Translations under genes and position numbers: made by a program
Notes under the pieces: generated by a model
The model's database searches: none
What the model was told of the DNA's origin: nothing
The model's input: only the letters and a program-made list of their open reading frames with translations
In this document: piece by piece, positions 1-57,070 of the stretch
Position numbering within the stretch: position 1 is the stretch's first letter
How the letters are laid out: every line of letters begins with the position of its first letter
Assembly (NCBI GenBank): GCA_001001345.1
Contig: LCKI01000001.1
Location: forward strand, 64,339 to 121,408
Length of the DNA stretch: 57,070 bases
Direction: 5' to 3'
DNA from: Parcubacteria group bacterium GW2011_GWC1_45_14
GTDB taxonomy: Bacteria; Patescibacteriota; Minisyncoccia; Moranbacterales; GWC2-37-73

Positions 1-1
1 G

Positions 2-1204
2 GTTTATGGCCATATCGCCGACGCGCTCATTGGGGCTATGCATTCCAAGGCGATCGGCATCCTATTTTACAATGAAAACAATAACACCTACTACGTGCAA
101 TATAACAAGGGATTTGAACTGGACCACTGGATTTTTCCGGGAAATGAAGAATTGCACAGGAATTACACGCGAAGAAGTATCCCGATCATAGTCGAAGAGA
201 TCAAGAAAATAGAGGGCATGGATAGGAAGATGATAGTCAAGATGTTCGAGCATTACGGCGTAGAAATAGTCGTGCCGATGAATATCAAGGACAAGAACTT
301 GGGAGTCATCGTTCTGGGCGGAAAGGAATCGAACGATATATATAATGACGAAGATTTGAAGGTTCTTGGGACCATTGCCGCGCAGACCGCTTTGGCTATC
401 GATAATGCCTTGAAATATGAGGAAGCCCGTGACTTCAACAAGAAGTTGAAAGTAGAAGTGGCCCATGCGACTGAGGATCTTCGCAAGGCGAACGAGGAAC
501 TGAAAAGTTTAGACAAGGCGAAATCCGAATTCATCATGATCGCTTCCCATCAGCTCCGTACCCCGCTCTCCATCATCAAGGGCTTCGTAGATATGATCTT
601 GGAAGGGGAGTATGGCAAATATAATAAGAGGATCGGGGAAGTGCTTTCAAAGATAGAAAATGCGAATCAGAGGCTTTCCGATTTGGCCGAAGGTCTTCTT
701 GATGTTTCTAAGATGGAGGCTGGCGGGATGAGCTTCGATTTTTCCGACAGCAGCCTTGAGGAGGTCTTGATGGAGGTCAATGATAATTTTTCCAACATGG
801 CCAAAGAAAGGAACCTTGCTCTGGATTTCTTTTTTCCCGAGGAAAAACTTCCGTTAGTGAAAATGGACAGGGCCAAATTACGGGAAGCTTTTTCCAGCGC
901 AATCGATAACGCCATTAGGTATACCAGGGAGGGATCGGTTTCCGTCCGGCTTTCAAAGGAAGGCGAATATGCTAGGATATCCGTTTCCGATACGGGAATA
1001 GGCATCAAAAAAGAAGATCTCACAAAACTTTTCGCGAAATTTTCCAGGGGCCAGGGCGTGAGCAGAATCCACACTGAGGGAGTGGGATTGGGGCTCTATG
1101 TTGCTAGGCAGATCGTCGAGATGCACGGAGGAACCATTAGCGCCCAGTCGGAAGGGGAGGGCAAGGGTTCGATCTTTACGATCGAGCTTCCGCTCAAGGC
1201 TTAG
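2..1204 (+). CDS. Sensor histidine kinase, GAF-like + HisKA + HATPase_c (5' truncated by window edge)
   Basis: Frame open to the left edge (VYGHIADALIGAM...); H-box SHQLRTPLS, G-boxes DTGIGI and GVGLGLYVARQIVEMHGG; GAF-like PMNIKDKNLGVIVLGGK. Confidence 0.9.
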   Translation, partial: VYGHIADALIGAMHSKAIGILFYNENNNTYYVQYNKGFELDHWIFPGNEELHRNYTRRSIPIIVEEIKKIEGMDRKMIVKMFEHYGVEIVVPMNIKDKNLGVIVLGGKESNDIYNDEDLKVLGTIAAQTALAIDNALKYEEARDFNKKLKVEVAHATEDLRKANEELKSLDKAKSEFIMIASHQLRTPLSIIKGFVDMILEGEYGKYNKRIGEVLSKIENANQRLSDLAEGLLDVSKMEAGGMSFDFSDSSLEEVLMEVNDNFSNMAKERNLALDFFFPEEKLPLVKMDRAKLREAFSSAIDNAIRYTREGSVSVRLSKEGEYARISVSDTGIGIKKEDLTKLFAKFSRGQGVSRIHTEGVGLGLYVARQIVEMHGGTISAQSEGEGKGSIFTIELPLKA

Positions 1205-1211
1205 AAATTTT

Positions 1212-1466
1212 TCAAATCCTCAGCAAGGCTTTCTGAATAGCGAGGCAAAAGTAGTATACGGCAAGGATGGCCACGGCCAAGAAGACTCCCCGCATTCCAA
1301 TGAGCACGTTGTTGAAAAAGGAAAAAGCAAAAAACACCTCGATGGGAGGCATCACCGCGGGGTGGATTTTGATATTGCCCGTGATCATGATGTTTGTTTT
1401 AAGGTCCCTGGTAGGAATTAATACCTTTCCATTTTTCTTTTTATTGCTCCGAAAAACCCCGAGCAC
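1212..1466 (-). CDS. Possible small hydrophobic membrane protein
   Basis: 84-aa ORF with two hydrophobic stretches; no clear Shine-Dalgarno. Confidence 0.3.
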   Translation of the reverse strand: MLGVFRSNKKKNGKVLIPTRDLKTNIMITGNIKIHPAVMPPIEVFFAFSFFNNVLIGMRGVFLAVAILAVYYFCLAIQKALLRI

Positions 1467-1555
1467 TCAGTCATTGACTTTGTTTCACAAACGTGGTATG
1501 GTTTTATGTTGCCAATCAGGGCAGCTATTTCCCCATTTCAAAAGGAGGGATGAGC

Positions 1556-2179
1556 ATGAAAAAGTTCTTTATATTCGTGTTTGTGATGATGGTGTCGGTT
1601 TCAGCGTCTTGGGGCTGGGAAGAGGCCGAGCTCGATGTGGATGAAGCTCTCCAGCTTCTCATCCCCGATTCTTTCCGTTTCGAGCAATATCCGGAGTCCT
1701 GTTTCAAGGTCGAAGTCTTGGTCCATGGAGAGGAGGGAACCGAAAGCAATCCGACCCAGATAAAGAAAAAGACCCGTTGGAAAGAAGCGAAAAGTTTCTC
1801 GCGGGACATGTATTACGAGGGCGTGTACAGGTTTTCCCCTGAAGGAGTCTGCCGGATGCGTATTCGTCTCACAAGTCCCTCTGTCGGCGGATTCATTGGA
1901 AGTGATTTCACTCTTGATGACGTCACTTTTCTGATGAGGGGTGGTCACCGCGCCCAGGAGCTGTTGCCGGCCGGGTCTAGCACGAAGCCCTATCTTCGGA
2001 TGTATAGCGCTTCCGAGAATATCAATTTGCTTGATTTCGCCAAGCGACAACCGAAAATGGTCGGAATCTTCATGCCGGACTTCTCGGGACATATCTCCGA
2101 GTATATCCCCAGGGAAAAAATAGGGGAGGAAACGATCGGCATCGGGTATCCTTATGTCGTCGTCTTTCCGCCGTGGTAA
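1556..2179 (+). CDS. Hypothetical secreted protein with signal peptide
   Basis: AAAGGAGG upstream of ATG; N-terminus MKKFFIFVFVMMVSVSASWG; followed by a terminator hairpin. Confidence 0.75.
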   Translation: MKKFFIFVFVMMVSVSASWGWEEAELDVDEALQLLIPDSFRFEQYPESCFKVEVLVHGEEGTESNPTQIKKKTRWKEAKSFSRDMYYEGVYRFSPEGVCRMRIRLTSPSVGGFIGSDFTLDDVTFLMRGGHRAQELLPAGSSTKPYLRMYSASENINLLDFAKRQPKMVGIFMPDFSGHISEYIPREKIGEETIGIGYPYVVVFPPW

Positions 2180-2200
2180 AGTCGCCACGGCAAAAAATAG

Positions 2201-2239
2201 CAGCTCCTTCGGGCATCGATCCGGAGGAGCTGTTTTTTT
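2201..2239 (+). terminator. Rho-independent terminator
   Basis: cagctcc...ggagctg stem followed by ttttttt. Confidence 0.8.
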
Positions 2240-2442
2240 ATTCAAAAAACTAGCTTTGGGTGGATTTTTTTTATAAAAATGCCTCATTTCAGCCCACATC
2301 TCCGTTTAGGCTTGATTTATTCTGCAAAATGTGCTAGAATAACATAAGGTTAAAAAATTGGTTAATCCTTATAAAAAGAGGAAAAATATCCGGTTTATAA
2401 TCTGGCATAAAAACAAAAACGTTCATTCACAAGGAGGAAGTT

Positions 2443-2922
2443 ATGGAATTCACAGATTTTCAAAAAATTATCTTGAATGCGGCGACTATCATTGCATGGA
2501 TCACGGGAATAGGCATAAGTGTTGTTGCCGCAATCAAGGGCAGGAAGATGCAGGAGGAAATGGGGGTTTCAGCGAAGGTGTATCTGTTTTTGGTCGGTAT
2601 CACTGAAATTTTCTATATAATTGGTGCCCTAATGATTTTGTCTGCCATGGGCATTAATGTCAGCCAGCATCTGGCAAATCTGGAATTTGGCAAGGTCTTT
2701 CAGATTGTGAAAAGTCTGGATATGACCACAATTAAGATCATAGGAATACTGGGATGGGTGGGATTTGTTATCAATAGGTCGATCTCATTTCTTAGTCCGG
2801 GATATCTTATAATCTATGGAGGAAAGAGGTTGCATCCTTTCTTCTGGTGGTCTTCCAGGGTGGAAGTCAGTCTGGAGATTGTAATGACTTTCTTAATATT
2901 CACATCCCTAAAATGGGGGTAG
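2443..2922 (+). CDS. Hypothetical multi-spanning membrane protein
   Basis: 159-aa ORF, several hydrophobic helices, AAGGAGG upstream, terminator immediately downstream. Confidence 0.75.
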   Translation: MEFTDFQKIILNAATIIAWITGIGISVVAAIKGRKMQEEMGVSAKVYLFLVGITEIFYIIGALMILSAMGINVSQHLANLEFGKVFQIVKSLDMTTIKIIGILGWVGFVINRSISFLSPGYLIIYGGKRLHPFFWWSSRVEVSLEIVMTFLIFTSLKWG

Positions 2923-2926
2923 AAAA

Positions 2927-2962
2927 AAAGGGGAGACTCAGTTGAGTCTCCCCTTTAAATTT
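2927..2962 (+). terminator. Rho-independent terminator
   Basis: ggggagactcagttgagtctcccc palindrome followed by T-rich tract. Confidence 0.9.
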
Positions 2963-3054
2963 TTCCTTTTTTTTAAAAAGGAGGGTTTATAGCAGTTTAA
3001 ACTGTTGGATTTTTGGTAATAATTGTAATTTTTGTATTAGGTATTTCGGGTATA

Positions 3055-3090
3055 AAGAAAAGGGAATCTGCATCGCAGACTCCCTTTTTA
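3055..3090 (-). terminator. Rho-independent terminator of the minus-strand GNAT gene
   Basis: aagggagtctgc/gcagattccctttt hairpin on the minus strand just after the stop at 3114. Confidence 0.8.
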
Positions 3091-3113
3091 ACCTCCTAGA
3101 GGTTTGGTTGTTG

Positions 3114-3773
3114 TTATAGTTCTTTATTTTTCCAGAACATGAGAACGCCGTAATTTAAACTCTCAGGATCCTCTATGTAATCCGGAACGATTTTAAGGGC
3201 TTCAAATCCCTCCCTTTGATAAAGGCGTATTTCCGGATCCATTGTCTTGCCATCTCTTTTTTTACCGAAAACATGGTCTTCCACGGTTCTTGTATTGGAG
3301 TGCTTGTGAAAAGATGGTATTCTCGAGCCCAGGAACACACCCCTTTTTTCCTGAAGAACAACGGTTTCGTAAATGGTTGTTTCAATGATACTTCCTGCTA
3401 CGCCCTTGGCTTGAAACTTGGGCAATACCGAAAGATCTAGACCAAAAAGAGAGTCTCCGTCGGGGTTGTGCGTTTGGAACATCCTGTTTGCGCTCAACTG
3501 TTTCCAATTCTTGCACTGCAGAGCATCGTCGTAGTCGATGTAGATTGTGCTAACTGTTCCAATCACGTTGCCATCCAGGATTGCGCAATATTGTAGTTGC
3601 GGGCAAATGGAAAATTGCGATTGAACGGCCTCTTCGTTCCAGATGACATCTTGCGAAACGAGCGAGCCCCATACCTCCTGATTTACACTCACAAATGCTT
3701 TTATGAGCTTGCTTGGGTCATAGCCACTTTTAAGTAGTGCTTTTGCGCTCAATACCTGCAGTCTTTTTTTCAT
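3114..3773 (-). CDS. GNAT-family N-acetyltransferase-like protein
   Basis: Pattern resembling GNAT motif A: FGLDLSVLPKFQAKGVAGSIIETTIYE. Confidence 0.6.
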   Translation of the reverse strand: MKKRLQVLSAKALLKSGYDPSKLIKAFVSVNQEVWGSLVSQDVIWNEEAVQSQFSICPQLQYCAILDGNVIGTVSTIYIDYDDALQCKNWKQLSANRMFQTHNPDGDSLFGLDLSVLPKFQAKGVAGSIIETTIYETVVLQEKRGVFLGSRIPSFHKHSNTRTVEDHVFGKKRDGKTMDPEIRLYQREGFEALKIVPDYIEDPESLNYGVLMFWKNKEL

Positions 3774-3876
3774 TTGTCATGCTCCTTTGTTTGGGGGTTA
3801 TTCCAGGAAAAAGAGTTTTTCCGGATATTTTTTTGTAAAAGATCACTTTATATCCTAGCATATAATCTATAAAATG

Positions 3877-4785
3877 TCAATAGCATGTACTTGAAGGGTA
3901 CGTAGGTAACACTTGCACTGAATTATGAAAATTAATGGGTGTAGCGTAGCACAGGGTCTCATGGGGACGCCTGCAATTGTATTCGATCAACCATTCGGTA
4001 ACTGATCGGTTGAACTTCTCAATATCTGAGGTAAAGTTACCGAAATTTATGAACTCGCTTTGGATGGTCTGGTTGAAACGTTCAATAACCGGATTGTCTT
4101 TTGGTGTTCTAGCTCTGCTCCAGTAATGTGGAAGTTTCAGATTCTCACAAGCTTGATCAAAATATTTATGGAATTCGGATCCATTGTCAGTTTGGATGTT
4201 CTGGATATTTCCGTCAATCAGATAAAGCAAGCGATTGAGAAAGTCGGAGGCATTTTGGGAATTGGAACTTTTGTACATTCTGGCGAAAGCCACCTTGGAA
4301 AAGAAATCGATGCCTGTGAAAATATATCTTTTTAGGTTACCCCTCCTAATTTCAACCGTATCCAGGCAAAGCAGGAATCCGCTTTGGGGTTGCTTTTTAA
4401 GCCTGGTAATTCGTGCTTTTTTCTTTGCTTTTAAGCGCTTTTTGGTGATCTTGGCGGTTCTTAGTTTGTTAGGATACAATTTATGCTTTTGAATGACGTC
4501 CTGGATTTTCCAGCTCGAGAGCCAATATCCGTATTCGTCGAAGTAAAGTTTTTCAATCTTGAATTTTGAGTAGCAAAGGTTTCTGGTTCTTAATTTCACG
4601 ACCCTGTCTTCTTCCAGCCGGGTAATTTCTTTTTGCCTGGTATTGAGTGGCGCCCTGCTTCTGTCTTCCGGGGTGAAAAGGTTGTGGGGATCAAAAACAT
4701 TGTGCCATTTGTAGAAGGTTTTCCTGGAGATTCCGAAGTGCCTACAGGTCTTAGATACATCCTTACACTCTCGGTAGTAATCCAT
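3877..4785 (-). mobile_element. IS481/IS3-like DDE transposase; N-terminus possibly frameshifted
   Basis: HTH CRHFGISRKTFYKW; rve core LDTVEI..., TDNGSEF, DNPVIERFNQTIQSEF, YNCRRPHETL; no clear terminal inverted repeats found. Confidence 0.9.
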
Positions 4786-4918
4786 CCACTTGAGGCGATT
4801 ACGGGCACTTTTTGAAAGCGTAGCATTATTTTTTTAAAAAATGGCTTATTATTTACAGAGATATTTTGCACTCAATGTTTTTTTGGGTATAATGCTATAA
4901 AGCAGTAAAAAATACATC

Positions 4919-6553
4919 ATGATAAATCAAAATACGGTACTATTATTCCTGATTTCATTTATTGGTTTATCCCTAGGGGGCTTTGTGCTGTCAAAGGGAC
5001 CAACAAAAAGACTTAATTTGAGTTTTAGTTTTCTGTCACTCTCTGCAATTGTGTGGATGAATTTTATTTATTTTGAAGATGTCGTATCAGATCCGGCAAT
5101 AATGAACTTTCTTCTAAAAGCAGATTTTGCTTCGGGTGCCTTTCTTGGTTTTTCCTCGCTTTTATTTTGTATGGACGTTGCAAATCTCAAATGGAGTGAA
5201 AAATTTTTCGTTAGAATGCCTTTGTATATAATTCCTTTTATTTTAACAATGCTGGTTTTTTTCTCAAATTTCATACTGGCAGGATATGAAATATTGCAGG
5301 GAGGCGTTATCAACCCATTATTTGGGTCTGGTGAAATAGTTTATAATACATTAGTTGCATCAGCTCCTTTTATTGGTATATCTTTGATTTTTTGGAAATA
5401 TAAAAAAGCATCCAAGGAAGAAAGGTCTAAATTCATATATCTTTTAATTGGTCTTTTTTTAAGCCTAGGAACAGCAGTTATTTCAAATATATTATTGGCA
5501 AATTATATCCAGAACAGTCCTAATTATGGTCTATATTCAAGATTTGGAGCCTTTAGTATAATTTTTCTTGTATTGTTTACTGGGTATTCAATAATAAAGC
5601 ACGGACTGCTTAATGTTAAGGTTATTGCAACTGAGTTGCTGTCATTTGCCATTCTTGTTATAAGTTTTGTTCAGATATTTACTGCTACAAATTTGGTACA
5701 TACTATTTTTCAATCCATAGTATTTTTAGTATTGTTAATCATAGTAGTTCTGTTAGTCAGAAGTGTTGAAAATGAAGTTAATAGAAAGGAAGAGCTTCAA
5801 GTCATGGCGGACAAGCTCGCCCAGGCGAACGACCAGTTGCGCAAATTGGACAATGCCAAGACGGAATTCATCTCGATCGCTTCGCACCAACTCAGAACGC
5901 CGCTCACTTCCGTAAAGGGCTTCATCTCACTCATCATCGAAGGGTCATATGGGGAGATCAATGATGGCGTGAGGGACGCGCTGACCAAGGTGTACGCCTC
6001 TTCCGAGAGGCTGATCCAGCTGGTCGAGGACCTTTTGAACGTCTCCAGGATCGAGTCTGGCAGGATGCAGTTCACTTTCGAGAAGGCTGAAGTTGACGGG
6101 ATGATGAAAGAGCTCTATGACAACTTCATGTTGGTCGCCAAGAACAAGGATCTTTATTTGGATTTGAAATTGCCTGAAAATGGACTTCCTGAAATCACGA
6201 TGGATCCGGGTAAGATTCGCGAAGTGATTTCCAATTTCACGGACAATGCCTTGAAATACACGGAGAAGGGCGGGGTGACGATGAAGGCGGAGGAGACGAA
6301 GGATAGGACGGTCAAGATCACGATTTCCGATACAGGAATCGGCGTGCCTGCCGACGAGATGCAATACCTCTTCAAGAAATTCTCCCGCGGAAAGGACACT
6401 GGCAGACTCCATGCTAGCGGAACGGGACTTGGACTCTATGTCGGCAAAAATATCGTCGACGCCCACCACGGAAGAGTTTGGGTGGAATCGGATGGAGAAG
6501 GCAAGGGATCAAGGTTCATTATCGAACTTCCGATAGAGCAACCGGCAAATTAG
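4919..6553 (+). CDS. 7TM-type membrane sensor histidine kinase, apparently chimeric
   Basis: N-terminal ~280 aa multi-TM; SHQLRTPLTSVKGF H-box; ISDTGIGVP and GTGLGLYVGKNIVDAHHG. Confidence 0.92.
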   Translation: MINQNTVLLFLISFIGLSLGGFVLSKGPTKRLNLSFSFLSLSAIVWMNFIYFEDVVSDPAIMNFLLKADFASGAFLGFSSLLFCMDVANLKWSEKFFVRMPLYIIPFILTMLVFFSNFILAGYEILQGGVINPLFGSGEIVYNTLVASAPFIGISLIFWKYKKASKEERSKFIYLLIGLFLSLGTAVISNILLANYIQNSPNYGLYSRFGAFSIIFLVLFTGYSIIKHGLLNVKVIATELLSFAILVISFVQIFTATNLVHTIFQSIVFLVLLIIVVLLVRSVENEVNRKEELQVMADKLAQANDQLRKLDNAKTEFISIASHQLRTPLTSVKGFISLIIEGSYGEINDGVRDALTKVYASSERLIQLVEDLLNVSRIESGRMQFTFEKAEVDGMMKELYDNFMLVAKNKDLYLDLKLPENGLPEITMDPGKIREVISNFTDNALKYTEKGGVTMKAEETKDRTVKITISDTGIGVPADEMQYLFKKFSRGKDTGRLHASGTGLGLYVGKNIVDAHHGRVWVESDGEGKGSRFIIELPIEQPAN

Positions 6554-6667
6554 CCAGAAGTGTTACTTGAATTGATTAGATGTAGTGAGAATGAAATATC
6601 AACACAAAAAACAACCAAAGGCCTGGTTGTTTTTTGTATTCTCGAATAATTGTATGTGATTTGATAT

Positions 6668-7612
6668 TCAATCGTTTGTTTGTATTTTATTTTTTAAAAA
6701 ATTAATCGTTTTTAGGAGTCCTTCTTCTAGTTTTATTTTTGGCTCCCAATTTAACTCTTTCCGCGCAAGTGATATGTCGGGCTGTCTTTGTTTGGGATCG
6801 TCTTGCGGAAGCTTATTATATATAAGCTTGCTTTTGCTTTCCGGTATTAATCTTAATATTTTCTCCGCTAATTCCTTTATTGTTATTTCTTCGGGGCATC
6901 CTAAATTTATAGGACCAGTAATGCTATTATCAGTTTCCATCATTTTTATTAAGCCATCTATAAGATCATTTACATACTGAAAGCTTCTGGTCTGCAAGCC
7001 ATCACCATGAATAGTTATGTCCTTATTTGATAGGGCTTGTATTATGAAATTGGAAATAACTCTACCGTCATTAGGATGCATTCCAGGTCCGTATGTATTA
7101 AAAATCCTGACAACTTTTATGTTAAGATGGTGTTGTCTGTGATAATCAAAAAAAAGTGTTTCAGCGCATCTCTTTCCTTCATCATAACATGACCTTATTC
7201 CCACTGGATTAACATTTCCCCAGTAATTTTCGTGTTGGGGGTGAATTTCCGGATCTCCATAAACCTCAGAAGTCGATGCTTGAAGTATTTTTGCTTTGGT
7301 CCTCTTGGCAAGCCCAAGTATATTTATGGCACCATGAACCGAAGTCTTTATTGTTTGAACTGGATCAGATTGGTAATGTATAGGGGATGCGGGACAGGCT
7401 AAATTGTATATTTGATCAATTTCGACATAAAGTGGAAATGTTATATCATGTCGGATAAATTCGAATCTTTTGTTATCAAGAAGATCGATTATGTTGCCTT
7501 TATTACCAGAAAATAGGTTATCTGCGCATAAGACCTTATGTCCATTTTCAAGAAGCTTTCTGCAAAGATGAGAGCCAATGAATCCAGCTCCTCCAGTAAC
7601 AAGTATTTTCAT
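6668..7612 (-). CDS. NAD-dependent epimerase/dehydratase, UDP-glucuronate decarboxylase-like
   Basis: [77 protein letters not shown]; start chosen at internal ATG. Confidence 0.9.
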
Positions 7613-7902
7613 ATTTTCTTGTTGATTGATAAATTTCGATATCCTATAGTTTATATCAATTTTATTGACAAATAGCAACCAAAAAAAATACAAAAACATT
7701 AATATATAAAAGGTGGTGTTTTTGTCACCAGAACTAATACGCCTCCCTGATATTGACATAAGGCCATAAAAATGATTCTATATGTAGAATGTGTAAATAA
7801 CATTCATAGGAAGAGGGTTCTTTGAAAATATATCAGAATTAGTACCATTGGCTGATCTCGATGAGGATTCCAAGCGATTAATGCGAAAAAGGAGGTATTA
7901 TC

Positions 7903-9060
7903 ATGAAAAAAAAGGGAACTCGCTCCATTTTACGTAAAGAATTTTTTGGAGGAACATTGTTTGATGTGATTAGTGGGAAAAGGGTATATATTAGCAATGA
8001 GGAATACGCAGAGATTAAGAAAGTAGGCGAATTATCAATTGCTCTTCAGGGAGAGTTAAGGTTCTCAGGACATGTTGAACTGGTTGAGCCAGAATATCTT
8101 TTCCCGAACGGTTTTAGTTCCCCAGATACCGTCTTTTTCGAACTTACTAAATCATGTAATCTTCGTTGCTCGCATTGTCTAAATGATTCTGGAGTAGTAT
8201 CAAGCAATGAAACTAGTACGAGTCAGAAAATTGCTTCACTGCGGAGCGCTGCGAGGGCAGGTGTTCAAGAGGTGAGATTTACAGGTGGGGAACCTTTGAT
8301 GCATATTGATATTTGCACACTTATTGAAACAGCGTCAGTATTGAATATGAGATCCTCTATGGGGACTAATGCTACTTTAGTAACTGCGGCCATGGCAAAG
8401 GATTTGGTTAGGAGTGGCTTATGCTCATCAATAGTAAGTATTGAAGGAGATGAAAAAACTCACGATTTGATTAGAGGAAATGGAAGTTATAAAAGAGCAT
8501 TGGCGGGATTGATAAACCTAATGGATCAAGGCATTGATGTTCGTATAAATATGGTATTGATGAAATCAAACATCTCAAGCATCGTTTCTGTTTTAGAATT
8601 GTCGAGCAAGCTTAATATTCCTATTTTTTTGCGTAGATTTGTTCCTTCTGGTAGAGGCATGGAAAATCAAGGGGAGGTGCTTACTGCCAATGATTATGAG
8701 AAATTGCGAATGGATCTTGAAAAATATTTACTGGAGCCAAGAGGACTAGTTCAGGGGCATTATTTGGCAGAAAAGAAAGCTGAGATCAGAGCAAGTCTGC
8801 CGTTTACGAGGTATAGTTGCAGCGCGGGACAGCGTGGAATTATCATAACCCCAAATGGGCATGTGCATACTTGCGGTTTCCTCGCAATGCTCGGAGAGAA
8901 GGTCTTAGGAAAAACTCCAGAAGAAGAAATTTCTATTATCTGGAAAAGATTAACGGAATCAAATCATATGGAATTTTTGAGGAAAAAACTTGATTTGCAC
9001 AATGCTGGGAATGAGCAGATTGTTACTAATTGTCTTGCTATTCCAAAAATCTACCGATAA
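7903..9060 (+). CDS. Radical SAM protein with N-terminal FGG-type segment and SPASM/twitch-like C-terminus
   Basis: CNLRCSHC [4Fe-4S]-SAM motif, FTGGEPLMH, later Cys in YSCSAGQRGIIITPNGHVHTCGF; aaaaaggaggtattatcATG. Confidence 0.9.
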   Translation: MKKKGTRSILRKEFFGGTLFDVISGKRVYISNEEYAEIKKVGELSIALQGELRFSGHVELVEPEYLFPNGFSSPDTVFFELTKSCNLRCSHCLNDSGVVSSNETSTSQKIASLRSAARAGVQEVRFTGGEPLMHIDICTLIETASVLNMRSSMGTNATLVTAAMAKDLVRSGLCSSIVSIEGDEKTHDLIRGNGSYKRALAGLINLMDQGIDVRINMVLMKSNISSIVSVLELSSKLNIPIFLRRFVPSGRGMENQGEVLTANDYEKLRMDLEKYLLEPRGLVQGHYLAEKKAEIRASLPFTRYSCSAGQRGIIITPNGHVHTCGFLAMLGEKVLGKTPEEEISIIWKRLTESNHMEFLRKKLDLHNAGNEQIVTNCLAIPKIYR

Positions 9061-9085
9061 AGCCTATTATTCGCGGGAGGTCATC

Positions 9086-9631
9086 ATGCTTATAGGACTT
9101 GCAGGGCTGCATGGTGCAGGCAAAACAAATCTGGCGCATCTTTTGCAGAAAAGAAAAGGATGGAATTATCTGAACAAGAGAGATGTCTTGATTGAACTAT
9201 ATAAAGAAACAGGAGATATATTCTTTGAAAAAAAATTCATGGATTGGTACAGGGGCTTGTATGTCTCATTAGGCTCATTTGAAGTTATGTCATTAATAAT
9301 GGCGAAATCTTTTTATGTTGACACCTGTATTACGGTAGTTGATGCCATTCATGGTCTGGAAGAGTGGAAAGCGGTAAAGAAAATATGTCCGAGAGCTATA
9401 TTAGTTGGTGTATTTTCTCCAAAAGAGGTTCGTCGCAGAAGAAATGATCCAGGAGATGATGTCCTGGATAAAAAAAGAATATCCTATTGGCATGAAAGAT
9501 TACATGAAGGGTATGAGCAGTGTCTTCTTGCGGAGGTTGAGTGGGCTTTCTCTGGAGTTGTTTCAATCGATATTCAAGGAATGGAATGCGATGAATTGGA
9601 AGCTTATATAATGAAAAGAGTTTATGAATAA
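9086..9631 (+). CDS. P-loop (nucleotide/dephospho-CoA kinase-like) ATPase
   Basis: Walker A GLHGAGKT at N-terminus; VVDAIHG; GGGAGG SD; 25 nt after radical SAM stop. Confidence 0.75.
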   Translation: MLIGLAGLHGAGKTNLAHLLQKRKGWNYLNKRDVLIELYKETGDIFFEKKFMDWYRGLYVSLGSFEVMSLIMAKSFYVDTCITVVDAIHGLEEWKAVKKICPRAILVGVFSPKEVRRRRNDPGDDVLDKKRISYWHERLHEGYEQCLLAEVEWAFSGVVSIDIQGMECDELEAYIMKRVYE

Positions 9632-9688
9632 AACGGTGCTAATATTTATAATTATCCTTTTTTCTTTATTCGCATTCAATTGACAACC

Positions 9689-9724
9689 GAAGTCCTTCTG
9701 ATAAAATTCAGAAGGACTTTTTTG
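9689..9724 (+). terminator. Rho-independent terminator of the radical SAM/kinase operon
   Basis: Perfect 12-bp stem aagtccttctga/tcagaaggactt followed by ttttttgttt. Confidence 0.9.
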
Positions 9725-9747
9725 TTTAAAAATACTTGATTAAATTT

Positions 9748-10164
9748 ATGCTGATAAGAAAAGCGGGGGCTATAATATTAAGTAGTGACAGCTCAGACAA
9801 AGTGGGGCTTATTTATAGAACCAAGCAAAAAGACTGGTCTTTTCCAAAGGGTCATATTGAGAGTGAAGAAAGTAGTTTTGAGGCAATGATAAGGGAAGTT
9901 GTCGAAGAATCTGGATTGAAAGTAAAACTTTTACAAGAACTTCCAGATATGAATTATGTGGATTCGCAAGGGAATGAAGTTTTAATATCTATGTATTTAG
10001 TGAAATCCATGGACGATAATAATACTTTCGGAAAATCCGGAGATGATGTCGTTGAATGGGTGAAAATTGAGGAGGTTTCCGAGATCCTGACGTATGAAAA
10101 TTTGAAAAAATACTACAGGGAAATATTACCTATCATTTTTTCGTATAAATCTGTTCAGGAATAA
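9748..10164 (+). CDS. NUDIX hydrolase
   Basis: Nudix box GHIESEESSFEAMIREVVEESGL. Confidence 0.88.
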   Translation: MLIRKAGAIILSSDSSDKVGLIYRTKQKDWSFPKGHIESEESSFEAMIREVVEESGLKVKLLQELPDMNYVDSQGNEVLISMYLVKSMDDNNTFGKSGDDVVEWVKIEEVSEILTYENLKKYYREILPIIFSYKSVQE

Positions 10165-10963
10165 GTGATAAGCTTATGTCGTCTTTAGTTTTATTAAGGT
10201 GCTTTACAAATTCAAAACGAGCCTTCTCTGAGCCAAAAAATGCTGAAGCCGGATTAATATCAATAAACCAGTATCGAAGTGTTTTTTTACATAAGATTAG
10301 ATCGAAAGAAAAAACATTCAACTTCAGTGCCTGTTCCAGAATCGAAAGATCTTTTTTAATGGATTGAATCGCGGACATGGGCGGGGCATAATTCTGGGGA
10401 TTGTTTATTAAGAATCCATTAATATAATAAAACTTTATCAAGACCCTATTGGGAGCATTCATGCTTTCTTCTAAGTAAAAGTCTATCTCGTCATTTTTTA
10501 ATGTGTTTATAAAATTAAAAAATGATTGTTTATTATAAAATTCTTGAGTGAATGTTGCCTGTTGCTGACTTTTGGCATAAGCGGGAAATTTTAAAAAAGT
10601 CGCAGCAAGGATTAATGAATTAATAGAATTAGCCGAGATGCTTTCTGGTACCGATAGCCCACTCCTTTTGATGCGTTGCTGTATGCAGAATTTTGATTTT
10701 TCACCGGATAGGAATGTTTTGTTTATTATATGACAAGGGAAATTTTCCAAAAAGGATATATATCTTCCGGAATGCAAGGAATTGGTCAGAAAATAAATCA
10801 CTTTACCATGCCAGTTGAAACTGACGAAGTTATCATTCAGCAATATATCTTCAATGAATAGTATAGTGCAGAATTCTTCTTTGGAATTACACATAGATTG
10901 AATAAGTGCTGCCCCATCAAGATATGGTTCTTTTTTCGATAATATTAATATTATTGTGTTCAT
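10133..10963 (-). CDS. ATP-grasp-like (RimK/ITPK-type) protein
   Basis: KSKFCIQQRIKRSGLSVPESI and WFIDINPASAFFG pattern typical of ATP-grasp C-terminal lobe; divergent. Confidence 0.6.
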   Translation of the reverse strand: MNTIILILSKKEPYLDGAALIQSMCNSKEEFCTILFIEDILLNDNFVSFNWHGKVIYFLTNSLHSGRYISFLENFPCHIINKTFLSGEKSKFCIQQRIKRSGLSVPESISANSINSLILAATFLKFPAYAKSQQQATFTQEFYNKQSFFNFINTLKNDEIDFYLEESMNAPNRVLIKFYYINGFLINNPQNYAPPMSAIQSIKKDLSILEQALKLNVFSFDLILCKKTLRYWFIDINPASAFFGSEKARFEFVKHLNKTKDDISLSLIPEQIYTKK

Positions 10964-11016
10964 TGAAATATAAAGTTAATTAGAGGATATTATGCTATAA
11001 TTACATTAATGTCAAC

Positions 11017-11234
11017 CTATGCCTGTCGATGAGATGTCGTATCTGTTCAAGAAATTCTCCCGCGGAAAAGACACCGGCAGGCTCCACGCCAGCGGAACCG
11101 GAACCGGACTCGGACTTTATGTCGGCAAAAACATCGTCGACGCCCACCACGGAAAAGTCTGGGTGGAATCCGACGGGGAAGGCAAAGGCTCGAGGTTTAT
11201 CATCGAACTTCCGATAGAGCAACCGGCAGGGTAA
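11017..11234 (+). pseudogene. 3' fragment of a histidine kinase (HATPase_c C-terminus)
   Basis: PVDEMSYLFKKFSRGKDTGRLHASGTGTGLGLYVGKNIVDAHHGKVWVESDGEGKGSRFIIELPIEQPAG, near-duplicate of 6349..6553; no upstream kinase sequence. Confidence 0.88.
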
Positions 11235-11288
11235 ACAATTTTGAAATTTAGAATTTAAATTTTGATTGAATTTAGAATTTAAAAAAAT

Positions 11289-11825
11289 ATGGAAATCGAA
11301 TTAAGAGCGAAAGTCTCAAACCCGCAATTATTGGAAGAAAAATTGAAAGGATTGTCTGGTATTGTTGAGAAAAAAAGTAATGAACGTCAGGTTGATACTT
11401 ACTTGAAACAAGAAAATGACGAAGAAAGGAAAATGATAGTTCGTATTCGTAAGAATTACGAAAAGAATAGTGCTATATTGACTTTCAAGGGTAAGTCTAA
11501 AAATGAACATGATATAGCTTGGCAGGATTACGATACTCCTATTGAGGATCCTGAGAGGTTGGAGAGCGTACTCGTTAACAACGGATATGTGTATGTTTGC
11601 TTGATTGATAAGGTTAGGCAAAGTTTTGGATATGGAGATTTCGAAATCAATATTGATAATATCCGTGATTTAGGATTATTTGTTGAAATTGAAAAACAAG
11701 GCGAGGAGGATAGCGTTGAAGTGGTGAAAAAAGAAATCATAGAATTATTAAGCACTCTTGGTATAAGTGAGTCTGATATTATTACTCAGGGATATGTGCA
11801 ATTGGTTTTGAATAAGGAAAAATAA
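11289..11825 (+). CDS. CYTH domain protein (class IV adenylate cyclase CyaB-like)
   Basis: MEIELRAKV start, RQVDTYL, RIRKN, FEINIDNIRDLGLFVEIEK. Confidence 0.85.
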   Translation: MEIELRAKVSNPQLLEEKLKGLSGIVEKKSNERQVDTYLKQENDEERKMIVRIRKNYEKNSAILTFKGKSKNEHDIAWQDYDTPIEDPERLESVLVNNGYVYVCLIDKVRQSFGYGDFEINIDNIRDLGLFVEIEKQGEEDSVEVVKKEIIELLSTLGISESDIITQGYVQLVLNKEK

Positions 11826-11888
11826 TTTCATCATTAAGGAATTGGAATTTGATTCAAAATTCAAAATTCTAAATTCAAAATTAAATTC

Positions 11889-12344
11889 ATGAAGGTTCAA
11901 GACATCATGACCAAGGATGTGATCACGGTTCCTGTTGACGGGCCGATCGATCTCGTAGCGCGCATTCTTATTGAAAACAGGATCCATGGGATTCCGGTCG
12001 TTGATGACAGCGGGAAGCTCGTTGGTATCGTCACTGAGACGGATTTTTTCACCAAGGATTCCGCGAAGTTTAATCTGCTCTCGTACATCGAATTTATCAG
12101 GAAAAACAAGCCTGCTGGCCAGATGACCAAGGAAGAAAAAGACCACATCATAAGTTTAATCAATTCGACCGTCGCCGACATCATGTCGGACAAATGCGTG
12201 ACAGTGGATCAGGAGGATGAGATTGAGAAACTCTTGGGGGTTTTTCGGGAAACCAGGCTCAGTTCCATTCCGGTAGTGGACGGTGAAGGGGTTTTGAGAG
12301 GAATTATAACCCGTTCGGACGTGATCAAGACGATCCGGATTTAG
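11889..12344 (+). CDS. Tandem CBS domain protein
   Basis: DIMTKDVITVPVDGPI...IHGIPVVDDSGKLVGIVTETD and second CBS IMSDKCVTVDQEDEI...SIPVVDGEGVLRGIITRSD. Confidence 0.93.
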   Translation: MKVQDIMTKDVITVPVDGPIDLVARILIENRIHGIPVVDDSGKLVGIVTETDFFTKDSAKFNLLSYIEFIRKNKPAGQMTKEEKDHIISLINSTVADIMSDKCVTVDQEDEIEKLLGVFRETRLSSIPVVDGEGVLRGIITRSDVIKTIRI

Positions 12345-12427
12345 GGGTTCATTGGGATTTTTATTTTAATGTTAAAAATTCGATAAATTAACTTTTCTTC
12401 GCATGAAGAAAAGTTACAAAAGAAATG

Positions 12428-12554
12428 CCGCACGTGCTCGCGCTGGCCGGATTCTGGCGCTTAATCGCTAAAATTTACACTCCGCTGCGCTGCGTTTCAA
12501 AATTTCTTCACGCTCACGCGCTTGAATCCGGAAACGCGCTTCGCAATGTGCGGA
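12428..12554. repeat. Long imperfect inverted-repeat intergenic element (GC-rich)
   Basis: ccgcac...gtgcgg ends, inner ccggattc...gaatccgg and aaaattt arms, cgctgcgctgcg core. Confidence 0.55.
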
Positions 12555-12571
12555 GATGGGATACGAAATAC

Positions 12572-12599
12572 AAAAAACGCCACAAGGGTGTTTTTTTGT
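12572..12599 (+). terminator. Terminator-like hairpin
   Basis: aaaaaacgccacaagggtgttttttt. Confidence 0.55.
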
Positions 12600-12675
12600 T
12601 GATTTTAAGTAGGAATTAGTATAATATGCAGATATCCTAATAAGCTAATGAAGCTACAAGCTACAAGCTATTCAT

Positions 12676-13911
12676 ATGAAACAATCCCGACTTACTACCA
12701 AGACTAGGAAAGAGGCGCCGAAGGACGAGGTCAGCCTCAACGCCCAGCTTCTGATGCGCGCAGGATTCGTGGATAAACTCACAGCGGGAGTGTATTCTTT
12801 CTTGCCTTTGGGATTTAGGGTGCTCAAAAAAATCGAAAACATCATCCGCGAAGAGATGGTCGCCGTGGGCGGACAGGAGATTTTGATGCCGACGCTTCAC
12901 CCCAAAGCGAATTGGGAGCAGACCGGAAGATGGGACACTATGGACGACCTCTATAAAGTCGAGGACGCGAGCGGAAGGCAGTTCGGACTTGGGCCGACCC
13001 ATGAGGAAGTCGTGGTTCCCTTGATGCAGAAATTCGCCAACTCATATAAGGATTTCCCTTTCGCGGTTTTCCAGATCCAAAACAAATTTCGTATGGAGCT
13101 TCGTGCCAAATCGGGGCTGATGCGTGGGAGGGAATTTTTTATGAAGGATCTTTATTCTTTCCATTTGGACGAGAAGGACATGGATGAATATTACGAAAAA
13201 GTGAAAGCTGCCTACGTCAGGATTTTCCAACGGGCGGGCATCGGGGAAAAAACCCATCTGACTTTCGCGTCCGGGGGATCCTTTTCAAAATACTCCCATG
13301 AATTCCAGACAGTCAGCGGTGCTGGCGAGGATCTGATTTATATTTGCCAGAAATGTTCGACCGCGATCAACAAGGAAATCAAGGAGGAAACGCCGGTTTG
13401 CCCCGAATGCGGAGGAGCCGATTTTTCCGAGGAGAAAGCGATCGAAACCGGAAACATCTTCAAGCTCAAAACGAAGTTCTCCGCCCCTTTCGGTTTGGAA
13501 ATCTCCGATGAAAAGGGAGAGAAGAAAACTGTCATCATGGGATGCTATGGGATCGGACTTAACCGTATGATGGGAACGGTCGTGGAGCTTTTCTCCGATG
13601 AGAAGGGGATCGTTTGGCCGCAGTCCATCGCTCCTTTCGCCGTCCATTTGATTTCTCTGAATCAGGATGAGGAAGCGCAGAGGATTTATGAACAGCTCCA
13701 AAGAGAAGGGATCGAAGTGCTATTCGACGACCGCGACGCGAGGGCCGGGGAGAAATTCGCCGATTCCGACCTTATCGGAATTCCATGGCGCGTGGTGGTG
13801 AGCGGCAAGACGATTTCCGCCGGCGGAGTGGAAGTGAAAAAGAGAAGCGAGGAAAAAGCGGAAGTGATGAGTGTGGAGGAATTGCTCAGGAAGATGAAAA
13901 TTGGAAAATAG
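12676..13911 (+). CDS. proS: Prolyl-tRNA synthetase
   Basis: Class II motifs: ...GVYSFLPLGFRVLKKIENIIREEM, FGLGPTHEEVV, QIQNKFRMELRAKSGLMRGREFFMKDLYSF; C-terminal anticodon domain. Confidence 0.95.
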   Translation: MKQSRLTTKTRKEAPKDEVSLNAQLLMRAGFVDKLTAGVYSFLPLGFRVLKKIENIIREEMVAVGGQEILMPTLHPKANWEQTGRWDTMDDLYKVEDASGRQFGLGPTHEEVVVPLMQKFANSYKDFPFAVFQIQNKFRMELRAKSGLMRGREFFMKDLYSFHLDEKDMDEYYEKVKAAYVRIFQRAGIGEKTHLTFASGGSFSKYSHEFQTVSGAGEDLIYICQKCSTAINKEIKEETPVCPECGGADFSEEKAIETGNIFKLKTKFSAPFGLEISDEKGEKKTVIMGCYGIGLNRMMGTVVELFSDEKGIVWPQSIAPFAVHLISLNQDEEAQRIYEQLQREGIEVLFDDRDARAGEKFADSDLIGIPWRVVVSGKTISAGGVEVKKRSEEKAEVMSVEELLRKMKIGK

Positions 13912-14032
13912 ATAAGTTAAAAAACTCTTCGTGGAAAGCGGAGAGTTTTTGTTTTATGCTATTTCATTTTTGCTTGGAATGGGTTATATTGGTTGAAATA
14001 GTTTTAACACGAGTAATAAAAATTTCAATATT

Positions 14033-14956
14033 ATGCAAATAACACTTTCACAATATGCAGGGTTCTGTGAGGGGGTCGGAAGGGCGTATGACATGGTCGA
14101 GAAGATCGCCAATGATCCCAAAGTGAAAAGGCCGATTGCGGTGCTGGGTTCCCTGGTGCACAACAACGACGTGGTGAAAAGGATCGAGAAATTGGGAGTG
14201 CTTAAAGTCGAGATAGAAGGAACTTTGGAAGAAACCCTGGATAAGGTCAAGGGGAAGGTGAAAACCTTGGTGATCACGGCGCACGGTATGGGACCGAGGA
14301 TTTATGATTTGGCCAGGGAAAAAGGATTTGATTTGGTGGACACGACCTGTCCGCGGGTTCTCAAGGTGCAAAGATTGGCCAAACTTTTTTTCGACAAGAT
14401 GAGCCAGATCGTGATCATTGGGGAAAAGGACCATAAGGAAGTGAAAGGAATCAACGAGTGGGCCCAGCGAAAAGCGATTTTTGTGGAAAACGAACAGGAG
14501 CTCAATGATATAAAATTGGATGCGAAAAAGAATATAGTGGTGCTTTCGCAAACGACGCAGGACCAGGAATTCGTGGAGCACGCTTCCAATGTCATCAAGG
14601 AGAAATATCCGAAGGTGGAAGTTTTCGATTCCATTTGCCTCACGACCCATCATCGCCAGACGGAGGTCAAGCAGTTGGCCAGGGAAAACGACGTCATGGT
14701 CGTGATCGGAGCCCCTGAAAGCGCCAATTCCAACCGTCTCCATGAGATTTCCGAAAGGGTGAATGGAAAAACCCATTTCATCGAAAGGGCGGACCAGCTT
14801 GAAAAAAAATGGTTTTCATCCTGCCGAAAAGTCGGGATAAGCGCCGGCGCCTCCACCCCTTCTTGGGTTATTGATGAGGTTGTCGCAGAAATAAAAGGTT
14901 TTGGAGAGGAGTTAAATGTTCTGCATACTTCTTCTGGATGCGAATCCTCTTTGTAA
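14033..14956 (+). CDS. ispH: 4-hydroxy-3-methylbut-2-enyl diphosphate reductase
   Basis: GFCEGVGRAYDMV, GSLVHNNDVV, ITAHGMGP, DTTCPRVLKVQ, GISAGASTPSWVIDEV. Confidence 0.93.
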   Translation: MQITLSQYAGFCEGVGRAYDMVEKIANDPKVKRPIAVLGSLVHNNDVVKRIEKLGVLKVEIEGTLEETLDKVKGKVKTLVITAHGMGPRIYDLAREKGFDLVDTTCPRVLKVQRLAKLFFDKMSQIVIIGEKDHKEVKGINEWAQRKAIFVENEQELNDIKLDAKKNIVVLSQTTQDQEFVEHASNVIKEKYPKVEVFDSICLTTHHRQTEVKQLARENDVMVVIGAPESANSNRLHEISERVNGKTHFIERADQLEKKWFSSCRKVGISAGASTPSWVIDEVVAEIKGFGEELNVLHTSSGCESSL

Positions 14957-14969
14957 ACAACCAAAAATC

Positions 14970-15090
14970 AAGATACAAGAAACAAATAAAATACAATAAC
15001 CAAATTTCAATATTCAATCTGTTTGCAATTTCGCAAATTGCGATTTGGGATTTGCTTGGTCATTGTATCTTGGTTATTGTTTCTCATGGC
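14970..15090. repeat. Imperfect inverted-repeat element of quasi-repeated words (GATACAAGAAACAAATA-type)
   Basis: Left arm agaaacaaataaaatacaataaccaaatttc; right-arm reverse complement agaaacaataaccaagatacaatgaccaagc; central gcaattt/aaattgc hairpin. Confidence 0.6.
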
Positions 15091-15171
15091 TGACAAGGGC
15101 AGTCATATTTGCCTTTTTGCCTGTTTTAAAGTATATTTTACCTATAGGTAAAAATAATTTTACGCGTTTTT

Positions 15172-15969
15172 ATGGCGAAGATACTCCTTGTCGAAGACGA
15201 TCCGATGATAGCTGAAATATATCAGAACAAGTTCGGTTCGGTCGGTTTCGAGGTGGTGACCGCAAAAACAGGAAAAGAAGTATTGAAATACGTCAGCCAG
15301 GATAAATTCGACCTGGTTCTTTTGGATATGGTGCTTCCCGAGATGAGCGGAATGGATGTGCTCAAGGAAATCAAGGGAAGCGGAAACTATGACAAGAGCG
15401 TGAAAATAATCATATTCAGCAATTTAAGTGAGCTGGAGACGCAACAGGAAGCTTTGAAAAACGGAGCGGACGGATTCATTAGTAAAAACCAATATAGTCC
15501 TTCGGAGTTGGTGGGGGAGATCCAAAGGCTGCTGAATCAATTCGCGGAGCAGGAGAAAAACAGAAATAGGCAAGAGGGGAATTTGGGTGACAATGATAAA
15601 AAAGGAAAAATCTTGCTAATAGAGGATGAGGAGATATTCCTGGAAATGTTTGGGAAGAAGCTGGAGGATGACGGATACGAGGTGACGAGAGCGAATAATG
15701 GCGCTTGGGGAGCGAAGGAAGCGCTGGAAGGGGATTATGACGTTATCATCACGGATCTGATTATGCCGGCGATGAGCGGAGAGGAAATAATCGCCAAATT
15801 GAAATCCGATGAAAAAACCAAGAATATTCCTATCATCGCAATCTCAGCATCGGTGACGGACGAGAAGGAAACGGAAATCAGGAATATGGGCGTGGAAGAA
15901 TTTTTCTCCAAGACGCGCATTGTCCCGAGCGACCTTTCCAGGAGGGTCGGGGAGCTTTTGAAGAAGTAA
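15172..15969 (+). CDS. Tandem double receiver (REC-REC) response regulator without output domain
   Basis: Two REC modules: KILLVEDDPMIAEIY...LLDMVLPEMSG... and KILLIEDEEIFLEMF...ITDLIMPAMSG. Confidence 0.93.
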   Translation: MAKILLVEDDPMIAEIYQNKFGSVGFEVVTAKTGKEVLKYVSQDKFDLVLLDMVLPEMSGMDVLKEIKGSGNYDKSVKIIIFSNLSELETQQEALKNGADGFISKNQYSPSELVGEIQRLLNQFAEQEKNRNRQEGNLGDNDKKGKILLIEDEEIFLEMFGKKLEDDGYEVTRANNGAWGAKEALEGDYDVIITDLIMPAMSGEEIIAKLKSDEKTKNIPIIAISASVTDEKETEIRNMGVEEFFSKTRIVPSDLSRRVGELLKK

Positions 15970-16023
15970 TTCTAATCTGCGAATAGATTCTAATCAACAA
16001 ATTGCTAATATTTACAAAAAAGT

Positions 16024-17463
16024 ATGAAACGCATTTTTATTGAAGAGACGGTCAAGTATGTGGGGGAAGTCGTGAAGTTGGCAGGTTGGGTGCACAACCG
16101 CCGAGACCACGGGAAGATCATTTTTATCGATCTTCGCGATAAGACCGGAATCATCCAGACCGTGGTCATTCCTGACCACGTGGATGTTTATGAAGAAGCC
16201 AAAAAAATCCGCAATGAATTTGTGATCGAAATCGAGGGTCTCGTGAAGGAAAGACCGCAGAGCGCCAGGAACGAGAAATCGGTTACCGGCGGGGTGGAAA
16301 TGGAAATCGAAAAACTCTCCATTCTTAACGAGTGCAAAGCTTTACCTTTTGAGATAAACAAGGACACTAGGGATGTGAGTGAGGAACTGAGGCTCAAACA
16401 CAGATATCTGGATCTTAGAACCGAGAGGATGAAAAACAATGTCTTCCAGCGTGGAAAAATAACCAAGTTTTTCAGGGACCATTTGGAAAAAGAAGGATTT
16501 TTGGAGGTAGAGACTCCGGTGCTTGGAAAGTCCACTGCGGAAGGAGCGCGCGACTATATCGTGCCGTCCAGGATCTACAAAGGAAAATTCTATGCCTTGC
16601 CCCAGTCCCCACAGCAATACAAACAACTTTTGATGACCGCTGGAATAGAAAGATATTTCCAGGTCGCCAAATGTTTCCGCGATGAAGACACCCGAGGGGA
16701 TCGCCAGCCGGAATTTACCCAATTGGACTTGGAAATGAGCTTTGTGGAGCAGGAGGATGTCATGAATACTATCGAAACCATGCTCATCAAGACGGTGACG
16801 GAGCTTTATCCTGAAAAGAAAATCCAGGCTATTCCTTTCCCTCGCATAACGTACAAGGATGCGATGGAAAAATATGGAAGCGACAGGCCGGATAGTAGGA
16901 CCGACAAAAACGATCCGAACCTTCTGGCATTCTGCTGGGTCGTCGATTTCCCGTTTTTTGAAAAAGATGAAAATTCCACGACCGGTTGGACATTCACCCA
17001 TAATCCGTTTTCTTCCCCGAAACCTGAGCATATGCAGATGCTGATGGATAAGAAGGATGTGGCTGAAATTTTGACGACACAATATGACGTCGTGCTTAAC
17101 GGTTACGAGGTTGGAGGTGGAAGCATTCGAAATCACAGACCCGAAGCGCTCAAGAAAGTTTTGGATATCATGGGAATTCCCGAGGAAAGGGTTCAGAGGG
17201 AATATGGCCACATGTTGGAAGCTTTCGAAATGGGAACCCCTCCGCACGGAGGAATAGCTCTTGGATTCGACAGATTAGTCATGCTTCTTCAGAACGAACC
17301 GAACATCCGCGAGGTCATTCCTTTCGCCAAGAATGGTGAAGCTGAGGATATGCTGATGGGCGCGCCGAGTGCGGTTGAGGAAAGACAGCTTTCCGAAGTC
17401 GGGATAAGGGTTCCCAAACTTGCCGTTAAAACTAAAAAGCCAGCCAAGAAAAAAATTATCTAG
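16024..17463 (+). CDS. aspS: Aspartyl-tRNA synthetase lacking the GAD insertion domain
   Basis: AGWVHNRRDHGKIIFIDLRDKTG, FLEVETPVL, FRDEDTRGDRQPEFTQLDLEMSF, GIALGFDRLVM. Confidence 0.95.
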   Translation: MKRIFIEETVKYVGEVVKLAGWVHNRRDHGKIIFIDLRDKTGIIQTVVIPDHVDVYEEAKKIRNEFVIEIEGLVKERPQSARNEKSVTGGVEMEIEKLSILNECKALPFEINKDTRDVSEELRLKHRYLDLRTERMKNNVFQRGKITKFFRDHLEKEGFLEVETPVLGKSTAEGARDYIVPSRIYKGKFYALPQSPQQYKQLLMTAGIERYFQVAKCFRDEDTRGDRQPEFTQLDLEMSFVEQEDVMNTIETMLIKTVTELYPEKKIQAIPFPRITYKDAMEKYGSDRPDSRTDKNDPNLLAFCWVVDFPFFEKDENSTTGWTFTHNPFSSPKPEHMQMLMDKKDVAEILTTQYDVVLNGYEVGGGSIRNHRPEALKKVLDIMGIPEERVQREYGHMLEAFEMGTPPHGGIALGFDRLVMLLQNEPNIREVIPFAKNGEAEDMLMGAPSAVEERQLSEVGIRVPKLAVKTKKPAKKKII

Positions 17464-17504
17464 GGTAATGGGGGTTATAAGGGGTAAAACAAAAAGAAAA
17501 CTTC

Positions 17505-18800
17505 ATGCCAATCGAGCAAAAACATCATGAGAGGATAGATAAAAAGAAGATAAAACTCATCACCTTCCTCGCCTTTCTAATGGGGATAGGGGGATCTTCT
17601 TTGTATTACGTGATTTCCAGCTACCTCGAAGAGTCCGTAGGGGAAAACAATGTGGGCTTGGTTTATTCCGTGACCTATCTGGCGCTTTTCTTTTTGCTCC
17701 TCAATTTCCATAAACTGATAAACAAGTTCGGCAAGGCCAGGATATTTTTCGTGTTGCAGTTCGTCAAGATCATAATCCTGACGATGCTGGGACTCCTGCC
17801 GATTTCAAGCCTGGACGCCATCCTTATCGTTGGATATCTTATGCTCTCCTACATTACTTGGGTGGAGATGGATATCATTTTGGAAAGCTTCTCAATGGAC
17901 AAGATATCCGGGCGGATTAGGGGCATCTATCTGGCGGTCCACTCCCTGGGGTATATGGTCGGACCGATCATATCTACCCAGCTTCTGGGGAATTTCGGAT
18001 TCCCGAGCGTTTTCCTTTTCGGCATGCTGCTCAACTCCGTTTTCCTGGTGATGACCCTCTTGCATTTCAGGATGATGAAAACGGAGATGCGCGAAGTCCC
18101 CGGCATTTGGAAGCTCTTGGGAAAAATCATGAGGGACAGGAATATGGCTGGCATTTATCTGGTGTCTTTCGTGCTGGAACTCTTCTATGCCTTCATGGTC
18201 ATTTATATGCCGATATATCTCTTGGGTCTGGGTTTCAGCTGGGCGCAGATAGGTCTTATGCTATCTTTGATACACATCCCGTTCATCGTTTTGCAATATC
18301 CCGCGGGAATGTTGGCGGACAAGAAATTCGGCGAGAAGGAAATGATCATAGGCGCCCTTTTGCTGCTGGGGATCTCCACCTCGCTCATCTATTTTATCCA
18401 AAGCACGGATTTTTTCGTTTGGCTTGCGGTACTTATATTTACTAGGGTAGGAGCTTCCCTGGTCGACATACTCCGGGATTCATATTTTTACAAGAAGGTG
18501 GACGCGGGGGATATAGACCTCATCGATTTTTTCAGGACGGCCAGTCCGGTCGCGTTCATCCTGGGGCCTATGATGGCTTCGCTTCTGCTGCTTTTCTTTC
18601 CGATGAACGTCGTCTTCGTTTTTGTCGGAGTGATAATTCTCTTGGGCGTGCTGCCGGCCATGGGTTTGGCGGACAATCTTTCCGAGGAGGAAATCATGGT
18701 CAAGAACGGGGCGAAGACCGCCGTGAGCCGTTGGAATTTTTGGAAAGCTCTGGAGAGAAGGTTCGTCATCAGCAAGGTAATTAAGACCGGAAGATTTTAG
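17505..18800 (+). CDS. Major facilitator superfamily transporter
   Basis: 12-TM-like hydrophobicity, 431 aa, RIRGIYLAVHSLGYMVGPIIS. Confidence 0.8.
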   Translation: MPIEQKHHERIDKKKIKLITFLAFLMGIGGSSLYYVISSYLEESVGENNVGLVYSVTYLALFFLLLNFHKLINKFGKARIFFVLQFVKIIILTMLGLLPISSLDAILIVGYLMLSYITWVEMDIILESFSMDKISGRIRGIYLAVHSLGYMVGPIISTQLLGNFGFPSVFLFGMLLNSVFLVMTLLHFRMMKTEMREVPGIWKLLGKIMRDRNMAGIYLVSFVLELFYAFMVIYMPIYLLGLGFSWAQIGLMLSLIHIPFIVLQYPAGMLADKKFGEKEMIIGALLLLGISTSLIYFIQSTDFFVWLAVLIFTRVGASLVDILRDSYFYKKVDAGDIDLIDFFRTASPVAFILGPMMASLLLLFFPMNVVFVFVGVIILLGVLPAMGLADNLSEEEIMVKNGAKTAVSRWNFWKALERRFVISKVIKTGRF

Positions 18801-18810
18801 GAAATCCAAT

Positions 18811-19527
18811 ATGACATACAATATCAGAATAGAACAATTCGAAGGGCCGCTGGATCTTTTGCTCCAGCTGATAGAGCAGGAGAAGCTGGACATTACCAGG
18901 GTCAGTCTTTCTCATGTGGCGGACCAATATTTGGAATATATCGGGAACCGCGAGAATATTTCCCTGGAGAACCTCTCGCAGTTTCTGTCCGTGGCTTCCA
19001 AGTTGATCCTTATCAAGTCCAAAGCGCTTCTGCCGCTTCTTCGTTTTTCCGAGGAGGAAGAGGAGGAAATAAAAGACCTCGAGCACCAGTTAGCTGAATA
19101 TAAGAAATTCAAAGATATCTCCTTGAAAGTGGGGGAATTGGTGGATGCAGGCAGGATTTGTTTTTCCCGGGACAGTTATGTTGGCTTCGAATCGGTTTTT
19201 TGTCCGCCGGAAAATATCGCGGCCGAGGATTTGAAAAAGGCTTTTGAAAAGGTTTTGGGCGGCATCCCTATTTTGGAAAAATTGGAAGAGGATGTCGTGA
19301 AGGAGATCCTGACTTTGGAAGACAAGATACTCCATCTCCAGGCGACATTGAGAAAAAAAGTGGAATCCACCTTTTCTGAAATGGTCGCCAGCTCTAAAGA
19401 CAGGATCGAAGTGGTGGTTTCCTTTCTGGCTTTATTGGAACTGGTCAAACAGAAGGTGATCAATGTGGAGCAGGACGGAATTTTCCAGGAAATAAGGATG
19501 AAGCACGCGAAAGTTGAGCATGAATAA
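18811..19527 (+). CDS. scpA: Segregation and condensation protein A
   Basis: YNIRIEQFEGPLDLLLQLIEQEKLDI; adjacent to scpB. Confidence 0.95.
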   Translation: MTYNIRIEQFEGPLDLLLQLIEQEKLDITRVSLSHVADQYLEYIGNRENISLENLSQFLSVASKLILIKSKALLPLLRFSEEEEEEIKDLEHQLAEYKKFKDISLKVGELVDAGRICFSRDSYVGFESVFCPPENIAAEDLKKAFEKVLGGIPILEKLEEDVVKEILTLEDKILHLQATLRKKVESTFSEMVASSKDRIEVVVSFLALLELVKQKVINVEQDGIFQEIRMKHAKVEHE

Positions 19528-19550
19528 AAATTTAAATTTTTTTGAAAATT

Positions 19551-20099
19551 ATGGATAAGAACAAACTGAAATCTATCATTGAGAGCCTGCTTTTCGTAAG
19601 CGGTGAGCCTATAAAATTTTCCAAGCTTTCCAAGATCATCGGAGCAGGGGAGGATGATGTGAAGTCGGCAACCGATGAACTTTCCCGTTCCTATTCTGAA
19701 AACGGAGGGGGCTTGATGATCCTTTCCAAGGGCGACGAAGTGCAGATAGTCTCCAATAAAGAGAATATGGAGTTCGTCGAACAGTTGGTGAAAAACGAAT
19801 TGGAGGGTCCTCTTTCGTCAGCTGCGCTGGAAGTCCTTTCCATAATCGCTTATCGCGGACCGATTTCCAAGCCGGAAATCGAAGCGATCAGAGGGATTAA
19901 CTGTTCCTACACCCTTCGCAATCTGACGATCAGGGGGCTTATTGAGCGCGAAAATAACCCAAAGGATTCACGCGGATATGTCTATGTTGTTTCATTCGAT
20001 TTCCTCAAGAAATTGGGGGTCGAGAAGATGGAAAATCTGCCGGAATATGCTACACTGTCTGTAGATGAAAGAATGAATTCGATTGTCGAAAAACAATAA
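19551..20099 (+). CDS. scpB: Segregation and condensation protein B
   Basis: KSIIESLLFVSGEPI, EVLSIIAYRGPISKPEIEAIRG; adjacent to scpA. Confidence 0.95.
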   Translation: MDKNKLKSIIESLLFVSGEPIKFSKLSKIIGAGEDDVKSATDELSRSYSENGGGLMILSKGDEVQIVSNKENMEFVEQLVKNELEGPLSSAALEVLSIIAYRGPISKPEIEAIRGINCSYTLRNLTIRGLIERENNPKDSRGYVYVVSFDFLKKLGVEKMENLPEYATLSVDERMNSIVEKQ

Positions 20100-20107
20100 G
20101 ATAAATT

Positions 20108-21121
20108 ATGAGCACTATAGTCTTGGCATTGATGACCGTCATATTTCCCCTGAACTCCTTTTTGGTTTTTCCGGGAAATTGGGCTTTGGGAAAAGAGAAG
20201 GAGGTTGAAGTCGCTCCAATCGAACAAGTCAAAGGTGTCGAGACGGAAAAGCAAGAAAGGATTTCTTTGGAAAATGTCCTTCCTGTCGCCCAATATCAAC
20301 CGGTCAGAAAGGAAGATGCGGGGGATCTTGTTCTTCCGGAGGCGCACGCTTCGCTTATTCTTGACGCTGAAAGCGGCACGATCCTTCATTATGATAACGG
20401 CAAGCAGAGGAGGCAGATCGCTTCGCTCACCAAAATGATGACCGCGGTGATGGTCATGGAGAAGGTGGAGGATTTGGATGAGGAGGCAACCATCGATGCT
20501 GATACTATCAGAACTATTGGCACGGTCGTTGGATGCCCGAACACCGGAATTTGTATCAGTCAGCGACTGGTGGCTGGGGAAAAGATAACCGTAAGGAGTC
20601 TCCTTAAGGCTATGCTTATGAACAGCGCTAACGATTCAGCCAGGGCCTTAGCTAAGCATGTGGGAGGCACTGAAAAGGAATTCGTGTCCATGATGAACCG
20701 CAAAGCCAAGGAAATGGGTCTTAAGGACACTAATTTTTGCACAGCTTCCGGTCTTGAGCCTGACGGAAGGGAACATGAGTGTTACTCCACGGCCTATGAC
20801 ATAGCGAGGATAGCGGCGTACGCGTTGAAATTCCCGGAAATCTGGGAGACTTTCAAGCTGCCGGGAAACCTGGAGGTCAGCTCCGCCGACGGTAAATATG
20901 TTCACACGATCCTGAATACCAACCGCCTCATCGGGGAGATGCCCGGAATCTTGGGAGGAAAAACAGGATTCACTCCTTTGGCTGGACACTCATTGCTGAT
21001 GGCCGTTCAGGATGAAACGAAAAAACACACAATCATCTCTGTTCTTTTGGATGATCCATATAGGTGGGAGGATATAAAAATGATGGCAAGTTGGGCCTTC
21101 AGTTCGCACGCCTGGAAATAA
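20108..21121 (+). CDS. D-alanyl-D-alanine carboxypeptidase (peptidase S11)
   Basis: SLTKMMTA (SxxK), SANDSA (SxN), GGKTGFTPLAG (KTG). Confidence 0.93.
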   Translation: MSTIVLALMTVIFPLNSFLVFPGNWALGKEKEVEVAPIEQVKGVETEKQERISLENVLPVAQYQPVRKEDAGDLVLPEAHASLILDAESGTILHYDNGKQRRQIASLTKMMTAVMVMEKVEDLDEEATIDADTIRTIGTVVGCPNTGICISQRLVAGEKITVRSLLKAMLMNSANDSARALAKHVGGTEKEFVSMMNRKAKEMGLKDTNFCTASGLEPDGREHECYSTAYDIARIAAYALKFPEIWETFKLPGNLEVSSADGKYVHTILNTNRLIGEMPGILGGKTGFTPLAGHSLLMAVQDETKKHTIISVLLDDPYRWEDIKMMASWAFSSHAWK

Positions 21122-21124
21122 GAA

Positions 21125-21230
21125 TTCATTAAAACAAAAGAGCATTAAAACATAAAAACAAAAAATTTCCGCTCTTGTTCGTGGGAAGTCGCCCATTGTT
21201 TTCATGTTTCGATGCTTTCGTGTTATTTTG
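21125..21230. repeat. Imperfect inverted-repeat element (GCATTAAAACATAAAAAC-type)
   Basis: Left arm gcattaaaacataaaaaca vs reverse complement of right arm gcatcgaaacatgaaaaca. Confidence 0.55.
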
Positions 21231-21235
21231 CCTTT

Positions 21236-22345
21236 ATGTCATTCGCTCAAATACAAACCGTTCCGGAAATCATAAATCTGATCAAGGTTCTCTCTACTGG
21301 GGTGCTGGCTTTTGCATTAGCCTTCGCGCTTACTCCGCTTTGGACCCATGTGCTCTATAAATATAAAATCGGCATCAAAATAAAAAAGACCGATGTCACG
21401 GGAAAAGAGCTTACTTATGTCAGCAAGCTCCATGCCGGCAAATCCGGAACCCCGACAATGGGAGGGCTAATCGTCTGGGCTTCGGTGCTGCTTTTGGTCG
21501 TCGCCTCGCACTATCTTTTCCCCCTTTTGGCGAATCTTTTCGATATTTCCTTTTTGGCCAGATTGGATTTTTTCAGCCGTCCGCAGGTGTGGCTTCCGCT
21601 TTTCGCCTTGGTCACCGCCGGAGTCCTCGGACTTTTCGATGATTTTATGAGCGTCAAAGGCTGGGGATCGAACAAGGGCGGGGGGATGCGCTTCGCCAAA
21701 CGGCTTTGGTGGCTCCTTATTATCGCGGGAGTGGGCGCTTGGTGGTTTTATGACAAACTCGGGTGGGACAGGATTCATATCCCAGCCTTGGGAGATTATT
21801 CGATCGGGCTTTGGTATATCCCGCTTTTCATTTTCGTGATAGTTTCGGCCGCGGTGTCATCGAACGAGACCGACGGACTGGATGGCCTCAATGCAGGAGT
21901 TTTGACGATGGCCTTTTCTTCTTTCGCCTTGATAGCTTTTTTTCAAAACAAGATTGATCTGGCGGCATTTTGCGCCGCCCTCTCGGGAGCGCTTTTGGCT
22001 TTCCTTTGGTTTAATATTTATCCGGCTAGGTTTTTCATGGGAGACACGGGGGCTATGAGTCTGGGAACTACATTGGGCGTGGTGGCGCTTTTGACCAACT
22101 CCGTGGCCATTCTTTATATAATCGTTTTTGTTTATGTTTTGGAGTCAGGAAGCGTGGTGATCCAGCTAATCTCCAAGAAATTTTTCGGCAAAAAAGTTTT
22201 TCTGGCTGCTCCGCTCCATCATCATTTCGAAGCCAAAGGCTGGCCGGAGCCCAAGGTTGTGATGCGCGCGTGGGTCTTTACTGCGGTGACTGCGGCGATG
22301 GGGGTCATTATCGGTGTATTGGGAATGGGGAAGATAAAGTTTTAA
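21236..22345 (+). CDS. mraY: Phospho-N-acetylmuramoyl-pentapeptide transferase
   Basis: HAGKSGTPTMGGLIVW, DDFMSVKG, NETDGLDGLNAG, MGDTGAMSLG, PLHHHFEAKGWPE. Confidence 0.95.
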   Translation: MSFAQIQTVPEIINLIKVLSTGVLAFALAFALTPLWTHVLYKYKIGIKIKKTDVTGKELTYVSKLHAGKSGTPTMGGLIVWASVLLLVVASHYLFPLLANLFDISFLARLDFFSRPQVWLPLFALVTAGVLGLFDDFMSVKGWGSNKGGGMRFAKRLWWLLIIAGVGAWWFYDKLGWDRIHIPALGDYSIGLWYIPLFIFVIVSAAVSSNETDGLDGLNAGVLTMAFSSFALIAFFQNKIDLAAFCAALSGALLAFLWFNIYPARFFMGDTGAMSLGTTLGVVALLTNSVAILYIIVFVYVLESGSVVIQLISKKFFGKKVFLAAPLHHHFEAKGWPEPKVVMRAWVFTAVTAAMGVIIGVLGMGKIKF

Positions 22346-22382
22346 AGCACCCGTAGATTTAATAAAGCTTAAAAATAAAAGC

Positions 22383-23417
22383 ATGAAAAAAATACAAGAT
22401 GAGAATTTGGAAAACAAGAGAGTTTTGGTCAGAGCTGACTTCAATGTGGGAATCGTTGACGGAGCGGTCCAGGAAAAATTCAAACTCAAGGCCTGCAAGG
22501 AAACAGTAGATTATGTTCTTTCCCAGGAAGGAACCAGAGTCGCCATTTGTTCGCACTTGGGAAGGCCGGAAGGAGAAAGGAATGATAGCTTCTCTCTTTC
22601 GCAGCTCAGTGGGGATTTGGAAAGTATCCTGGAGCGAAAAGTGGTATTCGCTTTCGATTGCATAGGCGAGGACGTCGCAACGGCTTTGGAGAATTTGGGA
22701 GAAGGGGAAGTTTTGCTCTTGGAGAACGTCAGGTTTCATGAGGGGGAGGAAAAAAATGACGAGGATTTTTCGGAAAAACTCGCCGCTAATTTTGATATGT
22801 TCGTGAACGAGGCTTTCAGTGTATGCCATCGCGACCAGTCTTCGGTCACCGGCGTGACGAAGTTCTTGCCGAGCTTCGCCGGTTTTTGGCTCCAGAAGGA
22901 AATAGAAAATCTTAATAAGATTTTGGAAAATCCGAAACGTCCGGCGACCGCGATAATCGGAGGAGCTAAGATTGAAACCAAGTTGCCTCTCATCAAGAAA
23001 TTTGAAGAGGTTTACGATCATATTTTGGTCGGAGGAAAGATTGCAAATGAAGCGTTGGATCAGAAATTGGAGTTTTCAAACAAAGTCATTCTTCCTTGGG
23101 ATTTCGAGGGAGACAGGTTGGATATCGGGGAGGAAACGGCGAAAAAATTCAAAGAAATAGTCCTTGCGTCCGGTACTGTCGTTTGGAACGGTCCCCTGGG
23201 CAAATTCGAGGAGGCTCCATACGATCGCTCTACCAGAGAGATTTTAGGAGTTGTGGCCGAGAGCGGAGCATATAGCCTTATCGGTGGTGGGGAATCCGTC
23301 CAGGTTCTCGAGGAGAACGGCTTGATGGATAAGATTTCTTTCGTTTCCACTGGAGGCGGGGCGATGCTGGAATATCTCAGTGGCAATAAAATGCCAGGTA
23401 TAGAATCTTTAAGTTAA
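22383..23417 (+). CDS. pgk: Phosphoglycerate kinase
   Basis: KRVLVRADFNV, SHLGRPEGE, LLENVRFHEGE, VNEAFSVCHR, IGGAKIETK, VWNGPLG, STGGGAMLEYLSG. Confidence 0.96.
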   Translation: MKKIQDENLENKRVLVRADFNVGIVDGAVQEKFKLKACKETVDYVLSQEGTRVAICSHLGRPEGERNDSFSLSQLSGDLESILERKVVFAFDCIGEDVATALENLGEGEVLLLENVRFHEGEEKNDEDFSEKLAANFDMFVNEAFSVCHRDQSSVTGVTKFLPSFAGFWLQKEIENLNKILENPKRPATAIIGGAKIETKLPLIKKFEEVYDHILVGGKIANEALDQKLEFSNKVILPWDFEGDRLDIGEETAKKFKEIVLASGTVVWNGPLGKFEEAPYDRSTREILGVVAESGAYSLIGGGESVQVLEENGLMDKISFVSTGGGAMLEYLSGNKMPGIESLS

Positions 23418-23446
23418 GGAGATTAAAAATTTATAATAAAAAATCC

Positions 23447-24040
23447 ATGTTTTCCAATGAAAATAAGCAGGGCTTCAAGGTTTTGAACGGTAAAGACAGG
23501 CTTTTTGATCAGCGAGGATTCGATTTGAAAAGTAGGTTATTTCTGTTTTTTTCCATTTTCCTGATGCTCTCAGCCTTTATTGTTATATTCTTGGATAATG
23601 TCGGATTTTTTATTTATGCGAGCCAGATAGGCGGAGAAAAACTGATTTCTTGGTTCCTTTTTGCGATCGGGGGAATCATTAATTTTTTCTGCGTCCCAAT
23701 TCTGTATTGGTCAAGTTTTCATAAATTCAAGAAAGGGGATGAATTTTGGGATAGTGAGTCCTTCTGGATCTTGCCACTTTTTTTCTTCGGTTGTTTTTTT
23801 CAGTACTTAAGCAATCTCCCGTATATCATGGTCATACTTCCGTCTTCGCTCATTTTGATTTTCTCCGTGCATATTTGGGTCATGTCCCTTTCAAGGGAGC
23901 TCATAGTCATGGATGAGCAATTTGAAAACAGCGCGGAGTATTTCAGGAGCTTCACCTATCTTACCGCATATTATCTCGTGCTGGCCGTCGTTATCGTGTT
24001 TTTCGATCTTTTTGATAAATTTGAAAATTGGATCGGGTAA
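23447..24040 (+). CDS. Hypothetical multi-spanning membrane protein
   Basis: 197-aa hydrophobic ORF. Confidence 0.65.
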   Translation: MFSNENKQGFKVLNGKDRLFDQRGFDLKSRLFLFFSIFLMLSAFIVIFLDNVGFFIYASQIGGEKLISWFLFAIGGIINFFCVPILYWSSFHKFKKGDEFWDSESFWILPLFFFGCFFQYLSNLPYIMVILPSSLILIFSVHIWVMSLSRELIVMDEQFENSAEYFRSFTYLTAYYLVLAVVIVFFDLFDKFENWIG

Positions 24041-24162
24041 CGCATTGCCATATAAAACGGGCAAATTTCTTATCGGGTCTTTTTTGTGGTAAAATTAAAC
24101 CATGAAAACGTTGAAATATAAAAATATAAAATAAATCCGCATGTCTAAGATAAAAAATCGAA

Positions 24163-25386
24163 TTGGAGAGCGGAGCCATCGGTACGGCGGGAGTCCCTTC
24201 GGGAGCGTCGACTGGAAAATTCGAGGCATTGGAACTTCGTGACGGCGATGAAAAAAGATATGGAGGACTGGGAGTGCTTAAAGCCGTGGCCAATGTGGAT
24301 GGTCCGATCAGATCAGCTTTGATCGGCAAGGATGCGAAAAAGCAAACGGAAATAGACGAATTGATGTTGGAGCTGGACGGTACGGAAAATAAATCCAAAT
24401 TGGGAGCTAATGCTATCTTGGGAGTTTCTTTAGCTGTCTGCAAAGCGGCAGCGGCGCATGAAAAAAAACCGCTCTACGAATATATTTCAGAGATTTCAGG
24501 CCTTGGAGGGAAAAAATTGAAGACGCCGATCCCCATGTTCAATGTGCTCAATGGCGGACAGCATGCGGATTCTGGCCTTAGCGTGCAGGAATTCAAAATT
24601 GTTCCGGACGGTATTAAAAAGTTTTCGGAGCAGCTTAGGGCGGGAAGCGAAGTTTTCCATAAGTTGAAAAAGATTTTGGCGGCTGGGGGATACAGCACGA
24701 GCGTCGGAGACGAAGGTGGATTCTCGCCGAAATTGGAAAGCAACACCAAAGCTCTTGAGTTTATCAACAGGGCCATTTCGGAAAGCGGCTATGCGCTGGG
24801 AAACGAAGTTAATCTCGGTCTGGACGTGGCGGCCAATTCCTTTTTTGAGGAAAATGAAAATCATTATGTTTTGAAGCCGGAAGGCGTGACATTGGAAAGG
24901 GACAGGTTGATAAATCTCTATAAGGAATGGATTGAGAAATATTACATCATTTCCGTGGAGGATGGTTTGCATGAGGAGGATTGGGATGGTTGGGCTCAGA
25001 TGCAGGAGAAAATAGCCAAGAAGTCTTTCTTAAACGGACTCATTGGATCCGGAACTAAAGAAACTATGCTGATCGGCGACGACCTTCTGGTTACGAATGT
25101 CAAAAGACTTCAGAAGGCTATCGAGCATAAATCTTGTAACAGCGTGCTTATCAAGGTCAATCAGATCGGCAGCCTTTCGGAGACCTTCGACTGCATCAGG
25201 TTGGCAAAGAAAAACAAGATGCGAACGGTCATCTCCCACCGAAGTGGGGAAACGACGGATGAGTTCATTTCGGATTTGGCCGTCGGAACAGGTGCTGATT
25301 ACATGAAATCAGGGTCTCTTTCCAGGGGGGAAAGAATCTGTAAATACAACCGCTTGGCAAAAATAGAGCAGGAACTTAACAAATAA
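24163..25386 (+). CDS. eno: Enolase, 5' end apparently deleted/frameshifted (possible pseudogene or assembly error)
   Basis: SGASTGKFEALELRDGD, GANAILGVSLA, NVLNGGQHAD, SVEDGLHEEDWDGW, HRSGETTDEFISDLAV; no ATG in frame, N-terminal REILDSRGNPTVEVE-type segment absent. Confidence 0.9.
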   Translation: MESGAIGTAGVPSGASTGKFEALELRDGDEKRYGGLGVLKAVANVDGPIRSALIGKDAKKQTEIDELMLELDGTENKSKLGANAILGVSLAVCKAAAAHEKKPLYEYISEISGLGGKKLKTPIPMFNVLNGGQHADSGLSVQEFKIVPDGIKKFSEQLRAGSEVFHKLKKILAAGGYSTSVGDEGGFSPKLESNTKALEFINRAISESGYALGNEVNLGLDVAANSFFEENENHYVLKPEGVTLERDRLINLYKEWIEKYYIISVEDGLHEEDWDGWAQMQEKIAKKSFLNGLIGSGTKETMLIGDDLLVTNVKRLQKAIEHKSCNSVLIKVNQIGSLSETFDCIRLAKKNKMRTVISHRSGETTDEFISDLAVGTGADYMKSGSLSRGERICKYNRLAKIEQELNK

Positions 25387-25402
25387 AAACTCAATAGTAA
25401 AA

Positions 25403-26467
25403 ATGTTTAGGGATCTTTTTTCAAAATCAAAACGTAAGTCCAGGAAAAAAGGAGGAACAAGCGGGCAGGTTATCTGCATCGGTTCTTCTTCGAAGGATGT
25501 GTTTTTTCCTACGGATAAAGGTTTGGTTTTTGAAACTCCGGAGGATGTCACCGCGCAGAAAAAAATAGCTTTTGAATTGGGGGCTAAGTACCAGGTGGAC
25601 GAACGTTTTGAAACGGTCGGAGGATGCGCCGCGAATGTCGCTTGCGGATTGTCGCGCCTCGGAATCAATGCCCATTGTTGCACGAAGATCGGAGACGACT
25701 CCATCGGGGAATGGATCCGGGAGGAGTTGGAAAAAAAAGGAGTGGGATTGGAATCCTTGCAGAAGGAAAAAAATTGCAAGAGCGACCTCTCCTTTATCCT
25801 GGTTGATGCCAAAACCGGAGAGCGCACAGTTTTTTCCGATCGCAGTGCCAATGATAAATTGGAAATAATTCCAAAAAAGCTCCGCAAGGCGGATTGGCTT
25901 TTCATAAGCTCTCTTAACGGGGCATGGCAGGAAAATCTGAATAAAATATTGTCCTTTTCGGAGAGCAAGAAAAAACGAGTCGCTTTCAACCCTGGACAAA
26001 AAAACATCGCGACTGATCCGGAAGCGGTCATTGGGGCGATTTCCCGCTCGGAACTTTTGATGCTGAACAAGGATGAAGCATTGGAAATCGTAACGCATGT
26101 CTCATTGGGTGCAAACAGGAAACAGCTGAACGATGAGGCATTCCTTTTGAATTCTTTGAAAAACTTGGGACCGCGCATTATTTTGATAACCGACGGCATA
26201 CGCGGAGCATGGGCTTTGAATGACAACGGCATTTTGCACGCTGCGGCTATGGTGGTCGAGGCTGTCGATACCACCGGCTCAGGGGACGCGTTCACTAGCG
26301 GATTTTTCGCAGGAGTCTTGAAGGGAAAGAATCTGCGCGAAGCCTTAGGTTGGGGAATAATGAACAGCAGCAGCTCGGTGAAGGAATATGGGGGGCAGAA
26401 GGGCTTGTTGGTGGAGCGGGAAGTTGCCAATCTCGCGAAAAAAGTAAAAATCGAAACGATAAATTGA
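25403..26467 (+). CDS. PfkB-family carbohydrate kinase
   Basis: GGCAANVACGLSRLGINA; C-terminal DTTGSGDAFTSGF. Confidence 0.9.
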   Translation: MFRDLFSKSKRKSRKKGGTSGQVICIGSSSKDVFFPTDKGLVFETPEDVTAQKKIAFELGAKYQVDERFETVGGCAANVACGLSRLGINAHCCTKIGDDSIGEWIREELEKKGVGLESLQKEKNCKSDLSFILVDAKTGERTVFSDRSANDKLEIIPKKLRKADWLFISSLNGAWQENLNKILSFSESKKKRVAFNPGQKNIATDPEAVIGAISRSELLMLNKDEALEIVTHVSLGANRKQLNDEAFLLNSLKNLGPRIILITDGIRGAWALNDNGILHAAAMVVEAVDTTGSGDAFTSGFFAGVLKGKNLREALGWGIMNSSSSVKEYGGQKGLLVEREVANLAKKVKIETIN

Positions 26468-26473
26468 TATCTT

Positions 26474-27739
26474 ATGTCTTTTTTTTCCAAGATTTCCCTG
26501 GGAGGGAAATCTGAAAACTTAATAGCGCTGGACATCGGGACCGAATTCGCAAAGGCCCTTGTTTTTCGGACCCATATCGAAGGAGAAAATGTCATCGGTG
26601 AGGTTTTGGGAGTCGGAAAGGAAAGGCAAAGGCACGGGAACATGCAAAGTGGCGCGGTTTCGGATATTTCCGGAGTGATAGAGACTTGCAGGAGGGCTAT
26701 TTCTGAAGCGCAAGAAAAAGCGGGTATTAAAAAAATCAAAAAGACTATTATCGGGATAGCTGGGGAACTGGTGAAGGGAACGACGACGACGGTCCATTAT
26801 GAAAGGGCGAGGTCTGAGAGCAGGATAGATCTGTCGGAACTGAAAAACATCATCCAGCGCGTGCAATTTAAAGCTTTCGAAAGAATCAAGCAGCAGATAG
26901 CCTGGGACACGGGACAGGATGACATTGACATTAAGCTTATCAATGCGGCGATAGTCGATGTACGTATCGACGGGTACCAGGTGAAAAACCCGATCGGCTT
27001 TCAAGGCAAAGACGTCTCTATCAGCATCTTCAATGCATATGCCCCGATGATCCATCTTGGAGCGGTGCATTCTATCGCTGACGAACTCGGACTGGAGCTT
27101 CTTTCAATAGCAGCAGAGCCATATGCGGTCGCCAGAAGCGTCGATTATGACGACGTCTTGGATTTCAACGCGATTTTCATCGATATCGGCGGAGGAACAA
27201 GCGACATCGCTGTTGTCAGGAACGGCGGATTGGAAGGAACCAAGATGTTCGCTTTCGGAGGAAGAGCTTTTACGAAAAAATTGGCCCAGGAGCTAGGCGT
27301 TCCTTTTGAAGAGGCGGAGAATCTTAAGATAAGCTATGCTGAAGGCAAGTTGGGCGCGGATGTTACGGAAAAAATAGACAAGATTCTGGCTAATGATTGC
27401 CAAGTTTGGCTCGGAGGGGTCGAATTGTCCCTGGCTGAATTCGCGGAATCCGACGTTCTTCCCTCGAAGATATTGCTCTGCGGAGGAGGTTCTGCATTGC
27501 CTGGAATTAAAAAAGCGCTTTCTTCGCAGGAGTGGGTGAAAAGTCTTCCTTTCGCCAAAGCCCCTTCGGTAAGTTTTCTCCAACCCAAGGATGTGGCTAG
27601 GATCATCGATAGGACGGAGGAGTTGAAAAACCCCCAGGATGTGACCCCGATGGGATTGGCCAATTTGGCGTTGGATATCGCCGGTGAGGAAAAGGTGATA
27701 GCTGGGATTTTGCGAAGGATAGTGCAAAACATCGATTAA
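26474..27739 (+). CDS. FtsA/PilM-like actin-fold ATPase
   Basis: LIALDIGTEFAKALV, AIFIDIGGGTSDIAVVRNGG, LCGGGSALPGI. Confidence 0.82.
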   Translation: MSFFSKISLGGKSENLIALDIGTEFAKALVFRTHIEGENVIGEVLGVGKERQRHGNMQSGAVSDISGVIETCRRAISEAQEKAGIKKIKKTIIGIAGELVKGTTTTVHYERARSESRIDLSELKNIIQRVQFKAFERIKQQIAWDTGQDDIDIKLINAAIVDVRIDGYQVKNPIGFQGKDVSISIFNAYAPMIHLGAVHSIADELGLELLSIAAEPYAVARSVDYDDVLDFNAIFIDIGGGTSDIAVVRNGGLEGTKMFAFGGRAFTKKLAQELGVPFEEAENLKISYAEGKLGADVTEKIDKILANDCQVWLGGVELSLAEFAESDVLPSKILLCGGGSALPGIKKALSSQEWVKSLPFAKAPSVSFLQPKDVARIIDRTEELKNPQDVTPMGLANLALDIAGEEKVIAGILRRIVQNID

Positions 27740-27788
27740 CGGCTTTTCAAAAAATTTCAATACCATTCAATTTTTAAAAGACAAGACT

Positions 27789-29690
27789 ATGCACCAGACT
27801 TTTTATATCGATGTCGACGAGGAAATATCTTCGGTTATCGACAAGTTGCGTAAATCGCTGGCCGTCGAGAATTATTTCGTCGTCACCAAGCGCGCCTTGG
27901 TCGTGCAGAGCATTGTCAATTTAAAGCTTCTCAAAAGGGAGGCTGAGAAGATCAAGAAGGGCATAGTGATAGTGACCGCCGACGAGCAGACTATGAAGAT
28001 GGCCGAAAGGGCTGGAATAAAGGCACAGGCATCGATGGAGGGTCTGGATTTTGTCGAGGATGAAAGCACTGAAAGCGATGTGGTAGAGATTCCGGTAGAG
28101 CCAGATTTCGCTAAACAGAAAAAGAAAAGATTGGTCGGAGTGGGTTCGTCGGATTATTATGGCGGATCGGCTGGGCAGGTTATTGTCGTAAATGAAGAGC
28201 AGGAAGAAGAGGAATTGGCCGAATCGTCGGACAGCTCAATCGCTGAACCTGAAACTCCAAGAAAGCCGGTTAGAAGGATGGATGATTTCAAGAAAAATAC
28301 GGACTCCCTGGAGCGTTCTTCTTCTGACGGAATCAGGAAGCCGCAAGTAAAAGTTCCTCCACGTGCAGTAAAAAGGACGGAAGGTATAAACTACGATCTC
28401 AAAGAATCTTTCGAGGCATTCCTTGATCCGGAAAAAGAAAAAAAGTTTGATAGGATATTCCACAATCAACCGCAAAAAATAGTTCCTCAGGAAAAAAGAA
28501 TGGAGCCAGCGAACGAAGGCGGCGGCGGAAAAAATTTCATATTCGCTTTCGTTTTGATGGCCCTGCTTTTCTTCGCAGGCGCGGCTGCTTACCTTTTTGT
28601 TCCGAGTGCGGACGTGGTCGTGTATCTGGACACTGAAAACAAGAATGTCAGTTCAAGTATAACTGCTGACGCAGGCCAACAGGCGGTGGATGTTGAAAAC
28701 TTGAAGATTCCGGCGCGTCTTATCGAAAAAGAGAGCGAGATAACACTGTCCAGTGAGGCGACCGGGGTCAGTGAGTCGGCAGGGCAAAAGGCCAAGGGAA
28801 CGTTGGTTGTCTATAATGAATATAGCGCCTCACCTCAGCCGCTCATTGCTACGACCAGGTTCGAAACCGAAGACGGCAAGATTTTCCGCTTAGTCAGGGA
28901 TATTTCCGTTCCCGGCATGAGTAATGTCGGAGGCAAAACAAGTCCTGGGGCCATCGAAGTCGAAGTTGTTGCTGATATGTCCGGAGAATCATACAATATC
29001 GAACCCTCATCATTTACGGTTCCGGGTCTCAAAGGAACGGATAAATACAATAAGGTCTACGCTAAATCTTCCAAAGCCATGGCCGGGGGAGGCGTCCTTG
29101 GGGACGCCGCTAAAATCGTGAGCCAATCCGATATGGATGAAGCCAAGAGGAAAACGGAAGAGTCTATTAAGGAAAAAATTGGAGAACTGATAAAAGGAGA
29201 GCTCGGGGAGGGCGAAGTGATCGTTTCCCAGGCATCGAAAATTGATATTACGGATTCCATTCCCTATGCCCAGGTCGGGGATTTGAAAAGCTCCTTTGAT
29301 TATCAAGTAAGAGCCAAACTGACAGCATTTGTCGTCCAAGAAAAAGATATAAAGGAGATTTCGTCGAAGTCTTATCGTGAGAGCAGTAAGAAGCCGTACG
29401 AATATGCGATTGATAATGTGTCCTTTGAGTTTGAAAGCGCCGAGTCAGATTTCGAAAACAAGAAAGTCTTGCTGAAGGTGGGTTCCCAGGTTTCGGCAAG
29501 GCCAGTTTTTGATAGTGAAGGATTCAAAAAGAAGCTTGCGGCGAAAGATGAAAACCAAATCAGGGAGGTCATGAAAGGCTTTCCTCAGATAAAGAATCTG
29601 GAAATCAGCGTTAGGCCGGATTTCCTCTCAACCACGCCAAGATTTGACAGTAGGATAAGCCTGGAAGTCAAGGATTTTCAGGGGAGGTGA
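27789..29690 (+). CDS. Large single-TM membrane-anchored protein with baseplate-J-like region
   Basis: One TM helix FIFAFVLMALLFFAGAAAYLFV; TRFETEDGKIFRLVRDISVPG...GAIEVEVVADMSGESYNI resembles baseplate J-like proteins. Confidence 0.6.
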   Translation: MHQTFYIDVDEEISSVIDKLRKSLAVENYFVVTKRALVVQSIVNLKLLKREAEKIKKGIVIVTADEQTMKMAERAGIKAQASMEGLDFVEDESTESDVVEIPVEPDFAKQKKKRLVGVGSSDYYGGSAGQVIVVNEEQEEEELAESSDSSIAEPETPRKPVRRMDDFKKNTDSLERSSSDGIRKPQVKVPPRAVKRTEGINYDLKESFEAFLDPEKEKKFDRIFHNQPQKIVPQEKRMEPANEGGGGKNFIFAFVLMALLFFAGAAAYLFVPSADVVVYLDTENKNVSSSITADAGQQAVDVENLKIPARLIEKESEITLSSEATGVSESAGQKAKGTLVVYNEYSASPQPLIATTRFETEDGKIFRLVRDISVPGMSNVGGKTSPGAIEVEVVADMSGESYNIEPSSFTVPGLKGTDKYNKVYAKSSKAMAGGGVLGDAAKIVSQSDMDEAKRKTEESIKEKIGELIKGELGEGEVIVSQASKIDITDSIPYAQVGDLKSSFDYQVRAKLTAFVVQEKDIKEISSKSYRESSKKPYEYAIDNVSFEFESAESDFENKKVLLKVGSQVSARPVFDSEGFKKKLAAKDENQIREVMKGFPQIKNLEISVRPDFLSTTPRFDSRISLEVKDFQGR

Positions 29691-29868
29691 TTCGGAGAAA
29701 CGGGGTGTTGACAGAAAAAACAATACCTGTTAACATATGTTTACGCTATCTGAAAACTTAATATGAGGTCCAGAACTAGAGGAAAATAACTTCAACCAAG
29801 GCACGAATAAGGAAAGTTTTTCTGGAAATAATAAACCTCTGTTTTTATGTTGTCGTTTAAAAGAAATT

Positions 29869-30084
29869 ATGGCAGATAAAGAGCTGATAAAATTAGAAGG
29901 AGTTATCATTGAGACGTTGCCTAGCACCACCTTTAAGGTGAAACTGGATAACGGTCATGAAGTGCTTGCTCATATATCCGGAAGGATGCGGGTGAATTAT
30001 ATCCGCCTTTTACCCGGAGACAGAGTCATCCTTGAAATGAGTCCTTATGATCTCACGAAAGGCAGGATAACCAAAAGAATGTAA
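29869..30084 (+). CDS. infA: Translation initiation factor IF-1
   Basis: [62 protein letters not shown]. Confidence 0.97.
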
Positions 30085-30177
30085 AAACAACTAACTACTA
30101 ACCACAAACTACTAACGACAAACAATTATCCGGGATCGGTGTAGTAAGATGTAAGTCGTAAGTTGTCAGATAAAAAC
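30085..30177. repeat. Imperfect inverted-repeat element (ACTAACTACTAAC-type) between infA and rpmJ
   Basis: Left arm acaactaactactaaccacaaactactaac; right-arm reverse complement acaacttacgacttacatcttactacac. Confidence 0.6.
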
Positions 30178-30291
30178 ATGAAAGTCAGAGCATCAGTAAA
30201 AAAAATATGTGCCAAATGCAAGGTTGTTAAGCGTAGAGGAAAAGTCTATGTGATTTGTTCTACTCCGAAACATAAGCAAAGGCAGGGCTAA
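30178..30291 (+). CDS. rpmJ: 50S ribosomal protein L36
   Basis: Translated by eye: [37 protein letters not shown] (below ORF-track length cutoff). Confidence 0.97.
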
Positions 30292-30341
30292 GACGGTTTT
30301 AAATTTTAAATTTGAATTTTAAATTTCAAGGTAATATATAT

Positions 30342-30728
30342 ATGATTAGAATCGCAGGTATAAACCTTCCAGACGAAAAGAAAATAAAGGTCGCTTTGAC
30401 TTATGTTTATGGCATAGGTCCTTCTACGAGCGTAAAAATCCTGGAGAAAGTCGGAGTTGACAAAGAATTAAGAACCAAGGACGTAAACGCCGAAGACGCC
30501 AACAAGCTCAGGGATGAAATCGAGAAACTTTACAAGGTTGAGGGAGAGCTCAAGCATGAGGTGAAGATGAACGTGAAGAGACTCAAAGAAATCGGATGCC
30601 ACAGGGGAACCCGCCATCAGAAAGGACTTCCTGTCAGAGGACAAAGGACCAAGACTAACAGCAGGACCGTTCGCGGAAATACCAGAAAGACGATGGGAAG
30701 CGGAAGAAAGACTGCTGAGAAAACCTAG
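30342..30728 (+). CDS. rpsM: 30S ribosomal protein S13
   Basis: MIRIAGINLPDEKKIKVALTYVYGIG...RGTRHQKGLPVRGQRTKTNSRT. Confidence 0.97.
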   Translation: MIRIAGINLPDEKKIKVALTYVYGIGPSTSVKILEKVGVDKELRTKDVNAEDANKLRDEIEKLYKVEGELKHEVKMNVKRLKEIGCHRGTRHQKGLPVRGQRTKTNSRTVRGNTRKTMGSGRKTAEKT

Positions 30729-30739
30729 GACTTAGAAGT

Positions 30740-30852
30740 TGGACAGAAATCAAAAATCAAAATCGGAGTCTCGCTCCTTTCCCTGTCATCGGGAATATAC
30801 TGCGGAGCAACGCGACAATTTTGCATTTTGAGATTTAATTTTGAATTATTAA
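30740..30852. repeat. Imperfect inverted-repeat element (TCAAAAATCAAAATC...GATTTAATTTTGAATT) between rpsM and rpsK
   Basis: AT-rich arms flank a GC-rich centre containing ggagtctcgctcc; similar layout at 33965-34085. Confidence 0.5.
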
Positions 30853-30859
30853 AGATATT

Positions 30860-31333
30860 ATGGCTGAAGAAGTTACAAAAATTGAAGATGTGAATATCGC
30901 CGAAGCAGGTGAGTCGGTTGCGAAGGAGACGGCACCTGAAGCTTCTGCCACTGAATTGAAGAAAAAGAAGAAAAAGGCGAAACAGCAGATTTCCAAGGGT
31001 CAGGCCCATGTGAAATGCACCTATAATAACACTATGGTGACTATTTCCGACCTCAATGGAGCTATTTTGGGATGGTCAAGTTCCGGTCTTTTGGGATTCA
31101 AGGGTGCCAAAAAAGCCACTCCATATGCAGCTACTCAGGTTGTGGGAGACGTTGCTGAGAAAGTCAAGAAATACGGCATCCAGGAATTGGAAGTGTATGT
31201 AAAGGGAGTTGGAAGCGGACGCGAAGCCTCCATCAGGGCTTTGGCCAACAGGGGATATGACGTGCAAATGATCAAGGACGTCACACCTATCCCTCACAAC
31301 GGATGCAGGGCCAAGAAACCAAGAAGAGTATAG
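30860..31333 (+). CDS. rpsK: 30S ribosomal protein S11 with Lys-rich N-terminal extension
   Basis: GQAHVKCTYNNTMVTISDLNGAILGWSSSGLLGFKGAKKATPYAAT; PIPHNGCRAKKPRRV. Confidence 0.97.
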   Translation: MAEEVTKIEDVNIAEAGESVAKETAPEASATELKKKKKKAKQQISKGQAHVKCTYNNTMVTISDLNGAILGWSSSGLLGFKGAKKATPYAATQVVGDVAEKVKKYGIQELEVYVKGVGSGREASIRALANRGYDVQMIKDVTPIPHNGCRAKKPRRV

Positions 31334-31387
31334 TATTAAGCAATAATTTAAAATTTTAAATTTTAAAATTTGAAATTCACATAGGAT

Positions 31388-32020
31388 ATGGCACGAGATT
31401 TGGATTCAAAATGTAAAAAATGCAGAAGAGCCGGAGAGAAGCTCTTTCTTAAGGGTGACCGATGCAATAGCGCCAAATGCGCCGTTGTCAGAAGGCCTTA
31501 TGCTCCAGGACAGCATGGAAAAAATATCTCCAGGGGACTTTCCGAGTTCGGAAAGCAGCTTGCTATGAAGCAGAGGATCAAAAGGATGTATGGTGTCCTC
31601 GAGAAACAGTTTAGGCGACATTTTGACGAAGCGAAAGGAAAGAAAGGTGTTACCGGAGACATGCTTATGGCGAGATTGGAACTCCGTTTGGACAGCGTTG
31701 TGAGGAAAATGGGATTCTCCCAGGCTCCTGCGCAGGCCAGGCAGTTGGTTACCCATGGACATTTCACGGTTAATGGAAAGAAAGTCGATATTCCGTCATT
31801 TGAAGTGAAAATCGGAGATGTCATAGGTATCAATGAAACTAAAAAGGACGGAGCGTTTTTCGCCAGCCAGCTCCCGATCGTGAAGAATAAAAAAGATTTT
31901 CCTTCCTGGATGCAGTTCGACACTGCCAAATTCGAGGGAAAGGTCATTTCTTTGCCTACCAGGGATGAAATCGACGTACATGTCGATCCTCAGATGATCG
32001 TTGAATATTACTCTCGTTAG
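31388..32020 (+). CDS. rpsD: 30S ribosomal protein S4
   Basis: CKKCRRAGEKLFLKGDRC, RLDSVVRKMGFSQAPAQARQLVTHGHFTVNGKKVDIPS. Confidence 0.97.
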   Translation: MARDLDSKCKKCRRAGEKLFLKGDRCNSAKCAVVRRPYAPGQHGKNISRGLSEFGKQLAMKQRIKRMYGVLEKQFRRHFDEAKGKKGVTGDMLMARLELRLDSVVRKMGFSQAPAQARQLVTHGHFTVNGKKVDIPSFEVKIGDVIGINETKKDGAFFASQLPIVKNKKDFPSWMQFDTAKFEGKVISLPTRDEIDVHVDPQMIVEYYSR

Positions 32021-32105
32021 TATCTATATTTTTTTAAATCCCAATCATTAATCAGAGTCTGTGGTTTGTGACCAAAAACACGAGCTACAAATTCAGTAAG
32101 AGGAT

Positions 32106-33074
32106 ATGCAGATAGTTTCCCTTCCTCAGAAACCAAAATATACGCCGATCGATGAATTTTCCGGAAAATTTGAAATCTCCGGATGTTATCCTGGTTATGG
32201 CGCGACTCTTGGAAATGCACTCAGGCGCGTTCTTCTTTCTTCCTTGGAAGGTGCGGCTATCAACGCCGTCAAGATAAAAGGAGTTTCCCATGAATTCTCG
32301 ACCATCGACGGGGTCAAAGAGGACGTCGTTCAGATAATTTTGAACCTGAAGAAAATCAGATTCAAGATGCATTCAGATGAACCTGTGAAAGTAAGCCTGA
32401 AATTCAAGGGAGAGGGAGTTATCACTGCGGCTGACATAAAATGCCCTTCAAGCGTGGAAATCGTAAGTAAGGAGCAGGTTATCGCCACTATTACTGACAA
32501 GAAAACCGAATTCGAAATGGAACTCGAGGTTTCCAAGGGTCTTGGATATGTGCCGATCGAGCAGCAAGAGAGAGGAGAGAAAGAGATCGGAGTTATCGTT
32601 ATCGATGCCGTTTACACCCCGATAAGGAGAGTGAACTACGAAGTCGAGAACGCCCGCGTCGGAAAAAGAACCGACTACAACAAGATAACGCTGGAAATAG
32701 TGACTGATGGAAGCATAACTCCGGAGGAAGCTTTCTCGAAAGCCGTCAGCATCCTAGTCGAACAGTTCTCAGCATTGATAGGTATCGAGGTTGAGAAGGA
32801 AGAGGTCAAGGAGGAAGTCAAGGTTGCCGAGATAGTGGAGGAAGTCGCGGTCGAGGAAGAGGCTGTCGATCCGCTCAAGATAAAGATCGAAGAGTTGAAA
32901 TCCCTTTCCACAAGGACATTGAACGTCCTGCAGGCCGGAAACATCAAGAAGGTCAAGGACATCGTCAAATATAACGAGGAAGGAATCCTGGATCTTGAAG
33001 GGATGGGAGAAAAAGGATTGAAGGAAATCAAGAAGGCTGTCGGGGAATTCGGTCTGACCCTTAAGCAGAAATAA
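32106..33074 (+). CDS. rpoA: DNA-directed RNA polymerase alpha subunit
   Basis: YGATLGNALRRVLLSSLEGAAINAVKIKGVSHEFSTIDGVKEDV; C-terminal alphaCTD. Confidence 0.97.
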   Translation: MQIVSLPQKPKYTPIDEFSGKFEISGCYPGYGATLGNALRRVLLSSLEGAAINAVKIKGVSHEFSTIDGVKEDVVQIILNLKKIRFKMHSDEPVKVSLKFKGEGVITAADIKCPSSVEIVSKEQVIATITDKKTEFEMELEVSKGLGYVPIEQQERGEKEIGVIVIDAVYTPIRRVNYEVENARVGKRTDYNKITLEIVTDGSITPEEAFSKAVSILVEQFSALIGIEVEKEEVKEEVKVAEIVEEVAVEEEAVDPLKIKIEELKSLSTRTLNVLQAGNIKKVKDIVKYNEEGILDLEGMGEKGLKEIKKAVGEFGLTLKQK

Positions 33075-33098
33075 TCAGCAAGTTCAAACAAGAAAAGT

Positions 33099-33464
33099 AT
33101 GAAACATAGAGTAAAAGGAAGAAAATTCAGCAGGCTCAAGGGCCAAAGGACAGCATTCCTCAAGACGCTTGTCGGAAGCTTGATAGTGAAAGAGAAAATC
33201 ACTACCACCGAGGCAAGGGCTAAGGAGATCAAGGGTATTGTCGACAGGATGGTAGGCAAGGCTCTTAAGATCAAAAAGGATGAATCCAAGAAAGTCTCGG
33301 TCATCAGGGATCTTCGAAAGCACATGCCTCTCGTGGCCGTGAAGAAGCTTTCAAGCGATTTCACTGGCAAATTCGAGGGTAGGGCAAGCGGATTCGTGAG
33401 GGTTATCAAGCTCGAGAGAAGAAAAGGGGATAGCGCCAAAATGGCGGTTATAGAATTTGTGTAG
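33099..33464 (+). CDS. rplQ: 50S ribosomal protein L17
   Basis: MKHRVKGRKFSRLKGQRTAFLKTLVGSLIVKEKITTTEARAKEIK. Confidence 0.97.
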   Translation: MKHRVKGRKFSRLKGQRTAFLKTLVGSLIVKEKITTTEARAKEIKGIVDRMVGKALKIKKDESKKVSVIRDLRKHMPLVAVKKLSSDFTGKFEGRASGFVRVIKLERRKGDSAKMAVIEFV

Positions 33465-33469
33465 TCTCT

Positions 33470-33565
33470 ACGAATTACGAATTTGTACGAATTTACGAAT
33501 ATACAAATTGGAATTATTAGCAATTCGCGGATTCGCATTTATTTGCGGATTAGCATAATATAGTG
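33470..33565. repeat. Imperfect inverted-repeat element (TACGAATTACGAATT-type) between rplQ and rplM
   Basis: acgaattacgaatttgtacgaatttacgaat vs reverse complement of gcaattcgcggattcgcatttatttgcggattagcat. Confidence 0.6.
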
Positions 33566-33572
33566 AAACAAT

Positions 33573-33959
33573 ATGGAAAGAAAAATTCATTTATTTGACG
33601 CCAAGGGAAAGGTTCTCGGAAGGCTCGCGACTGAAGTGGCGCGGGTTTTGAGTGGGAAGAACAAGGTTGATTACACTCCACATGTCGACGGAGGTGATAT
33701 TGTCGTGGTCATAAACACCGAAAAGATCGTGGTGACCGGAAACAAGATGGAAGACAAGATTTACCACAGATTCAGCGGTTATCCTGGTGGAATAACCTCG
33801 ATCGCCCTTAAGGATTTGTTGGAGAAGGATGCTACCAAAGTCATGATGAACGCGGTCAACGGAATGCTCCCGAAGAACAAGCTTCGCGACAGGATGATGA
33901 CAAGGCTCCACCCGATCGTCGGCAGCGAGCATCAATACAAGATAGACGTAACGCACTAA
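33573..33959 (+). CDS. rplM: 50S ribosomal protein L13
   Basis: DAKGKVLGRLATEVARVLSGKNKVDYTPHVDGGDIVVVINTEKIVVTGNK; VNGMLPKNKLRDRMM. Confidence 0.96.
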   Translation: MERKIHLFDAKGKVLGRLATEVARVLSGKNKVDYTPHVDGGDIVVVINTEKIVVTGNKMEDKIYHRFSGYPGGITSIALKDLLEKDATKVMMNAVNGMLPKNKLRDRMMTRLHPIVGSEHQYKIDVTH

Positions 33960-33964
33960 AGGAA

Positions 33965-34085
33965 TTAAAAAATCAAAAATCAAAATGCAAAATTATGGAG
34001 TCGCTCCGCGACGACATCGCAAGGATTATAAGTGAAGCGAATACCGCAATTTTAAATTTTGACTTTTAAATTTTGAATTATTTAT
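33965..34085. repeat. Imperfect inverted-repeat element between rplM and rpsI
   Basis: Left arm aaaaatcaaaatgcaaaatt; right arm aattttaaattttgacttttaaattttgaatt; GC-rich core ggagtcgctccgcgac. Confidence 0.6.
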
Positions 34086-34088
34086 CAT

Positions 34089-34643
34089 ATGGCAGTTAAA
34101 AAAGAAGCGAAAAAAGCCCCGGCCAAGAAAGCCCCAGCCAAGAAAGCTGCGGCCAAGAAGGCCGCTCCGAAAAAAGCCGAAGCGAAAGTTGAGGTTAAGG
34201 CGGAGGTAAAAGAAGTGAAAGCGAAAGTTGAGAAGAAAATCTCAGCCAAATACTTTTACGGTGTCGGAAGAAGGAAGACCTCGGTCGCCCAAGTCAGGCT
34301 TTATGAGAATGACAAGGCTACTGACGCTGACTTGGTCATCAATGACAAGGAAATGAAAGATTATTTCCCGACTTTGGCCCAGCAGAACGTGATGACCGCT
34401 CCTCTTAAAGGGATCGGAATGCACGGAAAATTCACCATGACGGCTCTCGTCAAAGGAGGAGGGATGACCGGACAGGTGGAGGCTGTACAATTGGGAATAT
34501 CTAGGGCTTTGGTCGCATTCGACGAATCCCTTAAGAAATCCCTTCGGGATAACGGATTCCTTACTCGCGACGCGAGAAAGGTGGAAAGAAAGAAACCTGG
34601 ACTCAAAAAAGCAAGACGCGCCCCACAATGGGCAAAAAGATAA
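34089..34643 (+). CDS. rpsI: 30S ribosomal protein S9 with Ala/Lys/Pro-rich N-terminal tail
   Basis: KYFYGVGRRKTSVAQVRLYEND...; KKPGLKKARRAPQWAKR. Confidence 0.95.
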   Translation: MAVKKEAKKAPAKKAPAKKAAAKKAAPKKAEAKVEVKAEVKEVKAKVEKKISAKYFYGVGRRKTSVAQVRLYENDKATDADLVINDKEMKDYFPTLAQQNVMTAPLKGIGMHGKFTMTALVKGGGMTGQVEAVQLGISRALVAFDESLKKSLRDNGFLTRDARKVERKKPGLKKARRAPQWAKR

Positions 34644-34680
34644 AAACGCTTCGGCGTTTTTTCTTTTTGGCTATTGTGGA
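34622..34680 (+). terminator. rpsI: rpsI terminator inside a longer hairpin
   Basis: ccacaat...attgtgg outer stem; aaaaacgc-ttcg-gcgttttttctttttgg. Confidence 0.85.
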
Positions 34681-34687
34681 TTGGAAA

Positions 34688-34761
34688 GGGGTCGGGAAAA
34701 CGAAAGTTTTCCTGGGGTGGAAGTATTGAAACCGCAAGGTTTCAAGGAGCAAAGCGACCCC
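34688..34761 (+). ncRNA. Candidate structured RNA: three-way junction with GAAA and GCAA tetraloops
   Basis: P1 ggggtcg/cgacccc (34688-34694/34755-34761), P2 ggaaaac-gaaa-gttttcc (34695-34712), P3 ttgaaacc-gcaa-ggtttcaa (34726-34745). Confidence 0.5.
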
Positions 34762-34770
34762 TCATTGGGC

Positions 34771-34807
34771 AAAAAGATAAAAACGCTTCGGCGTTTTTAT
34801 CTTTTTT
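34771..34807 (+). terminator. Perfect 16-bp UUCG-capped terminator after the candidate RNA
   Basis: aaaaagataaaaacgc-ttcg-gcgtttttatcttttt. Confidence 0.9.
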
Positions 34808-34941
34808 ATGTCATTAATTGAAGGGTTATTTGCAACTATTTCCGGCCTGTTTTGTAGTATATTTATCAGCAATCTTCAAATAGAAACAGTTCATTTAACA
34901 AAGCCCCATATTTTTGCTTCAGGGGTGGAAAGGAGTAAGCC

Positions 34942-35475
34942 ATGTCGACAGCACAGATATTCAACTGCATATTGGGAGAATGGATCAGGGAAATAACCCA
35001 ACTGATCAATGAAGTGAAAGCAGGACGCGTTGAAGCCCAAACCAAGGTCGTGGAGTGGATGAAGTTCTTCATGATTCTCTCCCGGGAAATCAAGAATCAT
35101 CCATTCGACAAGAAGACGGCGGGAAATATGCAGGATATTGTCGATGAATTGAAAGGCGACAACTTCTTTTTTCTCGAGGGCAGGGAACATTTCATCGAGA
35201 GGATAGGTGACGTTGTCCATCTGTTGGAAGTCGGCGATTGGGTTTGGGCGAGATGTGACGGCCACCTTCAGGAACTTCTCGGCAGGGTGGAGGACGTCGA
35301 TCACGAGCATCTCCAAGCACTGGTCCTATTCATGGAGGAGGATTTCCCGGGGAACAGGGGATTACAGAGCCCCAATGCTTGCGTTTTATTCCCTGATATT
35401 CTCAGGATCGAGAATGATTCCGGGGTGATAGGCACAAAGTCTTGGGTGATGGAGCAATACAAGCAAGTCGTCTAA
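34942..35475 (+). CDS. Hypothetical protein
   Basis: 177-aa ORF, ggaaaggag SD upstream of ATG. Confidence 0.75.
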   Translation: MSTAQIFNCILGEWIREITQLINEVKAGRVEAQTKVVEWMKFFMILSREIKNHPFDKKTAGNMQDIVDELKGDNFFFLEGREHFIERIGDVVHLLEVGDWVWARCDGHLQELLGRVEDVDHEHLQALVLFMEEDFPGNRGLQSPNACVLFPDILRIENDSGVIGTKSWVMEQYKQVV

Positions 35476-35565
35476 AAAATTCCTTCTTTCGGATGCAATA
35501 ATGAATTCCCTCCCGCAGATTTCTCGGAAGGGGATTTTTCTGTTTGGAAATTTCCCGGGTAAGGA

Positions 35566-35593
35566 AAAAGCCCCCGGAATTCCGAAGGGCTTC
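35566..35593 (-). terminator. Terminator-like hairpin
   Basis: aagccc...gggctt stem with T-rich minus-strand tail (gggctttttcc). Confidence 0.55.
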
Positions 35594-35603
35594 AATTGAT
35601 GCT

Positions 35604-36107
35604 TCATTGGAGAGTCTTTATAGTCAGTTTTTCGTGGACGCTTTTGCAATACGAGCATGTTTCCATATGCACCGCGATCGCGATGGTTTCCTTGTTGGAG
35701 AGTTTCCCGTGAGTAAAGAGTGATATTTTTTCCAGTCCGGGGCAGTCGCAAATTTCATTGCCACAGCCGCATTTACTTTCGCATTCCCGCATTGATTTCC
35801 TCCGTTGCTTTTTATGTGAGGAATTTTTCTTTGTTATTATCATTGAAACGATCCGGGTGAATAGTAATGAAAACAGCAAGGTTAGGATGAAAAAAGGGAT
35901 GATACGGACCAGTTCCAGGGGTTTCTCCATGAGAATATGGTAAATTATTGTCACGACAAGAGAGTAGAACAATGTCCAAACTGCCTGATGGAGAAAGATC
36001 GTCAACCAGTCATATTTTTGTTCCTCGGTGTAAATTAAACTGATTTTGATAAGCACCCTTAGGTAATATGCAGTTACGGTAATGAGAAGTATCAAATAGA
36101 TGGTCAT
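35604..36107 (-). CDS. Membrane protein with C-terminal putative zinc-binding region
   Basis: TM helices in N-terminal half, then CESKCGCGNEICDC and HMETCSYC (zf-HC2-like spacing). Confidence 0.7.
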   Translation of the reverse strand: MTIYLILLITVTAYYLRVLIKISLIYTEEQKYDWLTIFLHQAVWTLFYSLVVTIIYHILMEKPLELVRIIPFFILTLLFSLLFTRIVSMIITKKNSSHKKQRRKSMRECESKCGCGNEICDCPGLEKISLFTHGKLSNKETIAIAVHMETCSYCKSVHEKLTIKTLQ

Positions 36108-36313
36108 TGGACCCTCCCTGGTGATATTTTTTAAAGTGCTATTAATGATATGGTTATCTATCGTATTTTATGGCATATTGCAATAAAATACGAAAAAAGT
36201 CAAGCCATAAAAATAAAAGGAGAAAGCTCGACAGGTTTCAATAGGGATGCTAGAATTCGCTCACGATAAGCCGTAGCCCTTTTAATAACCGATGATAGCA
36301 GAAGGAGGTCGAG

Positions 36314-36601
36314 ATGGACTTTAGGCGCCAGTGTAAAATTTTAGGGGAAAATATGGTTATGATAACCATAGTCCCGAATGCTAGCAGTGGGCATCCTGAT
36401 TTGGCCCAAAACCTCAAAAAGAAGATTTTGGAGGAAACAGGATTTGCCGAAAATCAGGTCAAGCGTTATTTCTCAGCCGTTTTTCCGGACGGTCCATTGG
36501 AAGGCCATTGTTACGTGGAACTGCAAATAGAGTATGACCTGAGCGAAGAAGAACTTCTCCGGCGCCTTAAAGAAAGACGTTACGAGGAAATAAAGCTTTG
36601 A
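36314..36601 (+). CDS. Hypothetical protein
   Basis: 95-aa ORF preceded by agaaggaggtcgag SD. Confidence 0.75.
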   Translation: MDFRRQCKILGENMVMITIVPNASSGHPDLAQNLKKKILEETGFAENQVKRYFSAVFPDGPLEGHCYVELQIEYDLSEEELLRRLKERRYEEIKL

Positions 36602-36669
36602 AAGTGATTTTGTTTTCAAAAAGGCGGATACAGCTGTATTCGCCTTTTTTCATTTTTTCGCCAAAGAAA

Positions 36670-36706
36670 AAAAGTCCCCAGGAATCTTCCTGAGGACTTT
36701 CGTTTT
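36670..36706. terminator. Bidirectional terminator-like hairpin
   Basis: aagtccccaggaa/ttcctgaggactt with flanking A and T tracts. Confidence 0.7.
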
Positions 36707-36983
36707 TCCCGAAAGATTTTTCGGTTCAGCAGCTTTGGCCAGCGTTGGCGTTGGCGAGTATCTCTTTGACGAGTTGAATATTCACAGGATTCCCTTCGAA
36801 GACCCCTATGGCCATCACAGCTTCAGGGAGGGGATTGTTGATTTCAATAAGAAAAGTGAAAGCAATTATTTGGTATTCTTTAAAAGATGCCAATAACGGA
36901 TTAGCCGCGAGTAGAAGCAGTTTTTTGTTTTGTTTGTGAAAGCGCGATACAATACGGATATGAAAAAGATAACTTTCGAAAGC

Positions 36984-37226
36984 ATGTACTATCTTTATAT
37001 CCTTGAATGTTCCGATGGGAGTTTGTATACGGGAATCGCTGTCGATGTGGAAAAAAGGCTCGCGGAGCACAACGACTCAAGAAGGGGCGCGAAGTATACG
37101 AAAGCCAGAAGGCCGGTGAAATTGGTGTTTTCAAAAAAATTCAAAAACAGGTCCGCCGCTTCCAAGGAGGAGGCTCGGATCAAGAATTTGTCCCGGAAAG
37201 AGAAATTGGAACTTATAAAAGCTTGA
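36984..37226 (+). CDS. GIY-YIG nuclease superfamily protein
   Basis: MYYLYILECSDGSLYTGIAVDVEKRLAEHN. Confidence 0.92.
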   Translation: MYYLYILECSDGSLYTGIAVDVEKRLAEHNDSRRGAKYTKARRPVKLVFSKKFKNRSAASKEEARIKNLSRKEKLELIKA

Positions 37227-37229
37227 GTC

Positions 37230-37535
37230 ATGGATTCTTTCGAAATAAAAATGCGCGGGAAAGTCTGGCTTTATGAGGGTGGAAAATCCGCATGGCATTT
37301 CATCTTGCTTCCTAAGGGAAAATCAAGGGACATGAGGGAATTTTTTTCCGGTATGGAAAGGGGATTCGGTTCGCTTCCGGTCGAAGTCACGATCCGGAAG
37401 ACCACCTGGCGGACTTCCATTTTTCCGGACAGCAAAGAGGGCGCATATCTCCTCCCCCTTAAATATGAAGTTCGCAATAAGGAGAGCATCAAGGCCGGGG
37501 ACATGGTCACGTTCATCCTGAAAGTCCTCGTTTAG
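37230..37535 (+). CDS. DUF1905-like protein
   Basis: GKVWLYEGGKSAWHFILLPKG...GFGSLPVEVTI...WRTSIFPDSKEGAYLLPLKYEVRNKESIKAGD. Confidence 0.8.
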   Translation: MDSFEIKMRGKVWLYEGGKSAWHFILLPKGKSRDMREFFSGMERGFGSLPVEVTIRKTTWRTSIFPDSKEGAYLLPLKYEVRNKESIKAGDMVTFILKVLV

Positions 37536-37561
37536 GAAAATTTTTAAAAAAACAAAAACAT

Positions 37562-37846
37562 ATGGAAAAAAAACTGCTTATTGTCATGGCGATATTCGTA
37601 TCGATAAACCTCATCGCTTTTCTCATTATGTTTTTGGACAAGTTGAAATCGAGAAAAAAAGGAGTAGAGAGAATTTCCGAGGGTCTCTTGTTTTTCATGG
37701 CGGCGGCTTTTGGGAGCGTCGGGGTGTATACCGGCATGTTCGCTTTCAGGCATAAAACCCAGAAATGGTATTTTCTTCTTGGTATACCCTTGCTTATGCT
37801 CCAAAACGGAGCCATTTTGTATCTAGCGTATTTGTTTTTGATTTGA
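37562..37846 (+). CDS. DUF1294-like membrane protein
   Basis: FLDKLKSRKKGVERISEGLLFFMAAAFGSVGVYTGMFAFRHKTQKWYF. Confidence 0.82.
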   Translation: MEKKLLIVMAIFVSINLIAFLIMFLDKLKSRKKGVERISEGLLFFMAAAFGSVGVYTGMFAFRHKTQKWYFLLGIPLLMLQNGAILYLAYLFLI

Positions 37847-37940
37847 AATATATTTTTCCTTTTGACAGAAAGTAAGAGATCATTGAAAAGTTTGTATTAC
37901 ATTGCATGAGAGTTTCTAAGAAGAGATTATTTTCAATTAC

Positions 37941-38495
37941 ATGGATTATTTATCCGAAAACTTCAAAAGATTTTTGCTTTCGACGACTGCGATGCTGTTG
38001 GGATCGGTGCTGTTTTTCGGAGGAGTCGCGCCGGTCCTGGCCAACGATGTCGTTTTCGGACTGAGTGACGGCAGCGAGCCCGAGATAGGCCTACTCAAAG
38101 ACAAATCTTCGATTAAAGGTAAGAAGGGAAAATATATAGACATTAGTTTGTCAAAACAGACCCTTACTCTTTACAAAGACGGAAAGCCGGCGGGATCTTA
38201 TGTTATTTCTTCCGGCAAAAAATCGATGGCCACGCCGAAAGGAAATTTCAAAATTTATAATAAAGCCAAAAGGGCCTGGTCTGACGAGTATGGGCTGTAT
38301 ATGCCATATTGGATGGCATTCACGCCTTCAGGTTCTCACGGCATACACGAGCTTCCTGAATGGCCCAGTGGTTACAAGGAGGGTGCCGGTCACTTGGGTA
38401 TTCCGGTTTCGCATGGCTGCGTGAGGCTCGGAGTAGGTGCGGCCAAAAAGGTTTATGATTGGGCTCCGATAGGTACGCCTGTGATAATCCATTAA
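37941..38495 (+). CDS. L,D-transpeptidase (YkuD domain)
   Basis: IDISLSKQTLTLYKDGK...HLGIPVSHGCVRLGVGAAKKVYDW. Confidence 0.93.
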   Translation: MDYLSENFKRFLLSTTAMLLGSVLFFGGVAPVLANDVVFGLSDGSEPEIGLLKDKSSIKGKKGKYIDISLSKQTLTLYKDGKPAGSYVISSGKKSMATPKGNFKIYNKAKRAWSDEYGLYMPYWMAFTPSGSHGIHELPEWPSGYKEGAGHLGIPVSHGCVRLGVGAAKKVYDWAPIGTPVIIH

Positions 38496-38626
38496 GGAGC
38501 AGCAGACGAGGGATTCCGCTAAGAGATCCTTTTTTGCGGTTCGTTCTGGCGACCGTGTGGTATAATGGCCATATCGACGGAACTTTTTCCTGCGATTAAC
38601 AAGTTAACTCTCATAAGAATAAAGAC

Positions 38627-39229
38627 ATGGATTTCAGCAATAAATTACGGAACCACTTGGTTGTAGAGCTTTTGTCATTAGTATTGATTTATATTTTCTG
38701 GCTTTCTGGTATAGGACTTAACCGTTCCGTGGCCGCGGTTTCATTCGTGCTGCTTTTTCTGGTACTTATCATAGGGCCCATCATGAAACTCTGGCGTCCG
38801 GTTGTGGAGCACCTCCCATGGGAGATGCCTTGGAGCTGGAGGGGCGAACTGGGAATTTGGTTTTTTCTGCTCTCACTTGCACATGTGGGATTGGTTATGT
38901 ATGACAGGGAGGGATTAGGAACATTGCGCTTGGCGGATTATTTGGGACTGGTCGCACTTTTCTGGGCTTTGGTTTTGACGGCTACTTCTTTTGAAAAGGT
39001 CATCAAATTCATCGGGGTCAAGTCGTGGAAATGGCTGCACTCTTTTGCTTATGTGATTTTCTACTTGGTCGGTTTTCACACCATAAACCACGCCTTCTTG
39101 AGGACCGGGAGGCCTGACAGTTGGATCCATTGGTCATATCTGGTCATGATAACTGTCGTTATCGTTCTGCAAATTTCCGCTTTTGCCAGAGAAGTCGTCC
39201 TTTATCGTAAAAGTCTCAAGAGCGAATAA
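38627..39229 (+). CDS. Ferric reductase-like transmembrane protein
   Basis: Six-TM-like protein with His in helices: SLAHVGLV, KWLHSFAYVIFYLVGFHTINHAF. Confidence 0.7.
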   Translation: MDFSNKLRNHLVVELLSLVLIYIFWLSGIGLNRSVAAVSFVLLFLVLIIGPIMKLWRPVVEHLPWEMPWSWRGELGIWFFLLSLAHVGLVMYDREGLGTLRLADYLGLVALFWALVLTATSFEKVIKFIGVKSWKWLHSFAYVIFYLVGFHTINHAFLRTGRPDSWIHWSYLVMITVVIVLQISAFAREVVLYRKSLKSE

Positions 39230-39231
39230 GT

Positions 39232-39627
39232 ATGTATAAAGTGAGCCGCGAACAATTTGAGAAAATCGTCGATGAAGGCATCAGCGAAATCCCTGGAAAA
39301 TTTTTAGCAAAATTGGACAACGTGGTCATTGTCGTGGAAAATGATCCGACAAAGGAGCAGGAAAAAGAGTTGGAAATTCGCAAGGGATGGACGCTGTTCG
39401 GACTTTATGAAGGAATCCCGCAGGCTGAGCGCGGAGACCATTATTACGGCGTTCTGCCGGACAAGATTACTATTTTTAAAAATCCCATAGAAGAGGAAGC
39501 TGGATCGGAAGGTGAGATAAAAAAGATCGTCAGTGAAACGGTCTGGCATGAGATAGCGCATCATTTCGGCTTGGACGAAGAAGAGGTGGAGCGTGCCGAA
39601 AAGGCGAAAAAAGGCCGCGTATCATGA
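39232..39627 (+). CDS. Zincin-like metallopeptidase family protein
   Basis: VWHEIAHHFGLDEEEVE (HExxH) at C-terminus. Confidence 0.85.
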   Translation: MYKVSREQFEKIVDEGISEIPGKFLAKLDNVVIVVENDPTKEQEKELEIRKGWTLFGLYEGIPQAERGDHYYGVLPDKITIFKNPIEEEAGSEGEIKKIVSETVWHEIAHHFGLDEEEVERAEKAKKGRVS

Positions 39628-39698
39628 TCAAATGAAATCCTGAGCTGAGTTTATTTGTAGTACGGGCAGAACTTTTCCAACTCCAAAGGAGGTTTTCC

Positions 39699-40031
39699 GT
39701 GGACGGTTATGAGGAGATGAAAAATCTTTGGGAGAATGATCCCGAAGAATTCGAAAGAAGGCGCTTGGAGCTGATTGAGCTGTTGATTGCCAAGGCTCCC
39801 GCTGAAAAGCAGATAGGCTTGCGTCGGCTCCAGTGGGAGATAGACGGGATATGCATCCGTTCAAAAAATCCTCTCCAGCGGCTGCAGAATTTCCAAGATT
39901 TCTTCATGAAAAGGGTTTACGGTGAGAGCGGAGCTCTTTTGAAAATTTCCCGTTGCTGCAGGGAAGTGATCGACTTGATGAAGGGGGATGTCATTGCAAA
40001 AAAGAAAGCCTCCTTGAAAGTCGTGAAATAG
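39699..40031 (+). CDS. DUF3135-like protein (GTG start)
   Basis: MKNLWENDPEEFERRRLELIELLIAKAPAEKQIGLRRLQWEID; AAAGGAGG SD. Confidence 0.7.
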   Translation: MDGYEEMKNLWENDPEEFERRRLELIELLIAKAPAEKQIGLRRLQWEIDGICIRSKNPLQRLQNFQDFFMKRVYGESGALLKISRCCREVIDLMKGDVIAKKKASLKVVK

Positions 40032-40109
40032 GCCGGGCAATGCTCGGCTTTTTCTTTCGCGCAAGATAGAGGGGAATATTTTTTTTAAAAAAATATATAT
40101 CACGCGGAT

Positions 40110-40382
40110 ATGAAACATTTGGAGATTAAAATTTTCGGCAAAGTGCAGGGTGTTTTTTTTCGTAGCTCGGCAAGGCAGAAGGCGGGAGAGCTCGGACTTT
40201 CCGGCTTCGCGGAAAACCTTGCGGACGGAAGCGTGGAAATCGAAGCGGAAGGCGAGGAGGAAAGGCTCAAGGAATTTTTGAAATGGTGCCACAGTGGTCC
40301 AGAGAGAGCCGAGGTGGAGAAAGTGGCTTTCCATTTTTCGGACGAGCTTAAGGGATTCGGTGGGTTTGAGGCGCGGAGATAA
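40110..40382 (+). CDS. Acylphosphatase
   Basis: KIFGKVQGVFFRSSARQKAGELGLSGFAENLADGSVEIEAEG. Confidence 0.94.
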   Translation: MKHLEIKIFGKVQGVFFRSSARQKAGELGLSGFAENLADGSVEIEAEGEEERLKEFLKWCHSGPERAEVEKVAFHFSDELKGFGGFEARR

Positions 40383-40385
40383 AAC

Positions 40386-40418
40386 AAAAAAAACCGCAGA
40401 TGACGCGGTTTTTTTGTT
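40386..40418 (+). terminator. Rho-independent terminator
   Basis: aaaaaaccgcagatgacgcggttttttt. Confidence 0.8.
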
Positions 40419-40432
40419 CAGCTTAATCGTGG

Positions 40433-41893
40433 CTAAAATCCAAGAAGACCGGTTTCTTCAGGGAAGTTTATGGATTGCAATGTGGAAGCCGCTCCCTCGA
40501 CAGTGTCGGTGAAATAAATCCGGTCTTCGGAGAAATTACTCACGACCTTCGATCCGCTTTGGGAAAGAGAGACGATGTCGAAAATATTATTATTATCGCG
40601 TTGGTCCAATTCGGATATTTTTATCTGGCTGTTTACTGAAAAAATCACATGCTCATAATCGTCGCTCCATTGGATGTTATCTAGCGGTTGGGAGTAACGG
40701 GTTACGGAGAGGACTTCGTTTTCGCTTCTGTATGGTTGTGTTTCCCAATCCCTGGTGAAATAGGCATATATCTCCCGATTGTTCCAAAAAAGCAGCTTCT
40801 TGCCGTCATTGGAGAACTGCACGCCCTTGGCGTCATCCAGGAGTTTTCCGAAGTATTCGTCTTTCTCTCCTTTGTTGAATATGAAGAGGCGGTCGCTTCC
40901 ATTTTTCATCGCGATCTTTTCCTTGTCATAGACGATGATGCGGTATGAATCGTCTTCCATTTCAGAAGGAGCGGATGTTGTGATTTGAAGGGGGCGCATA
41001 GTTCCGTCAAGATTGGTTTGAAACACGATGCCGTTAGGAAGTTGGAAATAATAGACGAATTTACCCGAAATATCATAGCTGGAAATCTGTTTGGCTATGA
41101 CCTTTTTTTCCTCGGGTTTTTTTGTATCCAGTCGATAGAGATCCCTTTTGGACATATAGTATACGACGTCCTTGTCTTCACTGTCCCAGCGCACGGAGGA
41201 TACCTTGGATGTCTCGGCCAGCTCTTGGAGATCAAGCGCGCTTTGGTTTTCCAGTTCTATAATAAAATAGGTTTTGTCCGAACCCTTTTTTAAGGGGATG
41301 ATTATCTTTTCCGATTGAGGAGACCATTCGATATTTTCTTGCTCATCGTCGGTGAATTCATATTCCGTAGTAGAGAAAACTGTTCGAATGGTGTTTTTTT
41401 CGGTATCCAATATGTCCATAGACAGTTGTCCATTCTCCCTGCGCACGGTCGCTATCAGGTTCTTGGTGGGCGCTATGAAAAAGTCGTTGGCGCTTTTCGC
41501 TTCATAGGCGGTGCGATCATAATTTTTCCTGGTCAAAAGGACGTTCCAAAATTCGGTCGAGATCCCGCTGCGGATAGTGACTTTTTTGGACCAGGTATTG
41601 TAATCGGGGGCTGTCACTCTGACCACATATTCATCCGGCCTGATGCGATTGACATGAAAGGAGTTATTTATCCTGCTAAGTTTTTTAGTGACGCTCGTGT
41701 TGTCGATTTCCACATCTATATCCTGCGGATTAGATTTTATGGTCAAAGATCCGGCATAGACGAAAACCCCCCTTTCCGCACTGAACGTGTAGCCGAACGA
41801 ATACAGGATCAGGAAAGATGAGGTCGCGAAAAACATAGCGACCAATGTCCAGAAAAAAAGCGTTTTGAATTTTCTATTGTTGATGTCTATCAT
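40433..41893 (-). CDS. Single-TM PEGA-domain protein with beta-propeller-like C-terminal region
   Basis: N-terminal TM; SLTIKSNPQDIDVEIDNTSV...RIRPDEYVVRVTAPDYNTWSKKVTI (PEGA); repeated segments like FSNDGKKLLFWNNREIY. Confidence 0.75.
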   Translation of the reverse strand: MIDINNRKFKTLFFWTLVAMFFATSSFLILYSFGYTFSAERGVFVYAGSLTIKSNPQDIDVEIDNTSVTKKLSRINNSFHVNRIRPDEYVVRVTAPDYNTWSKKVTIRSGISTEFWNVLLTRKNYDRTAYEAKSANDFFIAPTKNLIATVRRENGQLSMDILDTEKNTIRTVFSTTEYEFTDDEQENIEWSPQSEKIIIPLKKGSDKTYFIIELENQSALDLQELAETSKVSSVRWDSEDKDVVYYMSKRDLYRLDTKKPEEKKVIAKQISSYDISGKFVYYFQLPNGIVFQTNLDGTMRPLQITTSAPSEMEDDSYRIIVYDKEKIAMKNGSDRLFIFNKGEKDEYFGKLLDDAKGVQFSNDGKKLLFWNNREIYAYFTRDWETQPYRSENEVLSVTRYSQPLDNIQWSDDYEHVIFSVNSQIKISELDQRDNNNIFDIVSLSQSGSKVVSNFSEDRIYFTDTVEGAASTLQSINFPEETGLLGF

Positions 41894-42092
41894 GGTTGAT
41901 CGGATTTAAGTGCTTAAATAAAACAAAAATGCGCATCAGGAAATCGCATCTCATGGCTTGTTATATTGTCTTGGTATGTGCCATATCATTTCCTCACAAG
42001 AGTAACCCAAAAATACGGTTTTGTCCAGCCAGGGACTGTTGCAACGCTCCGAGTTGTTGTATAATTCATTTGTTATAAATAACGTCATCTTT

Positions 42093-42584
42093 ATGGGAGA
42101 TCTTTTGGCGAAATTCACGCAATCAGGGATAGTTGCTGAATTGTCCGCAATAGGAGCGGTGCTTTTGGTGATCAGTGTCATGTTTTGGTTGGTGATCGGA
42201 AGATTCAGGCTTCATAATGCGCTCATAAATATCTATATATCCTTTGCCATATTGCAGGTCGCATACGAGGAGATTCTGGCCTTTGGGAAATTCATGCCGA
42301 TTTCGGTGTTTTTGATTTTGGTCGTTTTTTTGACTCTTGTAGACAGTAATCTGTTTGAGATCCATCTTTCGGGATCAGGGCTGGCCATTTGGCAGGTGAT
42401 TGTGCTGAGTTTTTTGGAGGCGGGTCTCTTGGTGAGCATCGTCTCTTCGTTGGTTCCGGAGAAGCAGATCCTGAAGTATATTTCCATAGATTCTTTCGAA
42501 TATTTCGTATCTCCGCTGGCCAGTATCCTTTGGATGGTGGCCCCTTTGGCATTTTTGATTCTTATAGGCAGAAGGGGGAAATAG
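42093..42584 (+). CDS. Hypothetical multi-spanning membrane protein
   Basis: Hydrophobic ORF, start chosen at MGDLLAKF. Confidence 0.65.
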   Translation: MGDLLAKFTQSGIVAELSAIGAVLLVISVMFWLVIGRFRLHNALINIYISFAILQVAYEEILAFGKFMPISVFLILVVFLTLVDSNLFEIHLSGSGLAIWQVIVLSFLEAGLLVSIVSSLVPEKQILKYISIDSFEYFVSPLASILWMVAPLAFLILIGRRGK

Positions 42585-42595
42585 GGCGGGGTTGA

Positions 42596-42648
42596 CCCTG
42601 TTAAATCCCCGACAAGTCGGGGTCCGCAGGAAGCGGAATTTAACAGGG
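42596..42648. repeat. Perfect cruciform/three-way-junction element
   Basis: ccctgttaaat / atttaacaggg enclosing ccccgacaagtcgggg and tccgcaggaagcgga with no linkers; gttgac at both ends. Confidence 0.85.
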
Positions 42649-42729
42649 TTGACGGATATTTTATTTCCGGTATAATTCGATTTGTTGTTCGTATTCTTAT
42701 TTTATGGTTTGCGGATAAGCAGGTTATCC

Positions 42730-42802
42730 GGGCGCATAGCTCAGTTGGTAGAGCAACGGCCTTTTAAGCCGATGGTCGGGGGTTCGAATCCCTCTGCGCC
42801 CA
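42730..42802 (+). tRNA. tRNA-Lys (anticodon TTT)
   Basis: GGGCGCATAGCTCAGTTGGTAGAGCAACGGCCTTTTAAGCCGATGGTCGGGGGTTCGAATCCCTCTGCGCCCA cloverleaf; 3' CCA not encoded. Confidence 0.97.
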
Positions 42803-42923
42803 CAAAGAGAAAATCCCATCAGGGATTTTTTTGCTTTGTGGGCAGAGGGATTCCTCCCTACCTGGGGATTTTTAGCGGTTTATGCTATAATTATCGGAGA
42901 AATTAAAGCTTAAAAAAATCAAC

Positions 42924-43985
42924 ATGAACAAAACATTTCTCCTGGCAGTTTTTTTGTCCGCAACTTTTTTTCTTTCAGGATGTTCCCTCGACACCAGTAT
43001 TACCCAGTCTACGGGGGCAAACTTGATGCCTAAGGCGACTTTCATAAAAACCTCGGACAGCGGGGAGATTTGGGAGCCGAAGATGAAAGTAGATGAAAAG
43101 AAAAGCATCTCTTCCATAAACGTGCTTGCGGTCGCTGTCGATCCGTTTGATCCCAACATAGTTTATCTTGGATCGGAAAAAAACGGGATTTTCGTTTCCC
43201 GTGATGGCGCGGAAACCTGGAGTCAGATAAAATTTCCGGAAAAGGTTTATGGGTTGGCGTTGGACCACTCTGCGAGAAATGTCATTTACGCATCTGGAGT
43301 TTTCAAGGGAAGGGGTAAGATATTCAAGAGGACAAGCGAGGGAAGCGAATGGAAAGAAATTTATACCGAACCGGCCGATGGGACTGTGATTTCGTCTTTG
43401 GCTATGGATAAGTTCAATGCCAATGTCTTGTATGCTGGGACGAATGAAGGCGTCATCTTCAAGACGACGGATGGAGGGAATACCTGGAACAATATCCACA
43501 AAGCGGAAGCGCCCGTGACCTCCATCGCGTTTGATAGTGCCAATTCCAATGTCGTGTATTTCGGGGTTTTCCAACGGTCCCTGCTTAAAACTTCCAATGG
43601 CGGGGTCTCAGTGGAAAACATTACAAGTAAGATTTCCGGTTTGGATGGCAATCAGAGTGTTTTTTCCGTGACAACCGATCCTCGCTCAGCGGGAACCTTG
43701 TATGCAGGTCTTGGAAATGGGATCGCCAAGAGCGTCAACGGGGGAGAGAACTGGGTCAACTTGAACACCTTGGGGAGTTCCAGGAATTTCCCGGTAAGGG
43801 TTTTGGCCGTGAATCCTCAGAATTCAAGTGAGCTTATTTATGTAGCAGGAAAGGCGATATATAAATCCACGGACGGCGGAGTGCAATGGTCCACTTTCCA
43901 GCTGGATACCGCCAAGGATGTTGGCGGTATAGTTTACAATAGGAACAATCCTTCTATAATATATGCAGGATTGAGAAATTTTTAA
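42924..43985 (+). CDS. Lipoprotein with BNR/Ycf48-like beta-propeller repeats
   Basis: Lipobox FLSGC; repeated SRDGAETWSQ, TTDGGNTWNN, SVNGGENWVN, STDGGVQWST. Confidence 0.88.
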   Translation: MNKTFLLAVFLSATFFLSGCSLDTSITQSTGANLMPKATFIKTSDSGEIWEPKMKVDEKKSISSINVLAVAVDPFDPNIVYLGSEKNGIFVSRDGAETWSQIKFPEKVYGLALDHSARNVIYASGVFKGRGKIFKRTSEGSEWKEIYTEPADGTVISSLAMDKFNANVLYAGTNEGVIFKTTDGGNTWNNIHKAEAPVTSIAFDSANSNVVYFGVFQRSLLKTSNGGVSVENITSKISGLDGNQSVFSVTTDPRSAGTLYAGLGNGIAKSVNGGENWVNLNTLGSSRNFPVRVLAVNPQNSSELIYVAGKAIYKSTDGGVQWSTFQLDTAKDVGGIVYNRNNPSIIYAGLRNF

Positions 43986-44026
43986 ATCAGGGCGGTAAGC
44001 GGTAATAAGTAATTTTTTAGAAAAAT

Positions 44027-44584
44027 ATGTATAACGAAGTCATTTCAGAAAAAAGAAAGGATTTGGACAAGGCTATAGAGCATTTGCAATTCGAGCTTGG
44101 AAAGTTGCGTACCGGCAGAGCGACGCCTTCGTTAGTTGAAGACGTCATGGTGGATTATTATGGCACTAGGACACCGCTTAAGCAGATCGCGTCCATTAAC
44201 ACGCCGGAACCTAGGCAGATCACCATCCAGCCGTGGGATAGGGGAGCGATAGGTCCCATTGAGGGTGCGATCAGGGAATCGGACTTGGGCTTAAATCCCA
44301 TAAATGATGGGATCTTGATTAGGTTGAGTATTCCGGCACTTACTGAGGAAAGAAGGAAGGAATTGGTGAAAGTGTTGAACAATAAGGCCGAAGAAGGCAG
44401 GATCGCTTTGCGTAATGTCAGAGAGGACGCACTGAAAGAGGTTCAGAATATGGAGAAGGAGGGGTTGATTTCCGAAGACGATAAGTTTCGGGCAAAAGAA
44501 AAACTGCAAGGCGTGATTGATGAATACAATAAGAAGGTCGAGGAAATAAGAGAGAAGAAAGAGAAAGATATAATGACAGTTTGA
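44027..44584 (+). CDS. frr: Ribosome recycling factor
   Basis: LRTGRATPSLVEDVMVDYYGTRTPLKQIASI...ITIQPWD; ERRKELVKVLNNKAEEGRIALRNVREDA. Confidence 0.97.
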   Translation: MYNEVISEKRKDLDKAIEHLQFELGKLRTGRATPSLVEDVMVDYYGTRTPLKQIASINTPEPRQITIQPWDRGAIGPIEGAIRESDLGLNPINDGILIRLSIPALTEERRKELVKVLNNKAEEGRIALRNVREDALKEVQNMEKEGLISEDDKFRAKEKLQGVIDEYNKKVEEIREKKEKDIMTV

Positions 44585-44704
44585 TGTCGTGAAGCGCGAA
44601 ACGTGGAACACGGAACGTAAAATGCAAACAGGCGCGCGGACAGTTGTAATTTATATTTAATTGTGCGCTATGCGTTTCACGCTATGCGTTACGCTATAAA
44701 ACAT
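44585..44704. repeat. Imperfect inverted-repeat element (GAAACGTGGAACACGGAACG-type) between frr and rseP
   Basis: gcgcgaaacgtggaacacggaacgt left; gcgctatgcgtttcacgctatgcgttacgc right. Confidence 0.55.
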
Positions 44705-44705
44705 A

Positions 44706-45836
44706 ATGGCAATTTTGATTTTTATTCTGATACTCGGGGTTCTGGTTCTTATTCATGAGCTGGGGCATTTCGTCGTGGCCAAAAGGAACGGGATAACTGC
44801 GCATGAGTTCGGTTTCGGTTTCCCGCCCAGGGTTTTCGGTGTGTATAAGAGCGACAAGGGAAAATGGAAATTCGTACGCGGAAGCAAGGATGTTGAAACC
44901 AAAAACACGATTTATTCCTTGAACTGGTTTCCGATCGGAGGGTTCGTCAAGATCAAGGGAGAGGATGGGTCAGGGCAGAATGAAAAAGACAGTTTTGCGA
45001 ACAAATCAGCCTGGACCAGGATCAAGGTTCTTTTGGCTGGAGTGATCATGAACTTCGTTTTGGCTTGGGTGTTTTTCTCTGCCGGTTTCATGATTGGCAC
45101 GTATCAGGAAGTTGTTGACGGGAACACCCAAGATTCGAAGATTTTGATAAATATGGTCGCGGAAGGTTCTCCCGCTGAGCAGATGGGAATCCGATTGGGA
45201 GATGAGCTCGTCTCGGGAGGCAACGGGGGCGAAGTCGTTTTTGGGAACGTGAAGGATGTCCAGGATTTCATCAATAACCATAAAGGCGAGGAGATAGCCC
45301 TTACGGTGCTGCGTGGCGAGGAGAATTTGGAGCTTCGGGGCACCCCAAGGACGGAAACCGTCGAGAGTCAAGGTTCTTTGGGAATAGGGCTTGCTGAAGT
45401 GCGGAAGGTCAGATACGGCTTTTTCCAATCCCTCTATTACGGTCTCTTGGAAATGAAAAACGTGTTTATTTTGATGCTCATAACCATCAAGGAGCTTTTC
45501 GTCGGAAAAACCGGAGGAGTGGACGTTACCGGCATAATCGGAATCGCAGTTTACACGGGGCAAATCATTCCTCTGGGGATAGTGCAGATTCTTCGATTTG
45601 CCGCGATTTTGAGTATAAATTTGGGAATAATCAACGCGCTTCCTTTTCCGGCTCTGGACGGAGGGCGGGTGCTGTTTATTTTGATTGAGAAGATCAAAGG
45701 TTCCCCAGTGAGCGAGAAAGTGGAACAGGCTTTCCATACGGTGGGATTTATGCTATTAATAATCTTGATGGTGGTGGTCACGTTTAAGGACTTCATCAGA
45801 TTCGATATAGTGGACAAGATCAAAGGGGTGTTTTAA
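44706..45836 (+). CDS. rseP: Site-2 protease, M50 family, RseP-like with PDZ
   Basis: HELGHFVVAKRNGI, NWFPIGGFVKIKGED, NALPFPALDGGRVLFILIE. Confidence 0.94.
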   Translation: MAILIFILILGVLVLIHELGHFVVAKRNGITAHEFGFGFPPRVFGVYKSDKGKWKFVRGSKDVETKNTIYSLNWFPIGGFVKIKGEDGSGQNEKDSFANKSAWTRIKVLLAGVIMNFVLAWVFFSAGFMIGTYQEVVDGNTQDSKILINMVAEGSPAEQMGIRLGDELVSGGNGGEVVFGNVKDVQDFINNHKGEEIALTVLRGEENLELRGTPRTETVESQGSLGIGLAEVRKVRYGFFQSLYYGLLEMKNVFILMLITIKELFVGKTGGVDVTGIIGIAVYTGQIIPLGIVQILRFAAILSINLGIINALPFPALDGGRVLFILIEKIKGSPVSEKVEQAFHTVGFMLLIILMVVVTFKDFIRFDIVDKIKGVF

Positions 45837-45950
45837 TTGCGACCCTTGACACAGTAGTTTTTTCTGGTATGATTGGTTTTATCAAATGCATGTTTTCATG
45901 GCTCTGCCAATTTCGGCGGCAGCCTTTTTAAATCGATTAAAAAGAAAAAA

Positions 45951-46406
45951 ATGGTTAGATTAATGACGAAGGAAGGATTGAAAAAGCTTCAGGATGAGCT
46001 GGATGAAAGGAAGACCGCGCTCAGACAGGAAATAGCCCAAGCTATCAAAGAGGCCAAGGAGCAGGGTGATCTCAGTGAGAACGCCGAATATGCCGAAGCC
46101 AAGAGGCAGCAAAACGAAAACGAATCCAGGATAGCTGAATTGGAAATGACGCTCAAGGAATCGCAAGTCGTTGAAAAGGCCAAAACCAACGGGCATGTGC
46201 AGATAGGATCAGTCGTTGGCGTCGAATTCAATGGGCGCAATATGGATTTCCATATCGTGGGCTCCAATGAGGCTGACCCGGCTAACTTCAAGATTTCCAA
46301 TGAGTCTCCTTTGGGAAGGGCCTTCATGAACAAGAAGAAGGGCGAGGAAGTGGAGGTTTCCATTCCAAGCGGAGTGGTGAAATATAAGATCGTGGACATC
46401 AAGTAA
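45951..46406 (+). CDS. greA: Transcription elongation factor GreA
   Basis: MTKEGLKKLQDELDERK...EAKEQGDLSENAEYAEAKRQQ...SPLGRAFMNKKKGEEVEV. Confidence 0.96.
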   Translation: MVRLMTKEGLKKLQDELDERKTALRQEIAQAIKEAKEQGDLSENAEYAEAKRQQNENESRIAELEMTLKESQVVEKAKTNGHVQIGSVVGVEFNGRNMDFHIVGSNEADPANFKISNESPLGRAFMNKKKGEEVEVSIPSGVVKYKIVDIK

Positions 46407-46423
46407 TATCGCACCTAGTGGTT

Positions 46424-46449
46424 AAGCCCCGTTTAGCGGGGCTTTTTGT
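46424..46449 (+). terminator. Rho-independent terminator of greA
   Basis: agccccgtttagcggggcttttt. Confidence 0.88.
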
Positions 46450-46494
46450 TTGCCAAAAGGCCTTTTTCGGGCTATCATTCAGGCATATTAAACA

Positions 46495-46612
46495 TCTAAA
46501 AATTTCGAATTTTGAATTTCGAATTTTGAATAAAATCTGAATATTTCAATGTTTAAAAATTGAAACATTGGGAATTCATTAAAAATTCAAAATTCAAAAT
46601 TAAAAATTCCGG
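46495..46612. repeat. Long imperfect inverted-repeat element (GAATTTTGAATTTC-type) upstream of lysS
   Basis: Left arm tttcgaattttgaatttcgaattttgaat, right arm attaaaaattcaaaattcaaaattaaaaattc, apical perfect hairpin caatgttt...aaacattg. Confidence 0.7.
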
Positions 46613-46619
46613 CGCAGCC

Positions 46620-48074
46620 ATGATCAGAGACGATATCAGGCAGGTGAAATTGGAAAAATTGGAGAAGGTTCGGGAATTCGGCATGGATCCATATCCGGAA
46701 AAAAATGAAAGGACCAATACGAACGCGGAAGCGTTGGAGAAATTCGACGAGCTTTCCGGAAAAGAAATCACATTGGTCGGAAGGGTCAGGTCGATGCGTC
46801 CTATGGGAGGAAGCGCTTTTGCGAGCATTGAAGATGAAACCGGAAAGATCCAACTTTTCCTCAACAAGGGGAATATGAAGGAAGAACTTTTCAAGCTTTT
46901 CGTGAAAACCATCGAGCTTGGGGATTTCGTGCAGGTCAGCGGGGAGCTTTTCAAAACGAAGACCGAAGAGAAATCCATCAAGGTGACGGATTGGAAAGTT
47001 CTTTCTAAGAATATCCGCCCAGTACCGACCGAACATTTCGGCATCAAGGACGAGGAAGAACTCCTTCGAAAAAGATATTTGGATCTCATGACAAATCCGG
47101 AGACGCGCGAACTTTTCAAAAAGAAAAATATTTTCTGGCAGACCGTGAGGAATTTCCTTTTAAACGAAGGATTCTTGGAAGTGCAGACTCCTGTCTTGGA
47201 ACATACGCCAGGCGGAGCAGACGCTGAGCCTTTCATAACGCACCACAACGCCCTGGATCAGGATTTTTTCATGCGCATCTCGCTCGAGCTTCCTTTGAAG
47301 AGACTTTTGGTCGGAGGATATGAGAAGGTTTTCGAAATCGGACGCGTGTTCCGCAACGAGGGAATTGACCGCCAGCATTTGCAGGAATTCGATCACATGG
47401 AATTCTATTGGGCTTATGGGGATTTGGAGAAGGGAATGGAAATGTCAGAGAAGATGTACCGTGAAATAGCTCTCAACGTTTTGGGTAAATATACTCACCA
47501 ATACGAAGAAAACGTGATCGATTGGAGCAAACCTTTTCCGCATGTGGATTATTTTGAGGCGTTCCAGAAAGAAACCGGAATAGACCTCTCGGGCGAGGTC
47601 AGTGTTGAGCAACTTTGGAAAAAAGCTGACGAGCTGAAAATCAAATATGACAAGACATACGGCAAAGGAAAGATGATAGACACGATTTATAAAAAAACCG
47701 TCAGGCAAAAACTCATCCAGCCGTGCTTTTTGGTAGGGCATCCGATCGAGGTTTCTCCGCTTGCCAAGAAAGATCCGAATAATCCGAACAGAGTGCTCCG
47801 TTTCCAGGTCGTGGCTGGAACGGCCGAGCTTTGCAACGCGTTCGCCGAGCTCAACGACCCGATCGACCAGAGACAGCGTTTTGAAGACCAGATGAAGCTG
47901 CGTGAGGCCGGGGACACCGAGGCTCAGATGATCGATGAGGATTTCGTGGAAGCTCTCGAATATGGGATGCCGCCGGCTTTCGGATTCGGACTCAGCGAAA
48001 GACTCTTCTCGTTCTTCATGAACAAATCAATCAGGGAGTGCGTCATCTTCCCGCCGATGAAATCTAAGGAATAA
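46620..48074 (+). CDS. lysS: Lysyl-tRNA synthetase (class II)
   Basis: VGRVRSMRPMGGSAFASIEDETGKIQLF, RKRYLDLMTNPETRELF, FRNEGIDRQHLQEFDHMEFYWAY. Confidence 0.96.
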   Translation: MIRDDIRQVKLEKLEKVREFGMDPYPEKNERTNTNAEALEKFDELSGKEITLVGRVRSMRPMGGSAFASIEDETGKIQLFLNKGNMKEELFKLFVKTIELGDFVQVSGELFKTKTEEKSIKVTDWKVLSKNIRPVPTEHFGIKDEEELLRKRYLDLMTNPETRELFKKKNIFWQTVRNFLLNEGFLEVQTPVLEHTPGGADAEPFITHHNALDQDFFMRISLELPLKRLLVGGYEKVFEIGRVFRNEGIDRQHLQEFDHMEFYWAYGDLEKGMEMSEKMYREIALNVLGKYTHQYEENVIDWSKPFPHVDYFEAFQKETGIDLSGEVSVEQLWKKADELKIKYDKTYGKGKMIDTIYKKTVRQKLIQPCFLVGHPIEVSPLAKKDPNNPNRVLRFQVVAGTAELCNAFAELNDPIDQRQRFEDQMKLREAGDTEAQMIDEDFVEALEYGMPPAFGFGLSERLFSFFMNKSIRECVIFPPMKSKE

Positions 48075-48084
48075 CTTTCGATAT

Positions 48085-48684
48085 ATGCAGGGAGACATTT
48101 CGGAAATCGAGGAGTATGTCAGGAAGATCTTTGTGGAATCTCCGCACGTCGAGGATCCTGACAGGAAAAAACTTTTGCAAAACTTTTGGGAGAACCACAC
48201 TAAAGAGGTCGTCGATCTTTCTTTGGAATTGGCGAAAAAATACGGAGCCGACAGGGAAATCGTGCACCTGGGCGCGCTTTTCCATGATTTTTCCCTGGCC
48301 TATGATAGCGAACCGCACGACGAAGTGAGTGCGGACAAAGCGTTCGAATTCTTGATAGTCAATTGGTTCAATCGGGATGTCGCTGAGAAAGTAAGGGATA
48401 TAATCCTCAAACACAGGTGCAAGAAATTCATTCCGGAAACATTGGAAGAGAAAATTGTTTCTACTGCCGACGCGATCGCTCATTTCATCCCGGCTTTTTA
48501 CAAAGGCGCGGCCGAAGTCGCCAGGGAGGATTACGCCGAGATGATCAGGGGCAAGATAGACAAGCTCGAGGACGAATATGAAAGGAAAGTTTTTTTCGAG
48601 GACGAGAAGAAAATCCTGAAGAAATACATGAAGGAATTCAAGGAGAAGTATTATTACAAAATTAGCAATAAGACCGATGCATAA
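48085..48684 (+). CDS. HD-domain hydrolase
   Basis: HLGALFHDFSLAYD ... ILKHRC. Confidence 0.85.
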   Translation: MQGDISEIEEYVRKIFVESPHVEDPDRKKLLQNFWENHTKEVVDLSLELAKKYGADREIVHLGALFHDFSLAYDSEPHDEVSADKAFEFLIVNWFNRDVAEKVRDIILKHRCKKFIPETLEEKIVSTADAIAHFIPAFYKGAAEVAREDYAEMIRGKIDKLEDEYERKVFFEDEKKILKKYMKEFKEKYYYKISNKTDA

Positions 48685-49069
48685 ATCAGCCGGAGCGATA
48701 ATAAAAAACGACAAGGGAAAAATACTGATGCTAGAAAGGACGAAATTTCCTTTTGGTTGGGCGTGTCCCGCGGGGCATGTGGATGAAGGAGAGAAACCGG
48801 AAGATGCTATGGTCAGAGAAGTGTGGGAAGAGACCGGATTGTCCGTCAAAGAATACGAATTGCTTTTCCATGAATTTGTCGAGTGGAATGAATGCAGCAG
48901 GGGAGTAAGGGGACACGACTGGTCTCTTTTTGAGGCGATTGAATGGGAAGGAGAAGCTGTTTCAAATTCTGAATCGAAAAATATGAAATGGGTTGGTGTT
49001 GATGAGATTAAAGGGTTGGAATTGGAACCGGTTTGGAAATATTGGTTTGAAAAATTAAAAATAATTTAA
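48677..49069 (+). CDS. NUDIX hydrolase
   Basis: GHVDEGEKPEDAMVREVWEETGL; overlaps upstream HD gene by 8 nt. Confidence 0.92.
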   Translation: MHKSAGAIIKNDKGKILMLERTKFPFGWACPAGHVDEGEKPEDAMVREVWEETGLSVKEYELLFHEFVEWNECSRGVRGHDWSLFEAIEWEGEAVSNSESKNMKWVGVDEIKGLELEPVWKYWFEKLKII

Positions 49070-49075
49070 TTCATT

Positions 49076-49480
49076 ATGAAAATCGTTATCTGTGCCAGTA
49101 TGGCGTTCGCCCAAAAGATATTTGAAGCTGAAAAAGAGCTTGCTCGGAACGGGCACGAAGCTTTTGTGCATGAGAAAGTGAAGATGCACGCCGAAAAAGC
49201 ACTTTCTTCCGCCGAAAACACCCAGGAAAAAATCAATGACGATATAATCAAGGTTTATTTTGAAAAAATAAAAAATAGCGATGCCATCTTGGTTTTGAAT
49301 TATGACAAAAACGGAATTGAAAATTATATCGGAGGGAACGTGTTTTTGGAAATCGGATTTGCGCATGTATTGGGTAAGAAAATTTTTCTTCTCAATGGGA
49401 TCCCCGAAGTTTCCTATAAGGATGAAATCGTCGCCATGCAGCCAGTTGTCTTGGGCGGGGATTTAAGAGAAATCAAATGA
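49076..49480 (+). CDS. Hypothetical, nucleoside 2-deoxyribosyltransferase-like
   Basis: KIVICASMAFAQKI...NSDAILVLNYDKNGIENYIGGNVFLEIGFAHVLGKKIFLLNGIPE. Confidence 0.6.
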   Translation: MKIVICASMAFAQKIFEAEKELARNGHEAFVHEKVKMHAEKALSSAENTQEKINDDIIKVYFEKIKNSDAILVLNYDKNGIENYIGGNVFLEIGFAHVLGKKIFLLNGIPEVSYKDEIVAMQPVVLGGDLREIK

Positions 49481-50073
49481 AGATCCTCATAGGCACGACA
49501 AATAAGGACAAGTTTACTGAGTATGAGAAAGCTTTTGAAATCCACGGAAAGGACATCGAAATCGTTTCCGTGAACGACTTGAATATCACGGGTGAAGTTG
49601 AGGAGGACGGGAAAAGTCTCCTGGAGAACGCCAGAAAAAAAGCGAAATATTTCGGTGAAAAATCCGGAATGTTTACGGTTTCCGAGGACTTCGGTCTTTT
49701 CGTGGACGCCTTGGGAGGGGAGCCCGGGATTCATGCTAAGCGCTGGCACGGTGGAACGGAAGCCGATAGGCGCAGGAAGCTCCTTGAAAGGCTCAGTGGG
49801 GTTTCCGGCGGCTCCAGGAAGGCCGAGTATAGAGGCGTGATGGTCGGCTATGATCCCGGGCGTAAAGCATTTTGGGAATATGAGGGGGCGATCAGAGGCC
49901 GCATAAGGGAGGATGGGGATTTTCCAGAAGGTTTCGGTTATGATCCTATATTTATTTCCGATTTTTATGGCAAATCTTTTTCCGACACGTCCAAGGAAGA
50001 AAAACTCGCCATCAGCCACCGCGGACTCGGCGTCAGGGGGTTGGTAGGTTTTTTGAAAAGCCATATTGACTGA
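49477..50073 (+). CDS. rdgB: Non-canonical purine NTP pyrophosphatase (RdgB/HAM1 family)
   Basis: MKILIGTTNKDKFTEYE, EDGKSLLENARKKAKYF, SEDFGLFVDALGGEPGIHAKRW, FGYDPIF. Confidence 0.9.
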   Translation: MKILIGTTNKDKFTEYEKAFEIHGKDIEIVSVNDLNITGEVEEDGKSLLENARKKAKYFGEKSGMFTVSEDFGLFVDALGGEPGIHAKRWHGGTEADRRRKLLERLSGVSGGSRKAEYRGVMVGYDPGRKAFWEYEGAIRGRIREDGDFPEGFGYDPIFISDFYGKSFSDTSKEEKLAISHRGLGVRGLVGFLKSHID

Positions 50074-50184
50074 GGAACTTTTTTTAGCTATTATTTTTTT
50101 GCCGGGTACTTCAAAAACTACCACCATGCGTCCGTGCGGACTAATAACCGTGAATCACATCCCGGGCGGGCGACCAAATTTTCC

Positions 50185-50217
50185 AGGCTCTCCATGAAAG
50201 GAGAGCCTGTTTTTTAT
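50185..50217 (+). terminator. Rho-independent terminator
   Basis: aggctctccatgaaaggagagcctgtttttta. Confidence 0.88.
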
Positions 50218-50276
50218 TGCGCAGAAATCACAAAATAGAATTGTATTAAGCGATAGGGAACATTATTTTTTATTTT

Positions 50277-52025
50277 ATGAATAACAGGGAAATATCCAAG
50301 ATATTATATGAAATGGCGGCGCTTTCGAGAATGGAGGACGAGGAATTCAAGGCTCGCGCCTATGAAAGGGTTTCGCAATCGATCGACGGTCTCGGGAGGG
50401 AGCTGGAGGATGTTTATGGAAAAAAGGGAGTGGGAGGTCTTTTGGAAATTCCCGGAATAGGGAAAAACATCGCAGGGCACATCACGAGCCTTATCGAGAA
50501 AGGGACGTTCCAGGAATATAAAATTCTCAAAAAAAAGATCCCGGTGGATGTCCTTGGTCTATTGCAAGTGGAAGGCGTAGGGCCCAAGAACGTCAAAGCT
50601 CTTTGGGAAAATCTTAAGATAAAAAATTTGGACGACCTAGAGATAGCGGCCAAGAGGAAAAGGATACGCGAGCTTGAAAATTTCGGTGAAAAAACCGAGG
50701 AGAAAATTTTAGCGGGAATAGAGTTCGTCAGGAAATCCGGGGGTAGGAAGGTTTTGGGGTTGATCCTTCCGGAAATCAGGAAAATGGAAGAGGAAATAAA
50801 AAAATTTCCCGACGTCGAGAGAGTGGTGATAGCGGGTTCGGTCAGAAGAAGGAGGGAAACGATCGGCGACGTGGATATTCTGGTCGTCGGGAAAAATCCT
50901 AAAAAAATTATGGATCAATTCATACAGCTTTCCGAAGTAGACCATATCATCGCCAAAGGAGAAAAAAAGACCTCCGTCGCGCTCAAAATAGGAATCAATT
51001 CCGATTTGCGCGTTTTTTCCGAAGATGAGTTCGGGGCGGCTTTGAATTATTTTACCGGCTCGCAGGCGCATAATATCCGCCTTAGGCAAATAGCCAAGGA
51101 AAAGGGACTCAAGCTCAGCGAGTACGGGCTCTTCAAGGGTAAGAAAAAAATCGCGGGAAAGACCGAAGAGGGGATTTATGAAAAACTAGGTCTTTCGTAT
51201 ATCGAGCCGGAGCTGCGCGAGGACGCCGGCGAGATCGAAGCGGCCCAGGAAGGAAAGCTGCCTAGGCTCATCGGGTATGGGGACTTGAAGGGTGACCTGC
51301 AGATCCAAACCGATTGGACGGATGGCCATCATTCGATTTGGGAGATGGCTACCTATGCGATGGAGGAAGGTTTGGAATATATCGTGATCACTGACCACAC
51401 TAAGGATTTGGCGGTGGCAGGGGGTTCGGACGAGAAAAGACTTCTCGAGCAAATGGGGGAAATCGACAAACTGAACTCTAGATTGAAAAAAGAAAAAAAG
51501 AAATTCAGGATCCTCAGGGGTGCGGAAACGAACATTCTCAAAGACGGTTCGATCGATATCGACGACAAAACCTTGGCCAAATTGGACGTGGTGGGTGCGG
51601 CAATCCACAAGAATTTCGAGCTTTCCCGAAAAGAGCAGACGGAGCGGGTAATCAAAACCATGAAAAATCCCCATGTGGATATAATTTTTCACCTCACGAC
51701 GCGCGTTATCGGCAAAAGGCGAGGGGTTGAGCTGGATATGGAAAGGATTTTCGAGGTAGCCAAGCAGACTGGAACCGTTCTGGAGATAGATGCTTTTCCC
51801 GACCGGCTGGATATAGCCGCGCAATATGTCAGGATCTGCGCGGAGAGGGGAATCAAGATGAGCATAGATTCCGATGCTCATGCCAAAGCGCATATCGATT
51901 ATCTGGAGCACGGCATAGCCGAGGCCCGTCGCGGTTGGGCGCAAAAAAAGGACATCATCAATGCCCATTCTTTGGAAAAAATGCTCTCTATGCTGAAGGG
52001 AAAAAAATCAACAGGGAAGTTTTAG
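50277..52025 (+). CDS. polX: DNA polymerase X family protein with PHP domain
   Basis: MNNREISKILYEMAALSRM, GSVRRRRETIGDVDILV, DLKGDLQIQTDWTDGHHSI, ITDHTKDLAVAGG, SIDSDAHAKAHIDYLEHG. Confidence 0.95.
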   Translation: MNNREISKILYEMAALSRMEDEEFKARAYERVSQSIDGLGRELEDVYGKKGVGGLLEIPGIGKNIAGHITSLIEKGTFQEYKILKKKIPVDVLGLLQVEGVGPKNVKALWENLKIKNLDDLEIAAKRKRIRELENFGEKTEEKILAGIEFVRKSGGRKVLGLILPEIRKMEEEIKKFPDVERVVIAGSVRRRRETIGDVDILVVGKNPKKIMDQFIQLSEVDHIIAKGEKKTSVALKIGINSDLRVFSEDEFGAALNYFTGSQAHNIRLRQIAKEKGLKLSEYGLFKGKKKIAGKTEEGIYEKLGLSYIEPELREDAGEIEAAQEGKLPRLIGYGDLKGDLQIQTDWTDGHHSIWEMATYAMEEGLEYIVITDHTKDLAVAGGSDEKRLLEQMGEIDKLNSRLKKEKKKFRILRGAETNILKDGSIDIDDKTLAKLDVVGAAIHKNFELSRKEQTERVIKTMKNPHVDIIFHLTTRVIGKRRGVELDMERIFEVAKQTGTVLEIDAFPDRLDIAAQYVRICAERGIKMSIDSDAHAKAHIDYLEHGIAEARRGWAQKKDIINAHSLEKMLSMLKGKKSTGKF

Positions 52026-53261
52026 ATTTCTTTCCGTTTCCGTCAGGAATTCCTGGATGGTATGGAGTTCTATTTTCCTGTCTCGCAGGTGCCCATATTC
52101 CGGATCATCTTCGCTGTGATTGAGAACTATGTCCAGATATTTGGAATCTATTTTCTGCATATCATCTTTTATCCATAGGTAAGTCACAAAGCAGTTCACA
52201 AGTCCTCGTTTCGCGTCGTCTACCATGAAAGCCAGGGTTTTGAGAACCGGCCGCTGTGATAGATAGGGCCTGTTGCTTCTGAGCGCTTCCTGGATATCCG
52301 CAAGATGGATTATGTCGGAGGCCAGGTTCTTGTCGTTGACCGAACAAGAGCAGATATTTTTCTTGATATTGAGATTGGCGACCTGATAGTTGTGATGCAG
52401 TCCGGCTATTTTGGCTTCGACCGGATAACCCATGAAATCCAGAATCTTTTCCGATTCCTTCTCATGTTTTTGCATGATGTCGATGAGGGACATGTTGGCG
52501 GAGAATTTCTTGCTTTCCAATAGCTTGATCTGCTTTTTTGAAAAAAGGGTTTTGATAGGGACGAAGCGTGCCCCGCGTATGCGGTTGCGTATCATATGCT
52601 CCATGAGAGTCCCTGGGTCATCCAGGAGCTCGTGGGGTATGCTTATGGAGTATTTTTTCATCAGTGAGAACGCTTTCCTTTTCGAAAGTTGGATGAAGGC
52701 CTGAGCCCAATTCTCATCAGTGTAATTGCTGTTCAGAAGGAATTTGGGTATGACTACTTTGCCGATGTCATGGAACAGGCAGGCGCGCCAGAACTGCTCC
52801 GGCAAGATCCCCTCCCTTGTCAGCATATCCAAAAAAGTCGATCCGGATTCCAACGGTCTCTCTACTTTTTTCTTTGCCGTCACATAGGTCTCGATGGAGT
52901 GTAGGAGTGTTTTGCTATCGAAAAGTCTCATGATCGTCAGTATCTCAAGATCTTTGGGGGACAGGGGATATAATCTCAGGATGTCCTCTTTGAATAATTT
53001 TTGCGTAATCGCGACCTCCCTGTCCAGCAGCCCGAGGTCTTTCAATGTGACGTAAGCTCTCTCGAAACTGCCGCGCCTGCAGATTTCGCGGGCATGGACA
53101 TTGCTGTGGTTGCCGTTTTGATTTTTAGTATCCAAGTCCCCATCCTCTCCGTTATTCTGGGAAGATGAATCGGTCAAGTTTTGTTTTTTTGAAATGCCGC
53201 TTTCTTTTTCGGGAGTCATGGCAACTATTGTATTATAGGATTGGAAATTTTCAGTCATCAT
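52008..53261 (-). CDS. HD-domain (HD-GYP-like) protein with low-complexity N-terminus
   Basis: ACLFHDIGKVVIPKFLL ... AGLHHNYQ; disordered SSSQNNGEDGDLDTKNQNGNHSN. Confidence 0.78.
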   Translation of the reverse strand: MMTENFQSYNTIVAMTPEKESGISKKQNLTDSSSQNNGEDGDLDTKNQNGNHSNVHAREICRRGSFERAYVTLKDLGLLDREVAITQKLFKEDILRLYPLSPKDLEILTIMRLFDSKTLLHSIETYVTAKKKVERPLESGSTFLDMLTREGILPEQFWRACLFHDIGKVVIPKFLLNSNYTDENWAQAFIQLSKRKAFSLMKKYSISIPHELLDDPGTLMEHMIRNRIRGARFVPIKTLFSKKQIKLLESKKFSANMSLIDIMQKHEKESEKILDFMGYPVEAKIAGLHHNYQVANLNIKKNICSCSVNDKNLASDIIHLADIQEALRSNRPYLSQRPVLKTLAFMVDDAKRGLVNCFVTYLWIKDDMQKIDSKYLDIVLNHSEDDPEYGHLRDRKIELHTIQEFLTETERNLKLPC

Positions 53262-53369
53262 TATTTTACTCTATTTCATGAAATTATTACAGTTGATCCG
53301 GACATAAAATTTTGGCAAAAACATGAAGTAAGTACAACCCGGGGATGTTTTTATTACACAAAGAAAAAA

Positions 53370-53404
53370 GCCGCGCATTCCCGAGTGTGTTCGGGATGCG
53401 CGGC
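53370..53404 (-). terminator. Rho-independent terminator (minus strand)
   Basis: Minus strand gccgcgcatcccga...tcgggaatgcgcggcttttttc. Confidence 0.85.
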
Positions 53405-53418
53405 CTTGGACCCTTTGG

Positions 53419-53568
53419 TTATTTGGGTCTGATCGGGGGAGAGAGGAGTTTCGAAGGAGCTTCGTTTTTGGGATTATGTTTTCCCTCGACGTATATCTCC
53501 CTCAGTTCCTGCATGAATTCTGGCCCTCCTTTTTTTTTGAATAAATCCTTGATACGTGGGTAGCTCAT
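53419..53568 (-). CDS. Small (49-aa) hypothetical protein
   Basis: MSYPRIKDLFKKKGGPEFMQELREIYVEGKHNPKNEAPSKLLSPPIRPK; ggcaggaggagtttctcATG; terminator just downstream; below ORF-track cutoff. Confidence 0.7.
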   Translation of the reverse strand: MSYPRIKDLFKKKGGPEFMQELREIYVEGKHNPKNEAPSKLLSPPIRPK

Positions 53569-53699
53569 GAGAAACTCCTCCTGCCCTTTGGGTTGAGTTG
53601 ATATGTGAAAATGAACTAATGGATCACTATATCTTACATTATAGCAGATTTTGGATAAAAAGTCAATAGCGCCGAAGAGTGCAAGTCAAAAGCCCATCA

Positions 53700-53790
53700 A
53701 GTCCTTCAGGTTTATCAAGAAAAAACAAAAACGTTCAAATTATAGAACTTTAAGAACTTTATGAACTTGATAAACTTTATAAACCCGCTC
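53700..53790. repeat. Quasi-repeated word tract (AACTTTATGAACTT-type) upstream of serS
   Basis: agaactttaagaactttatgaacttgataaactttataaac. Confidence 0.5.
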
Positions 53791-53861
53791 ATTCTTGCCT
53801 AGTGCCTTATTTAAGGGTAAAATAGCCGCATAGACATAAATCATCTTTTAAAGGAAAAACA

Positions 53862-55139
53862 ATGTTGGATATCAAATTCATCAGGGAAAACGTCGAGGCT
53901 GTGAAGAAAAATTGTGTGGACCGCGGGGTCAAATGCGACGTGGACAGATTGGTCGCTTTGGACAAGGAAAGGATTAAGCTTTTGCAGGAAGTTGAGGAGC
54001 TCAAGTCAATGAAGAATTCACTCAATGACCTGATCAAGTCCGCCGCCGATCAGAATGAAAGGAAAGAGATCATCGATAAAGGCAAGGAGGTCAAGACCAA
54101 ATTGGAAATCAAGGAGCCGGAACTCAAGAGCGTCAAAGAGGAATTCGAAAAACTTCTTCTGGCCGTGCCGAATATGACGCATCCTGACAGCCCGATCGGA
54201 AGGACGGATGAGGATAATGTGGAGATCGAAGTTTATGGCGAGATTCCGAAGTTTTCCTTTAGCGCGAAAAACCATGAGGAGATCATGAAGAAGTTGGATT
54301 TGGCGGATTTCGAAAGGGCGGCGAAAGTTTCCGGATCGAAATTCTATTATCTCAAAAACGAAGGCGCGCTTTTGGAATTGGCGCTCGTCAATTTCGCGAT
54401 GGAGAAACTTTTCCAGAAAGGATTCGTGCCGGTCATCACTCCGGACCTCGCCCGAAACAGTGTGATCGAGGGAATCGGTTTTTCTCCGCGCGGCGAGGAG
54501 TCGCAGATATACAACGTCGAGAACACGGATTTGTCCTTGGTGGGAACGGCGGAAATAACGATGGGGGGATACCATATGGATGAAGTTTTGCCCGAAGAAG
54601 AATTGCCGAAAAAATATGTCGCGCTCTCGCATTGTTTTCGCACGGAAGCCGGGGCATATGGAAAACACTCCAGCGGACTCTACCGCGTGCACCAGTTCAC
54701 GAAAGTGGAAATGTTCGCCTACGCTAAACCGGAGGAATCCGAGAAACTTCACGAAGAACTAAAAAACATCGAAATTGAAATTTTCCGGGATTTGGGAATC
54801 CCTTTCCGCGTGGTGGATATCTGCACGGGAGACCTAGGCGGACCGGCGTATCGAAAATATGACCTCGAAGCTTACATGGTTTCCAAGGGAGGTTGGGGGG
54901 AAGTGACCTCGACTTCGAACACGACTGATTACCAGGCCAGAAGACTCAATGTCAAGGTGCAACGGGCCGACGGAACGCGCGAATTCGCGCATCTTCTCAA
55001 CGGCACAGCTATCGCGGTTTCCCGCGCGCTCATCGCAGTGATCGAGAATTACCAACAGGAAGACGGCTCAGTTCTGATTCCCGAGGTTCTTCGAAAATGG
55101 ATGCCGGGAGGACTCGAAATTATTTCTTCGAAGAAATAA
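53862..55139 (+). CDS. serS: Seryl-tRNA synthetase
   Basis: MLDIKFIRENVEAVKKNCVDRG, LVGTAEITMGGYH, HCFRTEAGAYGKHSSGLYRVHQFTKVEMFAY, NGTAIAVSRALIAVIENYQQEDGSVLIPEVLRKWM. Confidence 0.97.
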   Translation: MLDIKFIRENVEAVKKNCVDRGVKCDVDRLVALDKERIKLLQEVEELKSMKNSLNDLIKSAADQNERKEIIDKGKEVKTKLEIKEPELKSVKEEFEKLLLAVPNMTHPDSPIGRTDEDNVEIEVYGEIPKFSFSAKNHEEIMKKLDLADFERAAKVSGSKFYYLKNEGALLELALVNFAMEKLFQKGFVPVITPDLARNSVIEGIGFSPRGEESQIYNVENTDLSLVGTAEITMGGYHMDEVLPEEELPKKYVALSHCFRTEAGAYGKHSSGLYRVHQFTKVEMFAYAKPEESEKLHEELKNIEIEIFRDLGIPFRVVDICTGDLGGPAYRKYDLEAYMVSKGGWGEVTSTSNTTDYQARRLNVKVQRADGTREFAHLLNGTAIAVSRALIAVIENYQQEDGSVLIPEVLRKWMPGGLEIISSKK

Positions 55140-55189
55140 TTTCTCAAGTTGAAAGCCCATAAAGTTTTAAAGTCCATAAAGTGAAAAAT

Positions 55190-55393
55190 ATGAAAAAAGA
55201 AGTTTTATTAATAGTCAGTGTTGTTCTGGTAATTTTTGGAATGCTGTTTTATTGGTTTGCATATAGGCCGACTGAAATTAAAAAAGAATGTTCGCAAAAA
55301 ATAATCAATGCGGTCAGTAATTCTGAAAATAAAGATGTGCAAGTAAATTTCGAAAAACTTTATGATTTATGCGTTAAATCTAAAGGCTTATAG
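55190..55393 (+). CDS. Small single-TM hypothetical protein
   Basis: MKKEVLLIVSVVLVIFGMLFYWFAYRP...; AT-rich. Confidence 0.6.
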   Translation: MKKEVLLIVSVVLVIFGMLFYWFAYRPTEIKKECSQKIINAVSNSENKDVQVNFEKLYDLCVKSKGL

Positions 55394-55395
55394 AA

Positions 55396-55725
55396 ATGAT
55401 TAAATTTATAAAACAACTCAAATCTGGACATCTTGAAAACGAAGATGAGTTCCTGGAAATAGAAATGTATCTTAATAATGAGAAGACAATTTTAAGTATC
55501 CATGGACAAGTTTGCGCCATGACTAATCTTGATTTTGACAACGATATTGATAATAGGGGAAAAATATTTTTTGATAAATATTCAGATAAAATAGAGAAAT
55601 TCATATTGGATATAAGAAAAATGAAAAATATAAAAGGTAAAAATTTTTTAATCAATTCCGATAATATTCAGGTTGATGGGGTAAAAGTCGCTCTATTTGA
55701 AGAGTGTATAAATTTTTTCAAATAA
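55396..55725 (+). CDS. Hypothetical protein
   Basis: 109-aa ORF directly after previous gene; AT-rich. Confidence 0.6.
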   Translation: MIKFIKQLKSGHLENEDEFLEIEMYLNNEKTILSIHGQVCAMTNLDFDNDIDNRGKIFFDKYSDKIEKFILDIRKMKNIKGKNFLINSDNIQVDGVKVALFEECINFFK

Positions 55726-55731
55726 AAAATT

Positions 55732-55941
55732 ATGAATAAGTTTAGTGGGTTTTTAAAATTCGTAATTCTATTGGTGGTATTAATAATTGTTTCATTGTAT
55801 TTATACAAGCAATTTAATATAAAGTATTTTTACTATAATGAGAAAGAGTGCTTGGAAAATAAAGAAAAAGAATCTAGGGGAAGATTGGGGTGTAATAAAC
55901 CTTCGCTTATAAAGAGTTGTGCGCCCTTTTGTTTTAAATAA
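55732..55941 (+). CDS. Small single-TM protein with Cys-rich C-terminus
   Basis: TM then ECLENKEKESRGRLGCNKPSLIKSCAPFCFK. Confidence 0.55.
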   Translation: MNKFSGFLKFVILLVVLIIVSLYLYKQFNIKYFYYNEKECLENKEKESRGRLGCNKPSLIKSCAPFCFK

Positions 55942-55956
55942 GAATTCGTAGAACAA

Positions 55957-56727
55957 ATGAAAACTTTCATTCAAAACAGAAAAAAGCAGAAGATTGCGGT
56001 GATCGTCGAGGAAAATGAAAATCCGAGGGGGTTGGTTTTCGTGATGCATGGGCTTAGCGGATGCAAGGACCAGTCGCACATAAAGGCGTTCGCTTCCGCA
56101 TTCAGCGAGAAGGGTTTTGCTGTCATACGGTTCGACACTACGAACACTCTCGGTGAGAGTGACGGAGATCTGATCGATGCGACCCTGACTAATTATTATG
56201 AGGATTTGGAGGATGTCATCAGATGGTCGGAATCCCAAAGTTGGCACCAGGAACCGTTCGTGCTTGTGGGTCATAGCCTGGGCGCCATTTCCTCGATCTT
56301 GTTCGCTGAAAAATATCCGGAAAAAGTCAAAGCTATCGCGCCGATTTCCACGGTCGTTTCAGGAGAATTGACCGAAGATACCCCGGATTTCAAAGCGATT
56401 GCGGATGAGTGGGAGAAAAAAGGAATCAGGGAATGGGAAAGCAGCAGTCAGCCCGGAGTGGTCAAGCGCTTAAAATGGTCCCACGTTGAAGATAGGAGAA
56501 AATACGATTCTCTTTTGCAGGTGCAGAAGCTGACGATGCCCGTTTTGATGATCGTCGGAGATTTGGATAACGTGACGCCGTTGGAACACCAACAATTGTT
56601 TTTCGATAAGCTTCCTGGTAAGAAGGAAATCCATGTCATCAAGGGCGCGGAACATACTTTCAAGGAAAAAGAGCATCTGGAGGAGATAAGGGAAATTTTT
56701 AAAAAATGGATCGAGGGGAACTTATAA
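55957..56727 (+). CDS. Alpha/beta hydrolase
   Basis: LVFVMHGLSGCKDQ, VLVGHSLGAISSILFAEKYP, IVGDLDNVTP, KGAEHTF. Confidence 0.9.
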   Translation: MKTFIQNRKKQKIAVIVEENENPRGLVFVMHGLSGCKDQSHIKAFASAFSEKGFAVIRFDTTNTLGESDGDLIDATLTNYYEDLEDVIRWSESQSWHQEPFVLVGHSLGAISSILFAEKYPEKVKAIAPISTVVSGELTEDTPDFKAIADEWEKKGIREWESSSQPGVVKRLKWSHVEDRRKYDSLLQVQKLTMPVLMIVGDLDNVTPLEHQQLFFDKLPGKKEIHVIKGAEHTFKEKEHLEEIREIFKKWIEGNL

Positions 56728-56736
56728 ATTCAATAT

Positions 56737-57003
56737 ATGCAGGAAATCAAACTTGGAAAATATAGGCATTTTAAGGGGATGATTGTCGAGGTGATCGGGG
56801 TCGCGCTGCATAGCGAGACGATGGAGGAAATGGTCGTCTATCGCCACGATGATCCGGTCAAAGGAAAAGACGCTGGCACGCTTTGGGTGCGACCGTTGGG
56901 AATGTTCTTGGAAACTGTCGAGAAGGATGGACAGAAAATTCCGAGGTTTGAATATGTGGAGGTTGATCAGGCCGTTTTCTATCCAATAGCTTGGAAACAC
57001 TGA
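56737..57003 (+). CDS. DUF1653-like protein
   Basis: KLGKYRHFKGMIVEVIGVALHSETMEEMVVYRHD...LWVRPLGMFLETV. Confidence 0.85.
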   Translation: MQEIKLGKYRHFKGMIVEVIGVALHSETMEEMVVYRHDDPVKGKDAGTLWVRPLGMFLETVEKDGQKIPRFEYVEVDQAVFYPIAWKH

Positions 57004-57070
57004 ACTAAAGAAATCGGGGTTTTGAAATCTATACCCATGTGCAATCTTTCGGTGTTGTAATATTCCAGAT
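56979..57070 (-). mobile_element. C-terminal end of a second rve-type transposase (truncated by window edge)
   Basis: Minus-strand frame open to the edge: LEYYNTERLHMGIDFKTPISLVQCFQAIG*, matching the YNxxRxHxGxxxxTP C-terminal pattern. Confidence 0.65.

What the first reader, a model, noticed from the sequence alone, without database searches (positions are those of the whole stretch)
34688..34807. Compact three-way-junction RNA candidate with two GNRA tetraloops and a perfect UUCG terminator
Directly readable: P1 GGGGTCG/CGACCCC closes the element; P2 GGAAAAC-GAAA-GTTTTCC starts with no linker to P1; P3 TTGAAACC-GCAA-GGTTTCAA. All three helices are perfect, both loops are GNRA, the purine-rich joining strands are TGGGGTGGAAGTA and GGAGCAAAG, and a perfect 16-bp UUCG-capped terminator follows 9 nt later. 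This looks like a small stand-alone ncRNA or a riboswitch-like leader (structure + terminator) before the hypothetical gene at 34942.
Basis: partly seen in the sequence, partly recalled or inferred. Interest (0 to 1): 0.68.

Follow-up and report, generated by a model that had tools for sequence, protein, structure and literature searches.

The report
Tiny guide-carrying mobile element in Patescibacteria
The folded sequence after the ribosomal gene rpsI is one copy of a previously unnamed family of very small mobile DNA units in ultra-small (CPR) bacteria; each unit inserts into a highly conserved gene end, usually a tRNA, carries a copy of that end so the gene still works, and carries a short sequence complementary to its own target, which hints at a guided insertion system with no known machinery.

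Summary
It is one of 8 copies in this genome (155 distinct copies read, all in Patescibacteria) of a mobile unit of about 110-190 bp: R-spacer-guide-core-L'. The unit sits between L and R inside a conserved gene end: tRNA T-loop (80 copies, 18 isotypes), rpsI 3' end (13), and rplK, pgk, rpoD, fusA, lepA, dnaX and other ends. It carries its own R, which restores the gene; the native end is displaced to the right. The "UUCG terminator" is a copy of the rpsI terminator. Empty sites in relatives prove insertion. The guide is complementary to the L|R target of its own locus (up to 24 nt). Near-identical cores at different targets in one genome show spread. Two units carry 1.4-3.3 kb of genes. Mobility is well supported; the machinery is unknown (RT, Y1, IS110, extra tyrosine recombinases do not track it). 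Guided or folded-site integration, possibly by host Xer-type recombinase, is my best, unproven mechanism.

The parts
34089..34643 (+). rpsI (ribosomal protein S9), the target gene; its last codons (PQWAKR stop) lie in the repeated block
   Evidence: ORF; PF00380 at G000:C1:98604-98978
34621..34668 (+). Upstream copy: L (CCCCACAA, 34621-34628) followed by the unit-borne gene end R_U (last rpsI codons plus terminator)
   Evidence: 48-nt direct repeat with 34758-34805, 90%; comparison with empty and filled rpsI sites in 18 genomes
34669..34682 (+). Guide region; ATTGTGG at 34673-34679 is the reverse complement of the target junction CCACAAT at 34623-34629
   Evidence: complementarity statistics over 104 copies; guide fits the upstream junction better than the right one in 88 of 104
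34683..34757 (+). Conserved core E (about 75 nt), the part found by the covariance model in all copies
   Evidence: E = 4e-27 for this copy; 8 copies in own genome; 54 of 113 relatives; 31 of 380 genomes of the phylum
34693..34714 (+). Helix P2 (9 bp in the family register, variable tetraloop)
   Evidence: covariation: 7 of 9 pairs with changes on both sides
34726..34745 (+). Helix P3 (8 bp, apical CC-G...-GG conserved)
   Evidence: covariation: 6 of 8 pairs (helices 2 and 3 of the count) with changes on both sides
34746..34757 (+). Tail GGAGCAAAGCGA; in other copies the GC..GC part is enlarged to a variable hairpin (P4)
   Evidence: read from the copies (e.g. L028, L060, L034, L074); not tested statistically
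34758..34807 (+). Right end: L' (CCCCTCAT, a mismatched imitation of L) followed by the right copy of the rpsI end and terminator
   Evidence: in genus g7 the right copy is continuous with the native terminator of empty sites

Best explanation
This is a gene-poor integrative mobile unit, U = [R_U - spacer/terminator - guide - core E - L'], about 110-190 bp when empty. It was inserted between L and R of a highly conserved gene end, here the last codons of rpsI. SHOWN: it is an insertion (empty against filled sites); it carries its own copy of the gene end so the target stays functional, with the native end pushed to the right; E is structurally conserved while guide and R match the local target; units occur in tandem and in unrelated targets within one genome; some units carry cargo genes. 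INFERRED: E plus guide (as RNA, or as a folded single strand) is the recognition module. The guide, complementary to the target's L|R but not to the unit's own L'|R junction, selects the conserved site. A recombinase supplied in trans exchanges L'|R_U with L|R, as attP with attB. The only recombinase type found in nearly all carriers examined is an Xer-like tyrosine recombinase, so it is the first candidate. The stated confidence covers the whole statement; I put the 'mobile integrative unit' part at about 0.9, 'guide or fold takes part in target choice' at about 0.55 and 'Xer-type enzyme' at about 0.25.
For: Copies in own genome lie next to tRNAs with the tRNA 3' end repeated on the right. 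Classification of 155 copies: 80 at a tRNA with the 3' end copied (18 isotypes), 13 rpsI, 11 just before or between tRNAs, 15 with a tRNA upstream but no recognised copy, 36 other. Empty tRNA-Leu sites in G016 and G018 against filled G010, G007, G012: 17-nt repeat flanking the insert. Empty and filled rpsI sites in one family, with the native end and terminator on the right side. pgk copy L164: the two copies differ by synonymous-looking changes (PGK by Pfam). Guide complementarity: own target 11.5, other loci 6.9, shuffled 5.5; score >=8 in 84%, 31% and 6%. Guide fits upstream L|R better than right L'|R in 88, worse in 3, equal in 13. Covariation of P2/P3. Near-identical cores at different targets in one genome, e.g. 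L068 rpsI and L067 fn3-protein gene 98%, L139/L157 100%. Tandem units at rpsI in G001, G012 and L144. Cargo-bearing units L130 (SUKH_5 ORF) and L150 (GIY-YIG, PsbP_2, NYN). Upstream tRNA copy pairs better 12 times, right copy once, equal 67, so the upstream copy is the working gene end.
Against: No enzyme was found. E-rich G009 has one Xer-type recombinase, no RT, no Y1, and IS110 is absent from most carriers. G.T and A.C mismatches are equally frequent in guide:target pairs (20 each), so there is no sign that the guide pairs as RNA; it could be a by-product of the insertion reaction. Eleven copies lie just before or between tRNAs without guide or repeat, and one orphan (L026) has no target within 18 kb. 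No expression data.
Confidence: 0.55

Rival explanations
1. Folded-single-strand recombination site, like an integron attC or a CTX-phage attP: guide-core-L'R folds into a hairpin that a tyrosine recombinase joins to a double-stranded target; the unit is an integron-like cassette and L|R the attI analogue.
For: Unit polarity and tandem arrays with the new unit next to L; cargo genes in front of the core; structure conserved while flank sequence varies; mismatch of L' to the guide next to the junction recalls attC extrahelical bases (PMC2727003).
Against: The guide matches L|R_U, not its own L'|R (88 to 3), whereas attC R'' pairs with its own R'. Core sequence, including unpaired purine-rich strands, is conserved, unlike attC. 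rpsI, rpoD and fusA sites lack any GTTRRRY box. No integron integrase was identified.
Confidence: 0.22
2. Ordinary satellite of an integrase-bearing element: conventional attP/attB recombination on the R identity block; guide and core are only an arm-binding or packaging region.
For: R block of 15-93 nt, native end displaced, target genes typical of integrases such as tRNAs, rpsI and GTPase genes.
Against: One core serves dozens of unrelated target sequences, whereas integrases are usually specific to one; no helper element seen in phage, plasmid or viral collections; target-specific inverted guide is unexplained.
Confidence: 0.15
3. Small intron-like ribozyme: the guide is an internal guide sequence complementary to the ligated exons L and R; splicing would restore tRNA or rpsI.
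For: Guide has the 5'-rc(R)rc(L)-3' order of a group I internal guide sequence; long hairpin of gene end with guide; rpsI right copies often keep WAKR-stop with synonymous changes.
Against: The unspliced upstream copy is already functional and better kept than the right copy (12 to 1). At fusA, lepA and similar genes the element lies antisense to the gene. Core is far smaller than known self-splicing introns; no Rfam intron match. RT is absent from several carriers.
Confidence: 0.05
4. Stand-alone ncRNA or riboswitch leader of the gene at 34942, as first proposed.
For: Conserved covarying fold followed by a terminator.
Against: Same core beside many unrelated genes; terminator is the copied rpsI terminator; P1 not conserved.
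Confidence: 0.02

Closest known systems
Integron gene cassettes with attC sites
   Same: Non-autonomous units ending in a folded site, tandem arrays, new unit inserted at the proximal end, occasional cargo genes, recombinase in trans
   Different: No attC consensus boxes, guide complementary to the target rather than to the unit's own right box, conserved core sequence, target is an essential gene end, units mostly without genes; no integron integrase seen
tRNA-targeted integrative elements (ICE, IME, tycheposons, prophages) with attP carrying the tRNA 3' end
   Same: Insertion at conserved gene ends with restoration of the gene by an element-borne copy and displacement of the native end
   Different: About 130 bp, no integrase, one conserved core for many different targets, an inverted target-matching guide
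IMEX (elements exploiting host XerC/XerD, e.g. CTX phage)
   Same: No own recombinase; possible use of host Xer enzyme; folded attP in the CTX case
   Different: Targets are not dif; no dif-like arms noticed; many different targets
IS110 family with bridge RNA
   Same: Structured non-coding segment carrying sequence that matches the target
   Different: No IS110 recombinase in most carriers; single contiguous guide to one strand; no second (donor) guide loop identified
Group I intron internal guide sequence
   Same: Guide complementary to the joined L and R
   Different: Core too small and without P3-P9, antisense insertions, gene functional without splicing

Membership tests
Integron attC / gene cassette | R'' RYYYAAC and R' GTTRRRY boxes flanking the site | tested here: not met
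   tRNA units end in GTGAGAT or GTTCGAT, rpsI units in CTCCTCA, fusA units in CGCGTC; box consensus from general knowledge
Integron attC / gene cassette | Left box pairs with the unit's own right box | tested here: not met
   guide fits the upstream junction L|R better in 88 of 104, right junction better in 3
Integron attC / gene cassette | Integron integrase (IntI) acting on it | not tested
   only total PF00589 counted; IntI-specific domain not searched
Integron attC / gene cassette | Array with insertion at the proximal end | tested here: met
   tandem units at rpsI, native end distal
IMEX (Xer-exploiting element) | Integration at dif through a dif-like attP | tested here: not met
   integration sites are tRNA, rpsI and other gene ends; no formal dif search was made
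IS110 / bridge RNA element | IS110 recombinase (DEDD domain) in the element or genome | tested here: not met
   absent from the unit; PF01548 above cut-off in only 5 of 57 genomes, not in G000, G001, G009 or G012
Group I intron | Conserved catalytic core and Rfam match | tested here: not met
   no Rfam family above threshold; weak matches at E up to 10 are unrelated families
IS200/IS605 or REP-type element | Y1 transposase in the genome | tested here: not met
   PF01797 absent from G000, G002, G009, G011 and G056, which carry the element
Any Rfam RNA family | Score above the gathering threshold | tested here: not met
   only a tRNA at 42730 in the whole window
Site-specific integrative element | Empty site in relatives; insert flanked by direct repeat; target restored | tested here: met
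   tRNA-Leu and rpsI loci

The most novel reading that the evidence does not exclude
A new class of guided integrative element: a constant structured RNA or single-stranded DNA core with a short guide complementary to a conserved gene end directs a trans-acting recombinase to insert the unit there, so that one core and one enzyme serve tRNAs, ribosomal protein genes and other essential genes, the target being set by a 10-24 nt guide and the matching restored end.
Probability: 0.35. Interest if true: 0.93.

Novelty: categorically new. Interest (0 to 1): 0.82.

Why it matters
Patescibacteria have small genomes and few described mobile elements. This family is among the smallest integrative units that could be defined: most carry no protein gene, yet they enter essential genes without breaking them. 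If the guide is functional, it would be a naturally retargetable insertion system, and the wide set of naturally occurring guide-target pairs makes that directly testable. Even if the guide is only a by-product, its reproducible formation from the target would reveal an insertion chemistry not described for known elements. It also explains partial tRNA copies and rpsI-tail copies in CPR genomes that may otherwise be misannotated. The overall behaviour (site-specific insertion with restoration of the target) is known; the combination of a constant covarying core, a target-complementary guide and no gene is what fits no known family in the tests made here.

Tried and rejected
Rfam: nothing. Phage and plasmid BLAST and a viral 19-mer scan: nothing. 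Splicing as the main reading: dropped because the right copy, not the upstream copy, decays (12 to 1) and because insertions at fusA, lepA and dnaX are antisense. Plain target-site duplication: dropped because in rpsI and pgk the two copies are different sequences, with the native one on the right. RT, Y1, extra tyrosine recombinases, GIY-YIG and IS110 as obligatory partners: presence does not follow the element. A search for autonomous versions behind orphan L026 found none in 18 kb. Alignment A3 contained one sequence whose end I had edited; it was discarded and model R1 was built from A4, real sequences only. The tandem G.A mismatches in some guide:target pairs looked RNA-like, but the overall G.T:A.C ratio of 1:1 does not support RNA-tuned pairing. 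HDV-like and hammerhead folds were considered by eye and did not fit.

Full report
1. The observation. Every string in the finding is at the stated place. The stretch 34683-34765 folds as drawn, z = -3.9 with 0 of 200 shuffles as good, and no Rfam family matches. The terminator 9 nt downstream is real (16 bp), but it is part of a 90% copy of the rpsI end plus rpsI terminator that lies 137 nt upstream (34621-34668).

2. A family. A DNA search of the same genome gave further places matching the fold but not the terminator. A covariance model of five own-genome copies (R1, P2 and P3 only) finds 8 copies in this 0.89-Mb genome, copies in 54 of 113 relatives and in 31 of 380 genomes drawn across the phylum with strict filters. 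A 19-mer scan of 84,980 species genomes returned at least 113 stretches, and all titles shown are CPR/Patescibacteria or unnamed bins: Moran-, Taylor-, Kaiser-, Jorgensen-, Colwell-, Harrison-, Ryan-, Wolfe-, Berkelbacteria and Kazan. Viral, phage and plasmid collections gave none. One contig of the nearest relative, G001, has the length of LCPX01000002 (Ca. Moranbacteria GW2011_GWE1_49_15), so the window is probably from a Moranbacteria relative.

3. The fold. On 82 distinct copies P2 and P3 are paired in 97.7% of cells. Thirteen of 17 pairs have changes on both sides, none of 500 shuffles reaches the observed values, and slid structures drop to 21-71%. The alignment was made with the model, which favours the fold; the size of the effect is well beyond what I would expect from that.

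4. The flanks. In most copies a tRNA gene ends just upstream, and its 3' end, from the T-loop on, is repeated immediately to the right of the core. Of 155 copies, 80 are of this kind (18 isotypes), 13 are at rpsI, 11 are just before or between tRNAs, 15 have a tRNA upstream without a recognised copy and 36 are other. The others include the ends of RpoD, EF-G, a LepA-type GTPase, PGK, L11, a DinB-type polymerase, MurD, DnaX and an fn3 protein. At EF-G and other gene starts the core lies antisense to the gene. The repeat is 15-81 nt by local alignment in 104 copies (median 23) and up to 93 nt under a looser alignment (L136).

5. The guide. Directly 5' of the core lies the reverse complement of the target junction L|R of the same locus. 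Mean complementarity is 11.5 to the own target, 6.9 to other loci's targets and 5.5 for shuffled guides; 84%, 31% and 6% reach 8. The longest run is 24 nt (L125). The guide fits the upstream junction better than the right junction L'|R in 88 of 104 copies, worse in 3, because L' is altered (GTGA for GTTC in tRNAs, CTCCTCA for CTCCACA in rpsI). G.T and A.C mismatches are equally common in guide:target (20 each) but 25 to 7 in P2/P3.

6. Proof of insertion. At a tRNA-Leu locus of one genus, G016 and G018 are empty (GTTCGAGTCTCCCCCAAGGCACATGCAG), whereas G010, G007 and G012 hold the insert flanked by GTCTCCCCCAAGGCACA. At rpsI, 11 of 18 relatives are empty. In the genus that includes G010 and G014 (empty) and G007, G012 and G018 (filled), the native codons and, in G007 and G018, the native terminator continue from the right copy, while the upstream copy (GTGGGCAAAAAGATAG) is shared between carriers and belongs to the unit. 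At pgk (L164) the two copies differ at many positions that read as synonymous. So the unit brings its own gene end and displaces the native one. The upstream tRNA copy is the better kept one (12 to 1, 67 equal).

7. Activity and cargo. Cores 93-100% identical sit at different targets in the same genome (L067/L068, L139/L157, L073/L074 and others), so the core moves to new targets and the flanks follow the target. Tandem units occur at rpsI (G001, G012, L144). Two units carry genes between the target and the guide: L130, 1.4 kb with a SUKH-family ORF, and L150, 3.3 kb with GIY-YIG, PsbP-like and NYN ORFs.

8. Mechanism. Shown: insertion, restoration, structured core, target-matched guide, spread. 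Inferred: that core plus guide selects the site, and that a recombinase in trans acts on L'|R_U and L|R. PF00589 is found in 56 of 57 relatives, mostly 1-2 genes. RT, Y1, GIY-YIG and IS110 do not follow the element. Host Xer-type recombinase is therefore the first candidate, without direct evidence. The main rival is a folded single-strand site as in integron attC (PMC2727003) or the Xer-using vibriophages (PMC5357621); it is weakened by the guide's mismatch to its own right junction. Bridge-RNA-guided recombination (PMC11208160) is the nearest guided analogue, but the enzyme is missing.

9. Limits. Copies were gathered by a model from this genome and by one exact 19-mer, so divergent members are under-sampled; many contigs are draft bins; no RNA data; literature searched only in open-access PMC, where no description was found.

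Noticed in passing
L150:2025-2540: The tRNA next to a cargo-bearing unit in a Harrisonbacteria genome appears to be split by a group I intron (agagactagatacc...atgatatagtcc) with an ORF (2025-2339) resembling an HNH homing endonuclease; ARAGORN finds no tRNA there.
   Followed up: partly
L130:1802-3008 (Ca. Pacebacteria, CALHMM010000010.1): Unit with two genes (SUKH_5/SMI1-KNR4 ORF and a membrane-anchored ORF without a Pfam match) between tRNA-Gly and the core.
   Followed up: partly
L130, minus-strand offsets 4742, 5568 and 6284: A hairpin-like motif AGTTCTAACGTCAT..ACT.TCTGGCTCA recurs on the same contig, twice after ORFs of the unit; a similar CAGTTCTAAC motif lies upstream of orphan core L026. 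Possibly another repeated site.
   Followed up: no
L074 (G006:C3): tRNA-Asp gene with a 63-nt intron in the anticodon region according to ARAGORN, followed by a unit.
   Followed up: no
L020, L027, L032, L036, L055, L058, L059, L063, L070, L080: Copies of the core directly before or between tRNA genes, many ending CGAC at the tRNA 5' end, without guide or repeat; a separate class whose role is unclear.
   Followed up: partly
window 36930-37226: Small GIY-YIG nuclease ORF; such genes are present in 54 of 57 relatives, often several per genome, and one lies inside the L150 unit.
   Followed up: partly
L254:12971-15343 (G003:C13): 790-aa ORF with a reverse-transcriptase domain about 3.5 kb from an orphan core; probably unrelated, since several carriers lack RT.
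   Followed up: partly
L089: The right copy is itself followed by the spacer and guide but no core, as if the core of a second unit had been lost or the guide existed before insertion.
   Followed up: no
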